A stretch of 35,519 nt of DNA from an uncultured Lachnospiraceae bacterium (GTDB taxonomy: Bacteria; Bacillota; Clostridia; Lachnospirales; Lachnospiraceae), in assembly GCA_947174495.1 (NCBI GenBank), contig CAMWJC010000031.1:1-35519 (forward strand). The letters run 5' to 3'. The position numbers were made by a program, and so were the translations under genes. The notes under the pieces were generated by a model. It was not told where the DNA came from, made no database searches, and saw nothing but the letters and a program-made list of their open reading frames with translations. Below, one piece after another: positions 1-35,519 of the stretch. How positions within the stretch are numbered: position 1 is the first letter of the stretch; each line of letters opens with the position of its first letter.

Positions 1-180
1 TCTCTGTCGGTTCCGGTGTTACATCAGGCGTCGCTGTCGGTGTTTCTGTCGGTGTTGCTGTTGGTGTTTCTGTCGGCGTTGCCGTTGGCGTCACTGTCGG
101 TTTTTCTGTAGGTGTCGGCGTAGGCTCCGGTGTCTTCTCTGGCTTCGGAGTTCTCTTCGGCGTCGGTTTCTCATTCGGAG
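1..180 (-). repeat. Thr/Pro codon repeat of the adhesin stalk
   Basis: Short in-frame repeats encoding TPTATPTETPTATP-type units, seen on the plus strand as recurring GTCGGTGTTTCT / GTCGGCGTT blocks. It is continuous to the left edge, so its full copy number cannot be seen. Such degenerate hexa- and dodecanucleotide repeats often change length between strains and so change stalk length. Confidence 0.75.
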
Positions 181-1819
181 TATGAATCTCCATAGAGTGT
201 GACACATCATCTGCAATAACTCTACCGTTAATCACTCCATTTGCAACAATAGATGCATTGGGAGCAACAACAATTCCCGTAAACTTCTGACTAGTGTTAA
301 TTTGTCCGCTATAATTTCCAAAATTCCATACAACGTATGCTGTTTCTGCTGCATAATCCGTGCTATTGATTGGTACATATAAGTTTATTTCCTTATTTAA
401 GTCTCCTTCTTCTGGAATTACCATGTTAATAACAATCGTAGCACCAATCTCTTTGTTCGCTTCTATCAGTCTTGAAATTATTGCAGGCAGATCATTATCT
501 GTGTTGCCATTAAGCGCATTTACATCAACATCAAAAACAATGATTGCATCCTTGACTTCCTTTTCCGCCATAGAATTTACGATTTCAGTCGCAGCTGTTG
601 CAACTTTCTTGGAAGCCTCCTCATTGCTAAGCTTGCTATTGTTCTTCTCGTCAGCCCAAATTTGATCTACTGCTTCTTTTGCTGCTTCTCCCTGCTCAGC
701 AATCTCATTCAAATTCTTGTCAATTTGAATTTCATCAAGAAATTTTTCTGCATCAATGTTACTATCTTTCAAAGCTGTTTCAAGTGCTGTTTCTACATCC
801 GCCTTTTTATCAGGATCATCCAAATTGGAAAGATCAACCCCGCTGATATCTACAACTTTTACTTCGCCATTTTGATTGTTATGAAGAGTAATATTATCCT
901 TATCACCAACAACCAACGTTGCAACACTATCTTCATCAGGTTTTACTACACCGTGGTTTTCATATTTGTAAATTTGTAAACCATTTTCTGAGGTTGCTGA
1001 ACCAATATAAGAATAATTATCTCCTGTTGCTTTTATTGTTTCTAATCCATCAGAGCGATACTCATTTACAGCGATATTTCCATCTATATGCGTTGTTGTT
1101 GAATACTTATCTGCATAAATCACAAAATTATCAGTCTTGGCAATATCTTCAAGCAGATTATCAATATTTTGCTTTGCCTCCTCTGCTAATTGTCCATCAA
1201 TATCTGTATATTTTACACTATTTGTATTATTTGTATCCGTCACACCCGGAGTGCGGTCTGCTTCAGGCTCACCAGAAGCACTGCCCTCATTCACTATTGT
1301 CCCTGCACTACCTGTTGCTTCTTCTACATCATCGTTCCCATTTATGTTAGCAAACTCTCCCTCTCCGGCATTATCATCTTCTAATGGAACCTCAGAAGGA
1401 CTCGTTAACGTTGGTTCTTTTGCTTCCGGAACCTCCTGTGGCTCCGTTGGAACATCCGCACTCTCTACAGGTGTCTCTACCCCTGCCAGATCCGTGTTAT
1501 CCGGAACTTCCGTCTCTTCTGGGACATCATTGTTTTCGGGAGTTTCAATAACCTCAGTGTCCGGGACCGTTTCTTCCGGATTCTGCGGCTCCTGCGGCTC
1601 CTGCGGCTCCTGCTCTCCCTGATTTTCTTCCAATTCAGAACTGCTGTCCTCTGCCTCCGGCGTATAGACCTTAACTACAGCTTCACCATTCTCATCCACC
1701 CCTACAAAATAATATGTAGTGTCGTTGGATGCATAAGCCGCAATCACATTAATAACAACTATCATATAAACTATGATGATTGCTATCATTCTTTTGGTAC
1801 GCCTCGTTACCTTTTTCAT
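1..1819 (-). CDS. Secreted choice-of-anchor A (collagen-binding-like) adhesin, 3' end beyond window
   Basis: Open reading frame of 606 codons that runs off the left edge with no stop. ATG at 1819 follows AAGGAGG. Residues 1-29 are a signal peptide (MKKVTRRTKRM, then a hydrophobic run ending AYA). Residues about 50-190 are acidic and Glu/Pro/Thr-rich with QEPQEPQEP and many VPE/TEVP units, an extended spacer. A globular part follows; around residues 485-540 it has YVVWNFGNYSG, FTGIVVAPNASI and INGRVIADDV, the signature of choice-of-anchor A domains, related to collagen-binding adhesin modules of Gram-positives. From residue about 550 it becomes a Pro/Thr/Glu stalk (TPTATPTETPTATP). Such stalks usually precede a sortase or membrane anchor, which lies outside the window. 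Inferred role: cell-surface adhesion. The family call is fairly sure; the ligand is unknown. Confidence 0.8.
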   Translation of the reverse strand, partial: MKKVTRRTKRMIAIIIVYMIVVINVIAAYASNDTTYYFVGVDENGEAVVKVYTPEAEDSSSELEENQGEQEPQEPQEPQNPEETVPDTEVIETPENNDVPEETEVPDNTDLAGVETPVESADVPTEPQEVPEAKEPTLTSPSEVPLEDDNAGEGEFANINGNDDVEEATGSAGTIVNEGSASGEPEADRTPGVTDTNNTNSVKYTDIDGQLAEEAKQNIDNLLEDIAKTDNFVIYADKYSTTTHIDGNIAVNEYRSDGLETIKATGDNYSYIGSATSENGLQIYKYENHGVVKPDEDSVATLVVGDKDNITLHNNQNGEVKVVDISGVDLSNLDDPDKKADVETALETALKDSNIDAEKFLDEIQIDKNLNEIAEQGEAAKEAVDQIWADEKNNSKLSNEEASKKVATAATEIVNSMAEKEVKDAIIVFDVDVNALNGNTDNDLPAIISRLIEANKEIGATIVINMVIPEEGDLNKEINLYVPINSTDYAAETAYVVWNFGNYSGQINTSQKFTGIVVAPNASIVANGVINGRVIADDVSHSMEIHTPNEKPTPKRTPKPEKTPEPTPTPTEKPTVTPTATPTETPTATPTETPTATPDVTPEPTE

Positions 1820-1945
1820 TTTAATTCCTCCTTCAGAATCCATTACCTCTGACTTCTATTCCAATCCATGTGTTGTACAATCTGTCCAACACTCATTCAT
1901 CGCCTGTACTTAAAGTATGAGAACCAAATCCCATTTCATGATAAT

Positions 1946-1975
1946 TATACACCTTCTTGCCATCTCATTTCAAGT
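1946..1975 (-). promoter_or_regulatory. Promoter of the adhesin gene
   Basis: On the minus strand TTGAAA (1975-1970), an 18-bp spacer, then a consensus TATAAT (1951-1946). It gives a 5' UTR of about 120 nt before the AAGGAGG site. Within that UTR GTGTTG and CAACAC (about 1872-1894) could pair as a weak hairpin. Confidence 0.7.
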
Positions 1976-2139
1976 ACTTTAGGACTATTTTTTTAGAATT
2001 GTTTAATATTTATAAATATAAAAATAAAAATATCATATCTACTACTTAAATCGTTTATTTTCCTGTTTTTCTTTAGTCTTATAATACTTTTATGCACTTT
2101 TGTGAATGATTGTGACCAATATTTTTAAAACTATTTTGC

Positions 2140-2186
2140 TCAAAAAGAAACAGTCGGCGGAAAATATGCCTTTTTCCCACCGACTT
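2140..2186 (-). terminator. Rho-independent terminator downstream of GH31 gene
   Basis: On the minus strand a 13-bp stem with two G-T wobbles (arms 2185-2173 and 2164-2152) is followed by TGTTTCTTTTT. It lies about 165 nt after the GH31 stop codon. The stretch 1976-2349 otherwise holds only AT-rich sequence with no ORF I can support. Confidence 0.7.
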
Positions 2187-2349
2187 GTGTCTAAAATATT
2201 GTGTTGAAACGTGCTTAAATAAAAATATATTATCAATACTTATTTATATCAAATAAAAACTTGACTTTTATTGGCTTAAAATAAAATTATATTGACTAAT
2301 CTCATTTGCTCAAAAATTCCCTTTCCACTTTTTGTGCAATTTGAACAAA

Positions 2350-4380
2350 TCAAAATAATTCTCTAACCCTCTCATCTCTCGTAAACACCGGAATTACATC
2401 GATCGGCGCATAAGCATTAACTGTCTGTCCGCCCTTCCATTTCTTTCCGGTGAATACCTCCGTCCATTCTGCACCCTCGGGTAGATATACTTCCCGATTA
2501 GTAACGCCTGCTTCCATCACAGGGGCAACAAGCACAGATTTTCCAAACATGTAGGCATCCTCTGTATCCCACGCTCTTTGGTCCTCAGGGAAATCAAAGA
2601 ATAAAGGTCGCATCACCGGCTCGCCGGTTCTGCTTGCCGCTTCCATGCATTCCCGCACATAGGGGCGGAGCTTTTCGCGGATCAGCAGATACTTCTTCAG
2701 TATTTCATAATTCTCTTCCCCGAAACTCCACACTTCGTTAGCCTGTCCGGAAGTAAGCTGTCTTACGCCGTTAATAAATTCCTGTTCTCTCTCAAACCAT
2801 GGAGAACGTTCTCCGTGCATCCGGAATACCGGACAGAAGGCTCCCCACGCAAACCAGCGTACCAGAAGCTCCTTAAAAGCCGGATCTGAGATATCGCCGC
2901 CGATGAATCCGCCAATATCGGAAGTCCACCATGGAATTCCTGCCATTCCCATATTCAAACCTGCCTGAAGCTGTTCTCTCATGGCACGGAAGGTAGAACT
3001 GATATCGCCGGACCAGGTAAGCACACCATATTTCTGGCTTCCTGCCCATGCACAGCGCACCAGGCTCATGATTTCCTTTTCGCCCTCTGCTTTCAGTCCT
3101 TCATAAAAGCCTTTCGCATACATAACCGGATAAATATTGGTACACTGCAGCGCCGGTCCTGCATAATAACGGTAGTTATCAAACTCGTAAGATCCATATT
3201 CCGGTTCCGCTTCATCTAACCAAAAAATGCGAATTCCCTTTTTGTAATAATTTTCTTTGCATTTCTGCCATACAAAATTTCTTGCGCCTGGATGAGTAGC
3301 ATCATAAAACGTGGTATTTCCCATCCATGTCATATGATTTGCATTTCCACGGTCATTCCGCACCAAATATCCCTTTTCGGACATTTCTCTGTAATTTTCG
3401 CATCGTTCATCCACCGTAGGCCATACGGAAACCACAGTTTCAATTCCCAGCTCCTTTAATTCCTTCACCATTGCATCCGGATCCGGCCAGTCTCTGGGCT
3501 CAAATTTAAATTCTCCCTGCATGGTCCAGTGGAAAAAGTCTACCACAATGGCATCCATGGGAAGACCTCTTCTCTTATGCTCTCTTGCTACCTCAAGAAT
3601 CTCTTCCTGTGTCCGGTAACGAAGCTTACACTGCCAGTATCCCATACCGTACTCCGGCATCATGGGTGTTCTTCCGGTTGCCGCACTGTACTGTTCCATA
3701 ATCTCCGCAGGAGTATCGCCGGCGGTAATAAAGTAATCCATCTTACGGGTAGATCTGGCATGCCACTCGGTCTTATTTGCACCAAATATTACTGTACCCA
3801 CTGCCGGATTATTCCAAAAGAATCCATAACCTCTGCTGGATACCATAAACGGTACGCTTGCCTGACTATTTCTGTGCTCCAGCTCCAGAATAGCACCCTT
3901 TTTGTTTAAATTCTTCTCCTGATACTGGCCCATACCATAGATACGTTCGTCATCAAAGGCCTCAAATCTTGCAGTCAGGGTAAAATCGGAAGTTCCCGTA
4001 ATAGGCTTCATCTCTCTTCCTGCCACTCCGATAGGAACCGCATAACGGCAGATTCGTTCGCGGTTACGCCAGTATTCAGCTGTGAGCAGTTCTCCCTTCT
4101 GATTATAAAAGCTGATCCAGCCCTCGGGATTGATCTTCACGGTAAGTTTTCCGTTTACCAGCGTATATTCCTTGCCCATCATGTGATACTTGGACCACTC
4201 TTCCCCGCGATACCAGGGATCTGTAATATCCAATTCTTTCACTGTGATTTCGGGAATACACTCCTCAACCTTTTCTGTCAGTGCCCAGTCATTTTTATCC
4301 ATCTTCGGCTCACAGGTCATTCTGACTCTGATGGAGTTTTTCCCCCATGCTTCAATCCATACCATAGATACGTTCGTCAT
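2350..4380 (-). CDS. GH31 glycoside hydrolase, main part, out of frame with its native start
   Basis: Contains almost the whole GH31 enzyme (alpha-glucosidase / alpha-xylosidase clan, retaining). The N-terminal beta-sandwich is followed by the catalytic barrel: VVDFFHW, then IFWLDEAEPEYG (about 3190-3225) carrying the likely nucleophile Asp, and SGDISSTF (about 2990-3015) carrying the likely acid/base Asp; RMHGERSPW comes later. No signal peptide is seen, so it is probably cytoplasmic. The native 5' end (4843) is separated from this frame by the 427-bp duplication. The open frame begins only inside the duplicated copy, with ATG at 4380 (GAGG six bases upstream) or 4365. Translation from there would give MTNVSM followed by VWIEAWGKN, replacing 18 native residues by 6. 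Whether it is translated is unknown. Without the duplication the protein would be 688 residues, a normal length. Substrate cannot be assigned. Confidence 0.75.
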   Translation of the reverse strand: MTNVSMVWIEAWGKNSIRVRMTCEPKMDKNDWALTEKVEECIPEITVKELDITDPWYRGEEWSKYHMMGKEYTLVNGKLTVKINPEGWISFYNQKGELLTAEYWRNRERICRYAVPIGVAGREMKPITGTSDFTLTARFEAFDDERIYGMGQYQEKNLNKKGAILELEHRNSQASVPFMVSSRGYGFFWNNPAVGTVIFGANKTEWHARSTRKMDYFITAGDTPAEIMEQYSAATGRTPMMPEYGMGYWQCKLRYRTQEEILEVAREHKRRGLPMDAIVVDFFHWTMQGEFKFEPRDWPDPDAMVKELKELGIETVVSVWPTVDERCENYREMSEKGYLVRNDRGNANHMTWMGNTTFYDATHPGARNFVWQKCKENYYKKGIRIFWLDEAEPEYGSYEFDNYRYYAGPALQCTNIYPVMYAKGFYEGLKAEGEKEIMSLVRCAWAGSQKYGVLTWSGDISSTFRAMREQLQAGLNMGMAGIPWWTSDIGGFIGGDISDPAFKELLVRWFAWGAFCPVFRMHGERSPWFEREQEFINGVRQLTSGQANEVWSFGEENYEILKKYLLIREKLRPYVRECMEAASRTGEPVMRPLFFDFPEDQRAWDTEDAYMFGKSVLVAPVMEAGVTNREVYLPEGAEWTEVFTGKKWKGGQTVNAYAPIDVIPVFTRDERVRELF

Positions 4381-4790
4381 CAAAGGCCTCAAATCTTGCA
4401 GTCAGGGTAAAATCGGAAGTTCCCGTAATAGGCTTCATCTCTCTTCCTGCCACTCCGATAGGAACCGCATAACGGCAGATTCGTTCGCGGTTACGCCAGT
4501 ATTCAGCTGTGAGCAGTTCTCCCTTCTGATTATAAAAGCTGATCCAGCCCTCGGGATTGATCTTCACGGTAAGTTTTCCGTTTACCAGCGTATATTCCTT
4601 GCCCATCATGTGATACTTGGACCACTCTTCCCCGCGATACCAGGGATCTGTAATATCCAATTCTTTCACTGTGATTTCGGGAATACACTCCTCAACCTTT
4701 TCTGTCAGTGCCCAGTCATTTTTATCCATCTTCGGCTCACAGGTCATTCTGACTCTGATGGAGTTTTTCCCCCATGCTTCAATCCATACC
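3930..4790. repeat. Exact 427-bp tandem duplication inside the GH31 gene
   Basis: Bases 3930-4356 and 4357-4783 are identical as read by eye. The 7-mer CCATACC stands at 3930, 4357 and 4784, so both junctions share it as microhomology. 427 is not a multiple of three, so two copies break the frame and one copy restores a 688-residue protein. Confidence 0.9.
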
Positions 4791-4843
4791 TGACTCGCTC
4801 CATTTCCAATCACAAGTCTGTTTTCTTCTTGTCTTACTGTCAT
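4352..4843 (-). pseudogene. GH31 N-terminal fragment carrying the native start
   Basis: ATG at 4843 is preceded by GGAGGG (4857-4852) at 8-nt spacing, so this is the native start of the GH31 gene. The 163-residue product holds the N-terminal beta-sandwich (from MTVRQEENRLVIGNG to DERIYGM) and then shifts frame at the duplication junction, ending in TGA at 4354-4352. The same N-terminal segment is present again, in the other frame, in the downstream ORF. The fragment has no catalytic residues. Its stop lies 9 nt past the downstream ATG at 4365, an arrangement that could allow termination-reinitiation. Confidence 0.75.
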
Positions 4844-4859
4844 TACAGCTGCCCTCCAC

Positions 4860-4896
4860 GTAAAATAAAACTGACACCTGTACATTCAGGTATCAG
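4860..4896 (-). terminator. Terminator between the ABC operon and GH31
   Basis: On the minus strand CTGATACCTG and CAGGTGTCAG (4896-4871) form a 10-bp stem with one wobble, followed by TTTTATTTTA. It ends the GntR-ABC operon. Only about 28 nt separate it from the GH31 start, leaving no room for a separate GH31 promoter, so GH31 would depend on readthrough or the hairpin is an attenuator. Confidence 0.7.
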
Positions 4897-4949
4897 CTTT
4901 ATTTTACCCTATTTGGATTACGATTTCCACTTAATTATTTGTCACATAA

Positions 4950-7247
4950 TTATTTGTCTGCTATCTGAAAAGCCGTATCCTTCATTACAAAATCAGGAAC
5001 CTCATCTTCCTTAAATTTATAGCTCGCCGTGGTTCCATGTGTCCTGTTCATGCTGCTTTCTGCTTTAAAATATACCACCACCTCATAGTCCGGATCGTAC
5101 ATAGCTCCATTATCCCACCTGTTAGATAACATTCCTTCCGCATAAATACAATCGGCAATCTGCTCAATGTCAGCCTTCTGTGTATAATCGGCATATCGTC
5201 TGGTGTCAATCTCATTGGCTCCAAAGCCCTCTGCTGTGACCTCCAGATCATTCAAAAAGTCCTCCGCTCCTCCGGTTCTCTGAAGCTCTTGAAGCTTTAA
5301 ATTTGCTTCGGAATTATAATTTTTGATGTAGATCCGATCAATATCTTCCACAACTACCTGCCGTTCCATGTAGAAGCCAAACTTTTTCAGACAGGCAATG
5401 CTATTGTCATAGAAAGGATAAATATTGATCCCCATTTCTTGCGTTGCAGTGGCTCTTCCATACACTTCATCTGACAGATTCCTTTTAAATTCAATCCGGA
5501 TAACACCTGTTGGTGTACTATCTTTTATCTTAGTAAAATTATAAAACTCCATATCCTCCTGATAGCATTCCAAAAGCTCCAGAAGTTCCGGCTTTGTCAG
5601 TTTCTGTTCATATACCGTATTTCCATAATAAGCACTGATCTCGTACCTGTCATTCTCTTCAATGATCCGGGAAAGTCTGTCCGATGCGCCCATCAGATAA
5701 CCTTCTTTAAATTCATCGGAGCCAATAATGCGGTCAAGATATCCGGTGGAAGCTTCATCATTTACATCAATCCATATTCTACGCATCACTTCCCTGCCGC
5801 TTTTTAACCGGTAAGTAATTCGCGCTTCGCTCCAATAAGCATTCGAAACAAAAGCAAGATCACTGTTATATCTTCTGTTCTCATTTTCCTCCATATCCTT
5901 ATAATACTTTTCCATTGAGTATTCTACCAACTTGCACACATCTTCCGCATTGGTCAGATACATATATCGATCCACGTAATCCCGTCCCGACAGGTCTTCA
6001 TGCTCCGGTTCAAACCAGAGAGATCTGTAATCTGCGTTATCATATTGGTAAGGGTAAAATGCGATACTCTCCACATCATCCGCATCCGGAATGTAACTGT
6101 CAAAATGCAGCAGATCATATCGATAACAGCAAAATATCATTGCAACAATAGCTCCGCTTATGAGGATATGACGCTTTTGGTGAAGGGCGCCTTTGATATC
6201 AAACTCGTAAAGCACCTGAATCACGGCACAGCCTAAAATCGTTGCCAGAGCAAGTGCAAAAAAGACATATCCGCCTCTCTGCAGTCCCCAATCCGGAGAA
6301 TAATTCACATCGCTTGCTATCAGCTCGCCCACTATCAATGCCATGGGAACCACCAGCAGAATCTTGATGACGGGCTTCGTGAATTCGAATACCATCGCCT
6401 TCCCAGCCCCCTCTGCCGGACGTTTCAAATAGGCAAGATAACCAAGACCCCCCACCAAAACCGCAAATACCATCATCAGCACAATCATTTTCACCTGACC
6501 TGTCATAGACGATGGGGAACTAACGATCTCGGCATACATGGTAAAAGGTGAGAACCGCAGGTTCTTTGGACTTGACCGCCAGGTAAAATAGCGGAAAAAT
6601 CGCGATTTGTAAACATGATCCGTATCGCGGACTAACCATTCATACAGGCAGAACACCAGAAATCCCATGCCGGTAATCACTATATTTCCCGTCATCATCA
6701 CCGCAAGCATCGCCATATGGTAAACGCATAAGTATAAAAGCAAATGAATAAACAACGCCTGAAAGATCACTTTTACTGTTCCTGCATTCAGCCCTTGGTT
6801 TCCTACCGCAATCAGCATTCCGATAACCAGTCCCGAAAGATGTGGAATTAAGTAAAGAAGAATCCCGTTCAGCCAAATGATCAGAAACCTCTTTGAACGT
6901 TTCACCGGCATTCCCATATAAAAGTCAATCTTCTTCCTGCTATATAGCCAGGAAAAGCCCTGTACTGCGCTTATCACTGCCAAAATCACTGTCAGGATAA
7001 AAAGAATATCAGAAAAACCCAATATATCTTTTATCGTAATCAGCATATCTTCATGAATAATTTTTTCCGCCATTTCGGCTCCGTATCTTGAAATCGTCCA
7101 TTCCGCCTGCCGATGGATCTGACTGATACGCAACGCAACATAAAGAGGCAGAAGCAACATAAATCCAAGGGCAGAAATCACCCATACCCACAAACGCCTT
7201 TTACTGTTTTCCTTCATACTAACCAAGAATGAGCTTTTTGATGTCAT
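4950..7247 (-). CDS. ABC transporter permease, large two-part form
   Basis: 765-residue membrane protein, the permease partner of the ATPase encoded just upstream. The N-terminal half (residues about 1-365) has roughly ten hydrophobic segments, beginning LWVWVISALGFMLLLPLYV, as in ABC-2-type permeases. The C-terminal half (about 370-765) is hydrophilic, acidic and Tyr-rich, probably outside the membrane. I associate this layout with the Lachnospiraceae permeases carrying a DUF6449-type tail, but cannot confirm it by search. ATG at 7247 has GGAGG nine bases upstream and overlaps the ATPase gene by 29 nt, so the two are translationally coupled. YtrA-linked ABC systems are often induced by cell-wall antibiotics; the substrate here is unknown. 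Confidence 0.75.
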   Translation of the reverse strand: MTSKSSFLVSMKENSKRRLWVWVISALGFMLLLPLYVALRISQIHRQAEWTISRYGAEMAEKIIHEDMLITIKDILGFSDILFILTVILAVISAVQGFSWLYSRKKIDFYMGMPVKRSKRFLIIWLNGILLYLIPHLSGLVIGMLIAVGNQGLNAGTVKVIFQALFIHLLLYLCVYHMAMLAVMMTGNIVITGMGFLVFCLYEWLVRDTDHVYKSRFFRYFTWRSSPKNLRFSPFTMYAEIVSSPSSMTGQVKMIVLMMVFAVLVGGLGYLAYLKRPAEGAGKAMVFEFTKPVIKILLVVPMALIVGELIASDVNYSPDWGLQRGGYVFFALALATILGCAVIQVLYEFDIKGALHQKRHILISGAIVAMIFCCYRYDLLHFDSYIPDADDVESIAFYPYQYDNADYRSLWFEPEHEDLSGRDYVDRYMYLTNAEDVCKLVEYSMEKYYKDMEENENRRYNSDLAFVSNAYWSEARITYRLKSGREVMRRIWIDVNDEASTGYLDRIIGSDEFKEGYLMGASDRLSRIIEENDRYEISAYYGNTVYEQKLTKPELLELLECYQEDMEFYNFTKIKDSTPTGVIRIEFKRNLSDEVYGRATATQEMGINIYPFYDNSIACLKKFGFYMERQVVVEDIDRIYIKNYNSEANLKLQELQRTGGAEDFLNDLEVTAEGFGANEIDTRRYADYTQKADIEQIADCIYAEGMLSNRWDNGAMYDPDYEVVVYFKAESSMNRTHGTTASYKFKEDEVPDFVMKDTAFQIADK

Positions 7248-8124
7248 AGCCTACCACCTCCGTTTCGCTGATAAATATCTCTTCCAGAGAAAGAGGCAGT
7301 GCCTCAAAAAACACGGTGTTTACCGTAGCAAATGCAGCGATGACCTCCGCCCGGTTTCCTCTGATCGTCATAATATTTAAAGAGCCTCTCTTTTCATTCT
7401 TCATAATGTCCATAGTGGAAACAATGCGCTCCTCATCACCGGTGGTCTTGAATACGCACTGGATCTTCTGAATATTGCACTTCATATCCTCCAGATCCTT
7501 GGACAGCAGGATACCTCCTTTATGCAAAAGACCTACAAAATCACAGATATCTTCAAGCTCCCTTAAATTGTGGGAAGCAACGACAGGTGTCAGCCCTCTG
7601 CGCTCCATCTCACTTGCAAAGATGCTTTTTACCCCCTGACGCATTACCGGATCCAGACCGTCAAAGGTCTCGTCGCATAACAGATACTTAGCTCCGCTGC
7701 ACACACCGCAGATCAGAGCAAGCTGCTTTCGCATTCCCTTGGAATAGGTATTTATTTTTCTCTTTTTATCCAACCCGAAATTGACCAGATAATTATAGAA
7801 ATCATCTACTGCAAATTCCGGATAAATACTGCACAAATACTTTTGCATATCAGCTGCATTGGAATTCGCAAAAAAGTAAGGTTCATCCGCTATGAAATAG
7901 ATATTTTTCTTAGCTTCCATATTATCAAATACCGGAAGTCCATCCACAGTAATCTCCCCCTCGTCAGGCCTCAGCACTCCTGCTGCCATTCGAAGAACAG
8001 TACTTTTCCCGGCTCCATTGGTTCCAATCAGACCAAACACTGTGTTTTCTTTAATTGTCACGCTGATATTATCCGCAGCCTTTATCCTGTCATAACACTT
8101 GGTTACATTTCTGATCTCAATCAT
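7219..8124 (-). CDS. ABC transporter ATP-binding protein (YtrB-like)
   Basis: 301 residues. Walker A is GTNGAGKSTVLR near residue 35; the signature region is YSKGMRKQLAL; Walker B with the catalytic Glu is YLLCDETFDGLD; the switch His is in VASHNLRELED. The degenerate signature (YSKGM instead of LSGGQ) is common in this export-type subfamily. ATG at 8124 has GGAGG upstream and overlaps the GntR gene by 8 nt; its own end overlaps the permease. The order regulator-ATPase-permease is the usual YtrA-type operon. It supplies ATP hydrolysis for the permease at the inner face of the membrane. Confidence 0.88.
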   Translation of the reverse strand: MIEIRNVTKCYDRIKAADNISVTIKENTVFGLIGTNGAGKSTVLRMAAGVLRPDEGEITVDGLPVFDNMEAKKNIYFIADEPYFFANSNAADMQKYLCSIYPEFAVDDFYNYLVNFGLDKKRKINTYSKGMRKQLALICGVCSGAKYLLCDETFDGLDPVMRQGVKSIFASEMERRGLTPVVASHNLRELEDICDFVGLLHKGGILLSKDLEDMKCNIQKIQCVFKTTGDEERIVSTMDIMKNEKRGSLNIMTIRGNRAEVIAAFATVNTVFFEALPLSLEEIFISETEVVGYDIKKLILG

Positions 8125-8482
8125 ACGCTCCTCCCTCTTTGATGCACTCTATCAGTTCATCTTCCGTAATACCGATCCCTGCGGCAGTTTTACAGATCTC
8201 TGCAAGGCTGGCAAAAATTTCTTCCTTATATTTCTGTAAAAGCAGTTCTCTGTCGGAAACAAAATTGCCCTTTCCCTTGACAGTGTAAATATATCCCTGC
8301 CGCTCCAGCTCCGCATATGCCCGCTGGATGGTATTGGGATTAATGGAAAGATCCACTGCCAGATTCCGCACAGAAGGCATCTTATCATCCGCCTTGATAA
8401 CGCCACGCAGAATCAGTATCCGAAATCTCTCAACTACCTGTTCATAGATCGGTCTTGCGTCTCTATAATCTATGGGTATCAT
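8117..8482 (-). CDS. GntR-family transcriptional regulator, YtrA type
   Basis: 121 residues from ATG 8482, chosen over an upstream in-frame start because AAAGGAG lies directly before it. The winged-helix N-terminus has PIYEQVVERFRILILRG, MPSVRNLAVDL, INPNTIQRAYAELERQGY and VKGKGNFV, classic GntR. Only about 45 residues follow, too short for a ligand domain, as in the YtrA subfamily. It is the first gene of the operon with the ABC ATPase and permease and most likely represses its own operon through the dyad at 8526-8544 (inference). Confidence 0.9.
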   Translation of the reverse strand: MIPIDYRDARPIYEQVVERFRILILRGVIKADDKMPSVRNLAVDLSINPNTIQRAYAELERQGYIYTVKGKGNFVSDRELLLQKYKEEIFASLAEICKTAAGIGITEDELIECIKEGGAYD

Positions 8483-8525
8483 TCGACTCCTTTCCGAAGT
8501 ACACAATTGTGCTTCTGTATGCAGT

Positions 8526-8544
8526 GTACTATTAGTATTAATAC
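8526..8544 (-). promoter_or_regulatory. Candidate YtrA-type operator
   Basis: Imperfect 19-bp dyad GTACTATTAGTATTAATAC (7 of 9 half-site positions match) just upstream of the GntR gene. A possible promoter on the minus strand, TTGCTA-17-TACCAT (about 8578-8550), would place the dyad at the transcription start. GntR/YtrA regulators bind such dyads in their own promoters; the assignment here is inferred. Confidence 0.45.
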
Positions 8545-8607
8545 AGTTATGGTAGCATTGTTTTCCCTGTATAGCAAGCCATAGGGGAATACATTAATAA
8601 AAGGTTA

Positions 8608-8649
8608 ATAAACATAAAATTAGGCGCCCATATTATTATGAGCGCCTAA
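8608..8649 (-). terminator. Rho-independent terminator of gpmI
   Basis: On the minus strand a 13-bp stem (TTAGGCGCTCATA / TATGGGCGCCTAA, one wobble) with loop ATAA, then TTTTATGTTTATT. It sits 14 nt after the gpmI stop codon. Confidence 0.88.
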
Positions 8650-8663
8650 CATAATCTGATATT

Positions 8664-10205
8664 TTATTTTTTGATAATCAGTGATTTACCGGTCATTTCT
8701 TCCGGCTGCTCCATTCCCATCATCTCGATCATGGTGGGAACGATATCTGCAAGACAACCGCCTTCTCTGAGTGTGTAGGACGGATCAGCATTTACAATAA
8801 TGAAAGGAACCGGATTAGTAGTATGTGCGGTAAATGGTGCACCAGTCTCATAATCCACAAGCTGCTCCGCATTTCCGTGATCTGCGCAGATAAACATCTG
8901 TCCATCCACTTCTTTGATCGCATCTACAGCCTTTCCAACGCATTCGTCCACTGCTTCCACTGCCTTAATTGCCGCAGCTTCCACGCCGGTATGTCCCACC
9001 ATATCCGGATTAGCAAAGTTGATGATGATCACATCATACTTGCCGGACTTAATTGCCTCCACAAGCTTATCGCAAACACCATAAGCACTCATTTCCGGCT
9101 TCAGATCATAGGTCGCCACATCCTTAGGAGAATTTACGAGAATTCTGTCCTCTCCCTCATTGGGTTCTTCCACACCGCCGTTAAAGAAAAAGGTTACATG
9201 TGCATACTTTTCTGTCTCTGCGATTCTTGCCTGCTTCATATTGTTTGCCGCCAGCCATTCGCCAAAGGTGTTCGTAACGGAAATCTTGTGGAACGCTACA
9301 TCCTTATTCGGAATGGTAGGATCATAATCTGAGAAGCATACATAAGTAATATCTAAACGCTGTCCTCTGTCAAAGCCCTTAAAGTCATCATCACAGAAGC
9401 TTCTGGTAATCTCTCTGGCCCGGTCCGGTCTGAAGTTAAAGAAGATAATGGAATCACCATCCTTAATTGTAGCAACCGGATTTCCATCCTTTACAACCAC
9501 GGTAGGTTTCACAAATTCGTCTGTCTCATCTCTGTCATAAGATGCCTGAATTCCGGCAGGACCGCTCTCGGCAGTCAGTCCCTCTCCCTTGGTCAGCGCA
9601 TCATATGCAAGCTTCACTCTATCATAGTTATTATCTCTGTCCATTGCGTAGTAACGTCCGGTTACGGATGCGATCTCTCCCACACCGATCTTCTTCATCT
9701 CGGCTTCCAGCTCCTCCGCGTATCCTTTGCCGCTCGCAGGAGGTGTATCACGGCCATCTAAAAAGCAGTGCACATACACTTTGGAAAGCCCGTTTCTTTT
9801 GGCTAGTTCAAGAAGGCCATAAAGATGTGTATTGTGGCTATGAACACCGCCGTCGGAAAGCAGTCCGTACATATGCAGTGAGGAATCGTTCTTTTTGCAG
9901 TTCTCCACCGCTTTAAGAAGAGCCGGGTTCTCAAAAAAGGTTCCGTCCTGAATCTCTTTGGTAATTCTGGTAAGTTCCTGATATACAATACGTCCGGCGC
10001 CCATGTTCAGATGTCCCACTTCGGAGTTCCCCATCTGTCCGTCAGGAAGTCCCACTGCCATGCCGCTTGCATTTCCTTTCACAAAAGGACACTCCGCCAT
10101 CAGTTTATCCATGACAGGAGTCTTTGCTTCCGCTACGGCATTGTGTTCCTTTTTGTCATTGAGTCCGTAGCCGTCCAAGATCATTAATACGGTAGGTTTT
10201 TTCAT
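8664..10205 (-). CDS. gpmI: 2,3-bisphosphoglycerate-independent phosphoglycerate mutase
   Basis: 513 residues, the normal length. Interconverts 3- and 2-phosphoglycerate in glycolysis using two metal ions and a phosphoserine intermediate, in the cytoplasm. Visible motifs: LDGYG near the N-terminus (metal Asp), GNSEVGH with the nucleophilic Ser, FLDGRDTPP, RYYAMDRDNNYDR, ADHGNAE (metal Asp/His) and AHTTNPVPF. ATG at 10205 follows AAGGAG. It has its own promoter (10277-10305) and terminator, so it is a single-gene unit. Confidence 0.97.
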   Translation of the reverse strand: MKKPTVLMILDGYGLNDKKEHNAVAEAKTPVMDKLMAECPFVKGNASGMAVGLPDGQMGNSEVGHLNMGAGRIVYQELTRITKEIQDGTFFENPALLKAVENCKKNDSSLHMYGLLSDGGVHSHNTHLYGLLELAKRNGLSKVYVHCFLDGRDTPPASGKGYAEELEAEMKKIGVGEIASVTGRYYAMDRDNNYDRVKLAYDALTKGEGLTAESGPAGIQASYDRDETDEFVKPTVVVKDGNPVATIKDGDSIIFFNFRPDRAREITRSFCDDDFKGFDRGQRLDITYVCFSDYDPTIPNKDVAFHKISVTNTFGEWLAANNMKQARIAETEKYAHVTFFFNGGVEEPNEGEDRILVNSPKDVATYDLKPEMSAYGVCDKLVEAIKSGKYDVIIINFANPDMVGHTGVEAAAIKAVEAVDECVGKAVDAIKEVDGQMFICADHGNAEQLVDYETGAPFTAHTTNPVPFIIVNADPSYTLREGGCLADIVPTMIEMMGMEQPEEMTGKSLIIKK

Positions 10206-10276
10206 TTTGCTTCTCCTTCTTCCTTTTCATTCTATTAATAGTCATTTCCTGTTATTTACGATTCTTGCCAATGGAA

Positions 10277-10305
10277 ATTATACCCGTTTTTCCATCAGCT
10301 TGCAA
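10277..10305 (-). promoter_or_regulatory. Promoter of gpmI
   Basis: Minus strand TTGCAA (10305-10300), 17-bp spacer, TATAAT (10282-10277), about 70 nt before the gpmI start. No terminator is visible between the upstream membrane-protein operon and this promoter, so some readthrough into gpmI is possible. Confidence 0.75.
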
Positions 10306-10328
10306 CTAATAAATCAAGATAATATCTG

Positions 10329-13013
10329 CTACATTATTTGTTTCCAGTTGTAATATCCAATCATATAAACAACCATAAGCATAGCTGATAAAAGCGTAAT
10401 CGGAAATTTCCATTTTTCATGTCTGGCTGTCCAGTCTCCTGCCAACATAAAAACCGGTAATGCGCTCAATGTATATCGCCCTCCACTGATCAGCCAGGTA
10501 GAAGAATATGTTAATAAGAAAAAAGTAATCAAATACACCATGTACATAGGTCTCAATTTTCTTACAAATCCATACACAATTGCAAGAATATATACTGCAA
10601 ACAACAGTAATTCCGGCATCCACAGACTCATTCCAATTGACGTATGCCAGTTTTCCAGGGCATTACTCTTCACATAACCAATAGTTTCCCATATAAAACA
10701 TAATCCATTTCCCCAATGATTTCTCTGATAATACATAAACCGGAACGGGTCACCCTCTACAACATAATTAATACCAAGATAAATTCCAAATCCAAGCAAC
10801 ATCATCGCCGCAATGCAGCCCGGATAAATTATCCTTTTGAAAAAGGATTTCCACTTTTTTTCTCTGATAAGTTTTATTCCCCGTTTAAAATAAAACAATT
10901 CCACCAAAACCGCAAAAGCCAATAATAGCCCCTGCACCTTTGTCAGACACGCTAAGAATCCTAAAAAAGACACCATCGGCCAATCATGTTTTTTAAGATA
11001 ATAAAAAAATGCTGATACGATTGCCAAAAACAGCGATTCCGTAGCTATCGAGCCAAAGAAAAACGCAAATGGAAAAACACTAATCAGAATTAACGTATTT
11101 TCCGCCGCCTTTTCTCCCGATTCGCTTTTGGCTATCTTATACAAAAAAACACTGCCAATTCCATACGATATGACTGATATCACTATTCCGCACAGCCGAA
11201 AATCTTTTATTACTATGGAAAGCGCTCTGACAAACCATGGATATAACGGATAAAAAACCAGAAAAATATGCTCACCGTTTTCTATCGCACCTGCATATCC
11301 ATTCTCAGCAATATTCAAATAATGTGCCGAATCCCAGCGTTTCCATGCTTCCAAAAAATCAGAAAATGAAATACCACCCGGATAATCTCCCAAAATAGCC
11401 ATCACACATACTGAGATGAAATATAAAACAATCCTAAAACCGATTGCCGTGACAAATATTTTAATTTCCGTTGAGTATTTATCGAAATACTTCTCGAAAT
11501 GCTTTTCTGCTATCGCTTTCATCTTTTTATCAATATCCTTCTCAATTAATCTATTCTCAAGATATCCGATTCCTCCTGCTGCCAGTCCGATCATAACCGG
11601 GACGTAATTTGTAATATATCTTGGACTTGTTTCCCAATGCATCAAAAAAATAATGGTGCCACTTATTCCCAAAGCCGGAGCAAGCTCAAGATTTTGATGA
11701 AAGGCAGACTCTTTTCCCTTTCTACTTACACCAACTCCTATCAGCAGGTACACAAACATAAACAGCAGAATCGTATAAAAAACAATATTGCATAAAACTT
11801 GATATCCTGCATATTTTCGCCCGCCGTACAACAGGTATTCATGCAGTAAAGAGTCTTTATGCGGATTATCATCCAAAAAATCCGAAATGCCTAAAGTTCC
11901 ATCACCAAAGCATCGAAACAGCTTTGCAGTATACAACGCAACCATTCCGGTCATGCCCTTTTGAGTAATGCGATTTACAATCTCATTTTTGAGAGCTTCA
12001 TCTCTTACTTCCGGATTCTGAAAAGAACGGGTAAACTCATAATCCTGCGGATTATATCCTCCATCTCCTTCTAATCCCATCATAACCCAATGATAAGACG
12101 GTGTATTTTTTATTTTTGCAAGTTCCGGATTCAAGTAATTTCCATACAGATAACCTCGAAATGCCAAGGTGAGCATCAGATATAAAGCTCCCACCGCTGT
12201 AATATATAATCCCAGTTTTTTCCATCTTTTTCTTAATAAGAAAGAGAAAACGACTGCCACTGCCATGATCAGCACGGTTGGCTTAATCAGGCTCCCAACC
12301 GCTGTCACAACTCCGGACAGGATACACAGTCCCACCAAATGTCGCCTGTCACTTTCCTCTATTTTTAAAGCCAAATAAAGCAATCCTATGGGAAACAAAA
12401 TCGACAAGGAATCTGTATAAAATGCATCTGTCATAAACATTAACGATGGCATACATACTAATAAAAGCAAAGTCAATATCCCGTATTTACTTCCCCATAA
12501 CTTTTTGGCTGTCAGGCTGGTAAGGGCAAATGTTGATAACAAAATAATTTCGTTAACCCCTGCCGCCATAGCAAAATAATCCGTTCCAAAAAAACTTCCT
12601 ATTTTAAAAACGAGATAAAAAAAACAAAGTCCGCCAAGATTATTAGGAAACCAGTCAAAATAATCATAGTAGCCGGAAAAATTACCTGTTTCTACCCATT
12701 GAATTGCTCCACCATAAATTGCATCCAGATCAAAGCTGGGGGTAAAACGCAATTCATTTATTTTAGCAATCTGAAAAATACCGACTATAACTAAAAAAGC
12801 TATCAGGCAATAATAATAAATATGGTCAAAAAAAACTTCCTTTCCAATCCCCTTATATGATAAAAACATGATAAATGCAGAAAATATTCCAACACCAAGC
12901 CATGTACCAAAGGAATGATTTTTGATGAATATACTGCCCAAGACAAAGCACACAAGCATGAGCACAATATAGCTGATCCATACGGAACAGCAACCTGCTC
13001 TTATTTTTTTCAT
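10329..13013 (-). CDS. Polytopic membrane glycosyltransferase with a C-terminal PIG-V-like module
   Basis: 894 residues from ATG 13013, one base after the stop of the preceding gene; AAAGGA lies about 10 nt upstream. Two modules of many membrane spans each. The first (about 1-490) looks like a GT-C enzyme (PMT/GT39-like): an acidic FDLDAIYGGAIQW early loop followed by a DWFPNN loop. The second (about 530-894) contains RWDSAHYLNIAENGY, FYPLYPW and SVFPFAFFFGSIATESLFL, the hallmarks of the PIG-V mannosyltransferase family. GT-C enzymes use polyprenyl-phosphate sugars at the outer membrane face; the acceptor is unknown. The soluble stretch near 500-530 (KKMKAIAEKHFEKYFDKY) joins the two. A two-module GT-C fusion of this kind is unusual. 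Confidence 0.7.
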   Translation of the reverse strand: MKKIRAGCCSVWISYIVLMLVCFVLGSIFIKNHSFGTWLGVGIFSAFIMFLSYKGIGKEVFFDHIYYYCLIAFLVIVGIFQIAKINELRFTPSFDLDAIYGGAIQWVETGNFSGYYDYFDWFPNNLGGLCFFYLVFKIGSFFGTDYFAMAAGVNEIILLSTFALTSLTAKKLWGSKYGILTLLLLVCMPSLMFMTDAFYTDSLSILFPIGLLYLALKIEESDRRHLVGLCILSGVVTAVGSLIKPTVLIMAVAVVFSFLLRKRWKKLGLYITAVGALYLMLTLAFRGYLYGNYLNPELAKIKNTPSYHWVMMGLEGDGGYNPQDYEFTRSFQNPEVRDEALKNEIVNRITQKGMTGMVALYTAKLFRCFGDGTLGISDFLDDNPHKDSLLHEYLLYGGRKYAGYQVLCNIVFYTILLFMFVYLLIGVGVSRKGKESAFHQNLELAPALGISGTIIFLMHWETSPRYITNYVPVMIGLAAGGIGYLENRLIEKDIDKKMKAIAEKHFEKYFDKYSTEIKIFVTAIGFRIVLYFISVCVMAILGDYPGGISFSDFLEAWKRWDSAHYLNIAENGYAGAIENGEHIFLVFYPLYPWFVRALSIVIKDFRLCGIVISVISYGIGSVFLYKIAKSESGEKAAENTLILISVFPFAFFFGSIATESLFLAIVSAFFYYLKKHDWPMVSFLGFLACLTKVQGLLLAFAVLVELFYFKRGIKLIREKKWKSFFKRIIYPGCIAAMMLLGFGIYLGINYVVEGDPFRFMYYQRNHWGNGLCFIWETIGYVKSNALENWHTSIGMSLWMPELLLFAVYILAIVYGFVRKLRPMYMVYLITFFLLTYSSTWLISGGRYTLSALPVFMLAGDWTARHEKWKFPITLLSAMLMVVYMIGYYNWKQIM

Positions 13014-13014
13014 T

Positions 13015-14589
13015 TCACATTTTCCTTTCCAATCCCAATACAAACCAGACAGGATATGTTAACAGCAAGGGTTCCACATAGCGAAAAGAACTGACGGGAC
13101 CAAGTAAATAAGTCATCCAGAGCAAAATACTCGGCATAATAGCCAGAACCATTGCTTTTCTTTTATTTGCAACATACCAACACAAAAAAAATAATAATAT
13201 CCATATCGGTACTCCTATCGAATAAAGCTGTCTGAATAAAGGCCAATGCATCCATGCCGCCTGGTTTTCGGAAACTTTTTCATAATACTGATAAATTACA
13301 GGCAGTAAATTGAGTCTTTCAACCGGATAATCTTGACTATAATTATCTGTTTCAATATATTCCCTTACAGATTCCATAGGCGGATACCAGTATGGCAGAT
13401 TCAGTGACAAAAATGCTTTTGTATATTCGGCCGGATATTCCTTAAACAAATCCCTCCACAAACGCAGGAATTCTCCCCGTTCCTCCCTAAATGCCTGATC
13501 ATTAAAACTCCCTTTAATCGGATCTGCAAAGAACCTGTTATAGCTTTCTACATCCGGCATATACTTTCGGATCAGCTCCCTATCCAACTCCTTCAAATCT
13601 TTTGTATCATCATTATATACTGCCGCAATTTGACTTAATGGAACGGAAAGCATCTCTTTCACACTTCCTTTTGCAACCCCAATACTCGGATAAATAATAT
13701 CGGAAACAATAAAGAAAAGCCCTGCCGCCAAGAAAATACCCCTGCACTTTATAACCTTTTTACCAAATACAAAGAATAATATAATTCCGAAAATAATAAT
13801 CACATAAATCATATTATTTCTAAGCAGGCAACAGAACAGTGCCAAAATCATAATCTTTCTTTGACATACTTTATCATCTTTCCCGCTCAATTCCTTTTCA
13901 AGATAATCAATCAAGGTAATGCTAAGCAGTAAAAAACAACCCGAAAAGTAAACATCCTTGGTTAGTATAATCGTAAAAATATGAAATATCGGATTAACTG
14001 CATAATACAAAAAAACAATCCATCTTCCACAGCCTTCCAGTCTCTTACCAAGCTGAATTGACGAATAAGCATAAATTGCAGTCATAACCATCATCTGCAA
14101 AGTCGTATAAAGAATAATACCAATCTGCTTTATTCCCAGCCATTCATCCATATGAGCAAATATGCTCCAAATGAAAGTATGTAAGAAGGGATGATGGCTG
14201 TCAAACCCGATGAGCCCCAATGCCTGCAAGGTTATGTACCATGAATCATAGCTCATACACCCCGGAAAATATGCCAGAAAACAAATCAGGTAAGGCAGCA
14301 GCATAATAATATATACTTGAAAAAATCGAAGCACTCTACCAGCACATTTACTTTCTGCCCTCTCCATAATACAGGCACAAAGAAAATAAAAAAATACAAA
14401 AAGCGGTACAGATATGGCCCCTGCAAGTAAAACGGATATCACAAATTTAAAGAATATCTGCATTCCCCGGGCATAAACCCACCATTCCTCATGTATACTT
14501 TTTCCCAGAGAAAAGAAAAAGCTGAAAAAAATACCAAATCCTATTCCCAACCATAAACATTTTCTTTTTATATTCCTGTCTAAATTCAC
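13015..14589 (-). CDS. Polytopic membrane protein, probable GT-C glycosyltransferase (DUF6020-like)
   Basis: 524 residues. I chose GTG 14589 over GTG 14595 because AAGGAG lies 5 nt before it and it makes a 4-base GTGA overlap with the upstream stop. About ten to twelve membrane spans. An early extracytoplasmic loop reads YFPGCMSYDSWYI and then HHPFLHTF; these acidic and His-rich first-loop residues resemble GT-C enzymes and the DUF6020 family as I remember it. A loop at residues about 330-410 (around PYWYPPMESVREY) is soluble. It is translationally coupled to the cation transporter before it and the 894-residue protein after it. Function not proven; sugar transfer on the cell surface is inferred. 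Confidence 0.6.
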   Translation of the reverse strand: MNLDRNIKRKCLWLGIGFGIFFSFFFSLGKSIHEEWWVYARGMQIFFKFVISVLLAGAISVPLFVFFYFLCACIMERAESKCAGRVLRFFQVYIIMLLPYLICFLAYFPGCMSYDSWYITLQALGLIGFDSHHPFLHTFIWSIFAHMDEWLGIKQIGIILYTTLQMMVMTAIYAYSSIQLGKRLEGCGRWIVFLYYAVNPIFHIFTIILTKDVYFSGCFLLLSITLIDYLEKELSGKDDKVCQRKIMILALFCCLLRNNMIYVIIIFGIILFFVFGKKVIKCRGIFLAAGLFFIVSDIIYPSIGVAKGSVKEMLSVPLSQIAAVYNDDTKDLKELDRELIRKYMPDVESYNRFFADPIKGSFNDQAFREERGEFLRLWRDLFKEYPAEYTKAFLSLNLPYWYPPMESVREYIETDNYSQDYPVERLNLLPVIYQYYEKVSENQAAWMHWPLFRQLYSIGVPIWILLFFLCWYVANKRKAMVLAIMPSILLWMTYLLGPVSSFRYVEPLLLTYPVWFVLGLERKM

Positions 14590-15758
14590 CGGCACTCCTT
14601 ATCCACATCGATCACCACAAAATAATTCTCATCAAGCTCCCTGACCTTTTCCCGTATATAAGAAACCACTTCGTTATCTGTCATGACATAATCATAAGGC
14701 ACCGCAACGTCAAAGATCAAATTCGTATGTGTAGGACCGTGCACCATACGAAAGTCATGGAATCTCACATCCCCTTCCATTCCGCCTATGATCTCTGCGA
14801 CCTTTTCCTTAACCTTGTTGGTCTCTTCATCGTTCACACAGACCGGGTCCATATGAATCACCGCACTACAGCTCAGTTCCCCCGCAAGCCGGTGTTCAAT
14901 TAGATCAATCATATCGTGAAGTTCTAAAATGTCTCCGGAGGAAGGCACCTCCACATGAACGGAGAGCATCACTCTTCCCGGTCCGTAATTATGTACCACC
15001 AAATCATGAAGTCCCAAAACTCCCTGATCTTTGTACTGCATAATAATCTCTTCGACCTTTGCCACAAACTCCGGTTCCGGCGGCTGCCCCAGAAGAGGGC
15101 TTGCCGTATCCTTCATTGCCTCATATCCCGTCCACAGGACAAACAAGGCTACCAGAATACCGCACCAGCCGTCAATATAGATCTCTGTCCACAACGCAAG
15201 CAGCGTGGTCAGAAGAACCATGATTGTTGAAACACTGTCACTAATGCTGTCTCTCGCCGTTGCCAGCATAGCTGCACTGTCAATCCTCTTTCCGATCCTG
15301 CGGTTATAAAAAAACATATACAGCTTTACACCTATGGAAACCACCAGAATTGCAATGACAAGCTTGCTGGCATAAACAGGCACCGGGTGAAGAATCTTTT
15401 GAACGGAGGACTGAAAAAGTTCTGCCCCCATCATCAATATAATCACCGACACCAGCATTCCTGCTATGTATTCGATCCTTCCATGTCCAAAGGGATGATC
15501 GTTATCCGGCTTTTGTCCCGCCATCTTAAATCCGACCAGGGTGATCACCGATGAGCCTGCATCCGAAAGATTATTAAAAGCATCCGCTGTAATGGCAATA
15601 GATCCGGAAAGCTGTCCCGCAAGAAACTTTATCAAAAATAAAAATACATTTAGTCCGATTCCCGTTCCTCCGCAAAGCATTCCATATGCCTGCCGTACGG
15701 ATGGACTGGATGTATCATCTGCATTTTTAATAAATAATCTTGTTAATATTGAAATCAT
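14586..15758 (-). CDS. Cation diffusion facilitator (CDF) family metal transporter
   Basis: 390 residues. Six membrane segments in the first 215 residues and a cytoplasmic metal-binding domain after that, the CDF plan. Metal-site motifs are DAFNNLSDAG in the second span, DHPFGHGRIEY just after it, and ARDSISDSVST in the fifth. The D/N/D pattern instead of H/D fits the Mn/Fe-type clades better than zinc exporters, but the metal is not certain. The C-terminal half has two tandem CDF-dimerisation-like stretches (VEVPSSGDILELHDM and RMVHGPTHTNLIFDV). GGAGG lies 13 nt before ATG 15758, somewhat far. First gene of a three-gene overlapping operon with the two GT-C-like proteins. Confidence 0.88.
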   Translation of the reverse strand: MISILTRLFIKNADDTSSPSVRQAYGMLCGGTGIGLNVFLFLIKFLAGQLSGSIAITADAFNNLSDAGSSVITLVGFKMAGQKPDNDHPFGHGRIEYIAGMLVSVIILMMGAELFQSSVQKILHPVPVYASKLVIAILVVSIGVKLYMFFYNRRIGKRIDSAAMLATARDSISDSVSTIMVLLTTLLALWTEIYIDGWCGILVALFVLWTGYEAMKDTASPLLGQPPEPEFVAKVEEIIMQYKDQGVLGLHDLVVHNYGPGRVMLSVHVEVPSSGDILELHDMIDLIEHRLAGELSCSAVIHMDPVCVNDEETNKVKEKVAEIIGGMEGDVRFHDFRMVHGPTHTNLIFDVAVPYDYVMTDNEVVSYIREKVRELDENYFVVIDVDKECR

Positions 15759-15800
15759 AATACCGTCTGTTCCTCCCGGATAGGAATTATAATTATCAAA

Positions 15801-15829
15801 ATTGTATCGCTTATGCTAAATTTGGTCAA
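15801..15829 (-). promoter_or_regulatory. Promoter of the CDF / GT-C operon
   Basis: Minus strand TTGACC (15829-15824), 17-bp spacer, TACAAT (15806-15801). It stands back to back with the exporter promoter at 15843; the two -35 boxes are 13 bp apart. Confidence 0.75.
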
Positions 15830-15842
15830 CACAAAAAAACAG

Positions 15843-15871
15843 TTGACAAACCTCTCCCACGGGCGTAATCT
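15843..15871 (+). promoter_or_regulatory. Promoter of the leader/ABC exporter operon
   Basis: Consensus TTGACA (15843-15848), 17-bp spacer, weak TAATCT -10 (15866-15871). Transcription from here would give a leader RNA of about 330 nt before the first transporter gene. Confidence 0.6.
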
Positions 15872-15932
15872 TATAGCTACGACATTTTACTTGTAACTGT
15901 TCACCAGCAATTTGAGAAAGGAGGTAATTTTA

Positions 15933-16067
15933 ATGACTAACCGTAAAATAAATAGACAAAACAATCAGTTTAATAACTATTTTGCAGATCACAAGATCTA
16001 CTTTAAAGCGAAATTACCTTCCTGCCTATTTCAAATATCTGATCGGCCTGCCTTTGGGCGCATGTGA
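15933..16067 (+). CDS. 44-residue leader peptide upstream of ABC exporter
   Basis: Too short for usual ORF lists but has a near-perfect AAAGGAGG eight bases before ATG 15933. It encodes MTNRKINRQNNQFNNYFADH and a further 24 residues ending AFGRM, then TGA at 16065-16067. It is basic and Asn/Gln-rich at the start, with no signal peptide or domain. It lies between a promoter and an intrinsic terminator in front of a BmrC/BmrD-like exporter. In Bacillus subtilis bmrB is a leader ORF in the same position that controls bmrCD by ribosome-mediated transcription attenuation; I infer the same role here. Codons at 16030-16042 can pair with 16074-16085 (12 bp, one bulge), so ribosome position would change the folding. 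Confidence 0.65.
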   Translation: MTNRKINRQNNQFNNYFADHKIYFKAKLPSCLFQISDRPAFGRM

Positions 16068-16103
16068 GCCTTTTCAGATTTTGAATCATCAATCTGTTTT
16101 GAG

Positions 16104-16134
16104 CAGCCACGGTAATTTCCGTGGCTGTTTTTAT
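16104..16134 (+). terminator. Attenuator: intrinsic terminator in the exporter leader
   Basis: Perfect 9-bp stem CAGCCACGG / CCGTGGCTG with loop TAATTT, followed by TTTTTAT. It is 36 nt after the leader stop codon and 68 nt before the first transporter gene, with no gene ending between, so it would stop transcription before the exporter unless relieved. A further small GC-rich hairpin, CGCCG-TTG-CGGCG, lies at about 16153-16165. Confidence 0.85.
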
Positions 16135-16201
16135 ATTGTAGAAAAAAATACCGCCGTTGCGGCGCGTACCAACTCTTCTTACATATATTTAGGGGGAAAT
16201 T

Positions 16202-17923
16202 ATGAAAAAAATATCAACTTACATCTGGGAACATAAATTTGCATATACATTTGCGGTCCTGTCCATGGTCATCAGCATCTCTCTGGATATGCTCTCTCCG
16301 CAGCTGACAAAACATATCGTGGACGATGTTGTTTTAGGCGGACAGGTTGACAGGCTGGCTTTTCTTTTGACCGGTATCCTGTGTGTGGGTATTGGGCGGT
16401 GCATTTTTCAATATTGTAAAGAATACACCTTTGACATTACCGGCTCCAAAATTTCTGCCGAGCTGAGAAAACGTCTTTTCCTTCACGTTCAGTCCCTGAG
16501 CGCAGACTTTTTTGACCGCACCGGAACCGGCGAACTGATGTCCCGTATTAAGGACGATGTAGACCGTATCTGGGATGGTCTTACCTATGTAAGCATGCTG
16601 CTAATCGAAGTCTGTATTCATACCTCTATCGTCCTGTTCTGCATGTACAGCCTGAACTGGAAGCTGGCCATCCTGCCTACCATCTGCATGGCAGCCGCAG
16701 CCGCCATTGCTATTTACATGGAACGGAAACTGGATATTGTTTACGAAGAAATCAGTGAAGAAAATGCTTCTCTCAACACAGTAGCGGAAGAAAACCTTGC
16801 AGGTGTACGCACCGTAAAAGCTTTTGCCCGGGAAAAACATGAAATCTCCAAATTTCTTTCCCATAACAAGCGCTATTACGATTTGAATATGAAGCAGTCG
16901 AAACTATTTGTACGGTATCACCCTTACCTCTCCCTGATCACCAGGCTTCTCCCGGTCATAGTCCTTTTGATCGGCGGTCACCTGGTTTACGGCGGAGAAA
17001 TGACACTGGGAGATTTAAGCGCGTTTATCGAATATTCCATGAATATTGTATGGCCTATGGAAATGCTGGGCTGGCTGACAAACAGCTTCTCTTCCGCCCT
17101 TGCATCCAACCGCCGAATCAAGAAGATTTACGAGGAAAAGCCTACCATCACGGAACCGGAAAATCCGGTTATTCTTCCTCAGGTAAACGGGAAGATCACC
17201 TTTTCCCATGTTTCCTTCCATAAGGCAGACCTGCATGAAATTCTGCACGACATCTCCTTTACCGTGGAACCAGGAAAGACCATCGGCATTATGGGGGCAA
17301 CCGGCGCAGGCAAAAGCTCCCTGATCTATCTGCTTCAGCGCCTTTACGACGCCACGGACGGTTCCATCCTGCTGGATGATGTAGATGTTAAAAAGCTTTC
17401 ACTTGCACAGCTTCGGAGCTCTGTTTCTCTTGTTATGCAGGATGTATTCCTTTTTTCGGATACCATCTTTGAAAACGTATCCCTGGGACAAAAGCACATT
17501 CTTACGCTCCCTGCAGTCATGGAAGCATCGAAACGAGCACAGGCCAAGAGCTTTATTGAAAAAATGGATAAGCAATATGACACCGTAATCGGCGAGCGGG
17601 GCGTCGGTCTTTCCGGCGGTCAGAAACAGCGCATTACCATTGCCCGGGCGCTGGCAAAGAAAACTCCTATCCTTGTTCTGGATGATTCCACCTCCGCACT
17701 GGATATGGAAACCGAGCAATCTATCCATGAAACACTGCGTCAGCTTGAAGGAATCACTAAGATTATTATCGGCCACCGAATCAGCGCAGTCTGCCATGCC
17801 GATGAGATCATTATTCTGGAGGACGGCAAAATCATGGAACGTGGCAGCCACACCTCCTTACTTGCTCAAAAAGGTCTATACTATCAGACCTATGTTGCTC
17901 AGTACGGAGAGCCGGATGTATAG
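16202..17923 (+). CDS. ABC exporter half-transporter, BmrC/YheI-like (degenerate-site subunit)
   Basis: 573 residues: an ABC-type-1 membrane domain with six spans (1-310) and a nucleotide-binding domain (about 335-573). Walker A is GATGAGKSS, Q-loop VMQDVFLFSD, signature LSGGQKQR, and Walker B is ILVLDDSTSALD, where Asp replaces the usual catalytic Glu. This substitution marks the BmrC-type partner of heterodimeric multidrug exporters: it pairs with the second subunit's LSVGQ signature to form the inactive ATP site, while its own intact LSGGQ serves the active site. ATG 16202 follows AGGGGG. Likely drug or lipid efflux at the cytoplasmic membrane; the substrate is unknown. Confidence 0.9.
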   Translation: MKKISTYIWEHKFAYTFAVLSMVISISLDMLSPQLTKHIVDDVVLGGQVDRLAFLLTGILCVGIGRCIFQYCKEYTFDITGSKISAELRKRLFLHVQSLSADFFDRTGTGELMSRIKDDVDRIWDGLTYVSMLLIEVCIHTSIVLFCMYSLNWKLAILPTICMAAAAAIAIYMERKLDIVYEEISEENASLNTVAEENLAGVRTVKAFAREKHEISKFLSHNKRYYDLNMKQSKLFVRYHPYLSLITRLLPVIVLLIGGHLVYGGEMTLGDLSAFIEYSMNIVWPMEMLGWLTNSFSSALASNRRIKKIYEEKPTITEPENPVILPQVNGKITFSHVSFHKADLHEILHDISFTVEPGKTIGIMGATGAGKSSLIYLLQRLYDATDGSILLDDVDVKKLSLAQLRSSVSLVMQDVFLFSDTIFENVSLGQKHILTLPAVMEASKRAQAKSFIEKMDKQYDTVIGERGVGLSGGQKQRITIARALAKKTPILVLDDSTSALDMETEQSIHETLRQLEGITKIIIGHRISAVCHADEIIILEDGKIMERGSHTSLLAQKGLYYQTYVAQYGEPDV

Positions 17924-17999
17924 TAAACGGCATAGAATGAAATTCCTATAAAAATATAATAACCACACAAGTATCAACTCTTAAGGAGGGAATAGCCAT

Positions 18000-19784
18000 A
18001 TGAGTTTTAACTCTTACAAGGAGGATGAGCAGTTAGCACAGCGCAGTAAAACCCAGACGTTGCTGCGGCTTCTCTCCTACCTGCTTACCTATAAAAAAGA
18101 AATCATTTTTGTACTGCTGATCATGGCATTCTGCGTTATGGTTTCTCTGGTAAATCCCCTGCTCATTGAAGCGGCAATTGACCGCTATATTGCTGCTGGG
18201 AACATGCCCGGACTGCTTCGCCTGGTGCTTTTTGCAATTGTTTTAAATCTGCTGATGATCGGAGGCATCAAGCTCCGCATGTACATTATGGCAAAGATGT
18301 GTAATAGCATCCTTGTAACCATACGTCAGGAACTTTACACCCACATTCAGACACTGGATCTCCAGTTTTTTGACAGCAGACCTACGGGAAAGATTCTTGC
18401 CCGCATTATCGGTGATATCAATTCCTTAAAGGAAGTGCTTAATAACTTTGTCACCACACTGCTTCCCGATTTTGCAACCGTGGCAGCCGTTGTGGCAATC
18501 ATGTTCATCAAAAATCCGGCTCTTGCCGGAGCCTCCTTATGCAGTCTTCCGTTTATGTTTGCATGCATATGGTTTATTCAGGTGCATTCTCACAAAAAGT
18601 GGCAGGATTTCCGCAAAAAATCCTCCAACCTGAATGCCTTTATCCATGAGGATATTTCCGGAATGCGGATCATCCAAAGCTTCCATGCAGAAGATGAAAC
18701 CAGTGAAACCTTCGATGAGCTTCTTCTGGCTCACCGACAGTCTTTTTCCCAGGCAGTCCGCTTAGTTGACGGCATGGGTTCCTGTATTGATTTAAGCTGG
18801 AGCGTGGGAACAGCAGCACTGTACTTTGTGGGAATCAAAATACTCGGCGTCGGAAATGTTTCGGTAGGTACCTTTATTGCCTTTGGAAGCTACATCGGCA
18901 TGTTCTGGAAGCCCATCATGAACCTGAGCAACTTTTACAATCAGATCATTACCAACATTGCGGCAGCAGAACGCATCTTTGAAATTCTGGATACCGAAGC
19001 TGCCATCACAGACAGGGACAAAGTCATTGATATTCCCCCTATCAAGGGAAATGTCTGTTTTGAACATGTGGGCTTTTCTTATGACGATTCAACCAAAGTA
19101 CTGAATGATGTAAGCTTCGATATCACTCCCGGTGAAACCATCGCTCTGGTAGGGCCTACCGGCGCCGGCAAAACAACTATTGTTAACCTGATCAGCCGGT
19201 TTTATGACATTCAGGAAGGAACCATCCGCATTGACGGCTATGACGTAAAGGACGTATCCATTGAAAGTCTGCGAAGCCAGATGGGAATTATGACACAGGA
19301 TAACTTCCTGTTTACGGGAACGATTCGTGACAACATCCGTTACGGAAAACTGGATGCCACCGACGAAGAGATCATTGAAGCGGCCAAAGCTGTTCACGCC
19401 CACGACTTTATCTGTAAGCTGGAAAAGGGATATGACACCGTTCTCTCGGAACGGGGCGGCGGATTGTCCGTTGGGCAGAAACAGCTCCTTGCTTTTGCAA
19501 GAACCATGGTCTCCAAACCCAATATTCTGATTCTGGACGAGGCAACCTCCAGCATTGATACCCGGACCGAGCTCCTTGTCCAGGAGGGCATCGATGCTCT
19601 GCTAAAAGGACGTACCTCCTTTGTGATCGCTCACCGTCTCTCCACCATTCAAAAGGCCGACCGCATCTTTGTAATCGATCAGGGCGGCATTGTGGAAGAA
19701 GGAACCGCAGCGGAATTAATCGCCAAAAAAGGAGCCTACTACAGGCTCCATACTGCACAGCTTATGACAGCCTCCGCAGAGTAA
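18000..19784 (+). CDS. ABC exporter half-transporter, BmrD/YheH-like (catalytic subunit)
   Basis: 594 residues with a six-span membrane domain (about 30-320) and a nucleotide-binding domain (about 350-594). Walker A is GPTGAGKTT, Q-loop IMTQDNFLFTGT, Walker B ILILDEATSSID with the catalytic Glu, switch AHRLSTI. Its signature is LSVGQKQL rather than LSGGQ, complementary to the Asp-bearing Walker B of the first subunit. So one canonical and one degenerate ATP site are expected in the heterodimer. ATG 18000 has AAGGAGGG upstream, 76 nt after the first subunit. The last codons (ACA GCC TCC GCA GAG TAA) lie in the outer end of the 506-bp inverted repeat, so the C-terminus may have been altered by that element. 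Confidence 0.9.
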   Translation: MSFNSYKEDEQLAQRSKTQTLLRLLSYLLTYKKEIIFVLLIMAFCVMVSLVNPLLIEAAIDRYIAAGNMPGLLRLVLFAIVLNLLMIGGIKLRMYIMAKMCNSILVTIRQELYTHIQTLDLQFFDSRPTGKILARIIGDINSLKEVLNNFVTTLLPDFATVAAVVAIMFIKNPALAGASLCSLPFMFACIWFIQVHSHKKWQDFRKKSSNLNAFIHEDISGMRIIQSFHAEDETSETFDELLLAHRQSFSQAVRLVDGMGSCIDLSWSVGTAALYFVGIKILGVGNVSVGTFIAFGSYIGMFWKPIMNLSNFYNQIITNIAAAERIFEILDTEAAITDRDKVIDIPPIKGNVCFEHVGFSYDDSTKVLNDVSFDITPGETIALVGPTGAGKTTIVNLISRFYDIQEGTIRIDGYDVKDVSIESLRSQMGIMTQDNFLFTGTIRDNIRYGKLDATDEEIIEAAKAVHAHDFICKLEKGYDTVLSERGGGLSVGQKQLLAFARTMVSKPNILILDEATSSIDTRTELLVQEGIDALLKGRTSFVIAHRLSTIQKADRIFVIDQGGIVEEGTAAELIAKKGAYYRLHTAQLMTASAE

Positions 19785-20272
19785 TTGTTCAGGCGCATAA
19801 TTTAATCCGTCATATTTTCTGTATCGATTCAGGTTTTGCATGGCTTTTGACAGTCTTTCGATGGATTTTGGAGAAATGGCTGTCAAAAAAATATTGCTGC
19901 CCGGAACAGTTGTCTGAAATGCCCTGATCAAAACATTTGTTAGAGCGATAGAATTTTTAGGCAGAATCTAAGAATCCGCTCGAAGAAATGATATAAACAC
20001 CCCGTTTTCAAACTCGCCCTGCTCGGACAAAGAAAACGGGGTGTACATTTACTTCGAGTCGGATTCTTGATTTTGCACTAAAAATTCTATAAGCTCTTCA
20101 CATCTGTTTCGATTCAGGGCATTGAGTTTCTGTGCAGGGCAGCTTATTGATATTTTTGACGGCCATTTCCCAAAATCCCGAAAGCTGTCATAGTCACAAA
20201 AACCTGAATCGATACAGAAAAAATATTGATGAATTAAATTATATGACTGAACAATTACTCTGCGGAGGCTGT
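19767..20272. repeat. 506-bp imperfect inverted repeat, possible miniature mobile element
   Basis: The outer 26 bases of each end are exact inverted copies, starting ACAGCCTCCGCAGAGTAA at 19767 and reading inward from 20272 on the other strand. Similarity continues through both arms of about 240 bp (for example TCTGTATCGATTCAGG and AGAATTTTTAG in both) and ends in a 13-bp perfect central stem (19997-20009 with 20032-20044). Both arms can be translated into related peptides with an FCIDSGF motif; the left copy has stops, the right is open for 81 codons (20294-20049). It fills the whole gap between two convergent genes. No transposase is present. Confidence 0.75.
19997..20044. terminator. Central hairpin of the inverted repeat, possible bidirectional terminator
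   Basis: ACACCCCGTTTTC and GAAAACGGGGTGT form a perfect 13-bp stem around a 22-nt loop. Neither side has a strong T run (minus side TTTATATC), so termination is plausible for the two convergent genes but weakly supported. Confidence 0.4.
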
Positions 20273-20275
20273 TGC

Positions 20276-21601
20276 TTAGTATTCCATATTCCACTCGTGT
20301 TCTCCGCCCCAGTCGCCGATCAGCTCTGAGGTAGTTCCCTCTTCCGTAGCAATTCTTGTCTCAAAACGATAATTCATCTGCGGTACATACTCACCGCGGA
20401 TCTTTACATTACTGTATAAGTATACAAACTCGTAGGTTGTATGCGGATAATATTCTCCATTCTCGGAGGCCGGCTCATAGGATATGCATAACCGCTGTAT
20501 TCCCGCATCCACCTGCTGTGCTCCCCATACCTTGATTACTCCTTCCGTTTCCGGATATTCATCAAAATCAGCAAATTCAAAGCACCATGCGCCATCTACC
20601 TGCATAAAGGTTATCTTTTCCCGACTTACCGGAATATAGGTCTTACCGTGCCAGTACTCCATGGTTCCATCCATGAATTGATCCCGAATAGTTATATAAT
20701 CCTCGGACTGCATAAAATCTTTAATTGGTGCAAAGTCCTCGGACGCAAAAATATCAAATGCCCCGGCAAAAGTATCCTGTACCCACACTGCTTTTGTGAC
20801 ACATGCTAAAAGCTGTGAAAGGCTCTCTTCGCTTCCCAATGCAGATACCCGCTCCAAAAATGCCTGGTAATCTGTCAAGTGCTTGATATCCAACGATAAT
20901 GACGGGAACTCCGGCTGTGCGTATTTAATGATTTCTGCTTTCAGGTCTTCCTTCCCGGTGCTGTCATAAAGCGCCAGCATTCGATTCATACGCTCCAGAT
21001 AACCTTCAAATTCACACCCGCCTTCCGCTTCACAAAACAGCCCTCTCTCTTCTCCTGTAAACAGTCTTCCATAGCAGGCATCTAACAGCTTGTACCCATC
21101 TGGATTGTCAGGATCTGTTTCCACAGCCTGCATGACCTTATCCCAAGTGCCGTAAGAGCATTGTTCTGCATTAATGTCTGCAACCGCATCATTGAGAAGA
21201 TAAACGCAGTACTCCTGCAAAAGGCTCTCATCCTGAGTGGTCTCCCAGCCCTGATAAAGCACCTGTTCCGCCGATTCTCGGTCTTCCTTGGTCAGATAAA
21301 TTCCTGCCATAGACCGATAGGCCTCCACCGACATGGAATCAATCTCAAGCGCCTCTTCGCAAGAAGCAATGGCCTCATCATAGGCTTCTGCCTCCTTATA
21401 TTTTATTGCATCATTTAATCGCTTTTCCAACTTGAATCCGGGCATCCGATTCCAGACAACCGCCGCTCCGCCTGCCAGGATTCCCACCAGAAGCAGTACC
21501 AGAAAAATTCGCTCTGCCATCACAACTCTTTTTCTATGTCTACGCCTGCGGGCCCTTGCCGCAGCGCTTGCTCTTTTTCTTCTAATTTCCTTTTCCGCCA
21601 T
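20276..21601 (-). CDS. Membrane-anchored TPR-like protein of unknown function
   Basis: 441 residues. The first 27 residues are strongly basic (RRKRASAAARARRRRHRKR), followed by one membrane span at about 31-50 (IFLVLLLVGILAGGAAVVW); this predicts a type II anchor with the bulk outside. Residues about 55-135 look like tetratricopeptide repeats (AIKYKEAEAYDEAIASCEEA, SMSVEAYRSMAGIYLTKED). The C-terminal 300 residues are acidic with few motifs (WHGKTYIPVSREKITF, YYPHTTYEFVYLY). GAGGG precedes ATG 21601. It lies 49 nt after the helicase gene and may be co-transcribed with it. Its stop is 4 nt from the inverted repeat. Role unknown; TPRs suggest protein-protein contacts. Confidence 0.65.
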   Translation of the reverse strand: MAEKEIRRKRASAAARARRRRHRKRVVMAERIFLVLLLVGILAGGAAVVWNRMPGFKLEKRLNDAIKYKEAEAYDEAIASCEEALEIDSMSVEAYRSMAGIYLTKEDRESAEQVLYQGWETTQDESLLQEYCVYLLNDAVADINAEQCSYGTWDKVMQAVETDPDNPDGYKLLDACYGRLFTGEERGLFCEAEGGCEFEGYLERMNRMLALYDSTGKEDLKAEIIKYAQPEFPSLSLDIKHLTDYQAFLERVSALGSEESLSQLLACVTKAVWVQDTFAGAFDIFASEDFAPIKDFMQSEDYITIRDQFMDGTMEYWHGKTYIPVSREKITFMQVDGAWCFEFADFDEYPETEGVIKVWGAQQVDAGIQRLCISYEPASENGEYYPHTTYEFVYLYSNVKIRGEYVPQMNYRFETRIATEEGTTSELIGDWGGEHEWNMEY

Positions 21602-21650
21602 TTCTATCCCTCTTACTAATTCTCACGCACTACCTTCTAATACTAACATA

Positions 21651-23234
21651 CTAACGTTTCTCTGACAAATGATTTTTCCGCAATTTTACTGCTTTTTCAA
21701 CGATTTCACCGCTTTTTCCCAAATTGTTTCGTTTTTTTACACGCATATCCGATTTTCTTCCCCCAAATCCGCTGCGATCTTTTCCGTCAAAGCTTTTCCG
21801 ATTCCGATCTCTTTCCTCAAAACTCTTTCTGCTTCTTCCGGTTCTGCCTTCAATACCTCTTCTTTCGTTGCCTCTTCTTTCGCTGCCTCGACGGCCTTGG
21901 TCCGACCTGCTTCTTTCAAAGAAAGGCTTCTCCTCCTGAATCTCTTTAGGCTCATCCCCCATACTCATCTGCATAAAGGCTGCCGCCAGATCTAAAACCG
22001 AAAAATCATGCTCCTCCACCGCATTACTGATACTGCGCTTAAAGCTGTCAAGCTCTCTGTTTTCCATCACTTCCATTGCCTGTTCAAAAAGCTTGCCGGA
22101 CTTCACACGTACAACATCCTTGGCTGTGGGAAGCTTCCGCTCCCGGATGGTAGTATGGCAGATCCTCTCAATATCACGGATCTTAAAAATCTCTCTTCCC
22201 GAAATTAACGTAAAGGATCTTCCCGCTTTTCCGGCTCTTCCAGTACGACCAATCCTGTGCACATAATATTCAATATCCTCCGGAATATCATAATTAAATA
22301 CTGCATCTACTCCGCTTACATCAATTCCTCTCGCTGCCACATCAGTTGCTACCAGGATTCCGCATCTGCCGTTTCTAAATAAATTCATCACCGTATCCCG
22401 CTGGTTCTGGGAAAGATCCCCATGAAGTCCTTCCGCTTCGTAGCCGCGATCCTTTAACGTACCGGTCATCTCATCTACCATCCGCTTGGTGTTGCAGAAT
22501 ACCAAACTCCTCACCGGCTGGTAATAATCCAAAAGCCTACAGATTGCGTCCATCTTATCCTTTTTGGCAACCCGGTAATACGCCTGCTTGATTGCCGCCA
22601 CTGTTACCTCCTTGGGCGTCACCTTTACGAAAACCGCATCCTTCTGATAAGTCCCCGTAATGTCAAGAATCGCCTGCGGCATGGTGGCCGAAAAAAGCGC
22701 CATTTGATGCTCCTCGGGCATATCCTTCAAAACCGTCTCGATATCCTCGCGAAATCCCATATTCAGCATCTCGTCGGCCTCATCCAGTACGATCATCTTA
22801 ATCTCACCGGTCTTGATGGTATGACGGCGTAAATGATCCATAACCCTCCCCGGCGTACCTACAATAATCTGAACTCCCTGAGACAAAGCCCGGATCTGCC
22901 GTCCGATATCCTGTCCACCATATACCGGCAGAACTTTGATTCCATGCATGTAGCGCGCCAGCTTTCGGATCTCCTCCGCTGCCTGCATAGCCAGCTCTCT
23001 GGTGGGACAAAGAATGATTCCCTGAGGCTTACGAATCTGGGGATTGATCCGCTCAATCATCGGAATGGCAAAAGCCGCAGTCTTACCGGTTCCCGTCTGT
23101 GCCTGACCGATCACGTCTCTTCCTTCCAGCAGAACCGGAATCGCCTGCTCCTGAATAGGCGTCATGACCTCAAACCCCATCTCTTCCACGGCTCTCAAAA
23201 TATTTGCATTCATCTGTGTATCACTATAATTCAT
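21651..23234 (-). CDS. DEAD-box RNA helicase with basic Arg/Gly-rich tail
   Basis: 527 residues. ATP-dependent RNA unwinding in ribosome assembly and mRNA turnover, CshA/DeaD type. Q motif MTPIQEQAIP, Walker A AQTGTGKTAAF, GGQDIGRQ, TPGRVMDH, DEADEMLNMGF, SATMP in motif III, ATDVAARGID and YVHRIGRTGRAG in the second RecA domain. After residue about 430 the tail is low-complexity and basic (RRGSERRGNERRG and SFEERDRNRKSFDGKDRSGF), typical for RNA binding. ATG 23234 follows AAAGGA. Has its own promoter and a 5'-UTR hairpin that could control it in the cold (inference). Confidence 0.93.
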   Translation of the reverse strand: MNYSDTQMNANILRAVEEMGFEVMTPIQEQAIPVLLEGRDVIGQAQTGTGKTAAFAIPMIERINPQIRKPQGIILCPTRELAMQAAEEIRKLARYMHGIKVLPVYGGQDIGRQIRALSQGVQIIVGTPGRVMDHLRRHTIKTGEIKMIVLDEADEMLNMGFREDIETVLKDMPEEHQMALFSATMPQAILDITGTYQKDAVFVKVTPKEVTVAAIKQAYYRVAKKDKMDAICRLLDYYQPVRSLVFCNTKRMVDEMTGTLKDRGYEAEGLHGDLSQNQRDTVMNLFRNGRCGILVATDVAARGIDVSGVDAVFNYDIPEDIEYYVHRIGRTGRAGKAGRSFTLISGREIFKIRDIERICHTTIRERKLPTAKDVVRVKSGKLFEQAMEVMENRELDSFKRSISNAVEEHDFSVLDLAAAFMQMSMGDEPKEIQEEKPFFERSRSDQGRRGSERRGNERRGIEGRTGRSRKSFEERDRNRKSFDGKDRSGFGGRKSDMRVKKRNNLGKSGEIVEKAVKLRKNHLSEKR

Positions 23235-23261
23235 AAATCAGCTATCCTTTCTTTACGACAG

Positions 23262-23294
23262 AAAAGACACCACTTCCTATAAGTGCTGTCTTTC
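23262..23294 (-). promoter_or_regulatory. 5'-UTR hairpin before the RNA helicase gene
   Basis: On the minus strand AAGACAGCACTT and AAGTGGTGTCTT pair over 11 of 12 positions around ATAGG, just downstream of the promoter and ahead of the ribosome binding site. Stable leader structures of this kind are known targets of DEAD-box helicases, so autoregulation is possible. Confidence 0.4.
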
Positions 23295-23310
23295 TTACAC
23301 GAACTTCTAA

Positions 23311-23339
23311 AGTATATCTGCAAAACGCCATTCTGTCAA
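23311..23339 (-). promoter_or_regulatory. Promoter of the RNA helicase gene
   Basis: Minus strand TTGACA (23339-23334), 17-bp spacer, TATACT (23316-23311). The -35 box overlaps the TGA stop codon of the upstream glycosyltransferase gene. Confidence 0.8.
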
Positions 23340-24289
23340 GCATCTTCATGCAAAAACTGCTCAATAAGGTATCGCGGACGCATCTTGGTCTCCAGATAAA
23401 TCTTTCCGATATATTCTCCTACCACTCCTAAGGATAAAAGAATCAATCCGCCGATTGCCCAGACCGAAACCATTAAGGTAGTCCAGCCCACAATTGTCGC
23501 TCCCATAAAATGCCGGATCAGACTGTAAATCAACATACCAATGCTGACCAAAAAGATAAAAAATCCCAGTCCGGTGATCATACGGAGCGGTTTTGTACTC
23601 AGGGAAGTAATTCCTTCCACCGCAAAAGAAACCATTTTGCCCAGCGGATATTTACTCTCCCCCGCAAACCGCTCCCCTCTTTCATAATAAACCACGTCCC
23701 AGGAGTAGCCAATCATTGGAACGATTCCCCGCAGGAAAAGATTCACCTCACCGAACTCCGCAAGTCCGTCAAGCGCACGTCTGCTCATCAGCCGATAATC
23801 CGCATGGTTAAAAACCGTATTGGCTCCCATTGTATTCATCAGCTTGTAAAAGCCTTCCGCCGTTGCCTTTTTAAAGAAGGTATCCTTTGTCCGGCTGCTG
23901 CGGACTCCATAAACGATATCCGTTCCCTCCAGATATTTATCGATCATCTCATCGATGGCATTCACATCATCCTGCAGATCCGCATCCATGGAAATCACCA
24001 GTTCCGCATGATCCTTCACTGTCATCAGCCCGGCAAGGAGCGCATTCTGATGACCTCTGTTCCGGCTCAAATTGATACCACTGTAAATTGAATCCGCCTC
24101 ATGAAGTTCCTTAATTATCTCCCATGTTCTGTCCCCGGAACCGTCATTGACAAACACGATACGGCTTCCTTCTGCAATCTTTTCTTTCTCTATCAGGGAC
24201 TGTAGCTTTTCCTTCAGTCTCCCAGCTGTTTCCGGCAAAACCTCCTGCTCATTATAGCAAGGAATCACCAGGTATAGTTTGTTATCCAT
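23336..24289 (-). CDS. Family 2 glycosyltransferase, GtrB/DPM1-like polyprenyl-phosphate sugar transferase
   Basis: 317 residues. GT-A domain at 1-230: VIPCYNEQEVLP at the N-terminus, FVNDGSGDRTW, and ISMDADLQDDVN (DxD-type metal site). Two membrane spans at the C-terminus (GLGFFIFLVSIGMLIYSLI and WAIGGLILLSLGVVGEYIG) and the GKIYLETKMRPRYLIE tail are the hallmark of the GtrB/ArnC/DPM1 group, which transfers a sugar from a nucleotide donor to undecaprenyl phosphate on the inner face of the membrane. ATG 24289 follows GGGAG. Its product is the kind of donor used by the GT-C proteins at 10329-14589 (inference). Confidence 0.9.
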   Translation of the reverse strand: MDNKLYLVIPCYNEQEVLPETAGRLKEKLQSLIEKEKIAEGSRIVFVNDGSGDRTWEIIKELHEADSIYSGINLSRNRGHQNALLAGLMTVKDHAELVISMDADLQDDVNAIDEMIDKYLEGTDIVYGVRSSRTKDTFFKKATAEGFYKLMNTMGANTVFNHADYRLMSRRALDGLAEFGEVNLFLRGIVPMIGYSWDVVYYERGERFAGESKYPLGKMVSFAVEGITSLSTKPLRMITGLGFFIFLVSIGMLIYSLIRHFMGATIVGWTTLMVSVWAIGGLILLSLGVVGEYIGKIYLETKMRPRYLIEQFLHEDA

Positions 24290-24320
24290 GAACGATCTCC
24301 CAAATCGATGTGATTAAATT

Positions 24321-24347
24321 GTGATAAAATAATGAACGCTTTATCAC
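24321..24347 (-). promoter_or_regulatory. Inverted repeat in the leader of the glycosyltransferase gene
   Basis: GTGATAAA at 24321-24328 and TTTATCAC at 24340-24347, an 8-bp perfect inverted repeat with 11-bp spacer, located right after the predicted transcription start. It may be an operator or an mRNA hairpin. Confidence 0.4.
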
Positions 24348-24354
24348 AGGGATA

Positions 24355-24384
24355 AGTATAGCATATTTCCATTTGGGATATCAA
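24355..24384 (-). promoter_or_regulatory. Promoter of the GT2 glycosyltransferase gene
   Basis: Minus strand TTGATA (24384-24379), 18-bp spacer, TATACT (24360-24355) with an upstream TG (TGC-TATACT, extended -10). About 65 nt before the ATG. Confidence 0.75.
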
Positions 24385-24406
24385 GTGGGCGGGAGATGAT
24401 CAAATA

Positions 24407-25447
24407 TTACTTTGCAACCTTTACCGCCTCCTTCAGAAATATGAAGTCAAACTCATTTTTCATGGATATAACATTCCAGCCGTATTGTTCCGCCAGTGCG
24501 TCCCACTCGGCACGTTCTTTGACATTATACTGATATTCCCGTTCATCATCATCGTGATTAATCAAAAGTGCAAGCCCCGCGTGATTGGGATTATACTTTG
24601 CATAATTGAGCATAGAAAAATCGCCATCAGTATTCCCGCATGCCAGAATCGGACGGATGCCAATCTGGTGATAAATATTATATACCTTATCCATTTTCAC
24701 ACTGTGCTGGGTAAAACCCAATCCTCTGATCAGGGAATCTTCCGGATCAAAAATTTCATGTCCTGATACATCAGGTGCACTGCCTTCTGCTCCTGCTTTC
24801 AGGGTGATATCACCACCGATCATCTGTGAGCGGGGCAGCATGACAACTTCCGATGCAGCGCCCCATACAACGCCGCGTTCAGACCCTGAGACGATATACA
24901 CAGTAAAATCATTTTTTTGCAGGTATTGAATCAATTCCAGCATAGGTTTATAGAAGCAGTCTTTGTAGGTTAGTCCCGGAAAATCCGGCTTTTCTTCCTG
25001 CATAAACCAATTCATATATGCCACAAAGTCCTCTTGTGTCATTCCCCGAAAGGCTTTTCCGGTAACATCAGCGATCAGCTGTCCCGTATCATCAGGCTCC
25101 GGATCCATTTTGATATTTTCAAATAATTTATCCTTTTGTGCCACTAATTCCTTGTCATCATTCAGCTCATTGTCAATACGGTATGCTGCCACGGCCAATT
25201 CCAGCCAGGTCTTCTTCTCCACAACAATAGTGCCATCCATGTCAAAGGTGGCAATTCGCTCTTCCACGGGGACATAATTATCACTTTTTTTATTCGTGAC
25301 ATCTTTGACAAAATCTATGATTGCCTGTTTGTTGACAGAATCATCATTCCATGAGGGAAGCGCATCCTTGGCGCCGCATCCACAGAGTATTCCTGACAAA
25401 ACACATGCGATCAGCGCCAGATATGTTCTTCGAAATCTCTTTTTCAT
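24407..25447 (-). CDS. HAD-family phosphatase lipoprotein
   Basis: 346 residues from ATG 25447; the AAGGAGG site overlaps the stop codon of the preceding glycyl radical enzyme gene. A lipoprotein signal peptide (LALIACVLSGILCGC, modified Cys near residue 26) places it outside the membrane. HAD motifs: FDMDGTI (motif I, two Asp), VSGSERG (motif II Ser), a Lys near MDKVYNI (motif III) and CGNTDGDFSML (motif IV, acidic). A large cap region of about 100 residues lies between motifs I and II. It is therefore a probable secreted phosphomonoesterase of the phosphoserine/phosphorylcholine phosphatase type; the substrate is not known. Being last in the operon suggests it feeds the enzyme upstream. Confidence 0.85.
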   Translation of the reverse strand: MKKRFRRTYLALIACVLSGILCGCGAKDALPSWNDDSVNKQAIIDFVKDVTNKKSDNYVPVEERIATFDMDGTIVVEKKTWLELAVAAYRIDNELNDDKELVAQKDKLFENIKMDPEPDDTGQLIADVTGKAFRGMTQEDFVAYMNWFMQEEKPDFPGLTYKDCFYKPMLELIQYLQKNDFTVYIVSGSERGVVWGAASEVVMLPRSQMIGGDITLKAGAEGSAPDVSGHEIFDPEDSLIRGLGFTQHSVKMDKVYNIYHQIGIRPILACGNTDGDFSMLNYAKYNPNHAGLALLINHDDDEREYQYNVKERAEWDALAEQYGWNVISMKNEFDFIFLKEAVKVAK

Positions 25448-25463
25448 ATGCGCGTGTGCCTCC

Positions 25464-28013
25464 TTAATTTTGTGTGATCCTGATGATGTAATCTCTCTGT
25501 TGTCCAAGACTCATGGAGATAAACGGTGCCTGCCATCCGCCTACACGAACATTGATGTGCTTGTACTGTTCCAGTTCCTGATAGAGGGCTTCGTTGTCTT
25601 GAGTGTTAGCAGCATCATAACAGAGTTTATAAATTTTCTGGTAAACATCCTTATTGCCAAATGCCAGGGTAAGCATATTGCCGTTCGTTTCCCTGAATTT
25701 GTCAATCAATCCCACAATATAGGCTTCATTTTTCTGGGACTCATCAATACACAGATCCACAATCGCACCGGCTGATAATCTGTCCATGGGTAAATTCTTA
25801 TAGGACTCAAAAACATTTCCGATTCCCTTGCTGATGGTTCCTGATACAGGGGAGAAGTTGGCTGTCATCGGATCGTTGGAATGTCTGTTTGCAGATGCAA
25901 CAATACCCTTCCCCTGATGCGGGAACTGCTCAAAGGTTCCGCACCCTGCTGTAAAATGCATGTTGAAATTGCGTCCGAAGCGTTCCTTAAAGGAAGCGCC
26001 ATAATATCCTGCAATGCTTCTGAGATGGAGGATCTGCTCCTGCTCAAATGACAATTTCCCGGTATCCTTGTCCGGTGTCAACGGATAAAGGAAGACCGTA
26101 TCCGCCAGCTTTTTGGAATGCTCCACCGCATCACAAAAGGTATTAATAATGAAATTTGCGACTTCATTGGACGCAGCATCACCAAATTTAGGTGAATCCA
26201 CATCGAAGTCGTTTCTCATTTCCAGATACTTTTCCTTCAATTCCACTTGAGACTCATCGGCAGTGAAATCGGCTTTCATAGCTTCACGCACTTCATCCAT
26301 TGTATATTTGTGCTCATCGAATACCCACTTTTTGATTGCACAGGTCGTATTGATCACATCCGGCATACCGATCATAATAGTTCCACCAATATTGTATTCG
26401 GGACCGCCCCACGCCTTATCGCATCCTTTACGCATACAACCTCCCAGTACTGCCGAGTAAAGCGGCGAGGGATTGATGTACTCGTCCATCATATAGCACT
26501 CGTAAAGCGAGAAGGTTGACTGGTCAATAAAGAACTGCATATACTTCTTGAAGGTTTCCTGAAATTCTACATAGTTTGTCACTTCATCGGAAATGAAACT
26601 CAGTTTACCGCCTCTGAGCATTCCGGGATTTGTGTCCAGTGACGCGCCCCGGTTAATGGTACATTGCAGAATCGGCATACAATTGAGCATGCCAAATGTC
26701 CAGTCGGATATTCCATTGAGAATCGGTTCCCAGCATCCATCCACACAGTAATCATTTGCCAGTTTTTGATACTCTTCTCTTTTCTCAGAGGGCACATTGG
26801 TCTTATAATCAAGCAGACTGTTTGTGAGTGCCGGAATTAATACATCATCATTCAAGAGTCCTGGTATATTTGCAGTTTGGTCCAGACACCTGACAATGCA
26901 TTCAATATATTCCCTCGGTGAATCCTTGTGCACTCTGGCATAAATGCCCGGTGTAGAAAGATTAACGTTGGCAAAGGCATTCAGGATAATATAAGTCATC
27001 GGGTTCGTTGCATCCCTGCCCTCCGGAGTCAGACCGCCGACAATTACATTTTGCAGGAAGTTATTGACACCGGCACGCTGATCCAGATAGTAGGGATGAA
27101 TGCCCAGAGCGGCATTGTTATCCATATGATCCTGGGTCATCAGATATTTTGTAGTAATATTTAATCTTCCGGCAGCCTTAATGATAAGACATTCAAACAG
27201 TTCTGTGCATTCCCTGATATACGCCTCATCGTCAATTCTATTTTTATCCAGATATTCATTCAGTACCTGATCCAGTCTTCCGAAAGAAATATAGTTCATG
27301 CTCGCATGAAGCGCTGTGTGGAAGGTACAGATTGCCTGTACTGCCTCATGATAAGTATCCGGGGAATTGGCAGGAACTTTTCTGCAGATTCGTGCAATTT
27401 CCAGAAGCTCTCCGCGGCGCTTTGAGCCGTCTTCATATTTCTGTGCTTCCGCCTCAGCCAAATCCGCATAACGGTTAGAATAATCAATCACCGCCTGACA
27501 GCTTATGGCAACCGATTTGTAAAAATCTATTTTGCCATAAATCTTTTTATCCGCCATTTCCAGTTTCTCTGTTTTTTGTCTGGCCTCCGCGATGATTGCA
27601 TTCAATCCGCCCGCAAACAGGCGATTATAGTCCACTGTGTTGTGTCCGAGCAGAGCCATTTCGGTTTTGTTGGTAAAGGAAGCTACCCGGCGTTCGCTTT
27701 CCGTGAGATAATTCGGGAATACTTTTCCCAGACCGTTTGACCCCATGGGAATCACACCCACGATCAGTTCATCTTCTCCGATCTCGTAAGTGTGTGTATG
27801 TCTGGAACAATTTTCATCTGTCATTTTCGTAAGCATCTCTTCGATGGCGTATGCCTTGCGGATTGCCGCAGACTTGTCGGGATATTTCTCTGCAATGTCC
27901 TCAAATTCCCTACAATCAAACCATTCACTGCTGCGGTCGCTCATGCCCTTTTCGTATAAAGCATCAAGCAATCTTCCTACCCGCTCACTCTTTTGTACCC
28001 AATAATGACTCAT
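25464..28013 (-). CDS. Divergent glycyl radical enzyme (pyruvate formate-lyase superfamily)
   Basis: 849 residues from ATG 28013, chosen because AAAGGAG lies just before it; two in-frame ATGs upstream have no such site. The C-terminal glycyl loop is VRVGGWQAPF followed by an LGQQRDYIIRI segment; the radical sits on the Gly after RV. The thiyl Cys with the neighbouring acid is in GCWEP (about residue 435), equivalent to GCVEP of choline, glycerol and propanediol lyases. GHNTVDYNRLFAGGL near residue 125, ASANRHSNDPMTANFSPVSG and GGPEYNIGG fit the superfamily. The WHD-type segment that follows GCVEP in those enzymes is absent: here it reads ILNGISDWTFG. The reaction is probably a C-N, C-O, C-C or C-S cleavage in the anaerobic cytoplasm, but the substrate class cannot be named. 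Activated by the product of 28051-28971. Confidence 0.9.
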   Translation of the reverse strand: MSHYWVQKSERVGRLLDALYEKGMSDRSSEWFDCREFEDIAEKYPDKSAAIRKAYAIEEMLTKMTDENCSRHTHTYEIGEDELIVGVIPMGSNGLGKVFPNYLTESERRVASFTNKTEMALLGHNTVDYNRLFAGGLNAIIAEARQKTEKLEMADKKIYGKIDFYKSVAISCQAVIDYSNRYADLAEAEAQKYEDGSKRRGELLEIARICRKVPANSPDTYHEAVQAICTFHTALHASMNYISFGRLDQVLNEYLDKNRIDDEAYIRECTELFECLIIKAAGRLNITTKYLMTQDHMDNNAALGIHPYYLDQRAGVNNFLQNVIVGGLTPEGRDATNPMTYIILNAFANVNLSTPGIYARVHKDSPREYIECIVRCLDQTANIPGLLNDDVLIPALTNSLLDYKTNVPSEKREEYQKLANDYCVDGCWEPILNGISDWTFGMLNCMPILQCTINRGASLDTNPGMLRGGKLSFISDEVTNYVEFQETFKKYMQFFIDQSTFSLYECYMMDEYINPSPLYSAVLGGCMRKGCDKAWGGPEYNIGGTIMIGMPDVINTTCAIKKWVFDEHKYTMDEVREAMKADFTADESQVELKEKYLEMRNDFDVDSPKFGDAASNEVANFIINTFCDAVEHSKKLADTVFLYPLTPDKDTGKLSFEQEQILHLRSIAGYYGASFKERFGRNFNMHFTAGCGTFEQFPHQGKGIVASANRHSNDPMTANFSPVSGTISKGIGNVFESYKNLPMDRLSAGAIVDLCIDESQKNEAYIVGLIDKFRETNGNMLTLAFGNKDVYQKIYKLCYDAANTQDNEALYQELEQYKHINVRVGGWQAPFISMSLGQQRDYIIRITQN

Positions 28014-28050
28014 AACCTCTCCTTTCCCGTGCCTTGGCACATCCATAAAA

Positions 28051-28971
28051 TTAATTGATTCTGGTTGCTTGTATTCCTGCATGGCGGAAATATTTCAGAA
28101 TATTTTCCAGTTCCTCATTGCTGGGAATGCATTGATTTAGATCGAGTTCAGCCTCCTTTCCTATTAATTCATAGTAATGATTCATATGTGGATTACATGG
28201 AAGGATTTCCAGTTCCATGATTTCATTCTCAAGTAATATATCCCGAAAAGTACACAATTGCTCTTCTCTATCCGTATATTCTCTGATAACCGGAAGCCTT
28301 GCGATCAGGCGGGGATTTGATGCCTGCCTGAAAATAGCAACCTGACTTTTGCAATTTGATCGAACGGTTTGGGATTCAAAGTCCTGCGGAAGATACACCT
28401 GGCGAAAACCAAGAAGCCAGCAGTCAACATACTGGGCTGCTTCCTGATAAATGGAATCCGGCAACAACATGGAGGTTTCCACACAAGTGTTTACCTGATA
28501 GTCCCTGCACAATTTCAAAAACTCAATGGCTGCTTTATCCTGCAGCAGGGCTTCACCACCGCTTAAAGTGATTCCGCCGCTTTTTTGAACCAGATCTAAC
28601 TGTGGGCGAAGCAACTCAAACAGCTCGCTGGTATCCTGCCTGACTGTAGGTATAGATAAAGCACTATTGGAAGCAGCAACCGTGGAATAGGGGCAGGCAA
28701 AAATACACTTGCCGCAATACGTACATTTGTCCCGATCAATAAAATGTTCTGTTGGAGTGACTTTATGTACTTGGTTAGGGCAGACTGCCTCACATTTTCC
28801 ACACAAATGACACAGGCGCTTCTGAAAAAGTAAAGGGGAAATATCAAATCTCGAATGAGGAGAATGGCACCATGGGCACCGCACAGGGCAGCCTTGCATA
28901 TACACTACGACCCGATTGCCGGGTCCGTCCTTGGTTGACAGCCAGCCGATTGCCCAGTATGCAATTTCCAT
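28051..28971 (-). CDS. Glycyl radical enzyme activating protein (radical SAM)
   Basis: 306 residues. ATG 28971 is chosen over an upstream in-frame start because AGAGGA stands 7 nt before it and the N-terminus then begins directly at MEIAYWAIGWLSTKDGPGN. The radical SAM cluster is CPVRCPWC (CxxxCxxC) near residue 30. An insert with two 4Fe-4S ferredoxin motifs follows (CHLCGKCEAVCP and CTYCGKCIFACP), typical for activases of lyase/dehydratase-type enzymes rather than of pyruvate formate-lyase. SGGEALLQ binds SAM. It makes the 5'-deoxyadenosyl radical that abstracts H from the Gly of the enzyme encoded 37 nt downstream. First gene of the operon. Confidence 0.94.
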   Translation of the reverse strand: MEIAYWAIGWLSTKDGPGNRVVVYMQGCPVRCPWCHSPHSRFDISPLLFQKRLCHLCGKCEAVCPNQVHKVTPTEHFIDRDKCTYCGKCIFACPYSTVAASNSALSIPTVRQDTSELFELLRPQLDLVQKSGGITLSGGEALLQDKAAIEFLKLCRDYQVNTCVETSMLLPDSIYQEAAQYVDCWLLGFRQVYLPQDFESQTVRSNCKSQVAIFRQASNPRLIARLPVIREYTDREEQLCTFRDILLENEIMELEILPCNPHMNHYYELIGKEAELDLNQCIPSNEELENILKYFRHAGIQATRIN

Positions 28972-28998
28972 AAACACATCCTCTCTGCAAGTGAAAAA

Positions 28999-29041
28999 AT
29001 TCGACATAATCTTACATTTATTTTAGCATTTAATGTCGAAT
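28999..29041 (-). promoter_or_regulatory. Inverted repeat upstream of the glycyl radical operon
   Basis: ATTCGACAT at 28999-29007 and ATGTCGAAT at 29033-29041 are perfect 9-bp inverted halves with centres about 34 bp (three turns) apart. A regulator for this operon probably binds here. A promoter is not clear: TTGACC lies upstream at about 29056-29051, but its best -10 is weak. Confidence 0.5.
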
Positions 29042-29094
29042 GCCAGAACGGTCAAAAATGTATTTTGTTATGATTTATTGTTCTTGTCGTCTAA

Positions 29095-29140
29095 CATAAA
29101 AAGGTGTAAAGTCTTGATATTTTAATAGACTTTACACCTT
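29095..29140 (-). terminator. Terminator downstream of the DUF4143 ATPase
   Basis: Perfect 14-bp inverted repeat (AAGGTGTAAAGTCT at 29101, AGACTTTACACCTT to 29140) with a 12-nt loop, followed on the minus strand by TTTTTATG. It separates the ATPase gene from the glycyl radical operon. Confidence 0.88.
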
Positions 29141-29184
29141 GGTTTATGATATTTATTCTTTTTTGTTAATGCCATAAAATCTGT

Positions 29185-30486
29185 TTATATATCAACAGCA
29201 TTCTCTTCCAGCAAGAACTGTTCTATTCCAACATATAAAATACCGTTCTCATCATGCCAAGGAATAATGTCATCCCTTACAACAACTATCTTCCGAAAAG
29301 AATCCGGTACTCGAAGCAATGAATTGATTTCCTGCCTTCTCTTCCCTTCATCGTCAATAGAAAATGCTGACTGAATATAGTAGCGCTTGCTGCCTTTATT
29401 GGCAACAAAATCGACTTCAAGCTGTATTCTTACTTTCTTTCCATCTTTATTTTGAGAATTATACTCAACAACACCTACATCTACATCATATTCTCGTGCC
29501 TGCAATTCATTAAATATGATATTTTCCATAATATGATTCGCTTCCTGCTGTCTGAAATTTAAACGGGCATTGCGAAGTCCCACATCTGTAAAATAGTATT
29601 TCAGTGGTGTATCAATATATTTTTTTCCTTTGATATCATACCGAAATGCTTTATACATAATAAATGCATCTAAAAAATAGTCAAGATATTTACTGATGGT
29701 ATTCGCAGTGACCGAAACCTGTTTTACGCTTTGAAAGGTCTTGGAAAGCTTTGTCGGATTGGTAAGCGATCCTACAGCGGATGATACAATATTCAGTAAA
29801 TCCTCAAGCACAGACTGTTCATTCAAAATTTTGTTGTGTTCTATTACATCTGAAATATATGTCTTTGCAAACAGGTCTTTCAGATATTTACTCTTTTCTT
29901 CATGCGTTTTCTTTGAGAGAACTAATGGCATCCCTCCATAGGTGTAGTACTCCCTCCAAGCATGTCTCTTTTCCCCTTCATATGCAGAATAAAACTCACT
30001 ATATGTCAATGGATTGACTCTGATTTCATCTCCACGGTCTTTAAACTCCGTCAAAATATCAGATGAGAGCATGCGCGAGTTGCTTCCCGTCACATACAAA
30101 TCGACATTTTTAATCTTCATTAATCCCAACAGAACATCGACAAATCCTATTTTGGACTCTGTATCATCAACATAAGGATTTTGTATTTCAGATACTTTTT
30201 GAATTTCATCAATAAAAACATAAAATTTCTGCTCTTTATCAGTAATCTGCTCCCGAATATACTGATCAAGCTCCAACGGATTACGATATTTTGCATTCAT
30301 CACTTCATCTAATGCAAGTTCAATAATATTATCGTTTGAAACTCCAATAGAATTCAAATATTCATGATACAGTTCAAACAAAAGGAATGATTTTCCACAT
30401 CTTCTGATCCCTGTAATAACTTTAATCAGACCATTTTCCTTTTTCGCTATTAGTTTGTTCAGATAGCGATCTCTGTTAACAACCAT
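29185..30486 (-). CDS. AAA ATPase with DUF4143 C-terminus
   Basis: 433 residues from ATG 30486, which has GGGAGGG upstream; a longer in-frame start would run into the operator-like repeat. Walker A TGIRRCGKSFLL, Walker B VFIDEIQK, sensor YVTGSNSRML, then the typical HAWREYYTYGGMPLV segment of the AAA_14 domain. The C-terminal half (about 200-433) is the DUF4143 nuclease-like domain; LEVDFVANKGSKRYYIQSA resembles a PD-(D/E)xK core with D and the ExxxxxQ-like strand. These genes are common and variable in anaerobes; a role in defence or toxin-antitoxin-like control has been suggested, but the function is unclear. It stands alone with its own promoter and terminator. Confidence 0.9.
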   Translation of the reverse strand: MVVNRDRYLNKLIAKKENGLIKVITGIRRCGKSFLLFELYHEYLNSIGVSNDNIIELALDEVMNAKYRNPLELDQYIREQITDKEQKFYVFIDEIQKVSEIQNPYVDDTESKIGFVDVLLGLMKIKNVDLYVTGSNSRMLSSDILTEFKDRGDEIRVNPLTYSEFYSAYEGEKRHAWREYYTYGGMPLVLSKKTHEEKSKYLKDLFAKTYISDVIEHNKILNEQSVLEDLLNIVSSAVGSLTNPTKLSKTFQSVKQVSVTANTISKYLDYFLDAFIMYKAFRYDIKGKKYIDTPLKYYFTDVGLRNARLNFRQQEANHIMENIIFNELQAREYDVDVGVVEYNSQNKDGKKVRIQLEVDFVANKGSKRYYIQSAFSIDDEGKRRQEINSLLRVPDSFRKIVVVRDDIIPWHDENGILYVGIEQFLLEENAVDI

Positions 30487-30500
30487 AAAACCCTCCCGAA

Positions 30501-30611
30501 TTATTTCTGCGGGCATCCGCATTTTTAATCTGAGATAAGTATTTCATATTCATAGAGAAAAGTCAACCGTCTAAAAATTATTTTTGCGGATACCCGCATT
30601 TTTAATTCGAT
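30501..30611. repeat. Two palindromic direct repeats flanking the ATPase promoter
   Basis: About 30 bp at 30501-30530 and again at 30578-30608, each with a GC-rich palindrome (TGCGGGCATCCGCA at 30508-30521; TGCGGATACCCGCA at 30585-30598) inside AT-rich arms. Offset 77 bp. The differences lie mainly in the central four bases, and both palindromes keep TGCGG/CCGCA halves. Confidence 0.8.
30538..30566 (-). promoter_or_regulatory. Promoter of the DUF4143 ATPase
   Basis: Minus strand TTGACT (30566-30561), 17-bp spacer, AATACT (30543-30538). One palindrome lies just after the predicted start site, the other about 20 bp upstream of the -35 box, so a bound protein could cover or loop over the promoter. 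Confidence 0.6.
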
Positions 30612-30626
30612 TTCATGTTGCTGAAT

Positions 30627-30827
30627 TCAAAAGCAGCGGATATCATGCTTTGTGAGCTGTCCTTCTGTTAAATATTCAGCATTCTTCTTATCTTTTGCCA
30701 ATTCATTATATTCTGCTTCAGAAATAGCATCTGCAAAAGTATAATCTTCTTCCAAAACAAACTCAACGAACAGCTTCTTTTGAGCAGGACAATAATATGA
30801 CCAGACGTTCTGTGCGCGCTCAATCAC
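30627..30827 (-). CDS. Small ORF of unknown function, possibly a fragment
   Basis: 66 codons beginning GTG at 30827 with AAAGG five bases upstream. The product starts MIERAQNVWSYYC and is acidic and Glu/Tyr-rich (VEFVLEEDYTFADAISEAEY), ending HDIRCF. I recognise no family. It lies between the ATPase promoter and the HicAB locus without a clear promoter of its own, so it may be the end of a decayed gene. Confidence 0.35.
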   Translation of the reverse strand: MIERAQNVWSYYCPAQKKLFVEFVLEEDYTFADAISEAEYNELAKDKKNAEYLTEGQLTKHDIRCF

Positions 30828-31123
30828 TTCTGCCTTTTTCTGTTATGTTTCAAAGCGAAAATCCGACAGAAACTGTCTTGAACGTGCAGAACGCACACCT
30901 GTTAGAATTCCTTTGATGAATTAATTCTATTGGGTCTTCGAAAAGATGTCAATGTCAATTTTGATTTTAAATTTATGTTTTTTCGTTCATTAGGAAGGAG
31001 CTTTTTATAGCTTCTGAACCGCAATCGTTAAACCGATTTCTGACATTTAGGTCAATATAGATCAAATCAAGTTATATCCATATATAACTGATGGACTAGC
31101 AAAGCCAATCCACCAAAAGCACA

Positions 31124-31564
31124 CTATATATTTCTTCTTACATTTAAAACATTCATCAGCGCTTCCTGTAATACCCTTGAAACATTTATTCCAGCATGTT
31201 CTGCTTCATAATTCAGCCAACTTGGAAGTGCCACATTTCTTCTGACAGTTTTTGTATCAACTTTTTTCCTATATTCTGTAAAGTCAACATCCACATAAGT
31301 CAAAACACCTTTTGAAAAATCAATATCTTCTATGTCCTGCCTTACTTTTTCAATTGCTGCTCCTTGATCTGATGGCACAGGAAGTTTTTCTTTATTGTCT
31401 TCCATTGAAATTCCAGCTAATCCAATAGCATCCCTTGCCATTTCTATAGCATCTGCAAAAGTATCACCTTCTGTAAATATTTCCATATCAGGAACACATA
31501 CTAAAAAAGGGTGTTCAGAACCATCATTCGTATTAACTATAAAAGTTGGATAAACCTGTTTCAT
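31124..31564 (-). CDS. hicB: HicB-type antitoxin
   Basis: 146 residues from ATG 31564, which has AAGGAG eight bases upstream. The N-terminal HicB fold (YPTFIVNTNDGSEHPFLVCVPDM, TEGDTFADAIEMARDAIGL) neutralises the toxin; the C-terminal part (RRNVALPSWLNYEAEHAGIN, then VSRVLQEAL) is a ribbon-helix-helix-like DNA-binding end. It lies 12 nt after the toxin gene in one operon. HicB normally represses the pair; the palindrome in the promoter spacer at 31786 is the likely operator (inference). The 300 nt after it (30828-31123) show no gene. Confidence 0.9.
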   Translation of the reverse strand: MKQVYPTFIVNTNDGSEHPFLVCVPDMEIFTEGDTFADAIEMARDAIGLAGISMEDNKEKLPVPSDQGAAIEKVRQDIEDIDFSKGVLTYVDVDFTEYRKKVDTKTVRRNVALPSWLNYEAEHAGINVSRVLQEALMNVLNVRRNI

Positions 31565-31576
31565 ATAATTCACTCC

Positions 31577-31750
31577 TTACAACAATTTCCATTTTTTCAG
31601 TATCATTCTTGCTAAACTTTCGTTTACTTCCTTATGTCTTGGAACCTTCTCTATATTATTACCTCTTCTATATATGTCATGATTACCACCATGTCTCTCA
31701 AAGGTAAAACCTGCATCTTCAAGTTTCTTGATCAGATCTCTTTGTTTCAT
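31577..31750 (-). CDS. hicA: HicA-type mRNA interferase toxin
   Basis: 57 residues from ATG 31750 (GGGAGG upstream); the longer reading runs across the promoter and is rejected. The sequence MKQRDLIKKLEDAGF, then ERHGGNHDIYRRG carries the HicA dsRBD-like fold with the catalytic His in GGNHDIY, and ends with PRHKEVNESLARMILKK. It cleaves mRNA unless bound by HicB encoded immediately downstream. Toxin first, antitoxin second is the usual hic order. Confidence 0.93.
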   Translation of the reverse strand: MKQRDLIKKLEDAGFTFERHGGNHDIYRRGNNIEKVPRHKEVNESLARMILKKWKLL

Positions 31751-31772
31751 TAGTGTTCCTCCCCAAAGCATT

Positions 31773-31801
31773 ATTATACACACTAATTGCGCAATCGTCA
31801 A
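31773..31801 (-). promoter_or_regulatory. hicAB promoter with operator palindrome
   Basis: Minus strand TTGACG (31801-31796), 17-bp spacer, TATAAT (31778-31773). The spacer contains the perfect palindrome ATTGCGCAAT (31786-31795), and TGTGTATAAACACA lies just upstream at about 31802-31815. HicB or RNA polymerase competition at this site is likely. Confidence 0.8.
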
Positions 31802-31941
31802 TGTGTTTATACACAACTATTACACAATAAAATCACTCATTCATTACTACATTCTAATTAATATAATTGACATATTCTCTATTAACTTGTTTATTTAGCC
31901 CTTGGTGTAAGCTTTCTGCTTAATCCCTGAGTATCGGTCTG

Positions 31942-31974
31942 ACCAAAAAAGAAGGTTCTGGAATCTCCTTCTTT
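31942..31974 (-). terminator. Terminator between IS66 and hicAB
   Basis: AAAGAAGG (31948-31955) and CCTTCTTT (31967-31974) pair around an 11-nt loop; on the minus strand the stem is followed by TTTTTTGG. It would stop any transcript leaving the IS element and so insulate the toxin-antitoxin pair. The rest of 31817-32045 holds no gene I can support; a short open frame runs from the IS edge to a stop near 31936, perhaps the remnant of a disrupted gene. Confidence 0.7.
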
Positions 31975-32045
31975 AATTTAATGACCGTATATCTGTTAAT
32001 TCGGCGGCAAGCAATCAGATTTGCAAGAAGGCAGGCCAAAAAAGT

Positions 32046-32065
32046 GTATCAGGTAAATAACTCGC
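32046..32065. repeat. IS66 terminal inverted repeat, tnpC side
   Basis: 20-bp end, 19 of 20 matching the other end; includes the GTAA common to IS66 termini at 32053. Confidence 0.85.
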
Positions 32066-32072
32066 CTACATG

Positions 32073-32103
32073 AAAAAATATCGCCACCTGATAGAGGTGG
32101 CGA
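32073..32103 (-). terminator. Terminator of the IS66 operon
   Basis: TCGCCACCT and AGGTGGCGA (32081-32103) make a perfect 9-bp stem; on the minus strand TATTTTTTCATG follows. It lies within 10 nt of the tnpC stop codon, inside the element. Confidence 0.85.
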
Positions 32104-32110
32104 GCAAAAT

Positions 32111-33799
32111 TTATCTCTTCAGTTGTTGTTTACAGCAGTCAGGGAATGTCGGCGACCATGGCATTAATTCTGCCAGCTTATCTTCCGGGACATCGTTTCT
32201 TGGATATTCCTTGAGCTGGTCCATCAGATACTGGAAGTATTCATACGGATTCAGTCCATTTGCCTTTGCGGTTTCTGCAATGGAATACATCATGGCACTG
32301 GCTTTTGCACCGTTTTTAGATTCTATGATGTGCCAGCTGTGTTTCCCTACACAGAATTTTTTGATACTTCGCTCAGCATCATTGTTATCCAGCGGTACTT
32401 CCGGATCCTCCAAAAAAGTGCGAAGATACTGTTCCTGATTCAACGAATAATTCAAAGCAGTTCTTAAAGCAGAACTATGATCCAGCCCCGGATTATCCAC
32501 GAATCCTTTTATCCACGAAAAATAAGCATCTACCAGAGGTTTCACGGACTGCTGTCTGTTATCCAGAATCTCCTTTGGTGATGTCCCCTTATACATGTGG
32601 TCTGTATGATAGATTGCGGCAATCCTTTTGACTGCTTCATCAGCTACCTTCTGTCCGGAGGTCATTGCCCTTTTATCACCTGCAGTTTTAACGATATCTG
32701 CAAATTTTCTGCGGGCATGCACCCAACAGCCGGCTACCTTGATATCATCTGCCCTTTCCTTTTGCAGTGTATGATAGGATTGGTATCCGTCCGTTACCAG
32801 TACACCTGTATAGTCCTTCAGATATTCTCCTATGACATAACCGGCTCTCGAACCGTTATCATATTCATAAAGATAAACCGGATGACAACTGTCATGCCCT
32901 GGCGAATGATATACCCACATATAGTCTTTAGACTGTGGATCAGCTACATCTTTTTCTCCGGTCATCTTAAATGGTGATTCATCACAGTGAATCAGATGCG
33001 AGGAAAAGAGTTCTGTTTTCATCATCCGGTGAACGGGTTCCAGATAGTACCTGTGCAGCTTGATCATCCAGCCGGCCATGACTTGGCGGGATATCTGGAT
33101 GCCATCGTATCCATAGCCTTCCGAAATCCGGTTCAGGGGCACTGCATTTACATACTTTGCCGTAAATACAGAAGCTGCCAGGGATGGTGTCAGAATACTA
33201 TGGTTTAGCAGGCGCTTAGGAGCTTCGCCGCGAATGATCTTTGCATCATTTCCATTTCCGGCATATACGCCGATGTGATGCTCTACTACTTCATAGCTGG
33301 CAGGAATGCGTTTGAGCTCTTTATAGACTTCATCCTCAAGCTGGTGCCATCCTTTCGGGAAGGTTTCGTTAAGGGTATCCTCATTGAGGTAATGGGATTC
33401 TGTAGTGGTCTTTATACCTGCAAGGTCAACCGCACGTTTTCCCTTTGGACGTGGTTTTCTTACCGGAACCGTCTCATCTATGGAAGGTTCTTCCGGAAAG
33501 CCGTTTTCCGTAAAGATTTCAGCCTCATTAAAAACATTCGGATTGTCAAGGTCAAAGGAAAGCTGCCCCGAAATCTGCAGGTTCTTTTCAGAACGGGTGC
33601 CAAATCTCTGCTGGGTAAGTATGGTCAGCTGTTCCTTTAAATCTTCCACCTGCTTCAGGAGCTGCTCGTTCTGCTTTTGAATCACAGCTGATTGTTCCGA
33701 AAGAATACGGAAATTTTCATTCTGCTGCAGGAGTAACATAATAATGGTTTCCTTCGGAAGAATATTCAGTTTTTCTTCTGTAAATAACTGATTTTTCAT
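32111..33799 (-). CDS. tnpC: IS66 transposase TnpC (DDE)
   Basis: 562 residues, full length. N-terminal coiled-coil (LLLQQNENFRILSEQSA through QLTILTQQRFGTRSE), then a Zn/helix-turn-helix region and the DDE core: HCDESPFKM, VTDGYQSYH and the final Glu in LDNNDAERSIKKF. The CHPVYLYEYDNGSRAG segment and the C-terminal NPYEYFQYLMDQLKEYP tail are typical of IS66. Catalyses transposition together with TnpA and TnpB. Starts 105 nt after tnpB. Intact, so the element may still move. Confidence 0.96.
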   Translation of the reverse strand: MKNQLFTEEKLNILPKETIIMLLLQQNENFRILSEQSAVIQKQNEQLLKQVEDLKEQLTILTQQRFGTRSEKNLQISGQLSFDLDNPNVFNEAEIFTENGFPEEPSIDETVPVRKPRPKGKRAVDLAGIKTTTESHYLNEDTLNETFPKGWHQLEDEVYKELKRIPASYEVVEHHIGVYAGNGNDAKIIRGEAPKRLLNHSILTPSLAASVFTAKYVNAVPLNRISEGYGYDGIQISRQVMAGWMIKLHRYYLEPVHRMMKTELFSSHLIHCDESPFKMTGEKDVADPQSKDYMWVYHSPGHDSCHPVYLYEYDNGSRAGYVIGEYLKDYTGVLVTDGYQSYHTLQKERADDIKVAGCWVHARRKFADIVKTAGDKRAMTSGQKVADEAVKRIAAIYHTDHMYKGTSPKEILDNRQQSVKPLVDAYFSWIKGFVDNPGLDHSSALRTALNYSLNQEQYLRTFLEDPEVPLDNNDAERSIKKFCVGKHSWHIIESKNGAKASAMMYSIAETAKANGLNPYEYFQYLMDQLKEYPRNDVPEDKLAELMPWSPTFPDCCKQQLKR

Positions 33800-33904
33800 A
33801 CCTCTATTATACCAGAAAAATGGTCAAAAAGCAGCATATTTCTTGACTTTTTCGAGATTTCCGATAACCTATTTAACTGTCAAGGTACCTATAGAAAACG
33901 GGTT

Positions 33905-34264
33905 CTAATAGAGCTCCGGTTTTAACGGTGAAATCATTTTTTTCTGTTCAATTGATAATCCTTCCATCAGCCAGCGGAACTGCTGGGGCGACAATTGTTT
34001 TGCTTCCTGCTCATTTCTGGGCCACTGGAAACGTCCACCGCCTGTGAGTCTCTTGTAACACAGCAGCCACCCGTCTCCTTCAAAAAGCAAGGCCTTGATA
34101 CGGTCCGTTTTTCTCCCGCAGAAGAGAAAAATACTGCCTTCTTGTGTGGGGTCAAGACCAAAAGTTCCATTGACGACAGCGATGAGTCCATCAATTCCGT
34201 TTCGAAGATCCGTATATCCGGTGCACAGATATATGTGGGAGAAACCAGCAGCATTATTGAGCAT
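33905..34264 (-). CDS. tnpB: IS66 accessory protein TnpB
   Basis: 119 residues. [36 protein letters not shown] and [11 protein letters not shown] are diagnostic of IS66 Orf2. It overlaps tnpA by 11 nt, giving translational coupling. Needed for full transposition in IS66 relatives; its biochemical role is poorly known. Confidence 0.95.
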
Positions 34265-34625
34265 TCTTTATCACCCCGATCGTTTTGGCAAGCAGTGCAG
34301 AAGAGGTGTTTTCTGTGACCTGTATCGTAATCCCATTGACAGATAACGTAAGCTGTGATGGTGCCGGCTTTTCTACCGAAATTGGAGTAACCATAGATAT
34401 CTCTGAACCATTATCTGCCTGCAGGCTCAGTTCTACAAACCCAGAGGCTGACGGTTGTTTCAGGGCTTCTTCCCGGATAATTCGCAGCCAGTAAAAGTAG
34501 GAATGCCGGCTAAGCCCATTTTGTTTACAGTACTCATCTACGGTCAGATTCGTATTGTTGCGGTCCTGAATAATTGCTTTCCATTGTTGGATACGGTAAT
34601 TGCGTTTGACGGAACGTGTGTCCAT
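34254..34625 (-). CDS. tnpA: IS66 accessory protein TnpA
   Basis: 123 residues from ATG 34625 with AAGGAGG ten bases upstream. A helix-turn-helix near the N-terminus ([20 protein letters not shown]) fits DNA binding. The C-terminal half ([20 protein letters not shown]) is a small beta-rich tail as in IS66 Orf1. First gene of the IS operon; its promoter lies within 34630-34717. Confidence 0.9.
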
Positions 34626-34717
34626 TAGTAAATGCCTCCTTGGTTCGAAAAATTTGAAAAGTTTTAAACTTTTTCATCTTTTTCAATTTTCCCATCTTGG
34701 AGAACGCTAATCAATGT

Positions 34718-34737
34718 GCGAGTTATTTACCTGATGC
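34718..34737. repeat. IS66 terminal inverted repeat, tnpA side
   Basis: Inverted partner of 32046-32065 with a single mismatch. It ends 6 nt from the stop codon of the small Cys-rich protein gene. Confidence 0.85.
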
Positions 34738-34743
34738 GTTCTT

Positions 34744-34998
34744 TCATTGTGCCATCTTATAATCATTCAACAATATCTGTTCTCTTGATTCTTCTCGCAT
34801 ATCTTTAATTGTTGGTAATCCAAACTTTTTACTAAATTTGCACAATCCGCATCCACAATGTATTTTTCCTTTTGAATACTGACTATCATGCTTATACCAA
34901 TCAAACCCATATACTGAGTTACTTATACGCTTTTTCCTTATTATTTTCTTGTTTCTTACATACCTCCGATATTCTATTCCTCTCTGTTCTACGTTCAT
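34744..34998 (-). CDS. Small basic Cys-rich (probable zinc-binding) protein
   Basis: 84 residues from ATG 34998, which has AAGGAGG before it; the longer in-frame reading from 35070 has no such site. The N-terminus is very basic (RYVRNKKIIRKKRI). The core YSKGKIHCGCGLCKF has three closely spaced Cys and matches a group of small Firmicutes and mobile-element proteins in which KGKIHCSC-type motifs are common, probably binding a metal. Function unknown. The coding region ends 6 nt before the IS66 end, so the IS has landed right next to it without cutting it. Confidence 0.65.
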   Translation of the reverse strand: MNVEQRGIEYRRYVRNKKIIRKKRISNSVYGFDWYKHDSQYSKGKIHCGCGLCKFSKKFGLPTIKDMREESREQILLNDYKMAQ

Positions 34999-35057
34999 AA
35001 TAAAGTCCTCCTTGATATTATTTGCACTCTGTAGACATCTATCAAGGTAGAATATGC

Positions 35058-35102
35058 CTACAGGATACATATGTGGACTCTCATGTTTGTTATATCAATC
35101 AT
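35058..35102 (-). CDS. Possible 14-residue leader peptide before the Cys-rich protein gene
   Basis: AGGAGG nine bases before ATG 35102 is as strong as the sites of the real genes. The frame reads MIDITNMRVHICIL and stops at TAG (35060-35058), 60 nt before the ATG of the next gene. Such a short, strongly initiated frame fits a regulatory leader, or is the start of a frameshifted longer gene. Low certainty. Confidence 0.35.
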   Translation of the reverse strand: MIDITNMRVHICIL

Positions 35103-35172
35103 TCTTTCTTTCCTCCTGATCAAATAGTTATTTTATTGACTGAACTTAACGTATAATCTTCAAAATATTTAT

Positions 35173-35519
35173 TTATGTAATACTTGAATCAGTTTTAATT
35201 ATCGCAATAATTTTACTAAACATAATACAATATTCATTTTTAAATTTCTCTGATATAACAGTTTTTTCCAAATGTGAATATCTTGAATTTTCTGATGGTG
35301 TATAAATTGGGTAACACATTTGGTGTTGATAATTAAGTTCTTGTATAATATCCGATTCGCCAAGTGGTCGTCTCTTTATAGGATTATTTGCATAGGATTC
35401 AATTTCTTTTGCTATATTAATAGTTTCATTTATAAAATCGTCAAAAGTTAATAATATACTTTTATCCCAAATTTTATATATTTTAATTTTGAATATATAG
35501 TCTATTTCCTGAGCCAGTA
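35173..35519 (-). CDS. 3' end of an unknown gene
   Basis: Open for 114 codons from the right edge (frame beginning LAQEIDYIFKIKIYK) to TAA at 35175-35173. The product is rich in Ile, Lys, Asn and Tyr, with NETINIAKEIESYANNP, a RRPLGESDII turn and a CYPIYTPSENSRYSH segment. No family recognised. The base composition is more AT-rich than the metabolic genes to the left, as in other accessory genes near here. 35103-35172 is an AT-rich gap without further genes. Confidence 0.6.
   Translation of the reverse strand, partial: LAQEIDYIFKIKIYKIWDKSILLTFDDFINETINIAKEIESYANNPIKRRPLGESDIIQELNYQHQMCYPIYTPSENSRYSHLEKTVISEKFKNEYCIMFSKIIAIIKTDSSIT

Follow-up and report, generated by a model that had tools for sequence, protein, structure and literature searches.

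A Lachnospiraceae cassette of activase, glycyl radical enzyme and lipoprotein HAD, tentatively read as a radical dehydratase unit for polyhydroxylated substrates

A contig stretch of 35,519 nucleotides from a gut Lachnospiraceae bacterium, called the window below, carries on its minus strand three ORFs in the order activase, glycyl radical enzyme (GRE) and HAD lipoprotein. As far as sequence can tell, the gene set and its order, the co-inheritance of the genes, their intact catalytic residues and the position of the GRE in an uncharacterised branch are established. The cassette is best explained as a small catabolic unit with a patchy distribution. We tentatively read it, at a little under even confidence, as encoding a GRE of the dehydratase type whose polyhydroxylated substrate would be set free outside the cell by the lipoprotein HAD acting on a phosphate ester. 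Within this reading, eliminase chemistry is fairly well supported by the aligned residues, the neighbourhoods of sister enzymes point to the substrate class, and the HAD may be the supplier of the GRE substrate. The features are listed below.

About 29101-29141, minus strand: terminator-like hairpin followed by U5, after the upstream AAA/DUF4143 gene and before the operon
28051..28971, minus strand: GRE-activating enzyme, radical SAM (QGCPVRCPWC and two ferredoxin-type CxxCxxCxxxC motifs)
25464..28013, minus strand: GRE of 849 aa, uncharacterised branch (Pfam, orthologues, trees)
27642..27644, minus strand: codon of His124, at the position of glycerol dehydratase His164 (phmmer and MAFFT alignments)
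27060..27167, minus strand: loop insertion, residues about 283-318 (RLN...QDHMDNNAALGxHPYYLDQRAGVNN; alignments)
26733..26735, minus strand: codon of Cys427 (GCWEP), active-site Cys position (alignments)
26727..26729, minus strand: codon of Glu429, C-x-E position (alignments)
25536..25538, minus strand: codon of Gly826, radical Gly position (RVGGW; alignments)
24407..25447, minus strand: HAD-family lipoprotein (DMDGT, SGS, Lys254, GNTDGD; lipobox Cys24)

The tight packing and the motifs GCWEP and RVGGW described in the sequence-only reading were confirmed, and the HAD has DMDGT: 37 nt separate the activase end (28051) from the GRE start (28013), 16 nt separate the GRE end (25464) from the HAD start (25447), and the ribosome-binding site of the HAD gene, TAAGGAGG, overlaps with the stop codon of the GRE gene. 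The GRE ORF extends back to an ATG at 28082 (872 aa); its start was taken as 28013 because orthologous ORFs begin near this position, directly upstream of which lies AAAGGAGAGG. The activase likely starts at 28971 rather than at 29007. The hairpin at 29101-29141 (-21.7 kcal/mol, z -7.5, equalled by 0 of 200 shuffles) sets the operon apart from the upstream AAA/DUF4143 gene. The activase scored 174.7 bits against NCBIfam TIGR02494 (cut-off 174.35) and fell under the cut-off of every NCBIfam equivalog activase model; its orthologues are 75, 74, 59 and 43% identical, and an activase ORF lies beside the GRE gene in all six homologous loci (judged by eye in one of them, G941).

Membership of the GRE in its superfamily is clear from the PFL-like domain PF02901 (354.2 bits, cut-off 24.3), and it fits no curated specificity model among those tried, all scores being far under their cut-offs. 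For instance, the NCBIfam models for hydroxyproline dehydratase (172.8 bits), the sulfopropanediol dehydratases (202.8 and 188.3), indoleacetate decarboxylase (133.8) and hydroxyphenylacetate decarboxylase (90.6) have equivalog cut-offs of 1000-1150 bits, and isethionate sulfite-lyase (PDB 7kq3) reached only 97.9 bits, which is not a close similarity. Identity to the labelled GREs aligned is 23-29%. The proposed divergence from the characterised families thus held for scores, identities and trees alike. The orthologues are 90, 90, 70 and 64% identical, with 62% for G941; across all six, the catalytic positions, including Cys427 and Gly826, are invariant and align with those of glycerol dehydratase and CutC, the 283-318 loop is nearly invariant, and Glu429 stands two residues past Cys427, as in eliminases of the C-x-E type.

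The best solved match of the GRE is B12-independent glycerol dehydratase (PDB 1r8w, 187 bits), with which it has in common Cys-x-Glu, the radical Gly and the His164 position. In contrast, the His281-Ser282 and Asp447 positions of glycerol dehydratase are not kept, a segment of about 60 residues is missing from the GRE, and the 283-318 loop is added. We take His164, His281, Ser282 and Asp447 to be pocket residues of glycerol/propanediol dehydratase. With His164 the only one of the four retained, and with the scores obtained, membership in that family was ruled out; the two GWHD-type rows in the alignment are 27-29% identical to the GRE. The WHD-type segment, reported as lacking in the sequence-only reading, is present in shortened form: the GRE has SDWT where glycerol dehydratase has GWHD and CutC has QWTS, and it is one to two residues shorter there.

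In the proposed mechanism, the activase would install a radical on Gly826, which would pass to Cys427, and this residue would then abstract a substrate hydrogen. Glu429 and His124 may assist departure of the adjacent hydroxyl, giving a carbonyl product by a dehydratase-type 1,2-elimination. The substrate would most likely be a polyhydroxylated small molecule such as a polyol, cyclitol or sugar-like compound. In most carriers, the lipoprotein HAD phosphatase would release it from a phosphate ester at the outer face of the membrane, with import as the next step.

GCWE and the GG motif had been considered distinguishing; both are present but also occur elsewhere. Five further genes (L070-L074) combine GCWE with RMGG[LW], and another (G340) combines it with RLGGL, which rules out GCWEP and RVGGW as private signatures. 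The marks of the branch are GCWE, R[VML]GG[WL], the missing segment of about 60 residues and the loop insertion. Lachnospiraceae sister GREs (L007, identical to L070; L008; L071-L074) have these signatures, the missing segment and the loop insertion, and they differ from the window in having no HAD partner noticed and sugar-type importers nearby. A sugar-type ABC importer was found by eye in all six sister loci read, along with sugar enzymes; Pfam confirmed DeoC, Dak1, Dak2, a transketolase half and LarA at one locus each.

The window family and the sister enzymes formed one group both in a 24-row tree with two sister rows (support 100/99) and in a quick 41-row tree with six (SH-aLRT 99), the sister rows grouping among themselves at 83 only. 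PflB was included in the smaller tree and omitted from the larger one for its long branch. From ten loci (L007-L016), L014 was excluded as a partial frame. The 41-row tree gained 18 rows from 30 scanned loci (L070-L099), of which L070 and L080 duplicate existing rows and the other ten mostly share one hydroxyproline-dehydratase-like motif type. Both groups have long stems in the 41-row tree and identity to the sister enzymes is 24-30%, so long-branch attraction is possible and the substrate class may not carry over.

The order activase-GRE-HAD is kept in five of the six homologous loci found, window included. The exception, G941, has activase and GRE followed by a strong hairpin, with no HAD beside the GRE and no HAD match in its 97% complete assembly. 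Absence of the HAD gene from homologous loci was to count against the sequence-only reading, and one locus of six shows it. G941 rules out the HAD as an indispensable partner, and because it lacks one, the HAD cannot be needed for the GRE reaction; the phosphatase is usual in the cassette but dispensable. Cassette flanks differ between loci wherever flanking sequence exists. Among plasmids, all 49 records with GRE matches and all 218 with HAD matches were below 60% identity (best HAD value 35.1% among 20 of the 218 matches listed), and none of 48 pattern-matching stretches in viral contigs encodes a relative.

Export of the HAD, also proposed earlier, agrees with a lipoprotein carrying an intact HAD motif set. 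The lipobox pattern also matches an earlier LIAC in the window protein; the conserved Cys is Cys24 (LCGC). Pfam HAD PF12710 scored 25.4 bits, slightly under its cut-off of 27, while PDB 4ovy matched over almost the full length (E 5e-40); up to E 10, a profile of the HAD hit no phosphatase but 4ovy among solved structures. The 4ovy protein, presumably from Planctopirus limnophila, is named merely 'haloacid dehalogenase domain protein hydrolase'. The phosphatase motif set (DxDGT, Ser, Lys, GNxxGD) is present in all five cassette HADs, with the Lys checked in one of two motif comparisons. The HAD and GRE trees have the same branching order. Two HAD relatives outside the cassette carry a fused histidine acid phosphatase domain, as would suit the hydrolysis of phosphomonoesters on the cell surface.

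It is rather unlikely, in our estimate, that the HAD scavenges phosphate in general and only shares the promoter, its product not being the GRE substrate. Besides the HAD-less G941, this view draws on HAD relatives outside the cassette, of which a sample of 250 Lachnospiraceae genomes gave 17 matches in 16 genomes; none adjoins a GRE gene in the stretches inspected by eye, some of them truncated by contig ends. However, the cassette HADs form one clade apart from the 16 non-cassette HADs compared (100/100; G051 omitted as its ORF was not cleanly called, fused HADs trimmed to 420 residues), and they remain linked to the GRE across three or more genera (g1, g15, g55) despite changing neighbours.

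Less probable still is a GRE for an amino acid or amino alcohol, hydroxylated amino acids being one example, that would enter through an amino-acid ABC system and that the HAD would free from an O-phospho form. The case comes from Anaeromicropila populeti, where an amino-acid-type ABC importer, the transporter closest to the operon across all loci, precedes the activase on the same strand at a distance of 135 nt, and its binding protein matches amino-acid-binding proteins. Divergent from it are genes for an ArgD-like class III aminotransferase, an XRE-type regulator (best model PuuR, far under cut-off) and an Fe-type alcohol dehydrogenase. Yet such a neighbourhood occurs in one of six loci: the window, L003, G339 and G941 show no such genes next to the operon, and L002, with only 300 nt upstream present, cannot tell.

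A choline- or ethanolamine-type C-N lyase supplied by an exported phosphatase for phosphocholine or phosphoethanolamine is very improbable. CutC is among the closest solved relatives (184 bits to 9f3w, C-x-E in common), and a secreted HAD phosphatase would suit phosphocholine, as with PchP of Pseudomonas, a secreted HAD phosphatase for this substrate, but the 218.8 bits against TIGR04394 (cut-off 1050) and the pocket residues, with His124 at the first pocket position where both CutC rows have Asp, rule out CutC membership, the GRE falls outside the CutC group in trees, no microcompartment gene was noticed by eye among the ORFs listed around it, and 4ovy is the sole phosphatase structure matched up to E 10.

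The dehydratase reading of the cassette is favoured by catalytic positions that line up with those of glycerol dehydratase and CutC, with His124 where the CutC rows have Asp, by the grouping with enzymes near sugar-type importers, by the five loci with different flanks and concordant trees, and by the phosphatase fusions together with the E. coli ybiY-ybiW-ybiV order, likewise activase, GRE and HAD phosphatase. YbiV is annotated as a sugar phosphatase and is, we assume, a HAD of the cytosolic Cof type, unlike the exported, 4ovy-type lipoprotein of the window. YbiW has 22.9% identity to the window GRE and lies elsewhere in the tree; it is described as cleaving 1,5-anhydroglucitol-6-phosphate (PMC12441222). 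G941, the A. populeti transporter, the low identity to sister enzymes, the long stems and the support of 83 for the sister rows count against this reading. In the portions of open-licence PMC literature retrieved, nothing on point appeared on GREs that have a phosphatase in their operon, carry GCWE, act on polyols or come from Anaeromicropila.

GREs are oxygen-sensitive and govern the use of choline, hydroxyproline, sulfonates and anhydro-sugars by anaerobic gut bacteria. The family described here lies outside the curated specificities tested, and its branch recurs in Lachnospiraceae beside sugar genes. Possibly, though we hold this with reserve, the cassette represents a GRE specificity of its own: a radical dehydratase for a polyhydroxylated substrate that a dedicated lipoprotein phosphatase releases extracellularly from a phosphate ester, as one family in a larger, uncharacterised and carbohydrate-directed branch with CWE and GG as marks at the two radical sites. 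Anaeromicropila populeti 743A, a carrier strain with a public genome, is suitable for testing the link between phosphatase and GRE. If the phosphatase does feed the GRE, these bacteria would have a route from host or plant phosphate esters to a radical-enzyme substrate.

The proposal of a divergent glycyl radical enzyme (GRE) operon with an exported HAD protein was confirmed as an observation: the three genes form a real, conserved cassette, and the GRE lies outside the specificities tested. The window is the entire contig G000:C31, from a genome that is 78.3% complete and was assigned to Lachnospiraceae by way of Acetatifactor relatives. The cassette is made up of:

28051-28971, minus strand, radical-SAM activase (AE)
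25464-28013, minus strand, GRE, 849 aa
24407-25447, minus strand, HAD lipoprotein

The genes are separated by 37 nt (AE-GRE) and 16 nt (GRE-HAD), and the HAD ribosome-binding site overlaps the GRE stop codon. A hairpin with a U-run separates the operon from the upstream AAA/DUF4143 gene. Folding of the 67 nt directly 3' of the HAD gene was no better than in shuffles, and a glycosyltransferase gene starts 117 nt beyond it on the same strand. Close upstream of the operon are an AAA_14/DUF4143 ATPase (29185-30522) and a HicB-like antitoxin (31124-31573). An IS66-type insertion element (32111-34625, minus strand) lies 3 kb upstream, with the IS66 transposase and TnpB/Orf2 assigned by Pfam; its third small ORF (34254-34625) occupies the position expected of TnpA and has no Pfam match.

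Orthologues of the GRE are present in six loci, namely the window, two Acetatifactor MAGs (L002 and L003), G339 (L017), Anaeromicropila populeti (L004; G054 shows the same match) and G941 (L042), a genome of another family in the same class. The five other GREs are 90, 90, 70, 64 and 62% identical to that of the window, the lowest value being for G941. The corresponding identities are 83, 81, 64 and 55% for the four other cassette HADs, and 75, 74, 59 and 43% for four AE orthologues. The gene order AE-GRE-HAD is conserved in five of the six loci but not in G941, which is without the HAD. There, the ~240 nt between the GRE end and the contig end contain no HAD start, and a strong hairpin follows the GRE (-30.2 kcal/mol, z -7.6; none of 200 shuffled sequences folded as well). 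A HAD profile search of this assembly (97% complete) at E 0.001 gave no match; in all three other genomes searched with it, the same profile gave a single match, the cassette copy. Because the HAD-bearing A. populeti branches before G941 in the GRE tree (97/90 with 24 rows, 81 with 41 rows), loss of the HAD in G941 is the simplest account, provided that the sister enzymes are taken as the root.

Among 397 genomes of the family, orthologues were found in three, the source genome included, and the ten other matches were 31-36% identical. The source genome was the only carrier among the genomes sampled from its genus (1 of 37), order (1 of 392) and phylum (1 of 199) and was joined by G941 in the class sample (2 of 341), while G941 was the one carrier among those of its own family (1 of 22); scanning the species collection with a pattern gave three loci. 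Since these genome sets overlap and most are samples of larger groups, the counts show patchiness, not absence. Genes around the cassette vary between loci wherever visible (only 300 nt upstream in L002 and 500 nt downstream in L017), and patchy presence with changing neighbours suggests that the cassette moved by transfer.

The window HAD matches the HAD hydrolase structure 4ovy across nearly its full length; a profile of the five cassette HADs gave no second structural match better than E 0.2. All five retain the catalytic motifs and a lipobox-like Cys near the N-terminus, of which A. populeti (LIGC) and G339 (LSGC) have the canonical form and the remaining three a looser one (LCGC, LCGC and LCSC). 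The protein is very probably a surface phosphatase. HAD relatives occur in 18 of 250 Lachnospiraceae genomes, in 16 of them outside the cassette (17 matches) and in varied gene surroundings. Two of the latter join a lipoprotein-like HAD to a histidine acid phosphatase domain (L056:8248-10632 and L057:6329-8761, branch 2), giving a two-phosphatase surface protein. Compared with 16 of the 17 other relatives, the five cassette HADs cluster by themselves (100/100), and their tree mirrors the branching of the GREs, so the HAD is inherited together with the GRE.

E. coli ybiY-ybiW-ybiV shows the same gene order, ending in a sugar phosphatase, so a phosphatase gene behind a GRE gene is not new in kind. 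According to a review (PMC12441222) that cites Ma et al. 2024, YbiW cleaves 1,5-anhydroglucitol-6-phosphate. The exported HAD sets the cassette apart from the E. coli genes, and the window GRE is only 23% identical to YbiW. On balance, we lean slightly towards the suggestion that the HAD supplies the GRE substrate, freeing it from a phosphate ester.

The window GRE scored 354 bits against the Pfam PFL-like model, and all eight listed NCBIfam models fell far below their cut-offs (PFL2-3, 250 against 678; CutC, 219 against 1050; others lower). Among solved structures it comes closest to glycerol dehydratase (1r8w, 187 bits) and choline trimethylamine-lyase CutC (184 bits). When aligned with both, Cys427, Glu429 and Gly826 are in place. 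His124 aligns with glycerol dehydratase His164, where both CutC rows have Asp, and the glycerol dehydratase pocket residues His281, Ser282 and Asp447 are not kept. Dehydratase-type chemistry is probable for this enzyme.

The GCWEP and RVGGW motifs, initially considered distinguishing, are real and unusual but characterize a branch rather than the window enzyme alone. The G015 and G340 enzymes (28-30% identity) have GCWE and the radical-site GG (RMGGL and RLGGL) in common with the window family. Like that family, they lack a ~60-residue segment, which in the other rows follows the first IVG motif and precedes the His loop, and have a long insertion before the VNNF/ANNF/ANHW stretch. They group with the window family in the 24-row tree (100/99). 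A search with the G340 enzyme retrieved the further members L071-L074, each of which carries GCWE and VRMGG[LW]. In a quick 41-row tree, a branch supported by 99 SH-aLRT sets the window family and its sisters (12 rows) apart from the rest, although the stems are long and the grouping of the six sisters among themselves has a support of only 83. A third compact group (L078, L085, L088 and L090; ~670-700 aa, VRVWGW at the radical Gly) falls on the opposite side of this branch; the three of its rows displayed in the alignment have ACWE and likewise lack the ~60-residue segment. Another GRE group, with GCVVP and thus without the Glu of the C-x-E position (L010, L011, L013, L016 and L062:5533-7902), adjoins CutC in the tree.

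All six sister loci read (L019, L020 and L100-L103) encode, as judged by eye, an ABC importer of the sugar type along with sugar enzymes, and Pfam confirmed DeoC, Dak1, Dak2, a transketolase half and LarA at one locus each. At L102 and L103 the GRE shares one gene run with DhaK, DhaL, a ROK kinase and a GH1 glycosidase (Dak1 and Dak2 of L102 by Pfam, the remainder by eye), likely a separate route for a sugar or polyol. In G941, 393 nt separate the AE-GRE pair from a gene for a GH1 glycosidase, after which come a LacI-type regulator and a sugar importer (GH1 and importer binding protein by Pfam). The A. populeti locus speaks against a sugar-like substrate: an amino-acid-type importer lies 135 nt upstream of the cassette, and the gene of an ArgD-like aminotransferase (TIGR00707, 434 bits, cut-off 410) runs divergently from it. 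The sister loci, at a low 24-30% identity to the window family, were weighed above this neighbourhood because they are six against one, and a polyhydroxylated GRE substrate is slightly favoured. Since these component guesses are linked, not independent, the whole account is tentative and somewhat short of probable; as the best single one, it would describe a dehydratase-type GRE acting on a polyhydroxylated substrate supplied by the HAD.
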